From contig NC_019780.1 in assembly GCF_000317615.1 (NCBI RefSeq), positions 2,749,840 through 2,813,839 on the forward strand: DNA of 64,000 nucleotides. The letters run 5' to 3'. Numbering within the stretch: the first letter of the stretch is position 1; every line of letters begins with the position of its first letter. This DNA comes from Dactylococcopsis salina PCC 8305 (lineage in GTDB: Bacteria; Cyanobacteriota; Cyanobacteriia; Cyanobacteriales; Rubidibacteraceae). Positions 1 to 64,000 of this stretch are shown piece after piece. Under the pieces are notes generated by a model. The model ran no database searches. It saw nothing but the letters and a program-made list of their open reading frames with translations, and was not told where the DNA came from. The position numbers were made by a program, and so were the translations under genes.

Positions 1-137
1 TTTCCTGTATCTTTATAATGCTGTTTGCATAGAGCTAGAGCATAATTCCACCAATATCTAGCACATCCCATTACTTGATTGAGTTGGGACTGCTGAGATT
101 GAGTTGGATATAGCCGTACCTTGATTGCTCTACGCAT
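1..137 (-). CDS. tnpB: TnpB-type IS200/IS605 protein, 5' part only
   Basis: The reverse strand opens at an ATG at 135-137 and reads MRRAIKVRLYPTQSQQ, followed by MGCARYWWNYAL, before leaving the window. This matches the N-terminus of TnpB/OrfB proteins of IS200/IS605-type elements (a basic start with a RLYPT motif, then a CARYxxN-A helix). The family encodes RNA-guided nucleases carried by transposons. Only about 45 codons are visible, so nothing can be said about the RuvC or zinc-finger parts or whether the gene is intact. No tnpA is visible upstream of it within the window. Confidence 0.75.
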   Translation of the reverse strand, partial: MRRAIKVRLYPTQSQQSQLNQVMGCARYWWNYALALCKQHYKDTG

Positions 138-345
138 GACAGAAAATAACGTAAACTCTATTTATGATAGAATACGCTCCGCAATTTGTCAATCTCAAGG
201 TATCGAACCTCTCGATTGACCCGCCTTTCATGAGGGGCTGTGGTCGGAATCGCATTCCGACCTTTATAAGCCCCGTCCCCACCCAACTCTTACGAGTGTG
301 GATGGGGACTTCTCGGCGGTCTTGTTAAATAATCCCCCCAAACCC
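138..345. mobile_element. Probable end of the tnpB element, with two hairpins
   Basis: The 200 bp in front of tnpB contain two strong inverted repeats. One is GGTCGGAAT at 242-250 pairing with ATTCCGACC at 254-262. The other starts GTCCCCA at 275 and ends TGGGGAC at 309, with further pairing inside. Elements of the IS200/IS605 group have subterminal hairpins instead of terminal inverted repeats, so this is likely the element's left end. The exact boundary cannot be set from one copy. Confidence 0.45.
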
Positions 346-413
346 CCCGCGAGTTCGGGGGGCTTAAGAGAGGGTAGGTTGGGTGAAGGGTAACGTAACC
401 CAACAACCTTTTT
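336..413. repeat. C/G-rich hairpin plus GGTTGGGT hairpin downstream of pheS
   Basis: A CCCCCC...GGGGGG hairpin (about 336-365) is followed by GGTTGGGT pairing with ACCCAACAACC (378-409) and a T-run on the plus strand. Both belong to repeat families seen many times in this window. They may act as a terminator between pheS and the tnpB element. Confidence 0.5.
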
Positions 414-1421
414 TTAAATAAACTGTCGCAAGAAACGTAAATCGCTGTTATACAACCGCCGAATATCATCCATCTGGTGTAATACCATTGCGAAACGTTC
501 TACACCTAACCCGGCGGCAAATCCTGTGTAACGTTCAGGATCATAACCCACTGCTTTTAAAACATTGGGGTCAACCATCCCACAGCCTAACACTTCTAAC
601 CATTTTCCCTGCCACTGCACATCGACTTCTGCGGAAGGTTCAGTGAAGGGGAAATAACTCGCCCGAAAGCGCACCTGTAGATCGTCCCCAAACATCTGTC
701 GTAAAAATTCTTTGATTGTTCCCCGTAGGTCAGTGAATCTTAATCCCTCTTCCACTGCTAATAATTCTAGTTGATGGAAAACGGCGGAATGAGTAGCATC
801 TACTGTGTCTCGTCGATAAACTCGTCCTGGTGCGATTACCCGCAACGGTGGCTCGTGTTGTTCCATGTAACGGATTTGTACTGATGACGTATGAGTGCGT
901 AATAAGTTCCCATCGGGAAGATAGAAAGTGTCCTGCATATCTCGCGCTGGGTGATCTTGAGGGGTGTTCAGCGCTTCAAAGTTATAGTAGTCGGTTTCGA
1001 CTTCGTATCCCTCAGCGACGGTGTAGCCTAAGCCAACGAAAATATCCAGCATTTTGTCAATCATACCGTTGAGAGGATGCACTTGTCCAAGAGAACGCAT
1101 CACCCCAGGCATTGTGACATCTAGGGTTTCTGAGGCGAGTTTGGCTTCTAGTTGTGATTTTTGTAGGTTTTCTTGCCTTTGCTCGATCGCGCCTTGAATC
1201 GCTTCTTTAACCTCATTTGCCAGTGATCCAATGCGAGGACGTTCTTCTGCTGAAAGTTTCCCCATCCCTCGTAACACTTGGGAGAGTTGTCCTTTTTTAC
1301 CCAGATATTGCACTCGCAACTGTTCAAGGGTCTCTAAATCACTTGTTTGCGCGATCGCGCTCAGAGCGTTGGTTTTTAAATCACTGAGTTGAGTTTCTAA
1401 ATCGAGGGAAGAAGAAGTCAT
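414..1421 (-). CDS. pheS: Phenylalanine-tRNA ligase alpha subunit
   Basis: Charges tRNA-Phe in the cytoplasm as the catalytic subunit of the alpha2-beta2 enzyme. The 335-aa protein has the usual layout: an N-terminal coiled coil (about residues 1-90) that grips tRNA, then the class II catalytic core. Visible core motifs are THTSSVQIR (176-184), motif 2 around [17 protein letters not shown] (201-217), [10 protein letters not shown] (257-266, phenylalanine pocket) and motif 3 GLGVERFAM (304-312). Length fits the family. The ATG follows directly from the conserved N-terminus. pheT is not adjacent, which is common in cyanobacteria. The gene is flanked downstream by hairpin repeats. Confidence 0.97.
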
Positions 1422-1501
1422 GCTGGAATTAATCTAACTGGCACTGTTGGTTTATATCAGTTTAGCAAGGTCTGGGTCAAGTTGTAACATAAAGTCAAGT
1501 A

Positions 1502-1557
1502 GTAGGGTGGGCAAGGCAAACCCTACAAGTAACATCTACTTTTTAAATTGGTATAAC
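1502..1557. repeat. Repeat: GTAGGGTGGGC hairpin and 29-bp unit
   Basis: The stretch holds GTAGGGTGGGCAAGGC...ACCCTAC (1503-1526), which recurs at 59262-59285 and, as a variant, at 59379-59402. Next to it lies a 29-bp unit at 1529-1557 that occurs as an exact reverse complement at 6808-6836. It precedes the gene at 1604 and is probably a short non-autonomous mobile repeat. Confidence 0.6.
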
Positions 1558-1603
1558 AATTAAAATCCCATTTTTTAACAAACAAAAAAGGAGGGAAATA
1601 AAG

Positions 1604-2230
1604 ATGACATCTACTTTTTCCGCAAGAGAAATTAATTTACGTTATCTAATTGATCAGTTTAGCTTACAACGAATTAATGATCCTAATTTTTTCTCAGAAT
1701 GGCAAATCAATCTTCCCTCATTAACCTCTCTAGAAAAACAAGAACTTGATCGAATTCAATCTGGCTACTTTAACCTCCTAGATAATCCTCCTTTATTGGA
1801 AAACGTCGTTAAACTAACAATTATTAGTCCCCTTCTCTTTATTGGAGGATTTTACTTACAACCTTACTCCATAAAAGCAGAAAAATCAATTTCTATCGCG
1901 AAAGAATCGGAAGGTGTTCTCATTGAAGGAAGGCTTGACATCTTAATCTTAAAACCTCAAATTTGGGCAATGATTATTGAATCGAAACAACTGTCTTTTT
2001 CCTTAGAAGAAGGACTAGCTCAATTATTAGCTTATATGTTAGCTGATGCTAATCCCAACTTGATGACATACGGCTTAATTACTAACGGTGCTGATTTCCA
2101 ATTTCTTAAATTAATACAAAGAGAAACCCCTCAGTATGGATTATCGAATAAACTATTTATAGGTAATCGTGAAAAAGACCTTTATCAAGTTTTACAAATT
2201 CTCAAGAAACTCAGCGCAATTTCTGGTTAG
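1604..2230 (+). CDS. PD-(D/E)XK nuclease-like protein (type I restriction R-subunit N-terminal type)
   Basis: This 208-aa protein resembles stand-alone cyanobacterial proteins related to the N-terminal nuclease domain of type I restriction R subunits. The signature GRLDILIL (109-116) followed by IIESKQ (124-129) gives the D...E-x-K triad, and a Q in AQLLAYM (about 140) fits the associated motif. No helicase or translocase domain follows, and no methylase or specificity gene is nearby, so a working restriction system is unlikely here. The start is well supported by an AGGAGGG ribosome site 9 bases upstream. The stop lies 3 bases before pyk, so the two are probably co-transcribed. Substrate and role are unknown. 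Confidence 0.65.
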   Translation: MTSTFSAREINLRYLIDQFSLQRINDPNFFSEWQINLPSLTSLEKQELDRIQSGYFNLLDNPPLLENVVKLTIISPLLFIGGFYLQPYSIKAEKSISIAKESEGVLIEGRLDILILKPQIWAMIIESKQLSFSLEEGLAQLLAYMLADANPNLMTYGLITNGADFQFLKLIQRETPQYGLSNKLFIGNREKDLYQVLQILKKLSAISG

Positions 2231-2233
2231 ATT

Positions 2234-3667
2234 ATGTCTGTTAATTCCTTTTCCCATCGCACAAAAATTGTCGCTACCATCGGACCAGCAAGTCAATCGG
2301 AAATGGTGATCCGTGAACTGGTAAAAGCAGGAATGAATGTGGCTCGTTTAAACTTTTCTCATGGCAGTTATGATGATCATGGGAGGACGATCGAGCGCCT
2401 CAGAAAAATCTCTACAGAATTAGATCATCCGATCACGCTTTTACAAGATTTACAAGGACCAAAAATTCGGGTGGGTCAACTTCCAAAAGGAGAAATAACT
2501 CTCAACGCTGGCGAAAAAGTTATCTTAATTCCCAATTCCATCAAGGAGAATATTGCTAATTGTATTCCCATTGATTATCCTCATCTAGCAGAAGACGCAC
2601 AACCTGGCGCACAGGTTTTATTAGATGATGGAAACCTAGAGTTAGAAGTGGGAAAAATTGAAGGGACACAGGTTTATTGTCGTGTGATTACTGGAGGAAT
2701 TTTAAAAAGTCGGAAAGGCGTTAATTTTCCCAACTTAAACCTTTCTCTTCCCTCTCTTACGGCTAAAGATCAAGAAGATTTAGAGTTTGGAATTGCACAG
2801 GAAATTGATTGGGTTTGTTTAAGTTTTGTGCGCGGTGTTGAGGACATTCATTGTCTGAAAGACTTCCTGAAATTTCGAGAAGCAAATATTCCAGTGATTG
2901 CGAAAATTGAAAAACCACAGGCGATCGAAAATTTCGATGAATTAGTTAAAGAATGCGATGGGATGATGGTAGCACGAGGGGATTTAGGCGTAGAAATGCG
3001 ACCCGAAAAAGTCCCTTTATTACAAAAGAAAATCATTCAAAGTTGTAATAAAAAAGGGATTCCTGTGATTACAGCGACGCAAATGTTAGAGAGTATGATT
3101 AATTCTCCTCGTCCCACTCGCGCTGAGGCTTCTGATGTTGCTAATGCTATCATTGATGGTACAGATGCGATCATGCTGTCGGGAGAGTCTGCAATGGGAA
3201 ATTATCCCATTGCAGCTATTAAAACCATGGCTTCGATCGCAGAAGAAATTGAGCCAGAAGTACAGTTTATTAATTATCCTCCTGCGGAAAAAACGGAAAC
3301 TCATGCTTTAAGTGAATCTCTAAATTGTATCGACAAAATTATTAATTTGCGCTGTATTGCTTGCTTTACTACCACTGGTTACACGGCTCGCATTGCTTCT
3401 GATGAACGCCCAAAAGCCCCAATTGTTGCGTTTACCCCCAGTTTAGTAGTGTATCATCGTTTAAATTTGATTTGGGGGGTAAAACCGTTATTATTACAAC
3501 CGCAAGAGGAGGGTTTAGAAGTATTAATTACGGAAATGGAGTCTTGTTTGCTACAACGGAATTTAGTGGCTTCTGGTGATAAAATATTGATTCTGGGTGG
3601 CTCTCCAATACAGCAAGCAAAAGGGACAAATTTCTTAAAAATTCATACTGTGTCTAGAGAAAATTAA
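2234..3667 (+). CDS. pyk: Pyruvate kinase
   Basis: Converts phosphoenolpyruvate and ADP to pyruvate and ATP, the last step of glycolysis. The 477-aa sequence starts with the family's [11 protein letters not shown] and contains LNFSHG (39-44), the [10 protein letters not shown] region (72-81) before the mobile B domain, the signature PVIAKIEKP with catalytic Lys224, ARGDLGVE (247-254) and TATQMLESM (280-288). The C-terminal allosteric domain is present. There is no extra PEP-utiliser swivelling domain, which some longer cyanobacterial isozymes carry. It is separated from the upstream nuclease-like gene by only 3 bases. Confidence 0.96.
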
Positions 3668-3844
3668 GGATTTTCTTGTATTTTCATGGGTGGGGAGTTT
3701 TTGACTAAATTAGCACTTGCAATTGAGCATCGATTAGTAGTAAACTAAAGGTGTTAATTTTTGTTAAGCGAAACTTAATGGTAGATTGGCTAATCCCCCC
3801 AAACCTACCCTGAGGAAGGGAAAAAAGTATGAGGAGTTATTCAA

Positions 3845-4183
3845 ATGTTGCGGATTGAACAAATCGTGAGCTTTATTTCTACTAACTGTCTTGAGATTAA
3901 TGGCAATGTGCCTTATGTTGTAATTGGCTATAGTCACCAGAATCTGGGCTTTTATGCGAAACTCTATTATGGGAGTAATTATCCAAGTTTTTCTAAACCA
4001 TTTGAAAAATTAATTGCGATTAATGCTGAAATGACAGCAAAAAATTTACAAGACGAAATTAATCAATCTTTGAAGAAAATTTTAGACGATGTGAGTAAAT
4101 ATAAAGGAGAAGATATTAGGGATGTACTGGAAGAAAGATTGTATAATCAGCAGGCGGATAAAATTGGTAGTTTGATTTTATAG
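3845..4183 (+). CDS. Hypothetical protein (112 aa)
   Basis: I do not recognise a family. The protein is soluble, with no signal or membrane segment. It has a first half rich in beta-type residues (VPYVVIGYSHQNLGFYAKLYYG, about 24-45, read in two pieces) and a charged helical C-terminal half. The ATG has GAGGAG about 10 bases upstream. It is followed after 4 bases by a small membrane-protein gene and then a GNAT gene in the same direction, so the three probably form an operon. Codon use and HIP1-like sites resemble the neighbours. Confidence 0.6.
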   Translation: MLRIEQIVSFISTNCLEINGNVPYVVIGYSHQNLGFYAKLYYGSNYPSFSKPFEKLIAINAEMTAKNLQDEINQSLKKILDDVSKYKGEDIRDVLEERLYNQQADKIGSLIL

Positions 4184-4187
4184 TCTA

Positions 4188-4427
4188 ATGAAAGAAAAGT
4201 TTTTACAGTGGCTCGATCGCGCTTTAATGTTAGACTTATTTCTCGTGTTGGCTGGCTTTTTTTGGTTTGCGATCGCGCTAGTGGGACGAGCGGCGGATGT
4301 TTCCCTCGGACTCGATTTGTGGTATAAACTCTGGCAACCTGTCTTTACTCCTGCGATCGGAATTTTAATGTTGGGATCGATCGCCAGTGGCGTGATTCGT
4401 CAAGTTTCTAAACGGTTGAAAAAGTAA
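4188..4427 (+). CDS. Small two-helix membrane protein (79 aa)
   Basis: The protein has two likely transmembrane helices (about residues 14-33 and 52-68) joined by a short loop containing GLDLWYKLWQP, and a basic C-terminus SKRLKK. The family is not recognised; similar short membrane proteins are common in cyanobacteria without known function. It sits between a hypothetical gene (4-base gap) and a GNAT acetyltransferase (6-base gap), so it is probably translated from a shared message. The reading frame contains several GCGATCGC-like sites, as in resident genes. Confidence 0.65.
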   Translation: MKEKFLQWLDRALMLDLFLVLAGFFWFAIALVGRAADVSLGLDLWYKLWQPVFTPAIGILMLGSIASGVIRQVSKRLKK

Positions 4428-4433
4428 AAAGTT

Positions 4434-4940
4434 ATGAAAGAAATTTATAATGATTTCTTAATTCGGTCTTGGGAAAAGCGCGATCAAGCAGTGGTGAGGG
4501 AAATTATTGATCAAATTTTAACCGAATATGGACTGACATTTGATCCCAAAGATGCCGATCAAGATGTGGTAGAGGTAGAACAATTTTATCAAGAAACGGG
4601 AGGAGAATTCTGGGTTGTAGAACAGGAAGAAAAAATTGTCGGAACTGCTGGTTATTATCCCATTTCTCGTGGCAATAAAGCCGTAGAAATTCGGAAAATG
4701 TATCTGTTGCCAATAGTGCGAGGACAAGGCTTAGGAACGTATTTATTAAGGGAATTAGAAAGGGCGATCGCCGCTCAAGGTTATGAAGAAATTTGGCTAG
4801 AAACGGCGACAGTTTTACAAGAAGCAGTCCGACTTTATGAAAACAATGGTTATCAAATTGCTACAGGTGTAGAAACCGCCAGATGCGATCGGGTTTACTG
4901 GAAAAAATTAAACTATTTTAATGATTATCATCGAGATTAA
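4434..4940 (+). CDS. GNAT family N-acetyltransferase
   Basis: The protein transfers an acetyl group from acetyl-CoA to an unknown amine. The 168-aa sequence has the GNAT core: a beta strand EIRKMYLLP (about 85-93), the acetyl-CoA loop RGQGLG (96-101) and the C-terminal YENNGY (135-140) that is typical of the last helix-strand. The substrate cannot be read from the sequence. It is the last gene of a three-gene cluster. Its last 23 bases overlap the 3' end of lysC on the opposite strand, a tail-to-tail arrangement. Confidence 0.85.
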
Positions 4941-6699
4941 AAACTTGATGGATAGTTTTCAAGGCAATTTCTCCTTGAGATTTGGCAACAACACAGCTAA
5001 TTTTAATCTCGGAAGTCGTGATCATTTTGATGTTAATTTGCTCTTGTGCCAAAGCCGAAAACATTTTGGCGGCAACTCCAGGGTTTCCCACCATTCCCGC
5101 ACCCACAACGCTAACTTTAGCAATGTCTTCATCCACAAGTATATCCTGAGCGCCAATTTCAGGGAGAAGATTTTTTAAGGTTTTTTGCGTAATTTCCGTA
5201 TCGGTTTTTGCTACCGTGAACGCTAGATCACGGCTCGGAATTTGATTAACGAGGTGAGACCGTTGAGATTGGATAATCATATCAACGCTGATGTTTTCTG
5301 TGGCGAGTTTGCCAAAGATTTTGGCGGCTCTTCCTGGATAGTCGGGAACATGACGGATGGCGATTTGGGTTTGGTTCATGTCGAGGGCGACTCCGCGCAC
5401 AGGAGGATGATCGGTTTTGGGAGCATGAGAGAATACGGGGGAACTATTGAGAGAAAAGGCTTCACAGAGGGCGTTAACCGCGCGATCGCCGTCGGTTTCT
5501 TCAATGACACATCCGATTTTGACTTCAGAAGTGGAAATCATCCGAATATTCACGTTAGCCTCTGCTAAGGTAGAAAACATTTTCGCGGCAATACCAGGAC
5601 GACCAATCATTCCCGCTCCCGTGATCGCAACGGTGGCGATTTTCGGTTTGGTCATTACTTCTGCTTCGTTTACACTGTCAGAAGAGCGCAGAGAGGGCGC
5701 GATCGCGCTGGCGACGGCTTCTGCGGTGTCAATTACCTCTCGTTGTACGGTGAAGGCGATATCGTTGGTATTTCCTTCATGGATGGACTGAATAATTAAA
5801 TCCACATCGACGTTTTGACTGGCAATTTCCCCGAATAATTTCCCTGCGATACCTGGGGAGTCGGGAACTCTCAATAAAACGACTTGTCCTTGAGAAGTAT
5901 CCAACTGTACACTATCCACTGCTTTCCCAATTTCCAAACCACTGAGGGAACGGGATTGGGATAAGGGGGAAATAACTTTGGTTCCAGGTTCATCACTCCA
6001 ACTCGATCGAACCACGAGGGTGACTCCATAATTCCTCGCAATTTCGACGGCGCGAGGATGTAAGACTTTTGCCCCTAAACTTGCCAATTCCAGCATTTCA
6101 TCACAGGTAATCGCTGACATTAACCGAGCTTCTGGCACTAAACGGGGGTCTGTGGTTAAAATACCAGGAACGTCAGTGTAAATTTCACAGTAATCTGCTT
6201 GGAGGGCGGCGGCAAGGGCGACGGCGGAAGTATCTGATCCACCTCTCCCTAACGTTGTGATTTCTAAATCTTCACTGTGGCTGATTCCTTGAAAGCCAGC
6301 GACAACAACCACTTCCCCTTTTTCTAAGTGACGTTGAGCGCGATCGGGCTTAATTTCTAAAATACGAGCGCGACTGTGATCGGTTTCGGTGACAATCCCC
6401 ATTTGCGCTCCTGTTAAGGATAACGCTGGTTGTCCTAATTCCTGTAACGCCATGCTTAACAGCGCGATCGAAACCTGTTCTCCTGTAGAGAGTAACATAT
6501 CCATTTCTCGCCGACTGGGATGACGAGAAACCTTTTGCGCCAAACTCACTAACTCGTCTGTGGTTTTTCCCATCGCTGAAACCACGACAACAACCTGATT
6601 TCCTGCTTTTACAGTTTCCGATACTCGGTGAGCTACCTTTTTAATGCGCTCTACCGATCCCACCGAAGTGCCGCCAAACTTTTGAACAACTAGAGCCAT
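4918..6699 (-). CDS. lysC: Aspartate kinase with four ACT domains
   Basis: Phosphorylates aspartate, the first step toward lysine, threonine, methionine and isoleucine. The 593-aa protein begins [17 protein letters not shown], the kinase signature, and has GRGGSDTSA (about 152-160) in the active site. After about residue 260 come two pairs of ACT domains, seen as two repeats of the pattern [10 protein letters not shown] / [12 protein letters not shown] and AAKIFGKLA / [12 protein letters not shown]. The four-ACT form of about 600 aa is typical of cyanobacteria; most bacterial enzymes have two. Feedback inhibition by lysine and threonine is expected from the family. The gene is monocistronic and convergent with the GNAT gene. 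Confidence 0.96.
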
Positions 6700-6807
6700 A
6701 ATTTTATTTCTCTTCCCCCTTCAACCGCAGATCATAATAACCATCAAGGATAACAAACCATTCCTTGATCAGGAAAACAATTTAGTGATATTAATTTTAA
6801 AACTTAT

Positions 6808-6872
6808 GTTATACCAATTTAAAAAGTAGATGTTACATTAAATCCCCCCTAACCCCCCTTTGAAAGGGGGGA
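6808..6872. repeat. 29-bp unit plus C/G hairpin upstream of pdxJ
   Basis: The unit at 6808-6836 is the exact reverse complement of 1529-1557. It is followed by CCCCCCTAACCCCCC and GAAAGGGGGG (6845-6871), the commonest hairpin repeat of this window. It lies in the divergent lysC-pdxJ spacer. Confidence 0.65.
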
Positions 6873-6928
6873 ATAATGGGTCGGTATGTAGCGCTAATTC
6901 TTCACGCATGGTGTTAGATTAACGAGTT

Positions 6929-7681
6929 ATGAGCAATCAGGGGAGAAAACAAGAGCAACCGACGATCGTCACCCTCGGCGTAAATATCGACCATATCGCC
7001 ACGATTCGACAAGCTAGACGCACGATCGAACCTGATCCGATAGCAGGAGCGGTTTTAGCAGAATTAGGCGGCGCTGATGGGATTACCGTCCATTTGCGAG
7101 AAGATCGTCGCCACATTCAAGATCGTGATGTTCGTCTCTTACGGGAAACGGTACAAACCCATCTCAATTTGGAAATGGCAGCAACTCCAGAAATGATTTC
7201 GATCGCGCTAGAAATCAAGCCTGATTATGTGACCGTTGTGCCAGAAAAAAGAGAAGAAGTAACCACCGAAGGCGGCTTAGATGTCGCTGGTGATTCCTCC
7301 AGAATGACTCATCTAGTGGAACAACTCCAGAGTGCTGAGATTCCCGTCAGTTGGTTTATTGATCCAGACTCCCGTCAAATTGAAGCGGCGGCGAAAACAG
7401 GCGCAAAATTCATCGAACTTCATACAGGAAGATATGCAGAAGCCAAAACCGAAACCACTCGTGAGGGAGAATTAGCCCATCTCCAAGAAAGTTGTGAACT
7501 GGCGCTTTCCCTCGGTTTGCGAGTCAACGCGGGACATGGGTTAACCTATCATAATGTTGCACCCATTGCGACTCTTCCAGGGATGGAAGAACTTAATATT
7601 GGTCATAGTATCATCAGCCGTGCTGTGTTGGTAGGATTAGAACGAGCCGTTCGTGAAATGAAATCAATCATCAAAAGTTAA
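6929..7681 (+). CDS. pdxJ: Pyridoxine 5'-phosphate synthase
   Basis: Condenses 3-amino-2-oxopropyl phosphate with deoxyxylulose 5-phosphate to form pyridoxine 5'-phosphate in the DXP-dependent vitamin B6 route. The 250-aa TIM-barrel protein contains [15 protein letters not shown] (16-30), the phosphate/acid region HLREDRRHI (55-63), and the late [10 protein letters not shown] loop with its catalytic histidine. The ATG gives about 12 residues before the conserved core; a start inside the core, at V14, is less likely. The stop is 7 bases before ycf54, so the two genes probably share a transcript. The upstream spacer carries a hairpin repeat. Confidence 0.95.
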
Positions 7682-7688
7682 GAAAGCC

Positions 7689-8027
7689 ATGACAACTTAC
7701 CATTACGTTTTAGCCAGTCAAAAATTCCTTTTAGAAGAAGAGCCTTTTCAAGAAGTATTAGAAGAACGATATCGTTATTATAAAGAACACAACCAAGAAA
7801 TTGATTTTTGGTTAGTGAAACAACCCGCCTTTTTAGAAGCGCCCTCTTTGCAATCTGTTAAGGAAAAATGTCCACAACCTGCGGTAGCTGTCATTTCTAC
7901 CAATGTTAATTTTATTAATTGGTTAAAGCTACGGTTGGAATATGTTTTAACGGGAAGTTTTGACGCACCTTCTGAGGAAATTTCTGATCCTTTAGCTTCT
8001 CTGGAATCAGTGAACAGTGATCAGTGA
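7689..8027 (+). CDS. ycf54: Ycf54, Mg-protoporphyrin monomethyl ester cyclase accessory protein
   Basis: Ycf54 (DUF2488) binds and stabilises the aerobic cyclase AcsF, which forms the isocyclic ring of chlorophyll. The 112-aa sequence matches the family from end to end: YHYVLASQKFLLEEEPF, EIDFWLVKQPAFLEAP, AVISTNVNFINWLKLRLEYV and the terminal FDAP...DPLASL. The last residues, ESVNSDQ, and the TGA stop lie inside a heptamer satellite (CAGTGAT units). The family normally ends near DPLASL, so the repeat appears to have replaced the original terminus without harming the conserved part. It follows pdxJ by 7 bases. Confidence 0.93.
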   Translation: MTTYHYVLASQKFLLEEEPFQEVLEERYRYYKEHNQEIDFWLVKQPAFLEAPSLQSVKEKCPQPAVAVISTNVNFINWLKLRLEYVLTGSFDAPSEEISDPLASLESVNSDQ

Positions 8028-8116
8028 TCAGTGACCAGTGACCAGTGATCAGTGACCAGTAATCAGTGACCAGTGACCAGTGACCAGTAATCAGTGACCA
8101 GTGACCAGTAATCAAT
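8006..8116. repeat. Heptamer satellite, CAGTGAY units
   Basis: About 15 tandem copies of a 7-bp unit (CAGTGAC, CAGTGAT, CAGTAAT) begin inside the last codons of ycf54. Every unit contains TGA or TAA on the plus strand. The same heptamer occurs at 37048-37290, 41326-41382, 49458-49621 and 63395-63474. It resembles in style the heptanucleotide STRR repeats known from cyanobacteria. Confidence 0.9.
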
Positions 8117-8176
8117 GAATAGATCAATCTTTCACTTTTACTAATTAAGTTTAAGAACTACTGGTAACTGCTTAAC

Positions 8177-8480
8177 TGGTAACTGATTGATGTTGGGTTT
8201 CGCGTGGAGACGTTCTTGTTACTGAGCTTGTCGAAGTATGGAACGTCTCTACCCAACCTACGTTCTTTCGTTCCCCCAAACTTGGGGGTTAGGGGGCAAT
8301 TTTCAGAACTACTGATTGGTGTTGGGTTTCGTCTTTCCACCCAACCTACGTTCTTTCTTCCCCCAAACTTGGGGGTTAGGGGGCAATTTTCAGAACTACT
8401 GATTGGTGTTGGGTTTCGTCTTCTCCACCCAACCTACGTTCTTTCATTCCCCCAAACTTGGGGGTTAGGGGGCAATTCTC
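8177..8480. repeat. Three tandem copies of an about 87-bp double-hairpin repeat
   Basis: Each unit has the arm GTTGGGTTTCG, a short loop, CACCCAACCTACGTTC, then CCCCCAAACTTGGGGG and TTAGGGGGCAATTTTCAG. Copies start near 8177, 8308 and 8394. The first copy has a longer loop carrying another palindromic element (GGAGACGTTC ... GAACGTCTCTAC, about 8207-8257). There is no gene in this stretch; reading frames through it are repeat artefacts. A plausible -10/-35 region for the next gene lies at 8490-8520. Confidence 0.85.
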
Positions 8481-8526
8481 TTGCCTAGTGATATACAATG
8501 GTAGATTGTACCTTGTTCATTAGATT

Positions 8527-9099
8527 ATGCTCAACCCAGAAAAAATCGAAGCCTATTTTGAATTATGTCTTTGGAAGTTTCGTTTATTTGCTCTCATTCC
8601 TGTAATTCTTGGCTTGTTGAGTACCCTAAACTTTTTTGTCATTGGGAGTTTAGAAGTATTGGAGGGAATTTTTTATAGTTTCCAAGCAGACTATCAGGAA
8701 GATGGCTCATTTATTCCTGTAATTACTAAAGTTGTGGGAGGAATTGATCATTACTTAATCGGAATTGTTTTACTGATTTTTAGTTTTGGAATTTATGAAT
8801 TATTTATTTCAGAAATTGATGTTCGTTTTCAGCATCAAGAAGTGAAGATTTTACAAATTGAAAATTTAGATCAATTGAAACATAAGATTTTGCAAGTGAT
8901 TGTTATGGTGATGATTATTAGCTTTTTTAAGAAAGCACTTCCGATGACGATTGAAAATACAAATGATTTACTTTTTTTTGCGGTGGCTGTGCTTCTGGTG
9001 GCGTTAAGTAGTTATCTCCTAAATTTACAATCAAATACAAATCCTAGTTTAATTCGATCGACCGCAAAAAAAGAAGAAACTGACGCATCTCATAAGTAG
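8527..9099 (+). CDS. YqhA/UPF0114 family membrane protein
   Basis: This is a 190-aa integral membrane protein of the YqhA (UPF0114) family, whose function is unknown. Four hydrophobic segments are visible: about 21-41, 76-96, 122-140 and 146-164. The family-typical pieces are KFRLFALIPVILGLLS near the start and a GIYELFISEID motif after helix 2. The C-terminus is polar and basic. It stands alone between a repeat block and the convergent PAP2-like gene. No link to its neighbours is apparent. Confidence 0.8.
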   Translation: MLNPEKIEAYFELCLWKFRLFALIPVILGLLSTLNFFVIGSLEVLEGIFYSFQADYQEDGSFIPVITKVVGGIDHYLIGIVLLIFSFGIYELFISEIDVRFQHQEVKILQIENLDQLKHKILQVIVMVMIISFFKKALPMTIENTNDLLFFAVAVLLVALSSYLLNLQSNTNPSLIRSTAKKEETDASHK

Positions 9100-9116
9100 T
9101 AATTCGCTTAATCTTC

Positions 9117-9572
9117 TCAAAGCCAAGGTGCAGCCACTAAGGCAATAATAACACCAAGAATCACGCCAACAATGACTTGTAAGGGCGTATGTCCCAGTAA
9201 TTCTTTTAATTTTTCTTCGTTAAAATTTTTGTGTTCTTGGAATAATTCATCGACAATTTGATTTAATAAACGAGCTTGTTTTCCTGCTGCTTGTCGCACT
9301 CCCGCCGCATCAAACATAACAATAATTGCAAACAAAAGCGCGATCGCGAAATCGGTACTTTCCCATCCTTCTTTGATCCCAACTCCTGTGGCTAAAGACG
9401 CAACTAATGCCGAATGAGCGCTGGGCATTCCTCCCGTTGTAAATAACGATCGCGCATTAAATTTCCGATCACGAATTAACTCAATTACCAGTTTCAAGCC
9501 TTGAGCAATGAAGCAAGCAATCAAGGAAACCCAGAGCAAATGATTCTCTAATAAACTCGAAAAGTTGTCCAT
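9117..9572 (-). CDS. Divergent PAP2 family membrane protein
   Basis: This is a 151-aa member of the divergent PAP2 (acid phosphatase/vanadium haloperoxidase-related, DUF212) group. It has the conserved TTGGMPSAHSAL (45-56) in place of the classic PAP2 phosphatase motif, then MFDAAGVRQAAGKQA (85-99) and GHTPLQVIVGVILG near the end. Three or four membrane helices are likely. The enzymatic activity of this group is not established. The gene starts 2 bases after the crtE stop on the same strand, an arrangement I know from other cyanobacteria, so co-transcription with crtE is likely. Confidence 0.85.
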   Translation of the reverse strand: MDNFSSLLENHLLWVSLIACFIAQGLKLVIELIRDRKFNARSLFTTGGMPSAHSALVASLATGVGIKEGWESTDFAIALLFAIIVMFDAAGVRQAAGKQARLLNQIVDELFQEHKNFNEEKLKELLGHTPLQVIVGVILGVIIALVAAPWL

Positions 9573-9574
9573 GA

Positions 9575-10492
9575 TTAATTCTTGCGATTAGCAATTAACT
9601 GCGCGATCGCTTTTAAGGGAACACCTGCATCTCCATAGGGAGACATTTCGGCACAAGCCGCTTCAATCAGTTCGTCTGCTTTCGCTTTAGAAGCCTCTAA
9701 CCCCAACAAACGAGGATAAGTGGCTTTGTCTGCTTCCACGTCTTTTCCCGCGGTTTTCCCTAACTCTTCTTGAGTTGCCGTAATATCGAGAATATCATCT
9801 ATAATCTGAAAAGCCAAACCAATGTTATAAGCATAGCGAGACAGTGCGGCTAAGGTTTCCTCACTAGCCTCCCCTAAAATTGCACCTGTCACCACACAGG
9901 CTTCTAGTAAAGCCCCTGTTTTGTGGGTGTGAATATAATTCAGGGTTTCCAAACTAATGTCTGGGTTTCCTTCTGAAGCTAAATCCAGAACTTGACCTCC
10001 CACCAATCCTGTCGCCCCTACTGTGTGACCTAACTTGGCAATCACCCGTAACACCGAGGAAGGATTCACCCCTTGCGTCTGCGCTGCGACATATTCAAAG
10101 GCATAGGCGAGTAAGCCATCTCCTGCTAAAATGGCGATATCTTCCCCATATTTCTTGTGATTTGTCAACTGTCCGCGACGATAATCATCATTGTCCATTG
10201 CGGGTAAATCATCATGGATCAAGGACATGGTATGAATCATCTCTAAAGCGCAAGCAGTGGGCATCGCCATCTCGATCGTCCCTCCCACCAATTCACAAGT
10301 CGCTAAACAGAGAATTGGACGTAACCGCTTTCCTCCTGCTAATAGGGAATACCGCATCGCTTCATAAATGACAGGAGGCTCTGCGATTGGCAAAGATTGA
10401 TCCAGAGCTTTCTCGATGATGGCTTTTCTCGCCTGGAGATAGCTTTCTAAATCGAAGGTTAGGTTTTGCACACAAGTGGATTGATCAGTCAT
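9575..10492 (-). CDS. crtE: Geranylgeranyl diphosphate synthase
   Basis: Makes the C20 (geranylgeranyl) diphosphate precursor of carotenoids, the chlorophyll phytyl chain and tocopherol from isopentenyl and allylic diphosphates. The 305-aa sequence has GKRLRP (54-59), the first aspartate-rich motif DDLPAMDND (94-102) and the second, QIIDDILD (229-236), which bind the Mg-diphosphate groups. Length and motifs fit short-chain trans-prenyltransferases. Product length is inferred from the cyanobacterial context. In many cyanobacteria folD lies directly upstream of this gene; here it is 5 kb away at 15574, with accessory genes between. Confidence 0.93.
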
Positions 10493-10969
10493 TGCTAAGT
10501 GTTTCAGGTTGGGTGAGGTTGGAACTCGATTTCATATTTTACGGCTTAATGAGCCATTCTTCACAAAACTTCTGACTGAAATGATAAACGCAGATAACGC
10601 TTTTTTTGTCAACCCCACCTTTTCTCGATCGAAAACTGCTTTACATAAATTAATCTCGTCTCTTCATTCAAAAATGAAGACAATTTCTGTCTCGGTGACG
10701 AATTACTGGGATTAAGCACTGACGTTCTTAAATTTTAGTCACACTTCGCCACCATCTAACGAAAATTTACCATGAAAAATGTTGATTTACAAGTCCAGCC
10801 CCTTCTGATTTTATTTTTCCGTTGCTTGTAACGTTCTGTAATATAAGTTTTTCTAATGTAAGTCTTTTACAAGTTATTGATCTCTAATCACTAGGGAGCG
10901 CGTCCCAAAGATCAATATGTATTTTTTTCTACTTCTTTACTTTTCATCTGTTTTCTAAAAAAAACATAA

Positions 10970-11266
10970 TTTTTTCGTTCACCATTGATTAACTGTTATC
11001 AAACAGGAATGTTTTACGGGACGCACATGGATAATGCCATGATGAAGGAAGGAGACTCTAAAATCAGAACAGATGTTTCTTTAACCTTATTTTTAAGTAA
11101 CCCCGAAAGTTATGAAGGAGGAGAATTAATTTTAGAGACAACATTAGGATAACAATCATTTAAGCTCAAAGCTGGAGACATGATTGTTTACCCTTCAACC
11201 CTGCTTCATCGTGTTGCTGAAGTCAAATCTGGAACTCGTTGGCAACTTATTTCGTCAATGGTCTGA
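10970..11266 (+). pseudogene. PKHD-type Fe(II)/2-oxoglutarate hydroxylase remnant
   Basis: A plus-strand frame reads NCYQTGMFYGTHMDNAMM, then RTDVSLTLFLSNPESYEGGE, then an in-frame TAA at 11150-11152, and continues QSFKLKAGDMIVYPSTLLHR until TGA at 11264-11266. This is the iron-binding core of PiuC/YbiX-type PKHD hydroxylases (H-x-D, the SYxGGEL strand, the distal H in PSTxLHRV). The N-terminal part (roughly 70 residues) and the C-terminal tail are missing, so it is a dead fragment. It marks old decay at one edge of the DNA inserted between crtE and folD. The 470 bp before it hold no gene I can support. Confidence 0.8.
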
Positions 11267-11287
11267 AGCCTAATTTGGGTTAGCATT

Positions 11288-11965
11288 ATGAAGATTTTAA
11301 TTGTGGAAGACGATCGCGCCATTAGTGAGGTTTTAAGGAAACTCTTTGAACAACAAAACTTTATCGTCGAAATTGCTTATGATGGAAACAGTGGTTTTGC
11401 TTTTGCCACAGCAACTGATTACAAATTAATCCTTTTAGATTTGATGTTACCTCAAATTGATGGTATTACCTTATGTCGAAACCTCCGCAATCAAGGAATA
11501 ACAATTCCCATTTTGATGTTAACCGCAAAAGATACCAGTTTAGATAAAGTCAAAGGATTAGATGTGGGAGCAGATGATTATGTTGTGAAACCATTTGATC
11601 CATCAGAATTATTAGCGCGTAGTCGCGCCCTTTTACGACGAGGACAAGTGTTAAAGTCTTCTATTTTAACTTGGGAAAATTTAAAATTAGATTTAGATCG
11701 GTGTGACGCTTCTTATCAACAAAATCCTCTCAAGTTAACCCCGAAAGAATATCAAATTCTGGCGCTGTTTTTGCAAAACTGCGATCGCGTTTTAACCACC
11801 GATCAAATTTTAGATCAAGTTTGGACTTATGATGATATTCCAGGAAGAGAAGTCGTAAAAACTCATCTGCGGTCTCTACGAAAAAAGCTCAAAGCACTTG
11901 GCGCACCCCACAATTTAATTGAAAATATTTATGGTGTTGGATACCGACTTAACCCTAACTACTAA
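11288..11965 (+). CDS. OmpR/PhoB-family response regulator
   Basis: This is a DNA-binding transcription regulator of a two-component system. The 225-aa protein has a receiver domain (1-115) with acidic pocket D8/D9, the phosphorylated D51 in LLDLMLPQIDG, the LTAKD switch region and VVKPFDPSEL, then a winged-helix effector (about 130-223) ending in the typical ENIYGVGYRL. It resembles the cyanobacterial RppA/NrsR type, which often senses metals or redox, but the signal cannot be read from the sequence. The kinase gene overlaps its 3' end, and an Asp-rich protein gene follows, a likely target or partner. Confidence 0.9.
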   Translation: MKILIVEDDRAISEVLRKLFEQQNFIVEIAYDGNSGFAFATATDYKLILLDLMLPQIDGITLCRNLRNQGITIPILMLTAKDTSLDKVKGLDVGADDYVVKPFDPSELLARSRALLRRGQVLKSSILTWENLKLDLDRCDASYQQNPLKLTPKEYQILALFLQNCDRVLTTDQILDQVWTYDDIPGREVVKTHLRSLRKKLKALGAPHNLIENIYGVGYRLNPNY

Positions 11966-13292
11966 CCCGAAACTGCGTCGTCTGCGTTGGCAACTTCTGA
12001 GCGCCTATTGTGGCGTTTCTTTAGTGATTTTTGGCGTATCAGTTTTTGGTATCTATAAAACATTTTCTTATGTTCTTAACCAGCAATTCAATAAAAATTT
12101 AGAACAAATGGCAATTGCTGCGGCGGATGTTAATGACTTAGTTCAACATGAATATGAAGAAATCCTAGAAAAATCAGATCAAGAGAGAAAACCAATTAGC
12201 ATCGAAGAATTGATGGAAGAGTATCAACCGCAATTAGTCTCTAGTACCCTCGCTAAAAAAATTAGTAATCAAGACACAACCACCCGCTGGTATTCTCCTC
12301 AAAAGAAATTAATTGTTCAAGAAGGCACTCATCCCGAATGGCATTTATTTCCTCAAACAATTTTACCTCAAGGAATTATCACTGAAAGTAAAACCTTACG
12401 GAGTTTTACCTTACCCACTTATGTGAACACAGCACAAACTCCCCAAAAAATTACGGGTTATGTGCAAGTCATTGCTAGTAAAAAAGTGATTGATCAGCAG
12501 TTAAGACAATTATTAATTGGAGTAGTGAGTGGAGGAACAATTGCTGTTTTTTTAATCACAATTGGCGGAACATACTTAACTCAACAAGTTTTGAAACCGA
12601 CCTTAAACAGTATGCTTCAACTCCAAAAGTTTACGGCTGATGCTGCTCATGAGTTGCGAACCCCTCTGACAGTGATTCAAGGGGAAATTGGGTTGTTACA
12701 GCAACAGGAAACCCCACCGACTCTTAGTTCTTTTTCTCTCACGAACCGCGCGGTTTCACAAATGAAGCAATTAGTGGAAGATTTATTATTGATCGCACGA
12801 ATTGAGGGAAACATTGAGAACATGAAACAAGAGTGGCGAAAAATTCCTCTTGATGAGTTACTCGAAGATTTAGCGGAAGTGTGGGAAGAACAAGCACAGC
12901 GTCAGGAGATTACTTTTCAATTGGAAATTCACGGTTCACTCTATGTTTATGGCGATTCTAATCAGCTACAAGAAGTCTTTACTAACTTGCTAGAAAATGC
13001 TGTTTGCTATACCCCAAAAGGAGGAAGTATTATTCTGTCTGCTTTTGCAATCTCTGATCAAATTAAAGTATGTGTCGAGGATACAGGAGTCGGTATCGCA
13101 CCGCAAGATCAAGACTCAATTTTCGATCGATTCTGGCGCTCAGAGACAGCACAAGACAAACGTCCTGATGGCACAGGTTTAGGCTTATCGATCGCGCAGA
13201 CAATTATTAAAGCACATAACGGACAAATTACTCTCACCAGCGAATTTGGGAAAGGAAGCAATTTTTGTGCGAGCTTACCAAAACTTTTCTAG
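11931..13292 (+). CDS. Sensor histidine kinase
   Basis: This is a membrane-bound kinase partner of the preceding regulator. It has two transmembrane helices (about residues 20-42 and 184-207, counting from the ATG) flanking a sensor region of about 140 residues. It continues into an H-box FTADAAHELRTPL, an N-box NLLENAVCYTP, G1 EDTGVGIAPQD, an F-box FDRFWRSE and G2 GTGLGLSIAQT. I see no clear HAMP domain. The ATG at 11931 overlaps the regulator gene by 35 bases; TTG at 11919 would extend it by four residues. The overlap implies coupled translation. The periplasmic segment has no metal-binding histidine or cysteine cluster that I can see. Confidence 0.9.
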   Translation: MVLDTDLTLTTNPKLRRLRWQLLSAYCGVSLVIFGVSVFGIYKTFSYVLNQQFNKNLEQMAIAAADVNDLVQHEYEEILEKSDQERKPISIEELMEEYQPQLVSSTLAKKISNQDTTTRWYSPQKKLIVQEGTHPEWHLFPQTILPQGIITESKTLRSFTLPTYVNTAQTPQKITGYVQVIASKKVIDQQLRQLLIGVVSGGTIAVFLITIGGTYLTQQVLKPTLNSMLQLQKFTADAAHELRTPLTVIQGEIGLLQQQETPPTLSSFSLTNRAVSQMKQLVEDLLLIARIEGNIENMKQEWRKIPLDELLEDLAEVWEEQAQRQEITFQLEIHGSLYVYGDSNQLQEVFTNLLENAVCYTPKGGSIILSAFAISDQIKVCVEDTGVGIAPQDQDSIFDRFWRSETAQDKRPDGTGLGLSIAQTIIKAHNGQITLTSEFGKGSNFCASLPKLF

Positions 13293-13351
13293 TTTTTTAC
13301 TTTTCCTCTCTACAGTGATAACTGATGAATGATTATTGATTAAGGTACAAA

Positions 13352-15217
13352 ATGCAAACCACTAATTTTTCCGAAACCAACAACCAAGTCGAACTTTTAT
13401 TTAGTCAAAATGACCCCTTTCAAGTCTTAAATGATGACGATCGCGATGATGATGATGATTCCGTAGAAAATGAAATGGATGACGATCACGACGACGATGA
13501 CGACGACGACGATGACTATCTAGAAAATGACATGGATGACGACGACGACGATGACTATCTAGAAAATGAAATGGATGACGACGACGATGACGACGACGAC
13601 GATGACTATCTAGAAAACGAAATGGATGACGATCGCGACGACGATGATGATGATTCCGTAGAAAATGAAATGGATGACGACGATGACGATGACTATCTAG
13701 AAAACGAAATGGATGACGATCGCGATGATGACGATGATGATGATTCCGTAGAAAATGAAATGGATGACGATCGCGATGATGACGATGATGATGATTCCGT
13801 AGAAAATGAAATGGATGACGATCGCGATGATGACGATGATGATGATTCCGTAGAAAATGAAATGGATGACGACGACGATGACGATGATGATGATTCCGTA
13901 GAAAACGAAATGGATGACGATCGCGACGACGATGACGACGATGACTCTGTAGAGAATGGAATGGATGACGACGACGACGATGACTATCTAGAAAATGAAA
14001 TGGATGACGACGACGACGATGACTATCTAGAAAATGAAATGGATGACGACGACGATGACGATGACGATGACGACGACGACGATGACTATCTAGAAAATGA
14101 AATGGATGACGATCGCGACGACGATGACTATCTAGAAAACGAAATGGATGACGATCGCGACGACGATGACTATCTAGAAAACGAAATGGATGACGATCGC
14201 GACGACGATGACTATCTAGAAAACGAAATGGATGACGACGACGACGATGACTATCTAGAAAATGAAATGGATGACGACGACGATGACGACGATGATGACG
14301 ACGATGACGATGACTATCTAGAAAATGAAATGGATGACGACGACGACGATGACTATCTAGAAAATGAAATGGATGACGATCGCGATGATGACGATGATGA
14401 TGATTCCGTAGAAAATGAAATGGATGACGATCGCGACGACGACGACGATGACTATCTAGAAAATGAAATGGATGACGATCGCGATGATGACGATGACGAT
14501 GATGATGATTCTGTAGAGAATGGAATGGATGATGATTCCGACGACTCTAACGATGATTCTGTAGAGAATGGAATGGATGATGATTCCGACGACTCTAACG
14601 ATGACTCTGTAGATAATCAGACAGATAATTCTAATCAAGACATCACCGACAACTCAGGTGAAAATAACTCTGATACCACCGTAGAGGAAACCGAAGTTTT
14701 CTTTGGTGGACAAACTGGTGATAGTATTCAAGCAACAGAAGCAGAAAGCGTTTTTGCTGCTGATGGAGCAATTTTGTTTACTGGTGCGGGTAATGATATT
14801 ATTGATGCAATTAGCGCAGAAGGAGCCGCTCGCGTTTACGCTGGTTCTGGTGATGATATCCTAGTTGCTGGAAAAGGAAACCGTCTTTTAGGTCAATCTG
14901 GTGATGATGAATTCTTCACTACCGATGGAGGAGATAACATCCTTTACGGAGGCGCTGGAAATGATGTCTTTAACTTAGCAAACGCAGAAATTCCATCTGG
15001 TGTGAATGAAGTCCGTGACTTTACACAAGGAGAAGATATTCTTGGTATCAATGGCTTCACTGATATTAGTTTCGAGGATATCTCTTTAACTCAAGACGGA
15101 AATGCAGCAGTTTTAGGTTTATCAGGTCAAGATTTCGCTCGTTTGTCTGGGGTTGATGCGAACAATCTTGGTGCTGAAGATTTCACTTTTACTGATACCA
15201 ATGTCGGAATCGCTTAG
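13352..15217 (+). CDS. Giant Asp-repeat protein with RTX-like C-terminus
   Basis: The 621-aa protein begins with about 25 ordinary residues. It then runs through 24 units of the form EN(E/D/G)MDDD(R/D)D... ending in SV or YL (about residues 27-415), mostly aspartate. The last 200 residues carry glycine/aspartate turns typical of RTX or hemolysin-type calcium-binding repeats: TGAGNDIID, AGSGDDIL, GQSGDDEF and GGAGNDVF. There is no N-terminal signal peptide, which fits type I secretion by a C-terminal signal, although no exporter is nearby. Several neighbouring units are identical in DNA (for example three at about 13706-13858 and three at 14100-14225), showing recent tandem duplication. It starts 59 bases after the kinase gene. 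Binding of calcium or other cations is inferred. Its role is unknown. Confidence 0.85.
   Translation: MQTTNFSETNNQVELLFSQNDPFQVLNDDDRDDDDDSVENEMDDDHDDDDDDDDDYLENDMDDDDDDDYLENEMDDDDDDDDDDDYLENEMDDDRDDDDDDSVENEMDDDDDDDYLENEMDDDRDDDDDDDSVENEMDDDRDDDDDDDSVENEMDDDRDDDDDDDSVENEMDDDDDDDDDDSVENEMDDDRDDDDDDDSVENGMDDDDDDDYLENEMDDDDDDDYLENEMDDDDDDDDDDDDDDDYLENEMDDDRDDDDYLENEMDDDRDDDDYLENEMDDDRDDDDYLENEMDDDDDDDYLENEMDDDDDDDDDDDDDDDYLENEMDDDDDDDYLENEMDDDRDDDDDDDSVENEMDDDRDDDDDDYLENEMDDDRDDDDDDDDDSVENGMDDDSDDSNDDSVENGMDDDSDDSNDDSVDNQTDNSNQDITDNSGENNSDTTVEETEVFFGGQTGDSIQATEAESVFAADGAILFTGAGNDIIDAISAEGAARVYAGSGDDILVAGKGNRLLGQSGDDEFFTTDGGDNILYGGAGNDVFNLANAEIPSGVNEVRDFTQGEDILGINGFTDISFEDISLTQDGNAAVLGLSGQDFARLSGVDANNLGAEDFTFTDTNVGIA
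13430..14620 (+). repeat. Intragenic tandem repeats, 39-63 bp units
   Basis: The DNA encoding the Asp region is made of GAC/GAT runs separated by GAAAATGAAATGGATGAC boundaries. Unit length varies in steps of three bases, keeping the frame. The arginine seen in many units is encoded by GATCGCGA, a HIP1-like core inside the Asp run. Two unit types alternate, ending TATCTA (YL) or TCCGTA (SV). Confidence 0.9.
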
Positions 15218-15250
15218 TTTCTCATCAAAATTAGTTAGCTGAATTTGAAT

Positions 15251-15280
15251 CCTTCACTCATCTAGGGTGAAGGGTTTTTC
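15251..15280 (+). terminator. Intrinsic terminator after the Asp-repeat gene
   Basis: CCTTCAC (15251-15257) pairs with GTGAAGG (15267-15273) around a 9-base loop and is followed by GTTTTTCT. It lies 34 bases after the stop, so it probably ends the regulator-kinase-Asp protein transcript. Confidence 0.75.
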
Positions 15281-15347
15281 TATTTCTTTACTTTTCCCGA
15301 ATATCATCAAAATTAACTCTTTATCATCATAGGAATAGTGATTAATC

Positions 15348-15602
15348 ATGGATATGCGATCGTTGCGTAAACTCCACCGTCGGATTGCTCCGATTTTATT
15401 TTTACCCTTATTTTTAACGGCTTTCACAGGAGTGGCTTATCGGGTTGCGAATAGTTGGTTTAATACTCCCGATCGCGTGGGAGCAATTTTAATGTACTTC
15501 CATCAGGGAACATTTCTTGGGGAAGAATTACGGGTGTTTTATTTTATCCCCCATCTTATGAGAAGTCTCATCTTTAAAGAAAACGCTGCTCAAAACTGGT
15601 GA
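15348..15602 (+). CDS. Short PepSY-associated membrane protein, probably truncated
   Basis: The first 60 residues, [20 protein letters not shown] to [21 protein letters not shown], match the start of cyanobacterial PepSY-type membrane proteins: a basic LHR motif, one helix, then a FHQGxFLG loop. In those relatives a second hydrophobic helix follows. Here the sequence turns polar after [16 protein letters not shown] and stops inside the 3' end of folD (29-base overlap, opposite strand). I read it as a gene cut off at the junction with folD, either inactive or a one-helix protein. The boundary coincides with the right edge of the accessory segment. Confidence 0.6.
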
Positions 15603-16455
15603 CAGTATTTTCTAAAAGCATAGTGACAGTCATCGGTCCCACCCCACCTGGCACTGGTGTTAAATAACTCGCAACTTCCGCCACTTGCGGAAAGTCCACA
15701 TCCCCAACGAGACGCTTTTTCCCGCTTTCGTCTTCAATGCGGTTCATGCCAACATCAATCACCACTGCTTCTGGTTTTACCATATCGGCGGTGATTAAAT
15801 TTGGTTTCCCCACCGCAACACATAAAATATCCGCTTGCTGACACAATTCTCTTAACTGTTCAGGTGGCGTTTTTCCGTGAGCCGTTGTTACCGTTGCGTT
15901 AGCTTCTAATAACATTAAGGCTAAGGGTTTTCCGACTAGAATACTGCGTCCGATGACTAATGCTTTTTTACTCGCGATCGAAAGCTGATAAGATGCTAAT
16001 AAGCGCATCACACCAGCAGGAGTGCAACTTCTTAAACCTTTTTCCCCACGTACTAAACGCCCCAAATTACTGGGATGTAAACCATCTACGTCTTTTTCTG
16101 GTGCAATTTTATAAAGAGCTTGAATCGCATCTAAATGATCAGGGAGCGGAAGTTGAACCAGAATCCCATCGACGCGAGAATCGTCATTGAGAGTAGCAAT
16201 TTTTGCTTCTAATTCTGCTTGTGTGGTATTGCTAGGGAAATGTTGACCAAAGGAGGTAATTCCTATCTTTTCACAGGCTTTTTCTTTGTTACGAACATAA
16301 ACGGCGCTCGCGGGATCATCTCCAACGATAATCACTGCTAAACCTGGCGCTCGTCCTTGTTTCAGTTTAAGTTCTTCGACGCGCTGTTTGAGTTGGCTTT
16401 GCGTTGATTGAGCGAGGGCTTTTCCGTCTAATTTTTGGGCGCTTGGAGAGGTCAT
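15574..16455 (-). CDS. folD: Bifunctional methylene-THF dehydrogenase/cyclohydrolase
   Basis: Interconverts 5,10-methylene- and 10-formyl-tetrahydrofolate using NADP. The protein (293 aa from the chosen ATG) has the FolD signatures: [14 protein letters not shown] with the catalytic Y..K pair, [30 protein letters not shown] for the cofactor and [10 protein letters not shown] near the end. A start 27 bases further upstream (16482) is open but adds a non-conserved SSILIIFA stretch; the ATG before [10 protein letters not shown] fits the family. It is divergent from the lipoprotein gene at 16506, so promoters must overlap. It is normally next to crtE in related genomes. Confidence 0.95.
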
Positions 16456-16505
16456 TGCAAAAATAATCAAAATAGAGGACACTCTAGGATAGTTTCTCAG
16501 ATTTT

Positions 16506-16907
16506 GTGACTTTTAAGCCGACTAATGTTGTGAAACTTTTATTCTCTCGATTCATTTTGAGCGGTGTTTTATTTGGCGTTTTGGGATTGACCAGTTGTCA
16601 ATCTGATCAAATATTAAGAAAAGAAAAAGAAACAATTACTCCGATCGCCGATTTAAATTTGCTCTCAGCAGAGGTAAAATCGGTTTATGTTCAGGGAAAT
16701 GTGGGCGATCGCGCTCCTTTGCTCGATCGAGTAGCCTATCAACTCCAAGATGAAACGGGACAAGTTTGGGTCATCACTGGTAATGCTCCTCCTGAAAGTG
16801 GTCAAACCGTGACGATTCAAGCCAAAATAAGAACAAAATCGATCGAGCTTCAACAGCAACAGATTTCTGAGGAGGTTTATCTGCAAGAATTAAAACAACT
16901 TCCTTAA
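16506..16907 (+). CDS. Putative lipoprotein (133 aa)
   Basis: A GTG start is followed by a signal peptide with helix [12 protein letters not shown] and the lipobox LTSC (cysteine about residue 31), so the protein is probably lipid-anchored at the cell envelope. The mature part has a compact beta-rich domain ([40 protein letters not shown]) that looks like a small OB-fold-type barrel, but I cannot name a family. It precedes the carboxyl-terminal protease gene by 68 bases on the same strand and could share its transcript. Start choice: GTG gives the best signal peptide; no strong ribosome site is visible. Confidence 0.65.
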
Positions 16908-16975
16908 AAAATTCAGTTGAGATTAAGGTATTAACTGTTAACTGTTTTGAAGACCATCCCATCTGAGAAGATAAC

Positions 16976-18274
16976 ATGAATCAGACTCCCTTCTACCGCA
17001 TCAAAAACTATTTCCGTTCCGCCACTTTAGCAGGAACAATTATTAGCATTTCTTGGTTAATTCCTAGCTTCACGACACCCGCTTCGGCGAGTCTTTCCGA
17101 GAGTCCAAAAACCATTGTTGATGAAGTTTGGCAACTTGTCAATGAAAATTATGTTGACCCAGATTTTAACCATGATAATTGGGAAAAAACAAGAGAAGAA
17201 TTATTAGATCGTAACTATAATTCTAAACAAGAAGCATATCGAGCAGTTCGGAATGCTCTCAACAAACTCGGTGATCCCTATACTCGTTTTCTTGATCCTG
17301 AAGCCTATCAATCATTGAAAAATCAAACTTCTGGGGAATTATCAGGGGTGGGGTTACGGTTAGAAATTAATGAGGAAAATCAATCTCTCACGGTGGTAGA
17401 GCCATTGGAAAATTCCCCCGCTTCCAAAGCGGGAATTCAACCAGGAGATGAGATTATCGCCATTAATGGTCAACCGACTTCTTTACTCAGTTTAGAACAG
17501 GCTTCTAAATTGATTCGCGGTGAGTCGGGAACGGAAGTTAATTTACAATTATCTCGTACTGGAAAAGGATTATTTAGTTTAGATTTAACTCGCGCTGAAA
17601 TTGAACTTCCTCGTGTTAGTTACGAGTTGCGAGAAACCAATCAAACTCGTGTGGGATACATTAAAGTAAAAGAATTTAGCTCCCACGCCGCAGAACAAAT
17701 GCGAGAGGCGATTCTTGATTTGAAAGAAAAGAATCCAGAAGCCTATGTGATTGATTTACGCAATAATCCAGGTGGCTTGCTTTATGCGAGTATTGAAATG
17801 GCGAGAATGTGGTTGGAAGAAGGGGCGATCGTTTCCACTGTTGACCGTGAAGGGGGCGATCGAGCGTTTCAAGCAAATCAGACCGCACTCACCGATAAAC
17901 CTCTCGCGGTTTTGGTCAATGGTAATTCCGCAAGTGCGAGTGAAATCCTTGCTGGTGCGCTCAAAGATAACGATCGCGCGGTGATTGTCGGCAGTAAAAC
18001 CTATGGCAAAGGAACAGTACAGTCCGTGAGCTCTTTATCCGATGGTTCTGGTTTAGCCGTAACAGTGGCGCGGTATTATCCCCCCAGTGGTACAGATATT
18101 AATCATAAAGGCATTGAACCAGATGTCAAGACCAGTTTAAGGCGCAGTGATCAAGTGCGTTTATCCTCAAACCCTGAATTGCAAGGAACGCCGCAAGACC
18201 CCCAATTTATGAGCGCGATCGATGTTCTCAGACAACGTTTAGGGAAAACCACCGCCGAAGCCGCATCTTTTTAA
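16976..18274 (+). CDS. ctpB: Carboxyl-terminal processing protease (S41 family)
   Basis: This is a secreted or lumenal serine protease of the CtpA/CtpB/CtpC group; CtpA matures the D1 protein of photosystem II. The 432-aa protein has a signal peptide (helix about 17-30, cleavage after ASA), a PDZ domain (about 118-200) and the protease core with NSASASEI. Serine 320 and lysine 345 (TYGKGTVQ) form the dyad with the family's 25-residue spacing. The paralogue letter is a guess from overall look; CtpA or CtpC cannot be excluded. It is followed by a C/G-rich hairpin and convergent rplY. Confidence 0.9.
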   Translation: MNQTPFYRIKNYFRSATLAGTIISISWLIPSFTTPASASLSESPKTIVDEVWQLVNENYVDPDFNHDNWEKTREELLDRNYNSKQEAYRAVRNALNKLGDPYTRFLDPEAYQSLKNQTSGELSGVGLRLEINEENQSLTVVEPLENSPASKAGIQPGDEIIAINGQPTSLLSLEQASKLIRGESGTEVNLQLSRTGKGLFSLDLTRAEIELPRVSYELRETNQTRVGYIKVKEFSSHAAEQMREAILDLKEKNPEAYVIDLRNNPGGLLYASIEMARMWLEEGAIVSTVDREGGDRAFQANQTALTDKPLAVLVNGNSASASEILAGALKDNDRAVIVGSKTYGKGTVQSVSSLSDGSGLAVTVARYYPPSGTDINHKGIEPDVKTSLRRSDQVRLSSNPELQGTPQDPQFMSAIDVLRQRLGKTTAEAASF

Positions 18275-18275
18275 T

Positions 18276-18308
18276 ATCCCCCCTCGCCCCCCTTTGAAAG
18301 GGGGGAAA
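18276..18308. repeat. C/G hairpin repeat between ctp and rplY
   Basis: CCCCCCTCGCCCCCC is followed by CTTTGAAAGGGGGG. It sits between two convergent stop codons, so it could work as a two-way terminator. It is the same repeat family as at 6845, 29624, 48346 and 51935. Confidence 0.65.
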
Positions 18309-18323
18309 ATGTGGGGTAAAGAA

Positions 18324-18971
18324 TTAAACGGAAACATCCCCTAATTCTTCCACAACGCCACCTTCGATCGCGTCCTCTTCGCTGGTTGCGTCTTCTGGTG
18401 CGGGTTCCGCGCCTTGTGCTTCCACAAGGGTTAAAACCGTGCGTTCTGGATCATCACTAGCAGTTACACCTTCAGGCAGGTTAAGCTCACCAATATGTAA
18501 CGTTGTTCCCACAGGCATTTCGGTCACATCAATGTTAATCACTTCGGGAATTTGATCAGGAGGGCATTGAATCGTTAATTCTGTAATAATTTGTTCGAGA
18601 ACGCCTCCTTCTCGAACTCCCTCCGCTTCACCTTCTAGGTTAACGGGAACAGTCACTTCCACGCTATCTTGACCGGCGACAGCGAAGAAACTAACGTGAT
18701 AAATATCCGGTCGCCAGGGATGTTTTTGTACTTCCCGAATCAATGCTTTTCCTTTCCAAGACGCATCCGTAACCGCTACTTCCACTAGACTATTGTTAAT
18801 GGAAGCATTTTTGAGCAACATTTCCACATCTTTCGCTTTAGCCACAAGCGACATCGATTCCGCGCCCTTGTGTCCATATAAAGCGGTAGGAATAAAGCCC
18901 TCACGGCGTAATGCTCTTGGTTTACTCCCTTCAGGTCGCGTTTCACATTCAAATTTAATCGCTGTTGTCAT
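18324..18971 (-). CDS. rplY: 50S ribosomal protein L25/general stress protein Ctc
   Basis: Binds 5S rRNA in the large ribosomal subunit. The 215-aa protein is the long Ctc/TL5 form: an N-terminal L25 domain (about 1-95, with RRxGFIPTALYG and HVSFFAV) and a C-terminal beta domain (100-185, VTVPVNLEGEAEGVREGGVL and IDVTEMPVGTTLHI), followed by an acidic tail rich in Glu and Ala. The ATG is preceded by GAGAG. It is monocistronic. Upstream lies the largest repeat block of the window. Confidence 0.94.
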   Translation of the reverse strand: MTTAIKFECETRPEGSKPRALRREGFIPTALYGHKGAESMSLVAKAKDVEMLLKNASINNSLVEVAVTDASWKGKALIREVQKHPWRPDIYHVSFFAVAGQDSVEVTVPVNLEGEAEGVREGGVLEQIITELTIQCPPDQIPEVINIDVTEMPVGTTLHIGELNLPEGVTASDDPERTVLTLVEAQGAEPAPEDATSEEDAIEGGVVEELGDVSV

Positions 18972-19029
18972 TTTGATTTTCTCTCTAGTTGATGATTGTG
19001 CAAAAAATGAAAGGATTCAGGAGTTACGC

Positions 19030-19376
19030 ACTTGCCCCCTAAATCCCCCAAGTCTGGGGGACTTTATGAGTTGCTCTCCCCCAAAGTTGGGGGGTAGGGG
19101 GGCGAAATTAACCCCCTAAATCCCCCAAGTCTGGGGGGTAGGGGGGCGAAATCAACCCCCTAAATCCCCCAAGTCTGGGGGACTTTATGAGTTGCTCTCC
19201 CCCAAAGTTGGGGGGTAGGGGGGCGAAATCAACCCCCTAAATCCCCCAAGTCTGGGGGACTTTATGAGTTGCTCTCCCCCAAAGTTGGGGGGTAGGGGGG
19301 CGAAATTAACCCCCTAAATCCCCCAAGTCTGGGGGGTAGGGGGGCGAAATTAACCCCCTAAATCCCCCAAAGTTGG
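19030..19376. repeat. Tandem C/G hairpin array upstream of rplY
   Basis: About six alternating units are seen. One is CCCCCTAAATCCCCCAAGTC followed by TGGGGG. The other is CTCCCCCAAAGTTGGGG and GGTAGGGGGGCGAAAT. Some units carry GACTTTATGAGTTG between them. Runs of six guanines separated by TA recur, so four-stranded structures are conceivable. There is no gene here; the short reading frames crossing it (for example near 18793-19119) are artefacts. The array also separates rplY from its normal promoter region. Confidence 0.85.
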
Positions 19377-19574
19377 CAGGGCTGTTTCATTCTCGGGGTC
19401 AAAATTGAATGCGATCGCCTGAACCTCTTACGGTACGTTCGATCGAGACGTTTTTCCTACTTTTTGGCTTTTTCATAAGAAAAAAGAGTCCTGAAATCTC
19501 CCCCATCTCCCTTGTCTCCCTTGTCTCCCCCATCTCCCTACCTCCCTTGATTTCAAAAGAATGAAACAGCCCTG
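19377..19574. mobile_element. 198-bp inverted-repeat element (MITE) with 11-bp target duplication
   Basis: Perfect 17-bp ends, CAGGGCTGTTTCATTCT (19377-19393) and its reverse complement (19558-19574), enclose non-coding DNA with GAAATCTCCCCCATCTCC-type pyrimidine tracts. CCCAAAGTTGG flanks both sides (19366-19376 and 19575-19585), a direct target duplication inside the C/G array. There is no transposase inside, so it must move in trans, if at all. Confidence 0.85.
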
Positions 19575-19624
19575 CCCAAAGTTGGGGGGTAGGGGGGCGA
19601 AATTCATTTGCCTAAGTCCTAGTC

Positions 19625-21001
<1,377 letters not shown>

Positions 21002-21114
21002 CTATACTATTAAAGTTGCTTCAGTTTTCACAAACTACTATATTTATCACTTAAACTAGAGAAAGTCAATCTAATGTTACAAAATTAGATCAAAATGATC
21101 AGGGGAGGCTTATT

Positions 21115-22137
21115 GTGGCACTGTATGCAGATTTACATCGTCATCTCGGAGGTTCGGTTGTGCCGCGAGTTTTATGGCGCTATTTCCAACGCCATGATGC
21201 GGAGTTAAGCGCGAGGTTTCCAGACTATTACGAGTTTGAAGATTTTTATACCCGTCCTCGTAATACCTTAAATGAGTATCTAGAATTACATACGTTGGTG
21301 GAAAGTGTCCAAACCCCTGAGACGTTACCTTATTTTATTTATCGCTTGATTCGTGGGGCTTATGTGTTTGAAAATCTCGCTTATCTCGAATTACGTTATA
21401 CGCCCTATTTACGCACGGATCAAAGTTTAGATACCAAACAACGCATTGATCAAATGCGCGATGTTGTGAAGATTGTTGGGGAAGCAACCAAAGTGGGAGA
21501 ATATCCCATGATTACCAGTCAAATCCTTTGTATGCACTCCCGCCTCTCTTATGAAGTGAACCGCGCCATTGTGGATTTAGCGGCAGATCATCCCGAATAT
21601 GTGTGCGCTGTGGATTTAGCAGGCGGTGATGAACTCTATGCCGATCAATTGGACGAGTTAAAAAAATTATATCACTATGCCCGATCGCGCAACCTCAAAA
21701 CTACGGGTCATGTTTATGAAACCACTAATGGTTTATATCCCCAATTATTGCCCTATTTAATGCGAATTGGACACGGGATTCAGATTCCCCTCAAACATCC
21801 CGAATTACTCCCAGAATTGGCGGAAAGAGGGCAATGTTTAGAAGTTTGTCCCACCACCTACACCAAGACAGGAACATTAGATAATTTATCACAACTCAAA
21901 ACCGTATTCGATCGATGCTTTGAAGCAGGTGTCGATATCGCCATCTGTACCGACAACGCAGGGTTACATAATGTTCGGCTTCCCTTTGAATATGAAAACC
22001 TCCTCACCCTTGATGTCATTGGCTTTGAGCAACTCCAAGCCTGTCAAGAAGCCGCCTTTCGCCATGCGTTCGCCTGGCCCTATAGTCAACCCCCCGCCTC
22101 CCTATTAACGGGATTATTACAAGGACGATATGATTAA
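21115..22137 (+). CDS. Adenosine deaminase-like amidohydrolase
   Basis: Probably deaminates adenosine or a related purine. The 340-aa TIM-barrel protein has the metal-binding HxH in LHRHLGG (7-13), the purine-binding AVDLAGGDE, the later zinc histidine in GHVYETT, RIGHGIQ and the aspartates of CTDNAG. All main ADA motifs are present, so it should be active, but substrate (adenosine, adenine or a modified base) is not fixed by sequence. The GTG start has AGGGGAGG 7 bases before it. Its position opposite purA fits a purine salvage role. Confidence 0.85.
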   Translation: MALYADLHRHLGGSVVPRVLWRYFQRHDAELSARFPDYYEFEDFYTRPRNTLNEYLELHTLVESVQTPETLPYFIYRLIRGAYVFENLAYLELRYTPYLRTDQSLDTKQRIDQMRDVVKIVGEATKVGEYPMITSQILCMHSRLSYEVNRAIVDLAADHPEYVCAVDLAGGDELYADQLDELKKLYHYARSRNLKTTGHVYETTNGLYPQLLPYLMRIGHGIQIPLKHPELLPELAERGQCLEVCPTTYTKTGTLDNLSQLKTVFDRCFEAGVDIAICTDNAGLHNVRLPFEYENLLTLDVIGFEQLQACQEAAFRHAFAWPYSQPPASLLTGLLQGRYD

Positions 22138-22193
22138 ACCTGTCGATTAAATGGAGGAGACGAAACCCAACAGTTAATTCTTACCCAAGAGTG

Positions 22194-22226
22194 TGGGATA
22201 CGCAGACTTTGACCAGAGAAAAATAA
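22194..22226 (+). repeat. 33-bp direct repeat, copy 1
   Basis: The unit begins TGGGATACGCAGACTTTGAC and ends AGAGAAAAATAA. Copies 2 and 3 lie at 23135-23167 and 24259-24291 in the same orientation. The repeats bracket toxin-antitoxin and xis genes. Confidence 0.8.
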
Positions 22227-22309
22227 GGTTAGAATAAGGCAAAAGGCAGGAATTTGAATTAACTGGAATGATAGATGAAATCACTTTTACTCGCCAAGAA
22301 GCGGAAAAA

Positions 22310-22720
22310 CTAATAATCGAAATAGATGAAAACTTCAGGAGAAACATGAAAAATTTTAGCTAACTTTTTAGCTTGTTTATTACTAATCGTTCGCTTGTTA
22401 TTCACGATTTCAGAAACCACTCCACTTGAGCCAATTTCTTCGCGGACTAAATCAGCTTGAGTAATCCCTTGTGATTCCATCAGAGTATTTAAAATAGAAA
22501 CAGGAGTCGCTTCAGACCCAAGAGAAAACTGTTGATTTTCATACATCTCAATTAAAACAGTCCAAACATCAAGTGCTTGTTCCTCTTCTTGATTTCGATT
22601 TTCTTTGAAGAAAAGACTCTCCGTAATAGACAACGCTTTGTTATATTGCTCTTCTGTTTTAATAACAAAAGGGAATATATTAGTAATATCTGTTAGATTT
22701 TGATTAGTAGTACGGGTCAT
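22310..22720 (-). CDS. higA: HigA-type antitoxin
   Basis: This is the antitoxin and autorepressor of a HigBA module. From the ATG at 22720 it has 136 residues. The C-terminal half holds a helix-turn-helix of the Xre/HigA type (VSILNTLMESQGITQADLVR, then SSGVVSEIVNNKRTISNKQA), preceded by an acidic region with ETEEQYNKAL-like character. The ATG is set by GGAGGCTT upstream. The start overlaps the end of higB by 17 bases, the usual toxin-first order. It should neutralise HigB and repress its own promoter. Confidence 0.85.
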   Translation of the reverse strand: MTRTTNQNLTDITNIFPFVIKTEEQYNKALSITESLFFKENRNQEEEQALDVWTVLIEMYENQQFSLGSEATPVSILNTLMESQGITQADLVREEIGSSGVVSEIVNNKRTISNKQAKKLAKIFHVSPEVFIYFDY

Positions 22721-23003
22721 TTTTCCAAGCCTCCTTATCATACTCAGCATGAGTGAGAACATACTTGATGAAGATTATTTGTTTTTGATAATCAATTCCT
22801 ACAATGAGACGATAATGATTTCCCTTAATGTTAAATACTGTAAAATTGCCGATCGAATCTGCACTCTTAAACGTTTTTCGGACATCATTAAGGCTTGTCC
22901 AATTAGCACTTTTAGCAATCTTATACCAGTCATCTAAAGATTGTCTTAAATCAGGATGTTTATTGGCAGCGACTCGGAGAGTTTTGTAACTGATAATCCT
23001 CAT
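22704..23003 (-). CDS. higB: HigB-type toxin (mRNA interferase)
   Basis: This is the toxin half of the module. The 99-aa protein has the HigB-family RelE-like fold signs: an N-terminal helix (LRQSLDDWYKIAKSANW), NFTVFNIKGNHYRLIVGIDY, and IIFIKYVLTHAEYDKEAWK with the catalytic-region histidine and the closing W-K. It likely cuts ribosome-bound mRNA. Translation is coupled to higA by a 17-base overlap. The promoter would lie in the AT-rich 23004-23045 stretch. Confidence 0.88.
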   Translation of the reverse strand: MRIISYKTLRVAANKHPDLRQSLDDWYKIAKSANWTSLNDVRKTFKSADSIGNFTVFNIKGNHYRLIVGIDYQKQIIFIKYVLTHAEYDKEAWKNDPYY

Positions 23004-23134
23004 GTTAAATTGATATATGTTCTAATACTCTCATATTGAGAGTAAAAGTGTCAACATCAATCATTTAGCAGAAATTCAGTAGGGTGCTTAGATTTCTTGA
23101 GAGTTTTCTCCTGAGTGAATCCGACTTTGATCGG

Positions 23135-23167
23135 TGGGATACGCAACCTTTAACGAGAGAAAAATAA
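23135..23167 (+). repeat. 33-bp direct repeat, copy 2
   Basis: The unit begins TGGGATACGCAACCTTTAAC and ends AGAGAAAAATAA. It supplies the last four codons and the TAA stop of the small antitoxin gene on the opposite strand. Confidence 0.75.
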
Positions 23168-23329
23168 TACCATATTCAGAGTTTCATCGTCAGAGACTGC
23201 TTCCATCAGTTGAACTAATCCATAATCTTCTAGGATTTCCTCGATTTTTTCAAATTCAGCGATCGGAATCTGAACAGCAATTGGCTGCTGATTAGTGTCT
23301 AATACATAGTTTTTGTTGATTTTTAGCAT
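23150..23329 (-). CDS. Small orphan antitoxin-like protein (59 aa)
   Basis: The reverse strand reads MLKINKNYVLDTNQQPIAVQ, then IPIAEFEKIEEILEDYGL, then LMEAVSDDETL. This is the pattern of short cyanobacterial antitoxins: a beta strand with DENQQPIAVQI, then a helix of the Phd/RelB kind. No toxin gene follows. The frame ends in VLFFSR inside the 33-bp repeat, which suggests that the repeat replaced the original C-terminus and the toxin. AGGTAA lies before the ATG. It may still be expressed but is probably a remnant. Confidence 0.6.
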   Translation of the reverse strand: MLKINKNYVLDTNQQPIAVQIPIAEFEKIEEILEDYGLVQLMEAVSDDETLNMVLFFSR

Positions 23330-23475
23330 TGAGTTACCTGATTCTTTTGAGGGTTTCTATAACTGATTGTAGCAACAGACAATAGAACCCTCGTGATCGG
23401 TATGATTTTAAAGAGGGATCACGCTATTATAAAAAAGTGTTCGATGTTGCCCAACCGAGACAGTAAAATTAAGAT

Positions 23476-23891
23476 ATGTCAGCTAAAGATAGGATTCATG
23501 ATACAGTTAAAATGCACTAATCAAAGATGGTTGGGACATTGTTGCTGACCCTTATCCGATTCAATATAAAGAGGTTAGGCTACTGGCTGATCTTGCTGGA
23601 GAAAAGGCGATCGCTGCAACAAAAGAAGAGCAAAAAGTTGTGATTGAGGTGAAGAGTTTTGTTGGTCGTTCTCCAATGCGGGAATTTCAAACGGCTTTGG
23701 GTCAATACCTAATTTATAGAACTTTTATTGAGCAGACGCACGCTGACTATAAAATTTATTTAGCGGTCAATCAAGATATTTACGATCAATTTTTTCAACA
23801 AATTGCGATTCAGTTAATTTTGACAACTTATCAACTTTTATTATTAATTGTTGATTTGAATACAGAGGAAGTTAGACGATGGATCAATTAA
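23476..23891 (+). pseudogene. xisH: xisH with a one-base frameshift
   Basis: XisH belongs to the XisH/XisI pair named after fdxN-element excision control in heterocystous cyanobacteria. It has an endonuclease-like fold. The sequence starts MSAKDRIHDTVK at 23476, then shifts frame at the A-run 23509-23512. One extra A would restore NALIKDGWDIVADPYPI and join the long open frame that contains KVVIEVKSFVGRSPMREFQ (the E-x-K nuclease-like motif) and runs to 23891. As given, the gene is broken. A sequencing error or slippage in the homopolymer cannot be excluded. It overlaps xisI by 13 bases. Confidence 0.8.
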
Positions 23892-24220
23892 ATCATTACC
23901 AAACAATCATCAAGAAAATCTTAACGGAATATCATAAAATTTTCTTACAAGTCTCTGACCCCGATGTCGATGAAGTATTAATTTTTGATGATGAACGATG
24001 TCACTATATTTGGTTAAATATCGGTTGGAAAGATGGAGAAAAAGTTAATGCAATGTCGGTTTATGTTCGTCTTAAAAATAATAAAATTTACATTGAGGAA
24101 GATTGGACAGAAGAAGGAATTGCGAATGAATTAATCAGAGAAGGGATTGCTAAAGAAGAGATTGTGTTAGCTTTTTATTCTCCTGAACATCGTAAGTTTA
24201 CTGATTGTGCGATCGCATAA
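23879..24220 (+). CDS. xisI: XisI family protein
   Basis: This is the partner of XisH. The 113-aa sequence matches the family: MDQLNHYQTIIKKILTEYH, then DDERCHYIWLNIGWKDGEKV, the YVRLKNNKIYIEEDWTEEGI strand, and VLAFYSPEHRKFTDCAIA at the end. It looks intact although xisH upstream is frameshifted. Their 13-base overlap suggests coupled translation. These pairs are widespread and mobile in cyanobacteria outside heterocyst elements; their general function is not established. Confidence 0.9.
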   Translation: MDQLNHYQTIIKKILTEYHKIFLQVSDPDVDEVLIFDDERCHYIWLNIGWKDGEKVNAMSVYVRLKNNKIYIEEDWTEEGIANELIREGIAKEEIVLAFYSPEHRKFTDCAIA

Positions 24221-24258
24221 CAATTTTTTGAAATGTCCTAAAACAGCGCGATTAAATC

Positions 24259-24291
24259 TGGGATACGCAGACTTTGACGAGAGAAAAATAA
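24259..24291 (+). repeat. 33-bp direct repeat, copy 3
   Basis: The unit begins TGGGATACGCAGACTTTGAC and ends AGAGAAAAATAA. It differs from copy 1 at one visible position. It closes the xis segment and precedes the Phd-type antitoxin gene. Confidence 0.8.
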
Positions 24292-24355
24292 CAAGAGAGT
24301 GCGATCGCACCAATATTGCTATTATGTACAAAGTAGTCAAAGCGAGGAAAGTATT

Positions 24356-24619
24356 ATGAAAAGCTACACATTAACCCAAACTCGTAACCGACATGGAGAA
24401 GTATTCGATCGCGCTAAAATCGAGCCGGTGCTAGTGACTAAACAAGAAAGACCAAGTCACGTCATTCTTTCTGCGGAAGCGTACCAGAAACTAATTGCCA
24501 GACTGGAAGAGTTAGAGGATGTAAGTTGGGGTAAGGCAGCACAAACGGCTTTCAATGAATCTTCAATGGTAGGAACCGATCAATTTACCACAGCTTTAGA
24601 GAAAATTGCCAATGGTTGA
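24356..24619 (+). CDS. Phd/YefM-type antitoxin
   Basis: The 87-aa protein begins MKSYTLTQTRNRHGEVFDRA, followed by VLVTKQERPSHVILSAEAYQ, the Phd/YefM pattern: DNA-binding N-terminus with a beta strand that copies a promoter element. GAGGAAAG precedes the ATG; an open extension to 24299 has no support. No toxin gene lies downstream (the next gene, susA, is on the other strand), so this is an orphan, or its toxin has been lost. Confidence 0.8.
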   Translation: MKSYTLTQTRNRHGEVFDRAKIEPVLVTKQERPSHVILSAEAYQKLIARLEELEDVSWGKAAQTAFNESSMVGTDQFTTALEKIANG

Positions 24620-24703
24620 TTGATTTAATTTAGCCCCTTCGACCAGATCAGGGAACACCTAACCCCCAAAATTGGGGGAATTAAGCGGGTTAATCTTTTA
24701 CAC

Positions 24704-27127
24704 TTACCGTCCTTGATGTTGTTCTAACAAAGCCTGCGATCGAGGCTTATAAATCAGATAAAATAGGGATTCAATATAACGCAACATATCCTCCCGATTT
24801 TCCTGCGAGGTAAAGTTCCAGAAACCGTAGATTCGCGCTAAAGACAACAGTTTAGTGGTGTGAATCTTCCAAGTATAACTGGTATAAACCCGTTGCATTG
24901 CCTTCTCAGAAATCTCACCCCATAGTTCAGGATTGCGATCGCATTTTTGCACAAAATCAAGAATTTTCTGCGCCGTTTCCTCTAAATTAGTGGGATTAAT
25001 GTAAAACCCGTTTACTTGGTCTTGAATAATCTCCAATGGTCCCCCAAACTGCGTTCCAAACGTCGGTAAACCAGAAATCATCGCTTCTAAAATCGTCAAA
25101 CCAAACGCTTCAAACAAAGCGGGTTGCACAAAAATTCCGTGATGGTCAGCAATAACGCGATAGACTTCTCCTGAATCACTTTTCGGGAGTCGCACTCCTA
25201 ACCAGCGAATTTTTCCTTGTAGGTTGTATTCTTCAATGAGACGATACATTTTCTCAATTTCGTCTTTTTCCTCGCTGTCTGTCGTCTCAGAAACGTGAAG
25301 TTTTCCCGCGATTAAAATCAAATTACAATGTTCCTGTAACTGTGGCGAACGTCCGAAACATTCCACTAACCCCGTCAAGTTTTTAATCCGATCTAAACGC
25401 GCCATGGAAAACAAGGGACGTTTACTAGGATCATCTAACTTACCAAACACTTGAGACTCATCTTCTTTATAGAATAATAACTCTTCCACCTGTTCAATGC
25501 GGTTAGGAATGCGGTCTTCTGTATTTTTATAGGGGAAATAAATGTTTTCATTCACTCCTGGGGGAACAACATTAAACTTGGGAGAAAACAATTCAATCCC
25601 ATTGACCACATGATAGAGATCAGGCATAGTAAAGTTTTGGTAAGACTCATATTGTCCCACGCTGTCGGGTCGTCCCACAATTTCTTGATAGGTACTGCTG
25701 ATGATACATTGCGCCGCATTCATCGCAATCAAATCGGCGGTAAATTGAATCGAGAAATGATAATTCTCCTCTAAATCTTGCCAGTAAAGATTACTAAATA
25801 AATACTTTGACTTTTCCAACGCATGGGCGACATTAAATTGGGTAACATTAAGACGACGGGCTAACAGAAACGCCACCAAATTCCCATCAGAATAGTTGCC
25901 AATAATCAGGTTGGGTTTTCCTTCTAATTCTGCACAAATTTCTCTTTCCGCATCAATGGCGTAAGTTTCCAGATAGGGCCAAATTTCAAAGCGAGAAATC
26001 CAATCTTGAGTTACATTCGGGTTATTTTCTCGGAAAGGAACTCGCAATATCCAACCGTTTTCTGTACCATGAACTTTCTCTAGCCGTTCGTTACAGCGTG
26101 TCCCATCATTGTTAGGAATGAGACGAGACAGAATTAAAACTTTTGGTTTCACCCCTAAACTGGTTAAACCAGCGAGTTCAATATCTTCTTCTAGTTGTTT
26201 TTCTAAACTACGCGCTTGGTCTAAAACATAAACTACTTGTCCCCCTGTATCTGGTCGTCCTAACACCCCTTCTTGTCCAAACCAACCATGAACCGACACT
26301 AAGACGATTTTAAAGATCATCGGGATACGGGAGAGGAAGGCTTCTAACCCTTTATTATCAGGGGAGTCAATGAGTTCGTCTAAAATTTCTAGACTTTCTT
26401 TAATGCGTCTCGCAGTGTTTCCCCAACCTGGTTCAAACCCCATGTTTTGTAAGTCGAAGCGGAAGTCTTCATAAGGTTTATTGTGCGGTAAATCATTCAC
26501 AAATGTGAGCGCAAGTTTTACTTGTGCGGAAAGTTGCTGTTGGTTCTGAATCCGTCCATTAATCAGCAGTGTAATTCCGTTATAACTGTGGAGACTGAGG
26601 AAATTATAAACCGCCGTTAACCATTGATTTGGGTCTTGGAATAGTTTACTGGACATATAGCGGTTCAGAAAATCGACCCCACGACCAATGTTTTTGGAAT
26701 CTTTAATAATCGGTGAGTAATCATAGAAGGGCTGAAAGTCAATTTCAAACACATCCCCTTCTTCAGGATTATAATGGTTCACGTATCGATCGCGCACATC
26801 TAACAATTCTTGTCTGGTCAGAGATTCCACACTAAAATCATCACAGATACGGTAGCTTTCCTGTTTAGCAATTTCAGGACGGACAATCAGATAAAGACTT
26901 TCATATTCTAAAATCAGTTCTTGGGTGTAATAGATGAGGCGACCCAATGCTGACGTTTTCGGGTAATCGAGAGACTTTTCTTGATCTTGACAGAAGCTAG
27001 AGAAAGCGTTGAGAATATCGTTTCGTAGGAGATAGCGATGAGACCCCTCACGACGGAGGAGATCAATAAAGTCTCGTAAATCAGTTTTTTCTTTACTTTC
27101 GAGGACAGCTTGTAGTAACTCAGACAT
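24704..27127 (-). CDS. susA: Sucrose synthase
   Basis: Reversibly cleaves sucrose with a nucleoside diphosphate to give NDP-glucose and fructose. The 807-aa protein has the N-terminal regulatory and localisation region typical of SUS (about 1-260), then the GT-B glycosyltransferase fold: VSVHGWFGQEGVLGRPDTGG (donor/acceptor loop, about 278-297), FSMARLDRIKNL, and EAFGLTILEAMISGLPTFGT for nucleotide-sugar binding. Length distinguishes it from sucrose-phosphate synthase. The ATG at 27127 has AAGGAA upstream. It lies next to other sugar and compatible-solute genes. The role (sucrose breakdown for ADP-glucose, or salt and stress adjustment) is inferred. Confidence 0.94.
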   Translation of the reverse strand: MSELLQAVLESKEKTDLRDFIDLLRREGSHRYLLRNDILNAFSSFCQDQEKSLDYPKTSALGRLIYYTQELILEYESLYLIVRPEIAKQESYRICDDFSVESLTRQELLDVRDRYVNHYNPEEGDVFEIDFQPFYDYSPIIKDSKNIGRGVDFLNRYMSSKLFQDPNQWLTAVYNFLSLHSYNGITLLINGRIQNQQQLSAQVKLALTFVNDLPHNKPYEDFRFDLQNMGFEPGWGNTARRIKESLEILDELIDSPDNKGLEAFLSRIPMIFKIVLVSVHGWFGQEGVLGRPDTGGQVVYVLDQARSLEKQLEEDIELAGLTSLGVKPKVLILSRLIPNNDGTRCNERLEKVHGTENGWILRVPFRENNPNVTQDWISRFEIWPYLETYAIDAEREICAELEGKPNLIIGNYSDGNLVAFLLARRLNVTQFNVAHALEKSKYLFSNLYWQDLEENYHFSIQFTADLIAMNAAQCIISSTYQEIVGRPDSVGQYESYQNFTMPDLYHVVNGIELFSPKFNVVPPGVNENIYFPYKNTEDRIPNRIEQVEELLFYKEDESQVFGKLDDPSKRPLFSMARLDRIKNLTGLVECFGRSPQLQEHCNLILIAGKLHVSETTDSEEKDEIEKMYRLIEEYNLQGKIRWLGVRLPKSDSGEVYRVIADHHGIFVQPALFEAFGLTILEAMISGLPTFGTQFGGPLEIIQDQVNGFYINPTNLEETAQKILDFVQKCDRNPELWGEISEKAMQRVYTSYTWKIHTTKLLSLARIYGFWNFTSQENREDMLRYIESLFYLIYKPRSQALLEQHQGR

Positions 27128-27212
27128 CAATATTTCCTTCTTGCTTACAACTTCGCAACCTAATATGGGTTAATCTGCAATTTGTTTCCACTTCCTTGAG
27201 GAGTAATTAACC

Positions 27213-28157
27213 TTGATCAAACTTATTATACAAATCCCGTGTTACAACGAAGAAGCCACGTTAGGCGCTACTTTGGCTGATTTGCCTCGTGAACTGCCAG
27301 GTGTTGATCAAATTCAATGGCTGATTATTGATGATGGTAGTCGCGATCGAACGGTAGAAGTTGCCGAAGCCAGTGGTGTTGATTATATTGTCCGTCACCC
27401 AAAAAATCAAGGGTTAGCCAAAGCCTTTATGACGGGTTTAAGACACAGTTTAGCTGCTGGCGCAGATATTATTGTTAATACTGATGCGGATAATCAGTAT
27501 TGCGCGACGGACATTCCCCATCTTATTGAACCAATTTTATTACAACGAGCAGAAATTGTCGTCGGGGCGCGACCAATTAATAAAATTCCCCATTTTTCTC
27601 CCATTAAGAAAACTTTGCAACGTTTAGGGAGTTATGTGGTTCGTTTAGCGAGTAATACGAACATCCCAGACGCACCCAGTGGGTTTCGTGCGTTTAGTCG
27701 TGAAGCAGCGTTTCAAATTAATGTTTTTGATAACTATACTTACACTTTAGAAACGATTATTCAAGCTGGACAAAAAGGAATGGCAATTACATCAGTTCCA
27801 GTGGGAGTTAATGGCGATTTACGTCCGTCTCGTTTAGTCAAGAGTACCCCTACTTATATTTTGCGGTCAATGACAACAATTCTCCGCATTTTTATGTTAT
27901 ACAAACCCCTTCGTTTCTTTTTAATTCTGGGTTCAATTCCTTTCAGTGCTGGGTTTTTATTAGGGGTGCGCTGGCTAATTTTCTTTTTTATGGGAACAGA
28001 CAGAACTCGCGTTCCTAGTTTGATTTTAACGGCGATTTTAATTTTAATTGGTTTTCAGTTATGGATGTTTGGTTTAGTTGCTGATTTGATGGCGGCGAAC
28101 CGTCGCTTAATGGAGGATATTCAGGTTAATTTAAGAAAAGAAAATAACGCTAATTAA
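27213..28157 (+). CDS. Family 2 glycosyltransferase, membrane-anchored
   Basis: The 314-aa protein has a GT-A domain: IQIPCYNEEATLG (7-19), IIDDGSRDRT, NTDADNQY for metal and nucleotide sugar, and VVGARP. Two C-terminal hydrophobic segments (about 235-257 and 270-293) would anchor it in the membrane. This resembles dolichol/undecaprenyl-phosphate hexose transferases, which hand sugars to a lipid carrier. The acceptor is unknown. It starts at TTG with GAGGAGT ahead, and ends 12 bases before stpA with the same orientation, so co-transcription with the glucosylglycerol phosphatase is likely. Confidence 0.82.
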   Translation: MIKLIIQIPCYNEEATLGATLADLPRELPGVDQIQWLIIDDGSRDRTVEVAEASGVDYIVRHPKNQGLAKAFMTGLRHSLAAGADIIVNTDADNQYCATDIPHLIEPILLQRAEIVVGARPINKIPHFSPIKKTLQRLGSYVVRLASNTNIPDAPSGFRAFSREAAFQINVFDNYTYTLETIIQAGQKGMAITSVPVGVNGDLRPSRLVKSTPTYILRSMTTILRIFMLYKPLRFFLILGSIPFSAGFLLGVRWLIFFFMGTDRTRVPSLILTAILILIGFQLWMFGLVADLMAANRRLMEDIQVNLRKENNAN

Positions 28158-28169
28158 GGAGATTTAATT

Positions 28170-29444
28170 GTGTCAAAGTTTCATCCGTTATTACAAGAAA
28201 ACTCGCCCTCTCTCAATCATCAAAAACTCGCTGATATATTAACCAATTATGACAATATTTTAATCATTCAAGATTTAGATGGGGTTTGTATGGAGTTGGT
28301 TAAAGACCCCTTAAACCGCACCATTGAACCGAAGTATGTAGAAGCAACAAAAGCGTTTTCTGATCAGTTTTATGTGTTAACAAATGGTGAACATATTGGC
28401 AAACGGGGCGTTAATTCGATCATCGATCGCGCCTTTGGTGATGCTGATTTTGTTCACAAAAATTCCCTTTATCTTCCAGGTTTAGCGGCGGGTGGTGTCC
28501 AATGGCAAAACCGAAAAGGAAATGTCTCTCATCCTGGGGTTACGGAAAAAGAATTAGCATTTTTAGCCACTGTTCCTCAACGCATTCGAGAACAATTAGA
28601 ACAGTTTTTTAAGCAGTTTTCAGACACTCGATCAAGCGCCGAAATTGAATCAGATATTGAAGCCTCAATTTTAGATAATATGGCTTCTCCTACTGCAAAT
28701 CTCAACACAATTTATGATCGATTAAAGACGAATCCTGAACGCTATTTCCAGTTACAAAAAACAATGGCACAATTGATGGAAACGTTACTCAGCGAAGCCC
28801 ATCAACAAGGCTTAACCGATTCCTTTTTTGTTCATTATGCCCCCAATTTAGGACGGGATAAAAACGGGAAAGAAATTTTACGTCCAGTGGAAAAAACAGA
28901 TTCAGGAACAACTGATTTCCAGTTTATGATTCGTGGCGCAATCAAAGAAGCGGGTGTCTTATATCTCCTCAATTATTATTACTATCAACGGACTGGAAAC
29001 TATCCCCTCGGAAAAGATTTTAATGTTCGTGATGCGCCCAATAATTACTCAGAATTACTGCAATTAGTCAAGAATAATTTTGATTTTAATTTGATGCCAA
29101 TTCTCATCGGAGTTGGTGATACAGTTAACAGCAGTGTTACCGAAATCAATGGCAAAATTGAAGCAAGAAGAGGAGGAAGCGATCGCGCTTTTCTGCAATT
29201 AATCCAAGACATTCATCCCAATAATATTGTTGTCTATATTGATAGCAGTGGGGGAGAAGTCAAAAACCGTAAACCAGTTCGCATTGAAACCACACCCAAC
29301 GGAGAAGCAAAGGTAACAGAAACGCCCACTGATCCACGAGATATCAATGATCCACTGACTTTAAACCTAATTTTCCCTCGCGGTCATTCTGAATATACAG
29401 CCTTTTTCCGTGACGTGGCGACGAAAAAACTCAATCGTAACTAG
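28170..29444 (+). CDS. stpA: Glucosylglycerol 3-phosphate phosphatase
   Basis: Removes phosphate from glucosylglycerol phosphate in the last step of glucosylglycerol synthesis, the main compatible solute of many moderately salt-tolerant cyanobacteria. The 424-aa protein has the HAD-like start LIIQDLDGVCMELVKDPL (about 33-50), VLTNGEHIGKRGV, LYLPGLAAGGVQWQ and a late GVGDTVNSSVTE loop. These agree with StpA of Synechocystis as I remember it. GTG start with AAGGAG. The partner ggpS is not in the window. The stop codon TAG is formed at the junction with an inserted repeat element (see 29444). Confidence 0.92.
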   Translation: MSKFHPLLQENSPSLNHQKLADILTNYDNILIIQDLDGVCMELVKDPLNRTIEPKYVEATKAFSDQFYVLTNGEHIGKRGVNSIIDRAFGDADFVHKNSLYLPGLAAGGVQWQNRKGNVSHPGVTEKELAFLATVPQRIREQLEQFFKQFSDTRSSAEIESDIEASILDNMASPTANLNTIYDRLKTNPERYFQLQKTMAQLMETLLSEAHQQGLTDSFFVHYAPNLGRDKNGKEILRPVEKTDSGTTDFQFMIRGAIKEAGVLYLLNYYYYQRTGNYPLGKDFNVRDAPNNYSELLQLVKNNFDFNLMPILIGVGDTVNSSVTEINGKIEARRGGSDRAFLQLIQDIHPNNIVVYIDSSGGEVKNRKPVRIETTPNGEAKVTETPTDPRDINDPLTLNLIFPRGHSEYTAFFRDVATKKLNRN

Positions 29445-29613
29445 GGCTTGCTGAAAAAGTCCATTGGTTGGTTTAGTAAGGCAAGAGGCAAGAGGCAAGA
29501 GGCAAGAGGCAGGGTTTTGATGATTGAACAATCAATGAACTTGCATTTTTACCTGAACTTAATCGCCTCAAATCCTTATTTGGTAAAACTTTCAGTTTCC
29601 CAACAGCAAGCCC
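29444..29613. mobile_element. 170-bp inverted-repeat element inserted at the stpA stop codon
   Basis: Ends GGGCTTGCTG (29444-29453) and CAGCAAGCCC (29604-29613) are exact inverted repeats, and TAACTA flanks both sides (29438-29443, 29614-29619). Inside is AAAAAGTCCATTGGTTGG and a GGCAAGA heptamer run (29480-29511). A second, diverged copy lies at 57150-57352. There is no coding capacity. Confidence 0.85.
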
Positions 29614-29619
29614 TAACTA

Positions 29620-29960
29620 AATTCCCCCCTTTCAAAGGGGGGTTAGGGGGGATTGATTGTAACTAATTCAAAGGAAAGTTAAGAGGGGGTTTTTCTAAAA
29701 GTTTCCCCCCCTTTCAAAAGGGGGGTTAGGGGGGATTAATTGTAACTAATTTTTAAAACGCACCTGCGAAGCGCATGGCTTTCACCGATTACTGCGCTTC
29801 TTGTGCGATCGCATATTGAGTGGAGTGCCACGCAAGGTGACTTCTTGGGCGCACGTGCTATTCGCGGTGCTATCCTAGTCTTGCAACTAGCTCCTCAAGC
29901 GTCAATTCCCATCCTCCCGATGGTACTGTAACCTATTATAAACTCGATCGAATCTTTCGG
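29620..29960. repeat. Two C/G hairpins and a repeat-like tail before the rhodanese gene
   Basis: CCCCCCTTTCAAAGGGGGG with TTAGGGGGGATT occurs at about 29624-29658 and again at 29704-29742, each followed by GTAACTAATT. From 29756 to 29940 the DNA holds HIP1-like GCGATCGC and short inverted pieces but no gene I can support. A promoter for 29968 probably lies at its end. Confidence 0.55.
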
Positions 29961-29967
29961 CAAGCCT

Positions 29968-30792
29968 ATGAAATCAGTTTTTTCAGTTAACGAATTATTC
30001 AACCGTCTCGATGATCCGAATCTAGTTGTGATTGACTGTCGCTTTCAACTAGCTGATCCCAGTTGGGGAAAAAAGCAGTATGAAACCCGCCATATTCCAG
30101 GTGCTTTTTACCTAGATTTAAATCAAGATTTATCCTCACCCGTGCAAAAACACGGGGGGCGACATCCTCTCCCTGATTCTGATAGTTTAGGACAAAAATT
30201 GGCGAAAATGGGAATTAATCGCGGAGAAACGCAAGTAATCGCTTATGATGACTCTCGCTGTGCGTTTGCGGCGCGGTTGTGGTGGTTATTGCGATATTAT
30301 GGTCACGATCGGGTTGCGGTGTTAGACGGCGGTTGGAATGCCTGGGAAAAAGCTGGTTATCCCGTTAGCGCCCAGATTCCCCCCTCGAAAACAGGTCATT
30401 TTTCGCCTCAACTGCGAACGGATTGGGTAGTCGATCGAACAGAGGTCAAAGCTCGTCAACAAGACCCAAACACGGTTATTATTGACTCTAGAGACCCCGA
30501 TCGCTATCGTGGAGAAAGAGAACCGATCGATCCAGTGGCGGGACATATTGCGGGGGCGATCAATCTTCCCTGGAAAAGCGTCACCGATGAACAAGGAAAC
30601 ATTTATCCGCCTTCCCAACAACAGAAACGCTGGTTAAACAGTGACTTACCTCTTGGAGAAACACAGGAAAAAATCGTTTATTGTGGTTCTGGTGTTACCG
30701 CTTGTGTCAACTTATTCTCCTTACATTTAGCCTCATTGCCTCTAGGGAAATTATATGCTGGAAGCTGGAGTGATTGGTGTTCCTATTCCTGA
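29968..30792 (+). CDS. Rhodanese-type sulfurtransferase
   Basis: Transfers sulfane sulfur from thiosulfate or 3-mercaptopyruvate to an acceptor. The 274-aa protein has two rhodanese domains: an inactive first one (1-130, with VIDCRF and RHIPGAFYLDL) and a catalytic second one (150-274, with IIDSRDPDRYRGE and the active-site loop CGSGVTAC). The CGSGVTA loop type is shared by mercaptopyruvate sulfurtransferases, so either substrate is possible. Its last 10 bases overlap cbiO on the other strand. No functional link with the neighbours is evident. Confidence 0.92.
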   Translation: MKSVFSVNELFNRLDDPNLVVIDCRFQLADPSWGKKQYETRHIPGAFYLDLNQDLSSPVQKHGGRHPLPDSDSLGQKLAKMGINRGETQVIAYDDSRCAFAARLWWLLRYYGHDRVAVLDGGWNAWEKAGYPVSAQIPPSKTGHFSPQLRTDWVVDRTEVKARQQDPNTVIIDSRDPDRYRGEREPIDPVAGHIAGAINLPWKSVTDEQGNIYPPSQQQKRWLNSDLPLGETQEKIVYCGSGVTACVNLFSLHLASLPLGKLYAGSWSDWCSYS

Positions 30793-31565
30793 TGGGCATC
30801 AGGAGGGTGATGAAACAGAGAGTGGGGTTTTTCCAAGCCATGACTTTCCATTAAACTTTGATTTCCCATAACCCGATGCGGATCACCATCAGCTATAATT
30901 TGTCCTTGATTCAAAAGGATGACTCGATCGCACACTTCTAGAAGTAACTCTAAATCATGGGAAGAAATAATAATCGTTTGTTCAGAAATCTCTAAAAAAT
31001 CAATTAAGCGCCGCCGTGCGGATAAATCTAAATTGGCGCTGGGTTCATCATATAAAATAAGTTGAGGGTGCATCGCCAAAACCGTAGCAATGGCAACCAT
31101 ACATTTTTGTCCCCCTGAGAGTTGGTGGGGGATGCGCTGCGCGAGGGGATAAGTTCCAGTGATGGTTAACGCTTCTTCCACCCGATGTTTAATTTCTGAA
31201 GGAGACAGTTGTAAATTTTCGGGACCAAAAGCGACATCATCCCAAACCGTCGGACAAAATAGTTGATCATCTGGGTTTTGAAAAACTAAACCAACATTGG
31301 GGTTAAAGGTTTCCGCTTGTACCGATTCTCCAAAAATAAACATTTCCCCCGCCGTCGGCTTTAAAATGCCACAAGCAGAAAGGAAAAGCGTCGTTTTCCC
31401 TGCGCCATTGGGACCAATTAACCCCACCCTTTCTCCCGCTTCGATTTGGAAGCTAATTTGGTCTAAAACCGCAGGTTGCTGTGGGTAAGAAAATTTTAGA
31501 TCATGAACCGCCAAGGCACTTTCTTCTGAGGTTTTGATCCGTGGAAATTGCGTCAGTTGTTTCAT
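30783..31565 (-). CDS. cbiO: ECF transporter ATPase (cobalt/nickel type)
   Basis: Powers an energy-coupling-factor importer, probably for cobalt or nickel. The 260-aa protein has Walker A GPNGAGKTT (51-59), the Q-loop GLVFQNPDDQLFCPTVWDDV typical of CbiO/EcfA, signature LSGGQ, Walker B LILYDEPSANLD and the switch histidine in ISSHDLELL. After LSGGQ the usual KRR is KCM, a mild variation. cbiQ lies 15 bases upstream on the same strand. The substrate-binding CbiM is absent here, so metal specificity rests on family resemblance. Confidence 0.88.
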   Translation of the reverse strand: MKQLTQFPRIKTSEESALAVHDLKFSYPQQPAVLDQISFQIEAGERVGLIGPNGAGKTTLFLSACGILKPTAGEMFIFGESVQAETFNPNVGLVFQNPDDQLFCPTVWDDVAFGPENLQLSPSEIKHRVEEALTITGTYPLAQRIPHQLSGGQKCMVAIATVLAMHPQLILYDEPSANLDLSARRRLIDFLEISEQTIIISSHDLELLLEVCDRVILLNQGQIIADGDPHRVMGNQSLMESHGLEKPHSLFHHPPDAHQE

Positions 31566-31580
31566 AAGACTGATAAATAA

Positions 31581-32360
31581 CTAAAATAAAAACTCTGCAA
31601 TCATTAAACTCAGCGCGATCGTACAGGTAAACCAAAACCAAAACACCATCGCTGGTGTCGCTTCCCGTAAAGCAACGCCTAAGCCAATTTTTTGTTGACG
31701 TAACCCGTAGTTATAGCCGCGTAAAATCATCGCATGATAAACCTGTTGGGATTGTTCATAACTTCGCACCAATAAACTCCCCATCAAAGAAGCTAAACGT
31801 TTCGTATTACGAACACTAAATTGACGAGAATCAAATCCCCGTAGTCTCATTGCTCGCTGCATGGTTGTTAGTGTATCCCCAAACGATTCCAGATAACGGT
31901 AAGATAACAAAGTCATATCTACGATCACTCGCGGCAAACCTAACGATCGCATCGCCTTGATACTGCTTAAAAATGGTGCAGTTCCGAATAAAATTAAGCT
32001 AATCGTAAGAATACAGACAAAACGGGTGACAATTAGCATCACCGCTAATAATCCTTCCTCTCGCAGCGCGATCGGTCCCCATTCCCAAAGTACCGTTTCT
32101 CCTGAAATCAACGGTAACACCAACACTACCGCCGCGATAAAAATCCCTGGATATTGTAATCGAGACAAAAGAAACGATAACGGGAGATGGGATAACACAT
32201 ACAAAATCACCGTGATTAAAACCATCACAGGTAATAACCCCAAATTTTGCACAAACGCGAATGCAAAAATTAATCCTCCCAACGCAATCAACTTTAACTG
32301 TTGATTCCAGTGATGGAGAGGGGAATCTAAATGAGCATACTGATCCAAAGCAAGTTTCAT
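31581..32360 (-). CDS. cbiQ: ECF transporter transmembrane protein CbiQ
   Basis: This is the membrane-embedded T component that connects the ATPase to the substrate-binding unit. The 259-aa protein has about six hydrophobic segments and, between them, the coupling motifs: MQRAMRLRGFDSR and AMILRGYN (the two ARG-type signatures). The first gene of the pair, it is followed by cbiO with a 15-base gap. It is divergent from ndhD. cbiM and cbiN are not in the window, so the complex must draw its S component from another locus, or serve more than one. Confidence 0.87.
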   Translation of the reverse strand: MKLALDQYAHLDSPLHHWNQQLKLIALGGLIFAFAFVQNLGLLPVMVLITVILYVLSHLPLSFLLSRLQYPGIFIAAVVLVLPLISGETVLWEWGPIALREEGLLAVMLIVTRFVCILTISLILFGTAPFLSSIKAMRSLGLPRVIVDMTLLSYRYLESFGDTLTTMQRAMRLRGFDSRQFSVRNTKRLASLMGSLLVRSYEQSQQVYHAMILRGYNYGLRQQKIGLGVALREATPAMVFWFWFTCTIALSLMIAEFLF

Positions 32361-32529
32361 AAAAGTGATAGAGACTTCACAATCTAGGGTAATCCAAGAG
32401 AGAAAGGTAAAAAACTAAAGGAAACCATTAAATCTTTCTATAGCTTTTTCCGTTATAGACCTTTTCAAAAGTTAACATCCCTTCATATAATGAAAGCTGT
32501 CCTCATAAGTATTTATTCTTATTCATCTT

Positions 32530-34173
32530 ATGTTCGAGTTTCAAATTCCCTGGTTAAGCACAATTATCATCTTTCCCTTACTCGCTGCGGCAGTAATTCC
32601 CTTTCTTCCCAACGAAAACGGAAAAACCCTGCGCTGGTTTACCCTCAGCGCCAGTTTGATCACCTTTTTGCTCACCGTTTACGCATTTGTAAACAACTTT
32701 AACCTTAATGACAGTCAATTCCAACTCCAAGAGAACTATCCTTGGCTACCTCAACTAGGCTTAAACTGGTCATTAGCGGTGGATGGCTTATCAATGCCTT
32801 TAATTGTCCTCTCTGGCTTAATTACCACCCTAGCAGTAGTTGCCGCTTGGAATGTTACCTATAAATCACGCTTATTCTACGCTCTTATTCTTGTTCTTTA
32901 CAGCGCCCAAGTTGGCGTATTTGCTGCCCAAGACTTATTATTATTCTTCTTAATGTGGGAACTGGAATTAGTTCCTGTCTATCTCTTAATCTCCATCTGG
33001 GGAGGCAAAAATCGCAGTTATGCCGCCACTAAATTTATTCTCTACACTGCAGCCGGTTCCGTTTTTATTCTGGTTGGCGCTTTAGGTTTAGCCTTCTACG
33101 GTAATGAAGTTAGTTTCGACATGATGCAATTAGGGATGAAAAATCTGCCCTTTGCTGTGGAAATGTTTGCTTATGTCGGTTTCTTAATCGCCTTTGGTGT
33201 TAAACTGCCAATTTTCCCGCTTCATACTTGGCTTCCCGACGCGCACAGTGAAGCATCCGCACCAGTTTCCATGATTTTAGCAGGCGTTTTGCTAAAAATG
33301 GGCGGTTATGGACTAATTCGGATGAATGTGGAAATTTTACCCAATGCTCACGTTTATTTTGCTCCTGTGTTGGCGGTTTTAGGGGTGGTGAACATTGTTT
33401 ATGGTGCATTCACAGCCTTTAGTCAAACTAATCTCAAACGTCGTCTTGCTTATTCTTCAATTTCCCACATGGGTTTTGTTTTACTCGGAATTGCTTCCTA
33501 TACGGAATTAGGATTAAACGGCGCTGTGTTACAGATGGTTTCTCATGGTTTAATCGCAGCCGCTTTATTCTTCCTCTCTGGCGCAACTTACGAGCGTACT
33601 CATACCCTTGTTATGGAGAAAATGGGCGGTATGGCGCAAGAAATGCCGAAAATTTTCGCTCTCTTTACGACAGCAGCCATGGCTTCTTTAGCATTACCTG
33701 GCATGAGTGGCTTTGTCAGCGAGTTAACGGTGTTTCTCGGTATCGCTACCAGTGACGCTTACAGTGATATTTTCAAAACCGCAATGGTGTTTTTAGCGGC
33801 GGTGGGCTTAATTCTGACTCCCATCTATCTGCTTTCTATGTTGCGTCAAGTGTTCTACGGTGCGTCTAATTCTGAGCTTGCGATCGAAAAATACTTGGGA
33901 GATGCGAAACCTCGTGAAATCTTCATTACGGCTTGTTTACTGCTTCCCATCATTGGCATTGGTTTGTATCCCAAGTTAGCAACTCGCACTTATGATGTGA
34001 AAACTGTGGAAGTGGCTCTAAAAGCACGAGAAGCGGTAACGCCAGTAATTGCAGAGCGTGGAAATACGTTTCAAGCCAGCTTAAATCCGTTTTACGCGCC
34101 TGGGTTTGTTGCTCCCAGTCTTCCCCAAAGCAATTCGCAAGCGATGTTAGATCAGTATAGCGCTACGCGCTAG
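32530..34173 (+). CDS. ndhD: NAD(P)H dehydrogenase-like complex subunit 4
   Basis: Proton-pumping antiporter-like subunit of the NDH-1 complex in thylakoids, used in respiration and cyclic electron flow. The 547-aa protein has about 14 transmembrane helices and the family motifs: [20 protein letters not shown] (conserved glutamate), [20 protein letters not shown] (lysine/histidine channel) and [14 protein letters not shown]. It looks like an NdhD1/D2-type isoform, but the paralogue is not decided. The last codons (YSATR) and the TAG stop come from an inserted repeat element that begins at 34156. Confidence 0.95.
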
Positions 34174-34262
34174 GCAAGAGGCAAGAGGCAAGAGGCAAGA
34201 GTGCAATAGTTAGGTGAGTTTCAACATTTTGGAATGTTCTAACCTGATTTTGTAGCGCTATA
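34156..34262. mobile_element. 107-bp TATAGCGCTA element, copy 1
   Basis: Ends TATAGCGCTA (34156-34165) and TAGCGCTATA (34253-34262) are inverted repeats. The inside starts CGCGCTAGGCAAGAGG with four heptamers, then AGGTGAGTTTCAACATTTTG to the right end. A larger copy with the same left and right parts is at 48089-48465. The left end supplies the final codons and stop of ndhD. Confidence 0.85.
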
Positions 34263-34297
34263 ACAGCAATTCATCACTTGATTAAAATTAACAAAGA

Positions 34298-34325
34298 GAG
34301 GCGATCGATCGCCTCTTTTTTTTTG
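34298..34325 (+). terminator. Intrinsic terminator before dnaE
   Basis: The perfect palindrome GAGGCGATCGATCGCCTC (34298-34315) is followed by ten thymines. It contains a HIP1-like core. It should end the ndhD transcript. Confidence 0.85.
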
Positions 34326-34336
34326 GTAAAACCTAG

Positions 34337-34425
34337 CCCCCAGCTACACCCAACCTACCTGTTACTTGGATGTCATATTAAAATTGGTGTTGGGTTTCGT
34401 AAACTCCACCCAACCTACCTGTTAC
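34337..34425. repeat. GTTGGGTTTCG / CACCCAACCTAC repeats in front of dnaE
   Basis: Two copies of CACCCAACCTACCTGTTACT flank GGTGTTGGGTTTCGTAAACT. The second copy ends 8 bases before the dnaE start, so it occupies the ribosome-binding and probably the promoter region. Confidence 0.75.
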
Positions 34426-34432
34426 TTAAAAT

Positions 34433-37063
34433 ATGTCATCATTTGTCGGTTTACACATTCATAGCGATTACAGTTTATTAGATGGGGCTTCCCAGTTACC
34501 ACCGTTGATCGATCGAGCGGTAGAATTAGGGATGGATGCGATCGCCCTTACGGATCATGGTGTGATGTACGGCGCGATCGAACTGATTAAAGTCTGTCGA
34601 TCGAAAAACATTAAACCCATCATCGGAAACGAAATGTATGTGATTAACACCGATGATTTAGAAAAGCCTGGCAAATATAAAAAGTATCACCAAGTTGTTC
34701 TCGCCAAAGATACACAAGGATATAAAAACTTAGTTAAACTCACCACAATTTCTAACTTAAAAGGCGTTCACGGAAAAGGAATTTTTGCACGTCCATGTAT
34801 TAATAAAGACTATCTCGAACAGTATAAAGAAGGATTGATTGTCACCAGTGGCTGTTTAGGGGGAGAACTTCCCCAAGCGATTTTAAGAGGAGAACGAAAG
34901 GAAGCGCGAAAAGTTGCTAAATGGTATAAAAAAGTCTTTGGGGATGACTATTATTTAGAAATTCAAGATCATGGTTCACAAGAAGATCGCATTGTTAACA
35001 GTGAAATTGTTAAAATCAGTGAAGAATTAGACATTAAAATTATCGCTACGAATGACTCCCATTTTATTTCTTGTAATGATGTTGAAGCACACGACGCACT
35101 GATTTGTATTCAAACTAATAAATTAATTACCGAAGATAAACGCTTGCGTTATAGCGGTACAGAATATCTGAAATCTGCAGAGGAAATGAGGCAGTTATTT
35201 CGAGATCATTTATCTGATGACATTATCGAAAGCGCGATCGGAAATACGGTTGAAGTTGCAAAAAAAATTAAATCTTATAACATTTTAGGAGAACCGCGCC
35301 TTCCAGATTATCCCGTTCCCAGTGGACACACCGATGATAGTTATTTAGAAGAAATTACATGGAAAGGATTACTGGAACGTTTAGACTGTCGCAGCCGTTC
35401 AGAAGTTGAGGAAACCTATAAAACCCGTTTAGAAAGAGAACTAAAAATCATGCAAGAACGGGGATTTTCCAGTTACTTTTTAGTAGTTTGGGATTATATT
35501 AAATATGCCAGAGATAATAACATTCCTGTTGGCCCCGGACGCGGTTCTGCTGCGGGTTCATTAGTGGCTTACGCGCTGAAAATTACGAACATTGATCCCG
35601 TTCATCATGGGTTACTTTTTGAACGATTCTTAAACCCAGAAAGAAAATCAATGCCTGATATTGATACAGATTTTTGTATTGAAAGAAGAGACGATGTAAT
35701 TGATTATGTAACCCATCGTTATGGGGAAGATAAAGTCGCTCAAATTATTACGTTTAACCGCATGACATCAAAAGCAGTTTTAAAAGATGTCGCGCGGGTT
35801 TTAGATATTCCTTATTCTGAATCCGATCGTCTCGCAAAAATGATTCCTGTGGCGAGAGGAAAGCCAGCAGAATTAACAAAAATGATCTCCGATGAAACAC
35901 CCGAACCTGAGTTTAAAAAACTCTATGATAGTGATGAGAAAGTACAGCGTTGGGTGGATATGGCAATCCGCATTGAAGGAACAAACAAAACTTACGGGGT
36001 TCATGCGGCTGGTGTGGTTATTTCTAAAGAACCTCTAGACGAAATTGTCCCTTTACAAAAGAACAATGATGGAGCAGTAATTACACAGTATTATATGGAA
36101 GATTTAGAGGCTCTTGGTTTATTAAAAATGGACTTTTTAGGGCTGAAAAATCTGACCACAATTAAACATACTGCCGATTTAATTGAAAAAAATACAGGAA
36201 ATAGATTAAACCTTGATCAGCTTCCCATTGATGAGATTCGTTCTCGTGAAATTTTAGCAAAAGGAGAAATTAAAAATACGAAACCAGATGATGTTCAAAA
36301 AACCTATGATTTGATTGAGAAAGGACAATTAGATGGAATTTTTCAGTTAGAATCATCAGGAATGTTAAAAGTTGTTCAAGATTTAAAACCCTCTAGCATT
36401 GAGGATATTTCCTCGATTTTAGCTTTGTATCGCCCAGGACCATTGGACGCGGGATTAATTCCTAAATTTGTCGATCGAAAACATGGGAAAGAAGAAATTA
36501 CTTATGAACATCCCATTTTAGAAAAGATTTTAGACGAAACTTATGCTGTCATGGTCTATCAAGAACAGATCATGAAAATTGCTCAAGATATGGCAGGATA
36601 TTCTCTAGGACAAGCGGATTTATTACGCCGTGCCATGGGAAAAAAGAAAGTTGCAGAAATGCAGAAACATCGAGAAATGTTTATTGATGGGGCGACTAAA
36701 AACGGCGTTAAACAACAGGTTGCGGAAAGTTTATTTGAGCAAATGATTAAATTTGCAGAATACTGTCTCAGTTATGACACAGAAGTTTTAACGGAAGAAT
36801 ACGGCGCGATTCCTATTGGTAAAATTGTCGAAGAAAGAATGAATTGTCATGTTTATAGTGTCGATGAAAATGGCTTTATTTATAGCCAACCGATCGCGCA
36901 ATGGCATCCCAGAGGAGAACAAGAAGTTGTAGAATATACCCTAGAAGATGGAAAAATCATCCGAGCCACTGCCGATCATAAAATGATGACAGAAACTGGG
37001 GAAATGTTACCGATCGAACAGATTTTCCAACAACAATTAGACCTAAAAATCAGTAATCAGTGA
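34433..37063 (+). CDS. dnaE: DNA polymerase III alpha, N-terminal half with split N-intein
   Basis: The first 777 residues are the N-half of the replicative polymerase: PHP domain ([22 protein letters not shown]), [16 protein letters not shown] and PDIDTDF of the catalytic palm. At residue 778 (nucleotide 36764), after KFAEY, the split DnaE intein begins: [10 protein letters not shown] with Cys1, then block [10 protein letters not shown]. The intein half is 99 residues long. The C-terminal intein and polymerase half must be encoded elsewhere and joined by protein trans-splicing, as known in many cyanobacteria. The last residues, KISNQ, and the TGA lie in a heptamer satellite, about three residues short of well-known relatives. 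No clear ribosome site precedes the ATG. Confidence 0.95.
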
Positions 37064-37290
37064 TCAGTGATCAGTGACCAGTGACCAGTAACCAGTGACC
37101 AGTGACCAGTGATCAGTGACCAGTAACCAGTGACCAGTGACCAGTGATCAGTGACCAGTAACCAGTGACCAGTGACCAGTGATCAGTGACCAGTAATCAG
37201 TGACCAGTAATCAGTGACCAGTAATCAGTGACCAGTGACCAGTGACCAGTGACCAGTGACCAGTGACCAGTGACCAGTAACCAGTAACGA
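37048..37290 (+). repeat. Long heptamer satellite, CAGTGAY units
   Basis: About 34 tandem 7-bp units (CAGTGAC, CAGTGAT, CAGTAAC, CAGTAAT) start in the last codons of the N-intein. TGA or TAA occurs in every unit, so all three plus-strand frames close within a few units. It is the longest array of this family in the window. Confidence 0.9.
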
Positions 37291-37337
37291 ATAACAAATA
37301 ACGAATAACGAATAACGAATAACGAATAACGAACAAC
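37286..37337 (+). repeat. Heptamer satellite, AACGAAT units
   Basis: About seven copies of AACGAAT/AACAAAT follow directly on the CAGTGAY array. The same pair of heptamers, in the same relative order, occurs at 49408-49621 (opposite strand) and 63355-63474 (opposite orientation). Confidence 0.85.
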
Positions 37338-37463
37338 GATCCATGAACTTTGTCAGCAAACCTTATTTATCCAAAAACACAAGTTAAGATAGTTGTACAG
37401 TGCGATCGCCCGAAGGGCGCTGGCAAAGACAATCGCGCTTCTACCGACGAACAAACACATCCT

Positions 37464-39272
37464 ATGACTAACGTTTCTGTTTCTCGTTTTCGTAACTTCT
37501 CCATCATCGCTCATATCGATCATGGCAAATCAACCTTAGCTGATCAACTGCTACGTTGGACGGATACCGTGAAAGAGCGGGAAATGAAAGAACAGTTCCT
37601 CGATAACATGGACTTAGAACGAGAGCGAGGAATCACCATCAAACTACAAGCCGCGCGGATGAATTACACCGCCAAAGACGGCGAAACCTACGTTTTAAAC
37701 CTCATTGACACCCCTGGTCATGTGGATTTTTCCTATGAAGTCTCCCGTTCTCTCGTCGCTTGTGAAGGAGCATTATTAATTGTCGATGCGTCTCAAGGAG
37801 TAGAAGCGCAAACCCTCGCCAATATCTATCTGGCTTTAGAACAAAACCTAGAAATCATCCCAGTCTTAAACAAAATCGACTTACCTAGCGCTGAACCGGA
37901 ACGGGTATTAGAAGAAATCGAAGAAGCGATCGGGTTAGACTGTAGTAATGCGATTATGGCTTCTGCGAAAATGGGGAAAGGCATTGACGAAATTCTAGAA
38001 GCGATCGTTCGTTTAATTCCCCCACCAGCAGAAACCACAAACGAGCCTCTCAGAGCATTGATTTTTGATAGCTATTATGACCCTTATCGCGGAGTAATCG
38101 TCTATTTTCGGGTTGTGGATGGAACAGTGAAAGTAGGGGACAAAATTCGTCTCATGGCTTCTAAAAAAGAATACGAAATTGATGAAATTGGTATTCTCTC
38201 CCCGACAAAAGTTCCCGTAGAAGAACTCCACGCGGGAGAAGTGGGCTATATTGCAGCCTCAATTAAAGCAGTGGAAGACGCTCGCGTTGGTGATACCATC
38301 ACCCTCGCCAATAAACAAGCAGCGTCTCCTCTTCCAGGTTATCAAGAAGCGAAACCGATGGTTTTCTGTGGGTTATTCCCTACCAGTACCGATGATTACG
38401 CCGACTTGCGAGATGCGTTAGATAAATTAAAACTCAATGATTCGGCTCTTTCTTATGAACCAGAAACCTCCAGCGCCATGGGGTTTGGTTTCCGTTGCGG
38501 ATTTTTGGGGCTGCTTCACATGGAAATTGTCCAAGAACGGTTAGAACGAGAGTATGATTTAGATTTAGTGGTGACTGCGCCTTCGGTAATTTACCGCGTG
38601 ATGCTCAATGATGGGGAAATTATCGAAATTGATAATCCCAGCGCTCTCCCTTCACCGCAAGAACGAGAAGCAGTAGAAGAACCTTACATCCATTTAGAAA
38701 TGATTACCCCAGAAGAATATGTGGGAGCGTTGATGGAGTTATGTCAAGGGCGACGGGGAGAGTTTAAGGATATGAAATATTTCACTCCCACCCGAACCAC
38801 ACTGGTGTATGAGTTGCCTTTAGCAGAAGTGGTGACTGACTTTTTTGATCAGATGAAATCTCGATCGCGCGGTTATGCCAGTATGGAATACAATTTCCTC
38901 GGTTATCGTGCCAACGAACTGGTAAAACTCGACATCATGGTCAATAACGAGTCGGTGGATTCCCTAGCGATGATTGTTCACCGCGATAAAGCCTATCCTG
39001 TGGGTAAATCGCTGGTGGAGAAGCTAAAAGAGTTAATTCCCCGTCAACAATTTAAGATTCCTGTACAAGCGGGAATTGGTAGCCGTATTATTGCCAGCGC
39101 TCATATTCCCCCACTGCGAAAAGATGTCTTAGCTAAATGCTACGGCGGTGACATTTCTCGGAAAAAGAAACTCTTACAAAAGCAGGCTAAAGGGAAAAAG
39201 CGCATGAAGTCCATTGGAACTGTTGATGTGCCTCAAGAAGCATTCATGGCGGTTTTGAAATTGGAACAATAA
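37464..39272 (+). CDS. lepA: Elongation factor 4
   Basis: Ribosome-bound GTPase that back-translocates or helps assembly under stress. From the ATG at 37464 the protein has 602 residues, the family length. The G domain starts [20 protein letters not shown] (8-27), with [12 protein letters not shown] and NKIDLP. The C-terminal LepA domain includes [20 protein letters not shown]. An open frame continues upstream to 37350, but that part is repeat-derived and not conserved. The gene follows the dnaE half across a 400-bp repeat region. Confidence 0.95.
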
Positions 39273-39292
39273 AGTCATCCCTTAAACTGAAA

Positions 39293-39393
39293 TAGCAATC
39301 CCAGATGATTAGTAAATGCTTTTGCCCCCAAACCCCCAATAATGGGGGCTTTAAGGAATTAAGTTTTTCCGCTCTCATTTAGTAGGATTGCTA
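39293..39393. mobile_element. 101-bp TAGCAATCC element, copy 1
   Basis: TAGCAATCC (39293-39301) and GGATTGCTA (39385-39393) are exact inverted ends. The inside has CCCCCAAACCCCCAATAATG and GGGGGC. Related copies are at 50185-50299 and 51894-51993. It sits between lepA and prfC. Confidence 0.7.
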
Positions 39394-39428
39394 AATTAAC
39401 CAAAATTCATAGTGGAATCGATCGAAGA

Positions 39429-41036
39429 ATGTCAACAGAACAAGAACTAAAACAAGCGGTAGAGTCTCGGCGCAACTTTGCCATTATTTCTCACCCTGAC
39501 GCGGGGAAAACCACTCTCACCGAAAAACTACTCCTTTATGGGGGAGCAATTCACCAAGCTGGGGCTGTAAAATCGAAACGAGCGCAACGTCAAGCCACTT
39601 CCGACTGGATGGAATTGGAAAAACAACGAGGGATTTCCATTACTTCCACTGTTTTACAATTCGACTATCACAACTTCCAGATTAACCTTTTAGATACCCC
39701 AGGACACCAAGATTTTAGTGAGGATACTTATCGCACTCTGGCGGCGGCGGATAATGCGGTAATGTTAATTGATGCGGCAAAAGGATTAGAACCGCAAACT
39801 CGCAAGTTATTTGAGGTGTGTCGAATGCGATCGTTGCCCATTTTTACTTTTGCCAATAAGATGGATCGACCGTCGCGAGAACCTCTCGAACTGATTGACG
39901 AAATCGAACAGGAATTAGGGTTACAAACCTATGCTGTCAACTGGCCGATCGGTCTTGGTGACAGATTTCAAGGGGTTTACGATCGACGCACCGAACAAAT
40001 TCACCTTTTCCAGCGTACCGCTCACGGTAGCACCCAAGCACAAAGCACTGTTCTCTCGATAACTGATCCAAAAATTGAAGAAGTCTTAGACCAAGAACTT
40101 TACTTCCAACTCAAAGACGAAATCGAAATCATTGAAGAAGTCGCCCCCGACTTTGATCTCAAAAGAATTCACAACGGAGAACTGTCTCCCATGTTCTTTG
40201 GAAGTGCTATGACCAACTTTGGGGTGCAATTGTTTCTAGATGCGTTTTTAGAGTATGCTCAACCGCCAGAAGCTCATCAATCCTCATTGGGAGAAATGAA
40301 TCCCACCTATCCTGACTTTACGGGCTTTGTGTTTAAGCTGCAAGCGAACATGGACCCCAAACATCGCGATCGGGTGGCGTTTGTTCGAGTTTGTACGGGA
40401 AAATTTGAGAAGGATATGACGGTTAATCATGCTCGTAGCGGAAAAACGGTGCGCCTCTCTCGTCCTCAAAAGTTATTCGCTCAAGATCGCGATTCCATTG
40501 ATAATGCTTATCCAGGGGATGTTATTGGCTTAAATAATCCTGGAATGTTTGCCATTGGTGACACGGTTTATACGGGGCAAAAAATCGTTTATGAGGGGAT
40601 TCCTTCTTTCTCTCCCGAATTATTTGCCTATTTGAAAAATCCCAATTCGTCTCGGTTTAAACAGTTTCATAAAGGGGTAACTGAATTACGGGAAGAAGGG
40701 GCGATTCAGATTATGTATTCTAAAGATGAAAGTAAGCGCGATCCCATTCTGGCGGCGGTGGGACAATTACAGTTAGAGGTGGTGCAATATCGCATGGAAA
40801 ACGAGTATAACGTGGAAACGCGGTTAGAGATGTTGCCTTACAAGGTAGCGCGATGGGTAAAAGGCGGTTGGGAAGCTCTTGATGAAGTGGGACGATTGTT
40901 TAACACTGCGATCGTCAAGGATATTTTAGATCGTCCCGTGTTGCTGTTCAAGAATCAGTGGAATTTACAACAAGTGGAAGGAGATCATCCAGAATTACAG
41001 TTGAGCGCGATCGCTCCCCTAGAGAGAATTTCCTAA
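39429..41036 (+). CDS. prfC: Peptide chain release factor 3
   Basis: GTPase that recycles RF1 and RF2 from the ribosome after termination. The 535-aa protein has the G1 motif [20 protein letters not shown] (18-37), the RF3-specific [20 protein letters not shown] (45-64), [14 protein letters not shown] and [10 protein letters not shown], followed by beta-barrel and C-terminal domains. Length agrees with the family. It is not in a clear operon; lepA, also a translational GTPase, lies upstream with a 156-bp spacer that holds a short mobile element. Confidence 0.95.
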
Positions 41037-41568
41037 TCCACATCAGCACCTCCCCGTAGGTTGGGTGAAACGAAGTGAAACCCAACACAAGCCTCCCCGT
41101 AGGTTGGGTGAAACGAAGTGAAACCCAACATCATTATCCACATAATCACCTCCCCGTAGTTTGGGTGAAACGAAGTGAAACCCAACATCATTCACAATTG
41201 AATCGTCTTGGATGCCGTCAACTGTAACCAACCTACATCTACATTGCTGGTGTTGGGTTTCGTCTTCTCCACCCAACCTACACAATCTACATTGCTGGTG
41301 TTGGGTTTCGTCTTCTCCACCCATTGCAGTGACCAGTGATCAGTGATCAGTGATCAGTAAGCAGTGAATAGTGAATAGTAAGCAATTAATTCGTAACAGA
41401 TTGTAAGCTACTAAGTAACTGATTAGATCAAGAACAACTGGTAACTGGTAACTGGTCACTGGTCACTGATTGGTGTTGGGTTTCGTCTTCTCCACCCAAC
41501 CTACACAATTGGTGTTGGGTTTCGTGTGGAGACGTTCCATGGAACGTCTCTACCCAACCTACACAATT
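41037..41568. repeat. Dense repeat block between prfC and aroF
   Basis: Three tandem copies of CCTCCCCGTAGGTTGGGTGA and ACGAAGTGAAACCCAACA (41048-41188) are followed by three hairpins of the type GTTGGGTTTCGTCTTCTCC and ACCCAACCTAC (41250-41320, 41470-41510, 41511-41566). Between them is a short CAGTGAT heptamer run (41326-41382) and its inverted form (41436-41470). The last hairpin carries the palindrome GAGACGTTCCATGG / AACGTCTC in its loop (41529-41550). There is no gene. Confidence 0.85.
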
Positions 41569-42627
41569 CTACGCAACTGCGACGGGAGAACTTTCCCAAC
41601 GTCCTAATGGTTTAGCAATTACGCCTAATTCTTGCACTAACTCCTTAAAACGCGCTGGTGTCAAGGATTGTGCGCCATCAGACCAGGCTTTCGCTGGGTT
41701 GGGATGAACTTCAATCATTAGTGAGTCCGTTCCCGTTGCGATCGCGCCCATTGCCATCGCTGGCACGTACTCAGATTTTCCTGTACCGTGACTCGGATCA
41801 ATCATAATCGGAAGATGCGTCAGAGTCCGTAACACAGGAATCACCGATAAATCGAGGGTATTGCGAGTATAGCGCCGATCGAACGTGCGAATCCCCCGTT
41901 CACATAAAATCACATTGGGATTCCCTGCTGCCAAGATATATTCTGCCGCCATAATCCATTCCTCAATGGTTGCGGACATTCCCCGTTTGAGCAACACAGG
42001 TTTATTCTGAGCGCCCACCTTTTTCAAGAGAGCGAAATTCTGCATATTCCGCGCTCCCACTTGTAGCACGTCTGCGACTTCCGCAATTTTCTCCACATCG
42101 GCGGTATCCATGACCTCAGTAATAATGCCTAAGCCACTGGCTTCTCTGGCAGCTGCCAATAATTCCAACGCACTTTCCCCATGACCTTGGAAAGAGTAGG
42201 GAGAAGTACGAGGTTTATAAGCGCCACCGCGTAGAAACTTCGCACCTGAAGATTTGACTGCTTTTGCCGTTTCTACAATCATTTCCTCATTCTCTACGGA
42301 ACAAGGGCCCGCCACCAACACGACAGGATGATGTTCCCCAAAGGCAACCGCACCGTTGGGCGTATCCACCCACACTTCGCTGGGTTCACCGTGACGAAAC
42401 TCTCGACTGGCGCGTTTAAAGGGCTGTTCCACTCGCACCACTTCCTCAATCCAAGGACTCATTTCTTGGAGTTGTAGGGGGTCCATAGAAGCGGTATCTC
42501 CCACTAATCCGATGACGACCTTATGCTTACCGACAATTTTTTCAGGGGTTAGCCCTTTGGCTGTACACTCTTCGCAGAGACGGCTGATTTCGGCTTCTGG
42601 TGAGCCAACTTTCATCACAATGATCAT
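41569..42627 (-). CDS. aroF: 3-Deoxy-7-phosphoheptulonate (DAHP) synthase
   Basis: First enzyme of the shikimate pathway, joining PEP and erythrose 4-phosphate. The 352-aa protein belongs to the AroA-I-beta/KDO8PS-like class: a ferredoxin-like regulatory N-domain (1-90, MIIVMKVGSPEAEI) and a TIM barrel with VLVAGPCSVENEEM, FLRGGAYKPRTSPYSFQGHG, QVGARNMQNFALL, VLLKRGMSATIEEW and MIDPSHGTGK. The N-domain probably carries feedback control. Its TAG stop adjoins the repeat block. The product feeds aromatic amino acids and hence the tyrosine-derived plastoquinone route (hppD is also in this window). Confidence 0.95.
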   Translation of the reverse strand: MIIVMKVGSPEAEISRLCEECTAKGLTPEKIVGKHKVVIGLVGDTASMDPLQLQEMSPWIEEVVRVEQPFKRASREFRHGEPSEVWVDTPNGAVAFGEHHPVVLVAGPCSVENEEMIVETAKAVKSSGAKFLRGGAYKPRTSPYSFQGHGESALELLAAAREASGLGIITEVMDTADVEKIAEVADVLQVGARNMQNFALLKKVGAQNKPVLLKRGMSATIEEWIMAAEYILAAGNPNVILCERGIRTFDRRYTRNTLDLSVIPVLRTLTHLPIMIDPSHGTGKSEYVPAMAMGAIATGTDSLMIEVHPNPAKAWSDGAQSLTPARFKELVQELGVIAKPLGRWESSPVAVA

Positions 42628-42745
42628 AGGTTTTAAGGTTTCTCTATTTTTAGGTTTTCAATTCAGCATCGATCGAGGAACATTTTTCCTCATTTACGAT
42701 CTATTGTTTCCAGACTTCAGGATATTTTTCAATTAAGGAAATCTT

Positions 42746-43219
42746 TTATTCTTGGCGACGCTCTTCTCTGGCAGTACGAAAAGCGGCAAAAATGCGTTTG
42801 ATATTGACCGTAAATTCTTCCCAACCAAACCGCGTTCCCACTCGCTCTTCATCCCAAGAAGCGGAAATTAAACCATAGCTTAAGCCTAAAACACCAAGTC
42901 CAAATAATCCCATGCTCACTAACACCACTGTATAGGGAGGAAGCTCTAGCAATTCTTTCGTGACAATCCAGTAAAAAGCGAAAAAGCTCAAAATTCCCAA
43001 ACTGGTGGGAATACCTGAAAAGAAAGCCATTCGACGAACCATGCGTTGGCTAACGCTTTCGGGAATAGCAGAAAGGGAGGCTTGAGCTTTACGTTGATCT
43101 TGTACAGGTGGCTGAGGTTTAGACTCAGTTTTTACGGGTTCAGTTTTTGGTTTCTTTTTACGCTTTCTGGTGGGTTCAAAAGGTAAGTTGGTCCGTTTTT
43201 CTTCTGGTTGAGAAGCCAT
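42746..43219 (-). CDS. PAM68-like photosystem II assembly protein
   Basis: This is a DUF3464/PAM68 family protein; the plant and cyanobacterial relatives help early PSII assembly or CP47 insertion. The 157-aa protein has a basic, proline-rich N-terminus (KRKKKPKTEP), the motif AIPESVSQRMVRRMAFFSGIP (72-92, quoted up to 20 residues: AIPESVSQRMVRRMAFFSGI), two membrane helices (about 93-111 and 118-137) and the closing ASWDEERVGTRFGWEEF. It lies 17 bases downstream of rpsO, an association I recall from other cyanobacteria. Confidence 0.88.
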   Translation of the reverse strand: MASQPEEKRTNLPFEPTRKRKKKPKTEPVKTESKPQPPVQDQRKAQASLSAIPESVSQRMVRRMAFFSGIPTSLGILSFFAFYWIVTKELLELPPYTVVLVSMGLFGLGVLGLSYGLISASWDEERVGTRFGWEEFTVNIKRIFAAFRTAREERRQE

Positions 43220-43236
43220 AAATCTATCAATAGCGG

Positions 43237-43506
43237 TTAACCACGAATACCAAGTCGTTTAATCAGTTCCTGATAGCGTTCTTGATTTTCTTTCTGTAAA
43301 TAGGATAACAAACTCCGACGATGACCAATCAATTTTAGCAGTCCCCGTCTAGATGAGTGATCTTTGTCGTTTGATTTGAGATGTTCGGTTAAGCGAGTGA
43401 TACGCTTGGTTAAAATGGCAATTTGGACTTCTGTTGAACCCGTATCGGTTTCATGGACTTGATAATCGTTAATGATTTCTTGTTTTCGTTCTTGGGTCAG
43501 ACTCAT
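43237..43506 (-). CDS. rpsO: 30S ribosomal protein S15
   Basis: Primary 16S rRNA-binding protein of the small subunit. The 89-aa sequence is canonical: the Q(V/D)[13 protein letters not shown] region (15-29), [20 protein letters not shown] (31-50) and [16 protein letters not shown] (56-71). Full length, with the standard ATG. Autoregulation through its own leader is known for rpsO in other bacteria; I cannot show it here. It is upstream of the PAM68-like gene and probably co-transcribed. Confidence 0.97.
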
Positions 43507-43569
43507 TGTTTTTTGCGTTTACTTTCCTAATTTATGGCAATGCGATTCTCCATAATAGCATCTTCATTC

Positions 43570-43755
43570 CTATCTAGGGGCAAACTCTTGCCTTGCTTTC
43601 TCAATCAGTCGATCGAATTTTCCAGCCTCAAAGTCCATTTCAATTTCTTGATCCCAGCGTTCATTTTCCAATTCATAAAACCATTCACGAAATTGAGAAA
43701 ATTCTTCTGGTGAAAGATTACGCACGTTTTCTTCTAATTTTTCAATTTTAGACAT
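43570..43755 (-). CDS. Short antitoxin-like protein (61 aa)
   Basis: The sequence MSKIEKLEENVRNLSPEEFS, then FREWFYELENERWDQEIEMD, then FEAGKFDRLIEKARQEF, is the pattern of small cyanobacterial antitoxins paired with RelE/ParE toxins: an N-terminal helix pair, then an acidic toxin-wrapping segment. GAGGAG before the ATG at 43755 fixes the start; a TTG nine bases upstream is less likely. No toxin gene is next to it, so it is another orphan. It sits between ruvX and rpsO on the same strand. Confidence 0.65.
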   Translation of the reverse strand: MSKIEKLEENVRNLSPEEFSQFREWFYELENERWDQEIEMDFEAGKFDRLIEKARQEFAPR

Positions 43756-43792
43756 GGTTATCAACTCCTCAAAATTTCTTGGTTTTGGTGGT

Positions 43793-44230
43793 TCAATGGG
43801 AGGTTAAGCGTTTATGATCCAGCCATTGTTGCAGAATAATGGCGGCGGCGTGAGCGTCAATTTGGGCTTTATCTCGTCTCGGGGAAAATCCTCTTTTGGT
43901 TTTGAGTTGGGTTTCTGCTTCGATCGAGGTTAATCTTTCGTCCATATACTCGATCGGCAATTTTAATACACTCGCCAACCGTTCCGCATACTTTTCCGTC
44001 CGTTGTGCTTGTTTTCCCCACTCACCAGCGAGAGAATAGGGTAAACCAATTACAAGTATCGTCACTTCACGTTCGGCAATCAACTGCTGTAATTTTGCCA
44101 CATCGTCTGTAAAACCAACCCGTGTAATGGTGGTGAGGGGAGTTGCAATTAAACCCGTGCCATCGCAACCCGCAACACCAATGCGTTTTTTCCCAATATC
44201 TAGCCCTAACGCCGATATTCTCCCGCTCAA
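43793..44230 (-). CDS. ruvX: YqgF/RuvX putative pre-16S rRNA nuclease
   Basis: RNase H-fold nuclease implicated in 16S rRNA 5'-end maturation, also called a Holliday junction resolvase homologue. Starting at a TTG at 44230 it has 145 residues, the family length: ISALGLDIGKKRIGVAGCDG (catalytic Asp), ILVIGLPYSLAGEWGKQA, YMDERLTSIEAE and the final AQIDAHAAAIILQQWLD. The longer open frame up to 44413 runs antiparallel through a conserved part of the upstream gene and is not conserved for this family. The TTG overlaps the TGA of the GNAT gene (TTGA), which implies coupled translation. Confidence 0.88.
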   Translation of the reverse strand: MSGRISALGLDIGKKRIGVAGCDGTGLIATPLTTITRVGFTDDVAKLQQLIAEREVTILVIGLPYSLAGEWGKQAQRTEKYAERLASVLKLPIEYMDERLTSIEAETQLKTKRGFSPRRDKAQIDAHAAAIILQQWLDHKRLTSH

Positions 44231-45405
44231 TTTGCTTCTTCCTCTTCTTTTCTCAATATTTCTTGCTCTAGATTCTCCTCTGTCTCTTTCGCAAAAGAGT
44301 TTAACCAGGGTAAACGACTGGGAATCGGACTCCCACCTGGACGCAATCCCTGTAAGACCCCTGACAATTGTAATCTTTCTAGGGAAGAAGGGGCTTCCCG
44401 TAATTTGTGCCACACGGAACGAGATAAAAGAAGCGTGTGTTCAATGCGTTCGGCGCCGATTTCTTCTAAATATTCCTCCCGTTCGGGTTGATAATCCGCA
44501 GAAGCTAGAAGGAGATGAGTATTTTTAGGCAGCGATCGAGCGATTTTGGCAACTAATTCGCGGTAAAGCCAAGTATAAGCAGGATGAACGGTTAATTTGC
44601 ATTCTCGCGGTTGATTTTCCCCTAAATTGGGATTTAACTGATAATGGGCGATCGCTGCTTTTCGTTGCGGTTCAAACACATATCCCTCTTGAGTTTGCTT
44701 CCTTCCTAACCACTGTTGTAAGCGCCCGATCGTGATTTCTAGGAAATTACGATTAAAATCCGTCACATGGCGATCGAACACTTGACGCAGTAACGGCGGC
44801 ATTGATACCGTATCCAATTGATAAAGCAATTGAGCATCGGCATTATTAACAGGAAGCAAATTTGGCAGTTTTGGCTCGTGTTGCGCCAATTCCTGCAATT
44901 GCTGAGGAGAAATCAACCAATAAGTTGACTGTGCTAAAGGTTGAAACCCATTGCTCCGATACAGTCCTAATATACTCTTATGATGAATGTTAACTTCTAA
45001 AATCCAAGTCCTCGCTTCCCAAATCGTCTCAAAGCAATATCTTAAAAGCTGCGAGCCAATTCGTTTTCCTGCTAGAGGATAACTGGGATCAACTAAAATA
45101 TGTTCAACTTGCCAAGTGCTGCGACTGCTATTCGTGGGAGAGACTTTAATCGCTCCTACCACTTGTTCCTCTTTTTCTGCGACATAAATGCAAAATTTGT
45201 GTTGTGCTGGGTTTGGGAATAAACTGCGGAGTTTGAGCGGATTATACCATTGTCGAAAATTGGCGATATCTTCACTGAAAGCAGACACTGAACCACTATG
45301 ATGGAGTTCGTGAGATGATTTCAGTAGAGCTTCGATCGCATCTAAGTCTCGATCTTGCAACCAGCGAATGGTTAAGTTGTTTTCTTCAGGGAGGAATAAA
45401 TTCAT
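44227..45405 (-). CDS. GNAT-domain protein with C-terminal extension
   Basis: This is a 392-aa cyanobacterial protein whose first 160 residues form a GNAT acetyltransferase domain (VAEKEEQVVGAIKVSP, then VEHILVDPSYPLAGKRIGSQ for acetyl-CoA, then GLYRSNGF). The acetyl-CoA loop is AGKRIG in place of the usual R/Q-G-x-G, a conservative variation. Residues 190-340 form a second region that resembles a duplicated, degenerate GNAT fold. The C-terminus is acidic (ETEENLEQEILRKEEEEAN). The stop overlaps the ruvX start. The substrate is unknown. Confidence 0.75.
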   Translation of the reverse strand: MNLFLPEENNLTIRWLQDRDLDAIEALLKSSHELHHSGSVSAFSEDIANFRQWYNPLKLRSLFPNPAQHKFCIYVAEKEEQVVGAIKVSPTNSSRSTWQVEHILVDPSYPLAGKRIGSQLLRYCFETIWEARTWILEVNIHHKSILGLYRSNGFQPLAQSTYWLISPQQLQELAQHEPKLPNLLPVNNADAQLLYQLDTVSMPPLLRQVFDRHVTDFNRNFLEITIGRLQQWLGRKQTQEGYVFEPQRKAAIAHYQLNPNLGENQPRECKLTVHPAYTWLYRELVAKIARSLPKNTHLLLASADYQPEREEYLEEIGAERIEHTLLLSRSVWHKLREAPSSLERLQLSGVLQGLRPGGSPIPSRLPWLNSFAKETEENLEQEILRKEEEEAN

Positions 45406-45778
45406 TTTAGTTTTAATGTTGTTTTCAGTGCGCTTTCTTCTTTCAATCTAGCGATAGGAACAAATACTTAGGCACTCGCCAGACCAATTCTGAGTTCAGA
45501 TTTCCTTGATCTTAACGAGTTGCATCCTACCCAAAAAATTTAAAGCTGAAAGTCCATAATCGTTTTATCTATCTTAAATTCGGCTCAGGAAGGGGGATTG
45601 CTCAATTTTTTTCCTCATCATCATTGATTTTTTCCCCGAAACTTGCAACATTGTTTGTAAATTTTTGTAAACTATTAATTAATCTTTGTCGATGAGCCTC
45701 AATTTAACCAGAGTGCCATTTCCAAAATTTACCCCTTTATCATTTAACAAGTTGTATCAAAACAAGGAAGAAAAATTA

Positions 45779-46714
45779 ATGAAATTACAACAATCTGGGA
45801 GCGGATTCTCCCCAGCAACGGGGCTGTTAATCGGTCACATTGGTGCGATGATCTTTGGGATTGCTGGCTTAGTGCTAGTGCTTCCCAACGGAGAATTTAT
45901 TGCCAGTTTACCGCCGATCGGACAAACCGCGTTTAGTTACTCAATGGCTGGCGGTGGCGTTGTTTATATGTTACTAGGTGCGAGTGCGGTTGCGGTTTAT
46001 GCTTACCAAAACTTAGGCGGCAAACGCTGGCTTACCTTCATGGTTCCCGCGTTGAGTCTCTCTCTCGCCAGTGAACTCTTAGGAACCAGTACAGGTTTTC
46101 CTTTTGGAGAATATCGTTATTTAAGTGGATTAGGTTATAAAATTGCTGATTTAGTACCGTTTACGATTCCTTTATCTTGGTTTTATGTCGGATTTTGTAC
46201 TTATTTAATTGCGAGAGTGGGATTAGAAAGTCGTCCTCTTCCAACCTGGGTGCGAAGTGTCGGCGCGATCGGGGTTGGTTCTTTACTCCTCACTTTTTGG
46301 GATTTTGTTCTCGATCCAGCGATGAGTCAAACCGATGTTCCGTTCTGGGTTTGGGAACAACCAGGCGCCTTTTTTGGAATGCCTTATCAAAACTTTGCGG
46401 GTTGGTTTATTACTGGCGTTATCTTTATGACGACGGCTCATCTTTTCTGGGGAAATCAACGGTTAGGATTAGTCCGTCGTGATCTGACCTTTGCTTTTGT
46501 TGTCTATTTCTCTAACATCTTATTTGGAGTTGTCCTCAGTTTAGCCGCAGGAATCTGGATTCCTGTGGTGATCGGGACAATATTTGCTGTAATTCCCTGT
46601 GCGGTTCTCTATTGGATTACTCCCACAGTGACAGCTTCGCCAATGGTGAAAACAGAAACTGAGGAAAAAGATGCGGTTTCAATGGCACAATTACAGAGCA
46701 ACCGCGCTCAGTAA
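45779..46714 (+). CDS. cruF: Carotenoid 1',2'-hydratase CruF
   Basis: Adds water to the psi-end of gamma-carotene-type intermediates on the way to myxol glycosides. The 311-aa membrane protein of the CruF/DUF422 family has about eight hydrophobic helices and conserved polar motifs between them: ELLGTSTGFPFGEYRYLSGL, LVPFTIPLSWFYVG and WDFVLDPAMS. The ATG at 45779 has AAGGAAG upstream and follows the family; an open extension begins at 45686 and adds a basic, non-membrane stretch. It is followed by cruG, its usual partner, 137 bases downstream. Confidence 0.9.
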   Translation: MKLQQSGSGFSPATGLLIGHIGAMIFGIAGLVLVLPNGEFIASLPPIGQTAFSYSMAGGGVVYMLLGASAVAVYAYQNLGGKRWLTFMVPALSLSLASELLGTSTGFPFGEYRYLSGLGYKIADLVPFTIPLSWFYVGFCTYLIARVGLESRPLPTWVRSVGAIGVGSLLLTFWDFVLDPAMSQTDVPFWVWEQPGAFFGMPYQNFAGWFITGVIFMTTAHLFWGNQRLGLVRRDLTFAFVVYFSNILFGVVLSLAAGIWIPVVIGTIFAVIPCAVLYWITPTVTASPMVKTETEEKDAVSMAQLQSNRAQ

Positions 46715-46851
46715 TTGTCTAAACTTCCCTATTGACAGGAATGTTTTGTAGCTTCTAATCTTTAGTTTGATCTTTCCTCTTCCGTTATCAGCTTGAAGTT
46801 GGACGGGAGAGGATTCATTTCGGTTTAGTCCGTTAACATCCCATTTATTCA

Positions 46852-48084
46852 ATGAGCTTTTTTGTCGTCATTAATCTAGTCATCACTGATCCCTCAACCA
46901 GCAACGGGTTACTCGCCACTGGTTGCTGTTTACTCCTTCTGTTGCAACTTCCCGCCACATTTATTTTGTTATCTCGTTTACTGAAAGGGGCGAAACGAGT
47001 GCCTCCCCTTCTCCCACGCATGACAACCCCAGAACAATTTGGAACAGTGAGCATTATTGTTCCGACACTGAATGAAGCCGATCGCATTTCCCCCTGTTTA
47101 AGAGGCTTGACGCAACAAGGGTATGAGGTGCGAGAGATTTTAGTTGTGGATAGCGACTCTACTGATGGGACTCCCGATTTGGTGAAAGCCGCCCAAAAAC
47201 ATGATCCGCGATTTCGGTTGCTCAGTGATGCGCCTTTACCGTCAGGATGGGTGGGTCGTCCTTGGGCGTTACATACGGGGTTAATGGCGAGTTCGGAAAA
47301 CAGTGAATGGGTTTTAGGGATTGATGCTGATACCCAACCGCGATCGGGTTTAGTTTCTGCGTTGATTGCCAGTGCTGAGTCGGAAGGCTATGACCTCTTG
47401 TCTTTGTCGCCTCAATTCCAGTTAAAATCATCGGGGGAATGGTGGCTACAACCTGCTTTATTGATGACGTTGTTATATCGTTTTGATGTGGCGGGAGTGA
47501 AACCGAATCCGCCAGAACGAGTGATGGCGAATGGACAGTGTTTTCTCGCTCGTCGTGAGGTTTTAACGGCTCTGGGAGGCTATGAAGCCGCGAAGGGATC
47601 ATTTTGTGATGACGTGACATTGGCGCGGTATGCGGCGAGTATGGGGGCGCAGGTGGGCTTTTTCGATGGGGCAAAAGTGATTAAAGTGCGAATGTATGAG
47701 GGGATGAAGGAAACTTGGCAAGAGTGGGGACGTTCTCTTGATTTGAAGGATGCTTCCACACCGAGTTTATTATTGTTGGAATTGTGGTTATTGTTGGTAT
47801 TACAGGGGCTTCCTCTTCCTGTCTTTGTCGGCTCGATCGCTGCGTTTTTGCAAGGGGAAACGAGCTTAATGTTTCTTCTCGCTTTCGGACTCAACGGGGG
47901 ACTGTTGATCATACGTTTCGCGTTATTGTTTGCGGTCGCGCCTTCTTATGACCGCGCGGCTTCTCCTCAATCTTGGTTCTTTTGGCTTTCTCCGTTTGCT
48001 GATTTGCCAGCAGTAGCTCGGATTTTTCTGTCTGCGAGTAAACGTCCCACACAATGGCGAGGACGACTGTATCACAACAATTAG
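46852..48084 (+). CDS. cruG: Carotenoid 2'-O-glycosyltransferase CruG
   Basis: Attaches a sugar to the 2'-hydroxyl of myxol-type carotenoids. The 410-aa protein has an N-terminal membrane segment (about 20-45), a GT2 domain with SIIVPTLNEADRISPCLRGL (about 65-84), VDSDSTDGT and GIDADTQPRSG for nucleotide-sugar binding, and C-terminal helices (about 300-370). It shares orientation and pathway with cruF upstream, which supports the assignment. The exact sugar is not predictable. The TAG stop is followed 4 bases later by a large inverted-repeat element. Confidence 0.88.
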   Translation: MSFFVVINLVITDPSTSNGLLATGCCLLLLLQLPATFILLSRLLKGAKRVPPLLPRMTTPEQFGTVSIIVPTLNEADRISPCLRGLTQQGYEVREILVVDSDSTDGTPDLVKAAQKHDPRFRLLSDAPLPSGWVGRPWALHTGLMASSENSEWVLGIDADTQPRSGLVSALIASAESEGYDLLSLSPQFQLKSSGEWWLQPALLMTLLYRFDVAGVKPNPPERVMANGQCFLARREVLTALGGYEAAKGSFCDDVTLARYAASMGAQVGFFDGAKVIKVRMYEGMKETWQEWGRSLDLKDASTPSLLLLELWLLLVLQGLPLPVFVGSIAAFLQGETSLMFLLAFGLNGGLLIIRFALLFAVAPSYDRAASPQSWFFWLSPFADLPAVARIFLSASKRPTQWRGRLYHNN

Positions 48085-48088
48085 TGAC

Positions 48089-48465
48089 TATAGCGCTACG
48101 CGCTAGGCAAGAGGCAAGAGGCAAGAGGCAAGAGGCAAGAGGCAAAAGGCAAGAGGCAAGAGGCAAGAGGCAAGAGGCAAGAGGCAAGAGGCAAGAGGCA
48201 AGAGGCAAAAGGCAAGAGGCAAGAGGCAAGAGGCAAGAGGCAAGAGGCAAGAGGCAAAAGGCAAAAGGCAAGAGGCAAAAGGCAAGAGGCAAGTTGCCTT
48301 AGTAATACCATTTTGATAAACTGGCGCTACACACCAACCCATTGTTCCCCCCTTTCAAAGGGGGGTTAGGGGGGATTTACTGTAACTTGACTTCTCCAAA
48401 ATGGTATAAGGTATAGGTGAGTTTCAACATTTTGGAATGTCCTAACCTGATTTTGTAGCGCTATA
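48089..48465. mobile_element. 377-bp TATAGCGCTA element, copy 2, with a nested element
   Basis: It has the same ends as 34156-34262: TATAGCGCTA (48089-48098) and TAGCGCTATA (48456-48465). The GGCAAGA heptamer run is expanded to about 27 units (48104-48295). Inside lies a second element (48305-48407). There is no transposase. Long open frames in all phases across the heptamer run are artefacts of the repeat. Confidence 0.88.
48305..48407. mobile_element. 103-bp ATACCATTTT element nested in the larger one
   Basis: Inverted ends ATACCATTTT (48305-48314) and AAAATGGTAT (48398-48407) enclose CCCCCCTTTCAAAGGGGGG and TTAGGGGGGATTT. Related half-sequences with the ATACCATTTT or AATGGTATAA end occur near 49364 and 57126. 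It is absent from copy 1 of the outer element, so it inserted later. Confidence 0.75.
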
Positions 48466-48502
48466 GAAAGAGCGCTCGATCGGGATCAAACGCTGTCTGA
48501 AA

Positions 48503-49351
48503 TTAACCTTCTGCTCGTTCTAATTGCCAGAGAATCTGATTCCCTTCTCTGCGAACTCGTGACACGACCCAGTTCCGCCAAGACCAGTGACTCCCCCTAC
48601 TGGTGACAGCACTGGCGTTAACATTCATTAATTCCGCGAGTTCGGAACTACTGATGAGATAACCTTTTTGGGCGATTTCGTCAGCAATTCTCAAAGATTC
48701 AATGAGATGATTTAAACCCGTCATGCGATCGCCTTGTATCAAACGAGAGTCTTCCAGTGAGCGTTCTTCTAATTCTTCCATAGGATTTGCCAGTGTCTTG
48801 CTTGCGATTGGTTCAGGTGTCTCTGATTGTATCGTTTGCTTAACCTCAGCTACCGTATCGGAGTTAGCTGTAAGGGGAAATTCTAGGGTTTTTTTCAGAT
48901 TTGGCTGCTGACCTTGAGCAAAATGTCGCGCGATCGCGTCACAGCGTTCATTACCCGCAATGCCTTGGTGAGCAGGAACGTGCTTCCAAGTGACGAGGGA
49001 ATTATTAAGTTGGTCTAAAAGTTGCCAAAGGTCTTGATTAAGAACCGCTTTTCCTGTGCTAGTTTTCCAACCTTTCTTTTTCCACCCCTTTAACCATTGC
49101 GTCAGACCTTTAATTAGATACTGACTATCGCTGTAAAGCTGAATCGGTTTTGTCTGTCCACTGTCTCGGAACAACTGTAAAGACGCGATCGCCGCTTGTA
49201 ACTCCATGCGGTTATTTGTGGTTTCGCGTTCTGCGCCACCGATTTCATAAACCGAGCCATCTTGAAAATATAACACGGCTCCCCAACCCCCAGGTCCTGG
49301 ATTCCCCAGACAAGCGCCATCGGTATAAATGCAATCAATCACAGGTTTCAT
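48503..49351 (-). CDS. rnhA: Ribonuclease HI with C-terminal extension
   Basis: Cleaves RNA in RNA-DNA hybrids. The first 150 residues are a complete RNase HI: YTDGACLGNPGPGGWGAVL with D11, NNRMELQAAI with E50, LYSDSQYLIKGL with D75, and AHQGIAGNERCDAIA with D138. A further 130 residues follow a variable linker. The final domain (about 218-282: IADEIAQKGYLISSSELAEL, NVNASAVTSRG, WSWRNWVVSRVRREGNQILW) looks like a helix-turn-helix or nucleic-acid-binding module. I believe related long forms exist in other cyanobacteria. It probably helps substrate binding. Confidence 0.9.
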   Translation of the reverse strand: MKPVIDCIYTDGACLGNPGPGGWGAVLYFQDGSVYEIGGAERETTNNRMELQAAIASLQLFRDSGQTKPIQLYSDSQYLIKGLTQWLKGWKKKGWKTSTGKAVLNQDLWQLLDQLNNSLVTWKHVPAHQGIAGNERCDAIARHFAQGQQPNLKKTLEFPLTANSDTVAEVKQTIQSETPEPIASKTLANPMEELEERSLEDSRLIQGDRMTGLNHLIESLRIADEIAQKGYLISSSELAELMNVNASAVTSRGSHWSWRNWVVSRVRREGNQILWQLERAEG

Positions 49352-49362
49352 CAGTCAATTAA

Positions 49363-49621
49363 TACCATTTTCAAAAAGTTAGGTTATAGTATATCCCCCC
49401 TAACCCCCCTTATTTGTTATTTGTTATTTGTTATTTGTTATTTGTTATTTGTTATTTGTTCACTGGTCACTGATCACTGGTCACTGGTCACTGGGAGACG
49501 TTCCATAAAACGTCTCTACATTGGTCACTGGTCACTGGTCACTGATCACTGGTCACTGGTCACTGGTCACTGATCACTGGTCACTGGTCACTGGTCACTG
49601 ATCACTGGTCACTGATCACTG
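49363..49621. repeat. Heptamer arrays and small palindromes between the Uma2 gene and rnhA
   Basis: AATACCATTTT and a C-rich half hairpin (49364-49408) are followed by seven TTATTTG units (49409-49458), then CACTGGT/CACTGAT heptamers to 49621. The heptamers are interrupted by GGAGACGTTCC / ACGTCTCTAC (about 49493-49518). On the minus strand the array reads CAGTGAY and supplies the TGA stop of the Uma2 gene. Confidence 0.88.
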
Positions 49622-50185
49622 TAAAGGTTGATTAAAAATTTGTTCCACAGTCAAAGTAAGTTTAGAAAATTGCTGAGAAATAATCATTTCTTTTCCTTGA
49701 AAAACTCTTTCTTCATACAATCCTTCATCCCACTGTAAAATAGTAATGATCTGATTTTGAGGATCAATAATCCAGTATTCTGGAATCCCTAAAGCCGCAT
49801 ATTCGGAACGTTTGTAACGATAATCTCGTTTCCTTGATTCTGGACTCACAATTTCAACAACTAACTGGGGTGGCGTTTCAAAAACCGCCGATCGATCTAA
49901 CTGTGATTGAAGGATGGAGAGGGGAAAAATCGCGAGATCAGGAATCCGAGACTTATTAACTCCAGTTCTAATTCCAGCACCTTGTAAACAAACTAAGGAG
50001 AGATTATCGGCTTTAATTTGTTGTCCAAAAATCTCTTCTAAAAACTTACTAATTAATAAATGCAATAAGGTTGGTGGATTCATTAATTCGAGCTTTCCCT
50101 CCACCAACTCATAGGAGAAATCATCTCCGTTATCATAGTTTAAATACTCTTCAAAACTGAGAGACTTTTCCTCAATTGAAAACAT
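49616..50185 (-). CDS. Uma2 family (DUF820) putative endonuclease
   Basis: The 189-aa protein belongs to the large cyanobacterial Uma2 family, a PD-(D/E)XK nuclease-like fold of unknown role. It shows SFEEYLNYDNGDDFSYELVE (9-28), the catalytic-type stretch VNKSRIPDLAIFPL (D of PD) and LVVEIVSPESRKRDYRYKRS with ExV and K, then AALGIPEYWIIDPQ. All main family motifs are present. The last codon (Q) and the TGA are in a heptamer satellite, and the ATG touches the end of a short mobile element (50185-50299). Its own upstream control region has therefore been replaced by repeat DNA. Confidence 0.85.
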   Translation of the reverse strand: MFSIEEKSLSFEEYLNYDNGDDFSYELVEGKLELMNPPTLLHLLISKFLEEIFGQQIKADNLSLVCLQGAGIRTGVNKSRIPDLAIFPLSILQSQLDRSAVFETPPQLVVEIVSPESRKRDYRYKRSEYAALGIPEYWIIDPQNQIITILQWDEGLYEERVFQGKEMIISQQFSKLTLTVEQIFNQPLQ

Positions 50186-50299
50186 ATAGCAGTTCGATAT
50201 CTTATCTAAAAATTTGATGAACCGTTCCCCCCTTTCAAAGCCGAAGCAAAGTGAGGAGGTTAGGGGGGATTAATTTACAATTCTTATGGGATTGCTATA
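50185..50299. mobile_element. 115-bp TAGCAATCC element, copy 2
   Basis: TATAGCAGTTC (50185-50195) and GGATTGCTATA (50289-50299) are near-inverted ends. The inside CTAAAAATTTGATGAAC and TTAGGGGGGATTAATTTACA match copy 3 (51894-51993), with a CCGAAGCAAAGTGAGGA segment replacing one hairpin arm. Its first base is part of the Uma2 start codon. Confidence 0.75.
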
Positions 50300-50323
50300 G
50301 TCAGTTGGGTTATTTAAAAATGA

Positions 50324-50914
50324 TCAACTGCGTCGAGATTTTCCAATCCAACGCGCGGCAATTACACCACCAATAAAACCAAATAAATGTCCTTCCCAAG
50401 AAATACCAGCGCGAGTGGGAAGCACTCCCCAAATTAAACTACCATAAAAGACACCAACAATAATGGAAAGGGCGATCGAGGGAGTATTACGTTGGAAATA
50501 ACCTCGAAATAGTAGAAAACCCAAGTAACCAAAAATTAAAATACTAGCGCCAATATGGATTGAACCCGTTTGACCAATTAGCCAAACTCCTAATCCTCCG
50601 ACTAACATTGTAATTCCTGTTACTCGCCAAAAATCGCTGGTTTTTTGTAACATGGTTAGCCAACCGAGGGAGAGAAACGGAACAGTATTAGCGATTAAAT
50701 GAGGAAGATTACCATGTAAAAAAGGAGCAAAAAATATCCCCCTTAATCCGATAACATTACGCGGAATAATTCCAAATCGATCGAAAGAGTAAGAGGAAAT
50801 AACAAATAAATCAACTAATTCCACGACCCAAAAAATAGCGACTAATCCGAACAAAATCGTTAATTGATCTTTGAACTCTTCAAACGTTCCTTTTTCATTG
50901 TGGTAGCGAGTCAT
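50324..50914 (-). CDS. Rhomboid family intramembrane serine protease
   Basis: Probably cleaves transmembrane substrates within the bilayer. The 196-aa protein has about six helices with rhomboid signs: FAPFLHGNLPHLIANTVPFL with the HxxxN oxyanion helper, GSIHIGASILIFGYLGFLLF, where the serine of GAS is the expected nucleophile, and EGHLFGFIGGVIAARW with the paired histidine. The usual GxSG is G-A-S-I here, a deviation that might affect activity. Substrate unknown. It lies in a minus-strand run with DUF3143 and J-domain genes after a 49-bp gap. Confidence 0.82.
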   Translation of the reverse strand: MTRYHNEKGTFEEFKDQLTILFGLVAIFWVVELVDLFVISSYSFDRFGIIPRNVIGLRGIFFAPFLHGNLPHLIANTVPFLSLGWLTMLQKTSDFWRVTGITMLVGGLGVWLIGQTGSIHIGASILIFGYLGFLLFRGYFQRNTPSIALSIIVGVFYGSLIWGVLPTRAGISWEGHLFGFIGGVIAARWIGKSRRS

Positions 50915-50963
50915 AATTCATCCTTTTGCGGTTGAGTAATTAATAGGGAACTTGTAACATTAT

Positions 50964-51236
50964 TTAGGGACCCGAAAATACGGCAGCTTCCACATCTTCA
51001 CGACTTAAGGAATAAGGAAAAGAGCGACTTAAATCCCGCTTTCCTTCCGCAGCATTGAGATAAGAAACAACAATTTCTTCTACTTCTAAACTAATTTCAG
51101 CTTGCCAATTGGAAGTGGTAATTGACCAACAGTGTAATTGTTCGCTATCTTGTTGGCAACCTAAGTCTTTTAACCATTCTTCGAGAGCGGGTAAAGGATG
51201 ATTGTATAAGGGAGTATCAGCAGTGGGGAGAGACAT
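50964..51236 (-). CDS. DUF3143 family protein
   Basis: The 90-aa cyanobacterial protein of unknown function has the family pattern PLYNHPLPALEEWLKDLGCQ (9-28), CWSITTSNWQAEISLEVEEI (36-55), then VVSYLNA and SRSFPYSLSREDVEAAVFSG at the end. It is cytoplasmic, with no membrane segment. The gene begins two bases after the stop of the J-domain gene, so the two are probably one operon, an association I know from other cyanobacteria. This hints at a role connected with the J-protein. Confidence 0.85.
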   Translation of the reverse strand: MSLPTADTPLYNHPLPALEEWLKDLGCQQDSEQLHCWSITTSNWQAEISLEVEEIVVSYLNAAEGKRDLSRSFPYSLSREDVEAAVFSGP

Positions 51237-51238
51237 AA

Positions 51239-51769
51239 TTAAAGTTGGTGAATAAAGAACAAGAAAGATTTAATAATCGTAGAGGCTGGGGCAATTTCAG
51301 GAATCCGAAATGCTCCCTCGCCACGAGTCAAACCAATAATGATGACTAATAAAATACAAGTGACGAAAGTCGCACCTAAAATGAGTAAAACAAATACTTC
51401 TCCAGAGGAAAGCGGTCGATCGTTGCTGTCTAAATAAGCACTATTAACCACTTTCTTCGGGCTTTTTTCTTGTGCTTGAAAATGGAGAGGTTGTTGTATC
51501 ACATTCAATCGAGAATAACCAATTTGATGGTCATATAATGCTCGACGTTGCGGATTACTTAAAGTCGCGTAGGCTTCATTGAGTGCTTGAAACTTTGCTT
51601 TGGCAATATGCTGAGGTAAATCGGTTGTGTCGGGATGATACCGTTTGCTCAAATCTCGATAAGCCCGCCGAATTTCAAGAGGAGATGCGGAGGGATGTAG
51701 CCCTAATCGCCCATAATAACTATGAGCGAATTGTTTGGAAATTGCAGTAGAAGGATTAGTGGCTGACAT
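51239..51769 (-). CDS. J-domain protein with a C-terminal membrane helix
   Basis: Likely co-chaperone that recruits Hsp70 (DnaK) to a membrane. The 176-aa protein has a full J-domain (about 17-81: YYGRLGLHPSASPLEIRRAY, then RYHPD with the essential HPD, then ALNEAYATLSNPQRRALYDH). A linker follows, then a hydrophobic segment (VFVLLILGATFVTCILLVII, about 127-146) that should anchor it. There is no Gly/Phe region or zinc finger, so it is a type III J-protein. DUF3143 follows after 2 bases. Confidence 0.88.
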   Translation of the reverse strand: MSATNPSTAISKQFAHSYYGRLGLHPSASPLEIRRAYRDLSKRYHPDTTDLPQHIAKAKFQALNEAYATLSNPQRRALYDHQIGYSRLNVIQQPLHFQAQEKSPKKVVNSAYLDSNDRPLSSGEVFVLLILGATFVTCILLVIIIGLTRGEGAFRIPEIAPASTIIKSFLFFIHQL

Positions 51770-51850
51770 GATTTGAGTCTAAAGTTTGCGCCAAGATGTT
51801 AGTAAAGTTGGTGTTTTTCTCTTTATTCTATCTTGACACTCGATCGGGTG

Positions 51851-52110
51851 AGCATTGCGGTTAGGTTTCGTTTTGCTTCACTCAACCTACGACTATAGCA
51901 GTTCTAAATCTTATGCAAAAATTTGATGAACTATTCCCCCCTTTCAAAGGGGGGTTAGGGGGGATTAATTTACAATTAATTTAGGATTGCTATGCTTTGT
52001 TGGGTTTCGCCTTTGGCTTCACCCAACCTACGAGTGATTGGTGTTGGGTTTCGCGTAGAGACGTTCCATGGAACGTCTCTACACAACCTACGACTACTTC
52101 ACCCAACCTA
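51851..52110. repeat. Hairpin repeat block upstream of the J-domain gene
   Basis: GGTTAGGTTTCG ... CTCAACCTACGAC (51860-51893) is interrupted by a TAGCAATCC element. It is followed by GTTGGGTTTCGCCTTTGGC / CACCCAACCTAC and a third hairpin whose loop is the perfect 28-bp palindrome at 52055-52082 (GTAGAGACGTTCC and its complement). There is no gene in 51770-52123. Confidence 0.8.
51894..51993. mobile_element. 100-bp TAGCAATCC element, copy 3
   Basis: It runs from TATAGCAGTTC (51894-51904) to GGATTGCTAT (51984-51993) and holds CCCCCCTTTCAAAGGGGGG and TTAGGGGGGATTAATTTACA. It is nearly identical to copy 2 outside the hairpin. It is inserted next to a CCTACGAC repeat end. Confidence 0.75.
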
Positions 52111-52123
52111 CGACTAAATTGGA

Positions 52124-53626
52124 TTATTGGGGCGATCGACCATAAAGTTCGGTTAGCATTCCCAATCGATCGCGCAGTTCATTGGTTAACTGATCACGAC
52201 CATAGCGCCATTCCCAGTTATTCCCCAACTGACTGGGGGTATTCATTCGCGCTTCACTTCCTAAACCAAGAACATCCTGTAAGGGAATCACGGCTTGATT
52301 CGCCACTGATCCTAACGCTAAACGAATCATACTCCATTGAATCCCTTCTGAGGAAATGCCCCCTAAATACTGTCGCACAATCTCTTTTTGTTCGGCTTTG
52401 CGTTTTTTATACCAGCCAACGGTGGTGTCATTATCGTGAGTGCCAGTATAAACCAGACAATTTCGATCGTAGTAATTAAAGGGTAAATAGGGATTACCTG
52501 GACCGGAATCAAAAGCAAAATGTAACACTTTCATCCCTGGAAAATCAAATTTAGCCCGTAATGCTTCCACATCAGAGGTAATAATTCCTAAATCCTCAGC
52601 AACGATCGGTAATTCACCGAGACGTTCCCGTAAAATATGAAAGAACTTCTCTCCTGGCGCCTGTACCCAGTAGCCATTGCGAGCATCTTTTTCCCCTTGC
52701 GGCACCGCCCAAAAGGACTCAAAGCCCCGAAAATGGTCAATTCGCAATAAATCCACATAATCGAGAGTCCCTTCAAAGCGATGTAACCACCAATCAAAGC
52801 CATTGGCTTCCACTTTCTCCCAGTTATAAACGGGATTCCCCCATAATTGTCCGCCTTCGCTGAAATAATCGGGAGGAACACCCGCCATCAAAGACGGTTG
52901 ACAAGTTTCTGGATCAAGGCAAAAAATCTCTTGATGAACCCAAACCGCCATGCTGTCGTGAGCAACATAAATGGGAATATCACCGAGGATTTTAACTTTT
53001 CGTTCGTTGGCGTAATTTTTCAACGCTTTCCACTGACGATAAAACTCAAACTGGAGATATTTATGATAGTAAATTTCCCATCCGAGGTGTTTTTTCCATT
53101 TCTCTAGGGTTTGCGGATCACGTTTCGCTAATCCTTCTTCCCATTCATGCCAACTGATGCCATTATGGGCTTCTTTTAACGCCATAAAAAAGGCGAAATC
53201 TTCTACCCAATACTCATGTTTATGACAAAACTCATGGTAGGGAGTGCGCTGATCTTCGGGAAGGTTCGCAAACCGTTCAAAGGCTTTTCGCAGTAATGGC
53301 ATTTTTACTGCTTCGACTCGATCGAAATCGACTCTTTCTTCGGGAAGATTGGGAAATTGGGCGATTTCTTCTGGGGTTAATAGTCCTTTTTCCAATAATT
53401 GATCTGGACTAATTAATAAGGGATTGCCAGCTAAAGCTGAATAGGATAGATAGGGAGAGTTCCCAAACCCAGTGGGACCTAATGGCAAAACTTGCCACAA
53501 TTGTTGTCCACTGGCGGCGAGAAAGTCCACAAATTCGTAGGCGGTTGCGCCTAAATCTCCGATTCCATAGCGACTAGGAAAGGAGGTGGGATGTAATAAA
53601 ATTCCGCTTGCTCGGTCAAGTTGCAT
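52124..53626 (-). CDS. malQ: 4-alpha-Glucanotransferase (amylomaltase)
   Basis: Transfers alpha-1,4-glucan segments during glycogen turnover. The 500-aa GH77 enzyme has the standard motifs: RASGILLHPTSFPSRYGIGD at the start, GDIPIYVAHDS, the nucleophile region LLRIDHFRGFESFW (about 293-306), ELPIVAEDLGIIT with the acid/base glutamate, and YTGTHDNDTTVGWY. Length and order fit. The gene has hairpin repeats at its 3' end and is divergent from the small gene at 53785. Together with the phosphohexomutase nearby it belongs to sugar storage metabolism. Confidence 0.95.
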   Translation of the reverse strand: MQLDRASGILLHPTSFPSRYGIGDLGATAYEFVDFLAASGQQLWQVLPLGPTGFGNSPYLSYSALAGNPLLISPDQLLEKGLLTPEEIAQFPNLPEERVDFDRVEAVKMPLLRKAFERFANLPEDQRTPYHEFCHKHEYWVEDFAFFMALKEAHNGISWHEWEEGLAKRDPQTLEKWKKHLGWEIYYHKYLQFEFYRQWKALKNYANERKVKILGDIPIYVAHDSMAVWVHQEIFCLDPETCQPSLMAGVPPDYFSEGGQLWGNPVYNWEKVEANGFDWWLHRFEGTLDYVDLLRIDHFRGFESFWAVPQGEKDARNGYWVQAPGEKFFHILRERLGELPIVAEDLGIITSDVEALRAKFDFPGMKVLHFAFDSGPGNPYLPFNYYDRNCLVYTGTHDNDTTVGWYKKRKAEQKEIVRQYLGGISSEGIQWSMIRLALGSVANQAVIPLQDVLGLGSEARMNTPSQLGNNWEWRYGRDQLTNELRDRLGMLTELYGRSPQ

Positions 53627-53784
53627 CTCTATTTTCTGATTTTACTGGGTTCTATGATACTGCCAACAGATAGCATATTCTAGGGAATATCTCCACATTA
53701 TTTTAGATAAAACGCGATCGCATCTAGCATTTTTGATCAAAACTCAGTTAAGCTCATGGATGATCTGGTAAGTGAAATTGTCCC

Positions 53785-54039
53785 ATGATGCAACAACTTG
53801 ATTCTCTTTCTGACGCTGAAAACTTTATGTCTTTAGTTGATCCTTATCTCCTGAATGCTGCCCGATATATCTATCAAAAATGTTATGAGGTTTATCCCGA
53901 AAAAGCCGAACAGACTCAAGGGATTGCGATTAACCGTGAAACTTATCGCGGACAACTGATTTTTAACGAAAAACCGATTCTTCTGCCTTGGGAGTCTTTT
54001 ATTCCTTCTGAGGAACTGGTTAACCATGAATCATCCTAA
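53785..54039 (+). CDS. Small conserved-looking protein (84 aa)
   Basis: I do not recognise a named family. The sequence is a compact soluble protein: a helical first half (DAENFMSLVDPYLLNAARYI YQKCYEVYPEKAEQ, in two pieces) and a short beta-like end (YRGQLIFNEKPILLPWESFI). Two ATGs in tandem make the start uncertain by one residue. It lies alone between divergent malQ and the convergent phosphohexomutase gene. The composition and HIP1 context resemble resident genes. Confidence 0.6.
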   Translation: MMQQLDSLSDAENFMSLVDPYLLNAARYIYQKCYEVYPEKAEQTQGIAINRETYRGQLIFNEKPILLPWESFIPSEELVNHESS

Positions 54040-54112
54040 GATCACAAAAGTTAGGGGGGATTATCCCCCATTTTGTTTTAAAACTATACGGTTCAGTTCA
54101 CCCAGAGCGGTT

Positions 54113-55552
54113 TTATAATGCGATCGCCCATTGTTGCGCCCAATTTAAGATTGTCCTCACCTGCTTGTCATTTTTTGCCTCACAATACAATCGCAGCAGT
54201 GGTTCAGTGCCACTAAAACGCACTAATAACCAACTATCATCTTCCAGACGAAATTTATAGCCGTCGATGGTTTGACAGTCTTTAACGCTTTGGTTGGCGA
54301 TTTGCTGAGGCGGATTATTTTTTAAAACCTGTTGTACTCTTTGTTTCGCTTCTTCGTTGGCTAAAGATAAATCCACTCGATCGTAACAGGAATAAAATCC
54401 CACCGCTGCTTGTAACTCTCGATAAAGTGTTCCCAAATCTTTTTCTGCCATCACCACGGCTTCGATAACATACAATGCTGATAACAGTGCGTCTCTTTCG
54501 GGAATATGTGTTCCATAGCCGATTCCCCCTGATTCTTCTCCCCCTAACAGCACTTGCGTTTCTAACATTCGCTCGGCAATATATTTATAGCCAATGGCGG
54601 TTTCATGGAGAGGCTGTTGATATTGTTGCGCCACGAGCGGCATTAAATCTGAACCACTTACGGTTTTTACCACTTCGCCGCTAAATCCGTGATTTTTGAC
54701 CAGATGAGCAATTAAAATCGGAATCAGCACTTGTGAACTGAGGAAGTTTCCTTCTCCGTCAACTGCCGCGATTCGATCGCTATCACCATCAAAGACTAAT
54801 CCCACTCGTAACTGTTCGGGATGATCTGTTTTGGCTTGATGAATCGATCGAAACAAGTCGGGAATATAGCGCGGTAAGGGTTCCGGAGGATGTCCGCCAA
54901 ATAACGGATCACGATTGCTATTAATTTCTGTTACCCCTTCTCCCAAAAACCGAGATAATCCCCCTGACGCAGCACCGTGCATCACATCAGCAAAAATTCT
55001 TAGTTTTCCTTGTTCGATCGCGCTTTGAATCCGTTTAATATCAACTTTTGACTGTAACTCAGCGCTGTAAGCATCCCAGGGATTAAACATTTCTAATGTT
55101 CCCGCTTCAGTCGAGGAAACCGCGTCTCCTCTGGCGAACCGCGCTTCAATTTCCGCCGTTAGTTCTCGTGTCACAGAGCCGCCAAACGCTCCCTTGATTT
55201 TAAGCCCCAAATAGTCAGCAGGATTATGACTCGCGGTTAACACAAACGCACCGAGCGCGGATTGAGTTGTCGCTGCATAACTTAACGCTGGGGTGGGAGC
55301 ATAAGTATTGGCGAGATAAACATTAAAACCCGCCGCTTGTACCGCTTCAGCGGTGGTTTGGGCGAACTTTTCCGCTAAAAAGCGTCGATCGTATCCCAGC
55401 AAGATTAAATGATTTTGAGCTTGATTCCCATAATACTCGGCTAACACTTGCGCCGCGATCGGGGCTAACTGCTGCACTCGCGCAAAAGTAAAATCAGCAG
55501 CAATTACGCCACGCCAACCATCCGTCCCAAATTTTATCGGAGAATTAATCAT
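54113..55552 (-). CDS. Phosphoglucomutase/phosphomannomutase
   Basis: Moves phosphate between C1 and C6 of hexose phosphates. The 479-aa alpha-D-phosphohexomutase has IKFGTDGWRGVIAADFT (6-22), the active-site serine loop TASHNPADYLGLK (S108), the metal loop DGDSDR (about 254-259), the sugar-binding GEESGGIGYGTHIPERDAL and the C-terminal phosphate loop RFSGTEPLLRLY. Which hexose it prefers is not decided by these motifs; glucose or mannose, or both, are possible. A 101-aa gene lies 20 bases upstream on the same strand. Confidence 0.92.
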   Translation of the reverse strand: MINSPIKFGTDGWRGVIAADFTFARVQQLAPIAAQVLAEYYGNQAQNHLILLGYDRRFLAEKFAQTTAEAVQAAGFNVYLANTYAPTPALSYAATTQSALGAFVLTASHNPADYLGLKIKGAFGGSVTRELTAEIEARFARGDAVSSTEAGTLEMFNPWDAYSAELQSKVDIKRIQSAIEQGKLRIFADVMHGAASGGLSRFLGEGVTEINSNRDPLFGGHPPEPLPRYIPDLFRSIHQAKTDHPEQLRVGLVFDGDSDRIAAVDGEGNFLSSQVLIPILIAHLVKNHGFSGEVVKTVSGSDLMPLVAQQYQQPLHETAIGYKYIAERMLETQVLLGGEESGGIGYGTHIPERDALLSALYVIEAVVMAEKDLGTLYRELQAAVGFYSCYDRVDLSLANEEAKQRVQQVLKNNPPQQIANQSVKDCQTIDGYKFRLEDDSWLLVRFSGTEPLLRLYCEAKNDKQVRTILNWAQQWAIAL

Positions 55553-55572
55553 TTGTATTGAATTATTAGTTA

Positions 55573-55878
55573 TTACTTTGAGGAATTATCCTCGCTAAAT
55601 TCTAAATTAATCAGCAACGATCGCAGCTTCATCCGCTCAATATAGGGCCAACCGCCATTTTCTTCAATATCACGGAGCAATTGATATAAATCACGGCGAG
55701 TGTCTGGAAGTGCTGGGTGAAATAATTCTTCTCGGATTTGCCAATGTAATTTCTCCAAAACCCGCAACAAAGCCAACAAAGCCAAGCTGTCGCCCTCATA
55801 TTCTTTTGCAATTGCCAAAATCAGAGCCTTAATCCGTTCTGATTCCTGTGTCAACTTCTGACTTCCTTTTTCATCCAT
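55573..55878 (-). CDS. Hypothetical helical protein (101 aa)
   Basis: Entirely helical and soluble by appearance: an N-terminal helix (SERIKALILAIAKEYEGDSL), then ALLALLRVLEKLHWQIREEL, then DTRRDLYQLLRDIEENGGWP and a final MKLRSLLINLEF. I think it belongs to an unnamed cyanobacterial family. The gene precedes the phosphohexomutase by 20 bases on the same strand and may be co-expressed. It is divergent from psbO, 340 bp away. Confidence 0.65.
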   Translation of the reverse strand: MDEKGSQKLTQESERIKALILAIAKEYEGDSLALLALLRVLEKLHWQIREELFHPALPDTRRDLYQLLRDIEENGGWPYIERMKLRSLLINLEFSEDNSSK

Positions 55879-55953
55879 TGGCTAATAAAAGTTACAAAAA
55901 TTCATATTCAACAGTCTTCGAGGCTTTCCCAGTTAGGAAAAGCAACAGTAGAG

Positions 55954-55990
55954 TGTACAATGCCTAATTGGATGTTCAATTAGTTTTTTG
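55954..55990 (+). promoter_or_regulatory. TACAAT box and terminator-like hairpin upstream of psbO
   Basis: TACAAT at 55956-55961 could be a -10 box. It is closely followed by CTAATTG (55964-55970) pairing with CAATTAG (55977-55983) and six thymines. The hairpin would terminate plus-strand transcripts about 230 bp before psbO. The remaining spacer (55991-56217) probably holds the psbO promoter; I cannot place it exactly. Confidence 0.4.
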
Positions 55991-56217
55991 ATTATCGTGT
56001 ATGTTTTGGCTCTACTTTTCTTATCCCATCGGAAACCAACACGAAACTAATGCGCCCTCGTGTTAACTCAAATCTACCATCATCAGATGAGGATTAGACT
56101 GAAAAGGATAAGAATAATCAAGGGGAAGAGTTCTCTTTACCTTGAAAGTGCCAACTGGGCGCAAATTTAAGATTGCTGTAGCGGAGAGTTTTTTCAACAG
56201 AGGAATCAAGACGAATT

Positions 56218-57054
56218 ATGAAATATCGTTCAATAATAGCCACAATCCTGGCGCTGTGTTTAGGTGTTTTAACAGCTTGCGCGGAAGAACCAAGCGAATA
56301 TGTAGATAAAAGTCAACTCACTTATGATCAGGTGTTAGGAACGGGATTAGCCAACAAATGTCCTCGTTTGGCATCTAGCAGACGAGGAACAATTGAAATC
56401 GACACTAACACTATCTATAAAATTAAGGATATCTGTTTGCAACCAACGGACTTTTTCGTGAAAGAAGAACCCACCAATCGGCGTCGAGAAGCTGAGTTTG
56501 TTCCTGGGAAGCTGCTGACTCGTTCCACTTCTAGTTTGGATCAAATTATTGCGAATTTGAAACTGAATGAAGAGGGACAATTTTTGTTTGAAGAAATTGA
56601 TGGGATTGATTTCCAGCCGATTACCGTACAACTCCCTGGGGGCGAACAAATTCCTTTCTTATTTACGATTAAAGGTTTAGCCGCTCAAACCGAACCAGGT
56701 TTGGACAATATCAATACTTCTACTGATTTAGAGGGGGATTTCCGAGTTCCTTCTTATCGCGGTGCTTTATTCCTTGATCCGAAAGGACGTGGGGTTGCTA
56801 GTGGTTACGATAACGCGATCGCGCTCCCAGCACAAGCGGATGATGATGAATTAGAACGAGCGAATGTGAAGCGTTACACAGAAGGAAAGGGACACATTTC
56901 TCTGCAAATTGAGAAAGTCGATCAAGTAACGGGTGAAATTGCTGGCACTTTTGACAGTGAGCAACCCTCGGATACTGATTTAGGAGCGCAAGAACCAGAA
57001 GAGGTTAAGGTTCGTGGTATTTTCTACGGACGCATTGAAAACGCAACTAGCTAA
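56218..57054 (+). CDS. psbO: Photosystem II manganese-stabilising protein
   Basis: Extrinsic 33-kDa protein on the lumenal side of PSII that stabilises the Mn4CaO5 cluster. The 278-aa precursor has a signal peptide with a lipobox-like LTAC (Cys21). The mature part carries YVDKSQLTYDQVLGTGLANK, the conserved Cys48 and Cys73 of the disulfide, DGIDFQPITVQLPGGEQIPF, the STDLEGDFRVPSYRGALFLD block, GYDNAIALP and the final GEIAGTFDSEQPSDTDLGAQ. Full length. A lipid-anchored PsbO is known in several cyanobacteria. It is followed by repeats, then hppD on the other strand. Confidence 0.97.
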   Translation: MKYRSIIATILALCLGVLTACAEEPSEYVDKSQLTYDQVLGTGLANKCPRLASSRRGTIEIDTNTIYKIKDICLQPTDFFVKEEPTNRRREAEFVPGKLLTRSTSSLDQIIANLKLNEEGQFLFEEIDGIDFQPITVQLPGGEQIPFLFTIKGLAAQTEPGLDNINTSTDLEGDFRVPSYRGALFLDPKGRGVASGYDNAIALPAQADDDELERANVKRYTEGKGHISLQIEKVDQVTGEIAGTFDSEQPSDTDLGAQEPEEVKVRGIFYGRIENATS

Positions 57055-57065
57055 TACTATTTCTA

Positions 57066-57140
57066 ATTATCCCCCCAACCCCCCTAGGGGGGCTTAAGTT
57101 ATAGGTATGTAGCGCTAATTGATCGAAATGGTATAAACGT
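57066..57140. repeat. C/G hairpin and GTAGCGCTAATT unit after psbO
   Basis: CCCCCCAACCCCCCTAGGGG (57070-57090) is followed by TATGTAGCGCTAATT (57106-57120) and AATGGTATAA. The TATGTAGCGCTAATT piece also occurs at about 6885-6899. It may terminate psbO transcription. Confidence 0.6.
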
Positions 57141-57149
57141 CTTTACAAA

Positions 57150-57352
57150 GGGTTTCCTGAATAAAACTGAAACCTTTACCCAATGAGGCTTTAAGGCTCT
57201 TAACCCCTCAAAAAAGTGCAAGGAAATTGAACGCTCAATAGTGAAAACCCTGCATCAAAACTTTGAAATATTACCGATTAATCAACCCTCTTGCCTCTTG
57301 CCTTTTGCCTCTTGCCTTACTGAACCAACCAATGGACTTTTTCAGCAAACCC
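57150..57352. mobile_element. 203-bp inverted-repeat element at the hppD stop codon
   Basis: GGGTTTCCTGAA (57150-57161) and TTCAGCAAACCC (57341-57352) are inverted ends with one mismatch. TACAAA flanks both sides (57144-57149 and 57353-57358). In reverse orientation the interior matches the element at 29444-29613 (TCCATTGGTTGGTT, a GGCAAGA heptamer run, then a GGTTTTGA-like part). It carries no gene. Confidence 0.82.
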
Positions 57353-58446
57353 TACAAAGAACTGTCAAATTGTTCTCTTTCAATGGCTTCAAATAAGGCG
57401 CGAAAATTGCCCTCACCAAAGCCCTGAGCGCGATCGCGCCGTTCAATGAGTTCAAAAAAGAATGTCGGTTCGGCGAAAATGGGCTTAGTAAAGATTTGTA
57501 ACAATAAGGGATTTCTCCTCACAGAAGCGGTTAAATCGGGTGCTTCACAATCCACTAACACTTGTGCTTGTTTGATTTTTTCCCATTCTGGTTCTGTCAA
57601 AGGAAGCTCAGAAAAACGTTCCTTGAGTTCGGTGTAATAAGTGTTAGGAACGCTTAAAAAAGAGATTCCCCTCTCTTTTAACTTTATGGTGGTTGTCGCC
57701 ACATCAGAGGTACTTAAGGCAAGATGTTGAATGCCAGCGCCACGATTATAATCAATAAACTCCTGAATTTGGGAATTATCAGAACTCGGTTCATTAATGG
57801 GAAATTGCACTTCCCCATCGGGATCAACTAATACCTGTGAGTGTAAGCCCGATCGAGGCGTTTCGATGGAAAAGGCTTGTTTCCGTTGCCAACCAAAAAC
57901 CTTCTCATACCACTGTACCGTAGGCGTTAAAGCCCCTCTCGCCACATTTAAAACCAGATGATCAATTCCAGTAAAGAATAACCCTGAACTTGATTCCGTT
58001 TCAGGAGGAGACTTTTCCACCCATTTCGGTTGAGAGGGAAGTAAGGGGGTAATTCCCTGACGCTCAACTAAAGTGTGAATTAATCCTGTTACCCCCAATA
58101 TTTGACACCATCGGAGACAGCCTTTTTCCGTCTCCATTTTTTGTAACGGCTGTAATAAAGTGACATCTGGGGTGAGAAAGTTCGACAGTTTTTGTGCTAG
58201 TTGGGGAACATGAAAGGTTACTGCTGCCACTCCTGGCGGGTGATTTTGCAGATAATCAGCAATGGGGCTATTTTCATTTTCCGCAGCGTAAAGCACAAAC
58301 ACCGCTTCCCCACTTTTGACCACTTCCATCACTGTATTTTGATTGCGATGAGGTGACGCAACCGATTGAAAGCCCATCTGGGAAACAAACCAGTTACGCC
58401 ATTGGGAAGCATTTTCCACGTAAAAATGAATCTGATCAATCTTCAT
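57352..58446 (-). CDS. hppD: 4-Hydroxyphenylpyruvate dioxygenase
   Basis: Converts 4-hydroxyphenylpyruvate to homogentisate for plastoquinone-type and tocopherol synthesis or tyrosine breakdown. The 364-aa protein has two vicinal-oxygen-chelate domains. The catalytic one provides the iron ligands: H in GIDHLVLNVARG, H in AGIQHLALSTSDV and E in FFELIERRDRAQGFGEGNF. Length and the C-terminal glycine-rich gate fit. ATG at 58446 preferred; the preceding codon is TTG. Its TAG stop is completed by an inserted repeat element. The SDR gene lies 51 bases upstream on the same strand. Confidence 0.9.
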   Translation of the reverse strand: MKIDQIHFYVENASQWRNWFVSQMGFQSVASPHRNQNTVMEVVKSGEAVFVLYAAENENSPIADYLQNHPPGVAAVTFHVPQLAQKLSNFLTPDVTLLQPLQKMETEKGCLRWCQILGVTGLIHTLVERQGITPLLPSQPKWVEKSPPETESSSGLFFTGIDHLVLNVARGALTPTVQWYEKVFGWQRKQAFSIETPRSGLHSQVLVDPDGEVQFPINEPSSDNSQIQEFIDYNRGAGIQHLALSTSDVATTTIKLKERGISFLSVPNTYYTELKERFSELPLTEPEWEKIKQAQVLVDCEAPDLTASVRRNPLLLQIFTKPIFAEPTFFFELIERRDRAQGFGEGNFRALFEAIEREQFDSSL

Positions 58447-58497
58447 CAAAGTCGCATCAGTTTCTTTGGTGTCTCTCCCGTCAGGATACAGTTTTTT

Positions 58498-59208
58498 TTA
58501 GAAAAATAAATGATTATCAGGTTGGATGTTTATTTCTGTGGGAACTGCATTCGGTTCGGCTTGCAGTGCAAATAAAATTCCCTGGGCTGCCGTATCTGGA
58601 CTTAGCATTTTAGCACGATCGACCTTTAATCCTGCTTGATCCCAAAATGGCGTATTGACTCCACCAAAATAGAATAACGTCACTTTTACCCCATAACGTT
58701 TTAATTCTTCTGCAAGACATTTACTAAAGCCGACAGCCCCAAATTTTGAGGCACAATAAGCACTACCCATGGCCATGGGGTGTTTTCCTAAAATTCCGAC
58801 CACGTTACAAATGTGTCCCGACTTTTGCTTTCTCATTACCTCAGCCACGGCTTGAGAGGTGTAAAAACTGCCTTTAAGATTCAGATCAAGCATGGCATCG
58901 AGATCAGCCGGTTCAATTTTTTGGTGGGGTTTGAGAATCCCAGCCCCAGCTGCATTGACTAAAACATCAATTTGACCAAATTGCGCGATCGTTTTTTCCA
59001 TTAACGTTTTCACCTGTTCGGGTTGAGTGATATCAGTGGGAACACTCAATACATTTTCCCCCACCGATAACTGTGACACTAACGCCGATAAGCGGCTACT
59101 CTCTTTCGCTGCCAAAACTAGCTTTGCTCCCGTTTCTGAGAGATAATGGGTGAGGGTCGAACCAATTCCTCCCGTTGCGCCAACGATGACGATAACTTTT
59201 CCTTCCAT
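58498..59208 (-). CDS. Short-chain dehydrogenase/reductase
   Basis: This is an NAD(P)-dependent Rossmann oxidoreductase of unknown substrate. The 236-aa protein has the cofactor motif VGATGGIGSTL (9-19), VNAAGAGI (NAAG, about 86-89), the NLKGSFYTSQ helix and the catalytic YCASKFG. The residue 13 before the tyrosine, usually serine, is glycine here (NVVGILG), so the classic Ser-Tyr-Lys set is incomplete. The start ATG is clear. It may be co-transcribed with hppD downstream (51-bp gap), hinting at a quinone or aromatic role, but this is only context. Confidence 0.85.
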   Translation of the reverse strand: MEGKVIVIVGATGGIGSTLTHYLSETGAKLVLAAKESSRLSALVSQLSVGENVLSVPTDITQPEQVKTLMEKTIAQFGQIDVLVNAAGAGILKPHQKIEPADLDAMLDLNLKGSFYTSQAVAEVMRKQKSGHICNVVGILGKHPMAMGSAYCASKFGAVGFSKCLAEELKRYGVKVTLFYFGGVNTPFWDQAGLKVDRAKMLSPDTAAQGILFALQAEPNAVPTEINIQPDNHLFF

Positions 59209-59254
59209 TTTTTGTTTTACATTTCTTTACATCTTGATCTATATTAACGGGATA

Positions 59255-59410
59255 TGATTTTGTAGGGTGGGCAAGGCAAACCCTACGGTCTATTCCTAGT
59301 TGTTGGAAAAAAGTTATAGTTGCCAGTATTAATTTGAGTCTCTAGTAATATCAATTTTAAAAGTAGATGTTACATCTTGTAGGGTGGGCATTGCCCACCC
59401 TACTCCACTT
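59255..59410. repeat. Two GTAGGGTGGGC hairpins before clpB
   Basis: TGTAGGGTGGGCAAGGCAAA with CCCTACGG (59261-59288) and GTAGGGTGGGCATTG with CCCACCCTAC (59379-59402) flank TATCAATTTTAAAAGTAGAT and GTTAC (59349-59373). This is the same set of pieces as at 1502-1557, in a different order. Confidence 0.65.
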
Positions 59411-59506
59411 ACCCATCTTAAGCTATCCAGAAGCCGATCGCGCTACCGTCCAGTAATTGCTATACTCTTGATGAGAGCTAATGTAATATCAATATAAGAG
59501 TAAAGA

Positions 59507-62191
59507 ATGCAGCCCACCGACCCGAGCAAGTTTACGCAACAAGCCTGGGATGTCATTGTTGATTCACAAGAAGTCGCCCGTCGCTTTAAAAACCAAGAGT
59601 TAGAAGTGGAACATTTGATGCTTACCCTATTTTCCACGGAAGGGGTAGCCAATCAGATTCTAGAAGCTAAAAAAATTGATGTGTCTCGTCTTCAGCAACA
59701 GCTAGAAGTGTTCACCAACCGCCAACGCAAATCCATGCGGGTTGAACAATTGTATCTGGGACGAGGACTGGATCAACTACTCGATCGCGCCGAAAAAGCA
59801 AGACAAAGTTGGGAAGATGAGGTGATCGGTGTCGAACATCTTTTGTTAGGCTTTGCGGAAGACGATCGTGTTGGTCGTCGCGTATTACGTCCCTACAGCG
59901 TTGATCCGCAAGACATTGAAGCCGCAATTAAAGAATTTCGCGCCAATCGTCCCCCAGACCAAGAAAGCGCAGCGGAAGGGGAACAAGAGAAGGAAAAAGA
60001 AGAGGAACAAACCCCCCTCGAAAAATATGGGCGTGATCTCACCGAACAAGCAAGTGGGGGAAAACTTGACCCTGTAATTGGTCGCGATGAGGAAATTCGT
60101 CGCGTGGTACAAGTCTTGTCCCGTCGTTCTAAGAATAATCCTGTTTTAATTGGTGAACCAGGAGTGGGAAAAACCGCCATTGCGGAAGGATTAGCGCAGC
60201 GAATTGTTAACGGTGATGTTCCCGACTCCCTGAAAAACCGCAGTTTAATCGCTTTAGATATGGGGAGTTTAATCGCTGGTGCAAAATATCGCGGTGAATT
60301 TGAAGATCGGCTTCGCAAGGTGTTACATGAGGTGACTCATTCCGAAGGACAAATTGTTCTCTTTATTGATGAATTACAAACCGTTGTGGGAACAGGTTCC
60401 GGTCAAGGAACAATGGACGCAGGGAATTTATTAAAACCAATGTTAGCGCGGGGAGAATTACGCTGTATCGGTGCGACAACTTTAGACGAATATCGGAAAC
60501 ACATCGAAAAAGACCCCGCGTTAGAACGGCGATTTCAACAGGTTTATGTGAAACAACCTGATGTGGAAGCAACGGTTTCGATTTTACGTGGCTTGAAAGA
60601 ACGTTATGAAGTCCATCATGGGGTAAAAATTACCGACTCCGCATTAGTGGCGGCGGCGAGTTTATCTGATCGTTACATAACTGAACGTTTTTTACCCGAT
60701 AAGGCGATCGATCTCGTGGATGAGGCGGCAGCAAAATTAAAAATGGAGATTACCTCCAAACCTACCGAATTGGAAAGCATCGATCGACGTTTGATGCAAT
60801 TACAGATGGAGAAACTCTCGTTGGAAGGAGAAGACGAATTAGCGAAAAATAATTCCAGCGCTTATCGTTCCGCAAAAGAACGTCTAGAGAAAATTCAACA
60901 GGAAATGGAGGAACTGGAAAGTAGCCAGAAAGAATTATCTTCCCAATGGCAATCAGAAAAACAGATGTTAGAAGAAATTAATGCCTTGAAAGAAGAAGAA
61001 GATCAGCTACGAGTACAAGTAGAACAAGCGGAACGAGAATATGATCTCGAAAAAGCGGCGCAGTTGAAGTATGGACAATTAGAAGGATTACAACGCCAAC
61101 GGGAAAATAAAGAAAGTAAATTATTAGATATGCAGTCTCAAGGGCGAACCTTGCTGCGGGAACAGGTGACAGAATCGGATATAGCGGAAATCGTCGCTAA
61201 ATGGACGAGTATTCCCGTTAATCGCTTGTTAGAGTCGGAACGACAGAGACTGTTAGGATTAGAAGGCTATTTACACGAACGGGTTATCGGTCAAAAAGAG
61301 GCAGTTTCCGCCGTTTCTGCTGCCATTCGTCGCGCTAGGGCTGGAATGAAAGACCCCGCACGTCCGATCGGTTCTTTCTTGTTTATGGGACCCACTGGCG
61401 TTGGCAAAACCGAACTCGCCCGCGCTATGGCAGAATTTCTATTCGATACAGAAGAATCATTGATTCGCATTGATATGTCCGAATATATGGAGAAACATTC
61501 CGTTTCCCGTTTAGTCGGCGCACCCCCTGGCTATGTCGGCTATGAAGAAGGGGGACAACTTTCGGAACAGATTCGCCGTCGTCCTTATTCTGTGGTGCTT
61601 TTAGATGAAGTAGAAAAGGCGCATCCTGATGTTTTTAATATCCTTCTCCAAGTGTTAGACGATGGACGCATTACGGATTCACAAGGGCGAGTCATTGATT
61701 TTCGGAATACAATTATTGTGATGACCAGCAACATCGGGGGTGATGATATCTTACAGTTTTCTCAAGAAGATTCTCAGTATGAACAAATGCGGAAGAAAGT
61801 TTTGGAAGCATTACGAACCCATTTCCGTCCCGAATTTTTGAATCGTATTGATGATCTGATTATTTTCCATACTTTGAAACGAGAAGAACTCGCAGAAATT
61901 ATTACCATTCAACTGCGACGCATCGAGAAACTGTTATCTCAACAAAAACTAACTATTAAATTGACAGCCGCCGCTCAAAATTATTTAGTTGATGTGGGAT
62001 ATGATCCCGTATATGGCGCACGTCCGCTAAAACGAGCGATTCAACGGGAGTTAGAAAACCCAATTGCAACTAAAATCCTAGAAATGGCATTTGGAGAAGG
62101 GGATACAATTCTTGTCGATTGTGTTGAGAATCAACTGGTTTTCAAAAAAGAAGAAGAAGCGCCATCAGTAGCGGTGGAAGTCGTATCTTAA
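59507..62191 (+). CDS. clpB: ATP-dependent chaperone ClpB
   Basis: AAA+ disaggregase that rescues aggregated proteins with DnaK. The 894-aa protein has an N-domain (about 1-145), an acidic linker (151-168), NBD1 with Walker A GEPGVGKT (216-223), the coiled-coil M-domain (about 410-540, which separates ClpB from ClpC/ClpA) and NBD2 with [20 protein letters not shown] and [20 protein letters not shown]. No ClpP-binding loop is expected. In NBD1, the usual IDELHTVVG is [10 protein letters not shown]-terminal [20 protein letters not shown] and the long linker point to the ClpB2 paralogue of cyanobacteria. No CIRCE-type element is visible upstream. Confidence 0.93.
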
Positions 62192-62234
62192 TCAGTTTTA
62201 GTGGGGAATTGGTGCGAATACAGTTTAAAGCGAG

Positions 62235-63353
62235 ATGAACTTAAAACAATTTTGGCAAAATTTCGGTGAAGCTGCGGTTTATTATCCTCAGTTAGCACAG
62301 AAAATGGGGGGAGTTAGTGCTGCCATTCTTTATCAGATTTTGGGACGTTGGTTGAATCAATCTTCAACAGTACAGTGTTCCTTAAAAGAGATTACAGACG
62401 CAACAGGATTAAGTGAAGCGGAACAAAAGTTAGCCAGAGAAGAGTTAAAAGCGCGATCGGTGCTAGAATTTAAGCTGATGCGGTCTCAACCCGAAATTTA
62501 TTCCTATACCCTGAATTTTGAGCAATTAGAACAATTAATTCTCAATGATTCAGCAGTGGAAAAAACCAGCACTGTTAAACGTGATCCCTATTTTCCACCG
62601 CGCCGTCAACCGATCGCAGTTAGCGTCACCCCACACTATCAGTTTAGTGGACCTTGGCGATCGCAACAACAATTAGAAGCCTTCCAAGACGCGCTTTTAA
62701 GTTATGCCAAACAACAAGGATATTCTAATCCAGGCGGATGGGTTTTTAAAATTATTGATGGCATTTCTAAAGGAATTAAATCGCCATTTTGGGACGAATT
62801 TATTGCCGAAAAACCATTAGGAAGCAGTCAAAAAATTCAACAGGAATGGGAAATTGAACCTGGTGTTCCTTATCCCGCCTTTGAAAGTGAACGCATCCAA
62901 TATTATACTCATAAAGGAGAACCCTTAGAATCCGCAGTAGCGAAAGCTCGATCGGAATTGAGAAATCCAGTAAAAGCGAAAGACCTCTGGGAAGGATTTT
63001 TAAGGAAGTGCGATCGCATCGCCAATGACGCATTAAAAGCAAAAAAAGCAGGAGTAGAAACCCCTTATCTTCCGCCTTCGTTTAGTGAACAATCAACAGT
63101 CACCAAAGCCAGCGTCATGGAAAAACTGTCTCAACTACAAGGAGATTCTTCCTTATTAGAAGCAGAAAACCCACCCGAAAAAACCTTATCAGAAGAAGAA
63201 GAAACTTCCTCAGACATTCCCAGTTTAGAGTCTTTAAATAATTTATATCAATCACCAATTACCCAAAATTGGGTAGAAGAACAAATTGCCAAACATCCCG
63301 AATGGGGCTATACAATTAGGGAAGGAAAAGTCATTGATCAATACCCATTCTAG
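62235..63353 (+). CDS. Unknown cyanobacterial protein (372 aa) with a winged-helix-like N-terminus
   Basis: I cannot name the family. Residues 1-105 (GGVSAAILYQILGRWLNQSS, then CSLKEITDATGLSEAEQKLA) look like a winged helix of the replication-initiator or regulator type. Residues 140-205 (FQDALLSYAKQQGYSNPGGW, then VFKIIDGISKGIKSPFWDEF) form a helical domain. The C-terminal third is low-complexity and acidic (EKTLSEEEETSSDIPSLESL), ending HPEWGYTIREGKVIDQYPF. It begins 43 bases after clpB and may be co-transcribed. The stop TAG abuts a heptamer satellite. Confidence 0.7.
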   Translation: MNLKQFWQNFGEAAVYYPQLAQKMGGVSAAILYQILGRWLNQSSTVQCSLKEITDATGLSEAEQKLAREELKARSVLEFKLMRSQPEIYSYTLNFEQLEQLILNDSAVEKTSTVKRDPYFPPRRQPIAVSVTPHYQFSGPWRSQQQLEAFQDALLSYAKQQGYSNPGGWVFKIIDGISKGIKSPFWDEFIAEKPLGSSQKIQQEWEIEPGVPYPAFESERIQYYTHKGEPLESAVAKARSELRNPVKAKDLWEGFLRKCDRIANDALKAKKAGVETPYLPPSFSEQSTVTKASVMEKLSQLQGDSSLLEAENPPEKTLSEEEETSSDIPSLESLNNLYQSPITQNWVEEQIAKHPEWGYTIREGKVIDQYPF

Positions 63354-63475
63354 TTATTTGTTATTTGTTATTTGTTATTCGTTATTCGTTATTTGGTCAC
63401 TGATTACTGGTCACTGATTACTGGTCACTGGTCACTGATCACTGGTCACTGATCACTGGTCACTGATCACTGTAA
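63353..63475 (+). repeat. Heptamer satellites TTATTTG and GTCACTG
   Basis: About six TTATTTG/TTATTCG units (63355-63394) are followed by about 11 CACTGRT-type heptamers to 63474. It is the same pair of units as at 37048-37337 and 49409-49621, here in the open-frame orientation relative to the upstream gene. Confidence 0.88.
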
Positions 63476-63482
63476 TAGAATT

Positions 63483-63671
63483 ATGGAACATTTAAGTAAA
63501 ATTAATTTCCTTTACACAGGAAGAACGATTCCTTCTCAATCAGAAAGAAAACGAATTTATGAACAGAAAGAAAAAGAACAACAAGAACAAAGAGAACAAA
63601 AACTGAGAGAACTTCGTTTGCTAGGAGAGTCTCACCCTGAGAAGATATTAAAGGAAACCAATTATCAATAA
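63483..63671 (+). CDS. Small charged protein (62 aa)
   Basis: Not recognised. After SKINFLYTGRTIPSQSERKR the sequence becomes a highly charged helix (IYEQKEKEQQEQREQKLREL RLLGESHPEKILKE, in two pieces), probably a coiled coil. The ATG lies 8 bases after the end of a satellite array, so it has an unusual upstream region and no clear ribosome site. It is followed 16 bases later by the DUF2499 gene on the same strand. It may be genuine, but the support is only an open frame with plausible composition. Confidence 0.45.
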   Translation: MEHLSKINFLYTGRTIPSQSERKRIYEQKEKEQQEQREQKLRELRLLGESHPEKILKETNYQ

Positions 63672-63687
63672 TAGAGATTCAACAATT

Positions 63688-63996
63688 ATGAATGCACTCT
63701 CAATACCAACTTGGATCGTTCATGTTTCCAGTGTCATTGAATGGATCGTCGCAATTTGGTTAATTTGGCGTTACGGTGAAATCACTGGCGAGAAAAAATG
63801 GTGGGGACTCTCCTTAGCCATGTTTCCCGCATTAGTTAGCGCCATGTGCGCCGTCACTTGGCACTTTTTCGATAATGCAGAATCTCTCGATTGGCTAGTC
63901 ATTCTCCAGGCTGGTATGACCTTATTAGGAAATATTACCCTTTGTGCCGCCGCTTGGTGGATTTGGCGAACCTCTCCGTCTTCCCCCTCAAGTTAA
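63688..63996 (+). CDS. Ycf49-like (DUF2499) membrane protein
   Basis: The 102-aa membrane protein is of the Ycf49-like/DUF2499 family, found in cyanobacteria and plastid-bearing eukaryotes. It has three hydrophobic segments (about 8-26, 40-60 and 67-95) and family motifs LSIPTWIVHVSSVIEWIVAI (4-23), GLSLAMFPALVSAMCAVTWH (40-59) and FDNAESLDWLVILQAGMTLL (62-81). Function unknown. The TAA stop at 63994-63996 is inside the window, so the gene is complete. Confidence 0.85.
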   Translation: MNALSIPTWIVHVSSVIEWIVAIWLIWRYGEITGEKKWWGLSLAMFPALVSAMCAVTWHFFDNAESLDWLVILQAGMTLLGNITLCAAAWWIWRTSPSSPSS

Positions 63997-64000
63997 ACTG

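Follow-up and report, generated by a model that had tools for sequence, protein, structure and literature searches.

The subgroups of the IS5 family duplicate 2-4 or 8-9 bp of target DNA on insertion, and IS5 itself uses the target YTAR. The elements described here agree with that family (NF033578) in that full-length relatives with the same ends and the same target exceed the cut-off of its protein model, but they differ from those subgroups in duplicating 6-7 bp at a target of the form YTANNTAR. In Anabaena sp. 90, 147 MITEs have been described, of which 132 are intergenic and 15 lie in disrupted genes (PMC3542288). Like the elements studied here, these MITEs are short, present in many copies, bounded by inverted ends and located mostly outside genes. 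Whereas they do not evidently resemble the inverted repeats of IS elements in that genome, the ends here match a resident IS type, and a preference for stop codons, which is present here, is not mentioned in the parts of that report covered here (PMC3542288). A gene with an insertion at its 3' end has also been described for Microcystis PCC 7806 delta-mcyB, in which IS1634 inserted downstream of a gene coding for an MBL-fold protein, extending the coding region by 80 nt (PMC11448079). The position at the gene end is shared with the case presented here, but the Microcystis IS belongs to another family and lengthened the coding region, whereas the protein is unchanged here. Our search for literature on MITE or IS insertion in stop codons returned nothing that matched, an absence that carries little weight given the thin coverage of subscription journals.

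The element at the stpA stop codon

The DNA analysed here, referred to as the window, is a stretch of 64,000 nucleotides (positions 2,749,840-2,813,839) from the single-contig genome of Dactylococcopsis salina PCC 8305, which comprises 3.78 million bases. It contains stpA, whose product matches the glucosylglycerol 3-phosphatase model TIGR02399 with 524 bits (cut-off 365.5), and an inverted-repeat element at the end of this gene:

28170-29444, plus strand: stpA, glucosylglycerol 3-phosphatase, 424 aa (from the sequence and the TIGR02399 match)
29438-29443, no strand: target duplication TAACTA, left copy, 6 bp (from the sequence)
29444-29613, plus strand: very probably a MITE, 170 bp, without transposase (from the sequence and genome comparison)
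29444-29453, plus strand: left terminal inverted repeat GGGCTTGCTG (inverted-repeat search)
29479-29511, plus strand: heptamer array AGGCAAG, 4.7 copies (repeat scan)
29604-29613, minus strand: right terminal inverted repeat (inverted-repeat search)
29614-29619, no strand: target duplication TAACTA, right copy, 6 bp (from the sequence)

The ends of the element, GGGCTTGCTG and CAGCAAGCCC, are perfect 10-bp inverted repeats; the 12-bp arms returned by the inverted-repeat tool consist of these ends plus the TA of each duplication copy. The TAG stop codon of stpA (29442-29444) takes its TA from the target duplication and its G from the first base of the element. Joining the stpA flanks without the element gives AAC TAA A, as compared with ...CGT AAC TAG in its presence. 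A preliminary description of this DNA had proposed that the element entered the stpA stop codon with a 6-bp duplication of TAACTA, and that its first G turned the stop from TAA into TAG; the joined flanks and the other members of the family support both proposals. The insertion had also been called harmless, which holds for the StpA protein, as it is unchanged, and for the protein only. We consider it likely that the insertion at stpA is neutral.

The element is short, lacks a transposase, has inverted ends and a flanking duplication, occurs in dispersed copies and shares its ends with an autonomous element, as is typical of MITEs. It is very likely that 29444-29613 is a non-autonomous MITE with the ends of an IS5-type IS, and that the stop codon was rebuilt from TA and the G of the element. 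Its RNA fold-back, calculated with both duplication copies included, is strong for the two strands (z -3.5 and -3.9), and the single ORF of at least 60 aa in the region (72 aa, 29448-29666) extends beyond the right end. A scan for promoters and terminators gave zero sites inside the element, 29400-30000 gave no hit in Rfam at E values up to 1, and blastn of the element against 72,556 plasmid records gave no match.

The family and its IS5-type relatives

When the own genome (G000) was searched with the element at the DNA level, 77 matches were obtained, several of which are pieces of one copy. The same search matched 10 of 40 relatives, many of them via the heptamer array or one end alone, and the array part alone was matched in G017, G006 and G032. 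The end pattern, with up to three mismatches, occurs at 94 + 101 = 195 places in the genome, as compared to 12 + 12 = 24 places for the reversed pattern. The copies examined derive from 120 fetched loci and the window, and the end places are those among the matches listed (100 of 195). In 58 members, the ends are immediately flanked by an exact duplication (46 of 6 bp, 11 of 7 bp and one of 8 bp), and it is for this exact match that the set of 58 was chosen; for a further 55 left ends in the fetched loci, none of the right ends tried gave an exact duplication. In size, 56 of the 58 members range from 169 to 437 bp and two measure 1661 and 1663 bp, and each contains between 0 and 28 GGCAARA units. 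The target consensus of the 58 members is YTAATTAR: base counts along the 46 duplications of 6 bp are T 39, A 43, A 37, T 31, T 45 and A 45, the base after the duplication is A or G in 48/58 members and the base before it C or T in 41/58. When partners were shuffled among members, the 6 bp were still identical in 14% of cases (1598/11414) because TAATTA is common; the duplication is other than TAATTA in 37 of the 58 members.

A second member lies in the window and likewise provides the G of a TAG stop codon:

57150-57352, minus strand: second family member, 203 bp, with duplication TTTGTA at 57353-57358 and 57144-57149
57352-58449, minus strand: glyoxalase-domain gene, 365 aa, whose stop codon (57352-57354) contains the second member

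Remnants of an IS5-family transposase are present in the two full-length elements of the own genome (1661 and 1663 bp; flanked by TAAGTA and TAATTA). One remnant matches NF033578 (transpos_IS5_1) with 298.7 bits (cut-off 275), the other being 98% identical to it. The transposase ORFs of these elements comprise 365 and 380 aa, as compared with 517 in G017, and the remnant protein was matched in 11 of 40 relatives. In G017, which is another genome of the order, a 1663-bp element with the family ends is present in all three loci fetched, in two of them with an exact duplication (TAGGTA and TATGTA). The TATGTA copy (L313), which is itself located within a stop codon, codes for the 517-aa transposase, with 481.7 bits against NF033578 (cut-off 275). 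The first 17 bp of the window MITE, GGGCTTGCTGAAAAAGT, are identical at one end of the G017 IS5-type elements and agree at 15/17 and 16/17 positions with the two ends of the own-genome full-length elements; past the ends, the 40 bases that were compared on either side bear no visible likeness. The common ends suggest that the copy at stpA was moved by an IS5-type transposase acting on such ends. Copies which we assume to be ISAs1-like (L093 and others) were rejected as the parent, as their ends differ. Separately, one full-length IS of the parental type (L286, 531-2192) was found within an ORF, which we take to resemble a group II intron protein.

Placement of the copies relative to gene ends

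For each of the 58 members, the flanks were joined minus one duplication copy and ORFs of at least 90 aa were called. As a control, the same 6-mers were located in 364 kb of the own genome (15 spaced stretches plus the window), with element junctions excluded. A stop codon is overlapped by 26 of the duplications, while 25 are intergenic and seven lie within an ORF; from the matched 6-mers, 2.64, 15.6 and 39 would be expected, respectively, together with 0.7 at starts. The stpA insertion, which the preliminary description treated as a single event, thus belongs to a group of 26 insertions at stop codons within the set of 58. If the ORF limit is set to 60, 120 or 150 aa instead, 27, 23 and 23 insertions overlap a stop, as against 3.2, 2.6 and 2.4 expected. 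When the following base was matched as well (4710 control counts, sites with a shared motif being counted once per element), the stop expectation is 2.93, divided into 1.56 for genes that read into the left end and 1.37 for those that read into the right end of the element; the observed numbers are 22 and 4. The host gene therefore reads into the left end in 22/26 stop insertions (p 0.0005), and gene-side junctions at stops are found at 24/58 left and 6/58 right ends (p 0.0002). Stops are hit by 12/21 TAATTA duplications and by 14/37 others, and in all 14 of the latter the gene lies at the left end. The stop is preserved at the same residue in every one of the 26 cases: in 11 the duplication contains TAA, and in 15 the stop is formed by TA and the next base, which after insertion gives TAG in 14 and TAA in one.

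A Pfam scan of 20 of the 26 host ORFs gave matches for 19. For 11 of the 20 ORFs, the matched region comes to within one position of the profile end and within 25 residues of the C-terminus, so that at least 11 of the gene ends are natural rather than truncations. For the host gene coding for methionine gamma-lyase, the match extends to residue 163-165 of 166 in 7 of 8 relatives, the eighth being without a match. Beyond the own genome, G007 is the one relative rich in copies, of which nearly all measure 209-211 bp; 34 rows have an exact duplication, and removal of one row that covered two adjacent copies leaves 33. Six of these 33 insertions are at stops, as compared to 3/35 TANNTA control sites (p 0.06, with a small control of 40 kb), and outside ORFs there is no stop excess (6/27 against 20%, p 0.46). 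The left-type end faces the gene in four of the six. Single stop-codon cases were found in G035 and for the IS of G017. Since the G007 excess is not significant and only single cases are seen elsewhere, the strong stop pattern rests on one genome. In G007 we also observed two adjacent MITE copies in opposite orientation with one 6-bp TACCTA between them (L350, G007:C4:103000-105500), an arrangement that would result if one copy had integrated next to the duplication of its neighbour.

The element is of a known kind; its preference for stop codons is unusual and unexplained. The target is about YTANNTAR (best TAATTA), of which 6 and at times 7 bp are duplicated. It ends in TA followed by A or G and so resembles a TAA or TAG stop whichever strand is read, while G is the first base of the element. 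At a stop, TAA is therefore kept in the duplication or the stop is rebuilt as TAG, leaving the protein unchanged. The stop-shaped motif contributes to the stop hits, yet it is already accounted for in the matched control. By replacing the stop of a gene with one of its own, the element could spread without damage to host proteins, and the question of targeting or selection arises because stops are hit more often than nearby sites at which an insertion should do no more harm.

Selection alone, that is, random insertion over the target motifs with stops as the tolerated places, is a candidate to which we give somewhat less than an even chance. The strong depletion within ORFs, from 39 expected to 7, would reflect the loss of most insertions inside genes, and the retention of the same-residue stop in all 26 cases as well as the expected share of stops among the non-ORF insertions of G007 are in line with it. 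Selection alone should, however, leave sites 1-60 bp past the stop, which should be equally harmless, filled to a similar degree; there, 4 insertions are found with 2.86 expected, as compared to 26 with 2.64 expected at stops (p ~1e-5). The next interval, 61-150 bp past the stop, is enriched too (8 against 2.86), as selection would have it, but for all sites up to 150 bp past the stop the comparison is still 26 versus 12, with 2.64 and 5.72 expected (p ~3e-6). Farther than 150 bp downstream of a stop, 2 insertions were found with 2.6 expected, and where only 5' ends are near, 11 with 7.3 expected. As the 61-150 bp sites are raised too, gene ends in general are favoured; stops still stand out within 150 bp. 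Nor does selection account for the one-sided orientation (22/26, and 14/14 for duplications other than TAATTA).

For what remains, our leading but tentative suggestion is that part of the stop excess comes from a bias of insertion towards gene ends. It is possible, albeit unlikely, that the IS5-type system goes further and prefers stop codons as such, with the left end on the side of the gene and a cue beyond the DNA motif. Such a cue might, for example, come from the DNA state at the 3' ends of genes undergoing transcription and translation, and the element would then be a stop-codon-seeking transposon with ends shaped for the rebuilding of stops. Should the bias arise at insertion, it would represent a new kind of target choice.

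Differential retention is improbable. It assumes that copies at stops are kept since the loss of their left end would remove the stop, whereas copies in intergenic regions are eliminated by deletion. This would favour left ends on the gene side, matching the 24/58 left against 6/58 right junctions, and the identity to the nearest copy (91.4% at stops and 93.8% in intergenic regions) points in the direction of older copies at stops, with p 0.12. It predicts, on the other hand, more stops at left ends without an exact duplication, which represent remnants and decayed copies, whereas 16/55 of these and 24/58 of the intact ones are at stops, both being raw junction counts in which truncated genes and natural ends are not separable. 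The intact right ends and duplications of the 26 stop copies are likewise unaccounted for by retention.

That TAACTA occurs on both sides of the stpA element by chance, or belongs to the element itself, is hardly conceivable. The same hexamer does directly follow nearby copies of a different repeat (29660 and 29743), but other members are flanked in the same register by a wide variety of duplications, and as part of the element TAACTA would be needed at both ends of most members, whereas it is seen in 4/58. An origin of the element from IS1634, which a transposase gene of this type adjoining a copy of the MITE left end (L036) might suggest, can be dismissed almost entirely, as the IS1634 copies in G002 are bounded by an inverted repeat of their own and the IS1634 end in the own genome lies directly against the left portion of a MITE copy that is broken off there. 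None of the IS1634 copies examined has GGGCTTGCTG ends; they carry their own inverted repeats instead. The other part of the broken MITE copy was not found in the L036 locus. L036 (530-2170) holds the sole full-length IS1634 transposase gene found in the own genome, and two of the three full-length IS1634 transposase matches in G002 contain an internal stop codon.

The stpA 3' end in related genomes

The 80 relatives listed, which stem from a named collection, are cyanobacterial records. A comparison of stpA 3' ends had been proposed in the preliminary description, with TAACTAA as the empty site in relatives lacking the element. Relatives of this kind were found: in the four readable genomes of the same genus, the element end is absent within 300 bp of the stpA 3' end. 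The exact empty site TAACTAA was not seen in these four, because the last codons of stpA differ; their stop is TAA in three and TAG in one. In G004, a fifth genome of the same genus, only a fragment of stpA is present.

Downstream of stpA, a block of about 110 bases (window 29815-29925) is nearly identical in the G001, G003, G004 and G005 loci, where in G005 it is interrupted by the contig end. This block, which has no hit in Rfam at E values up to 1, is a candidate small RNA or leader. A second type of repeat, approximately CCCCCCTTTCAAAGGGGGGTTAGGGGGGATT, is present in two copies 3' of the element (29624-29653 and 29706-29735). With up to four mismatches, 15 copies of this repeat were found in 364 kb of the genome, six of which are followed by TGTAAC within about 10 bases.
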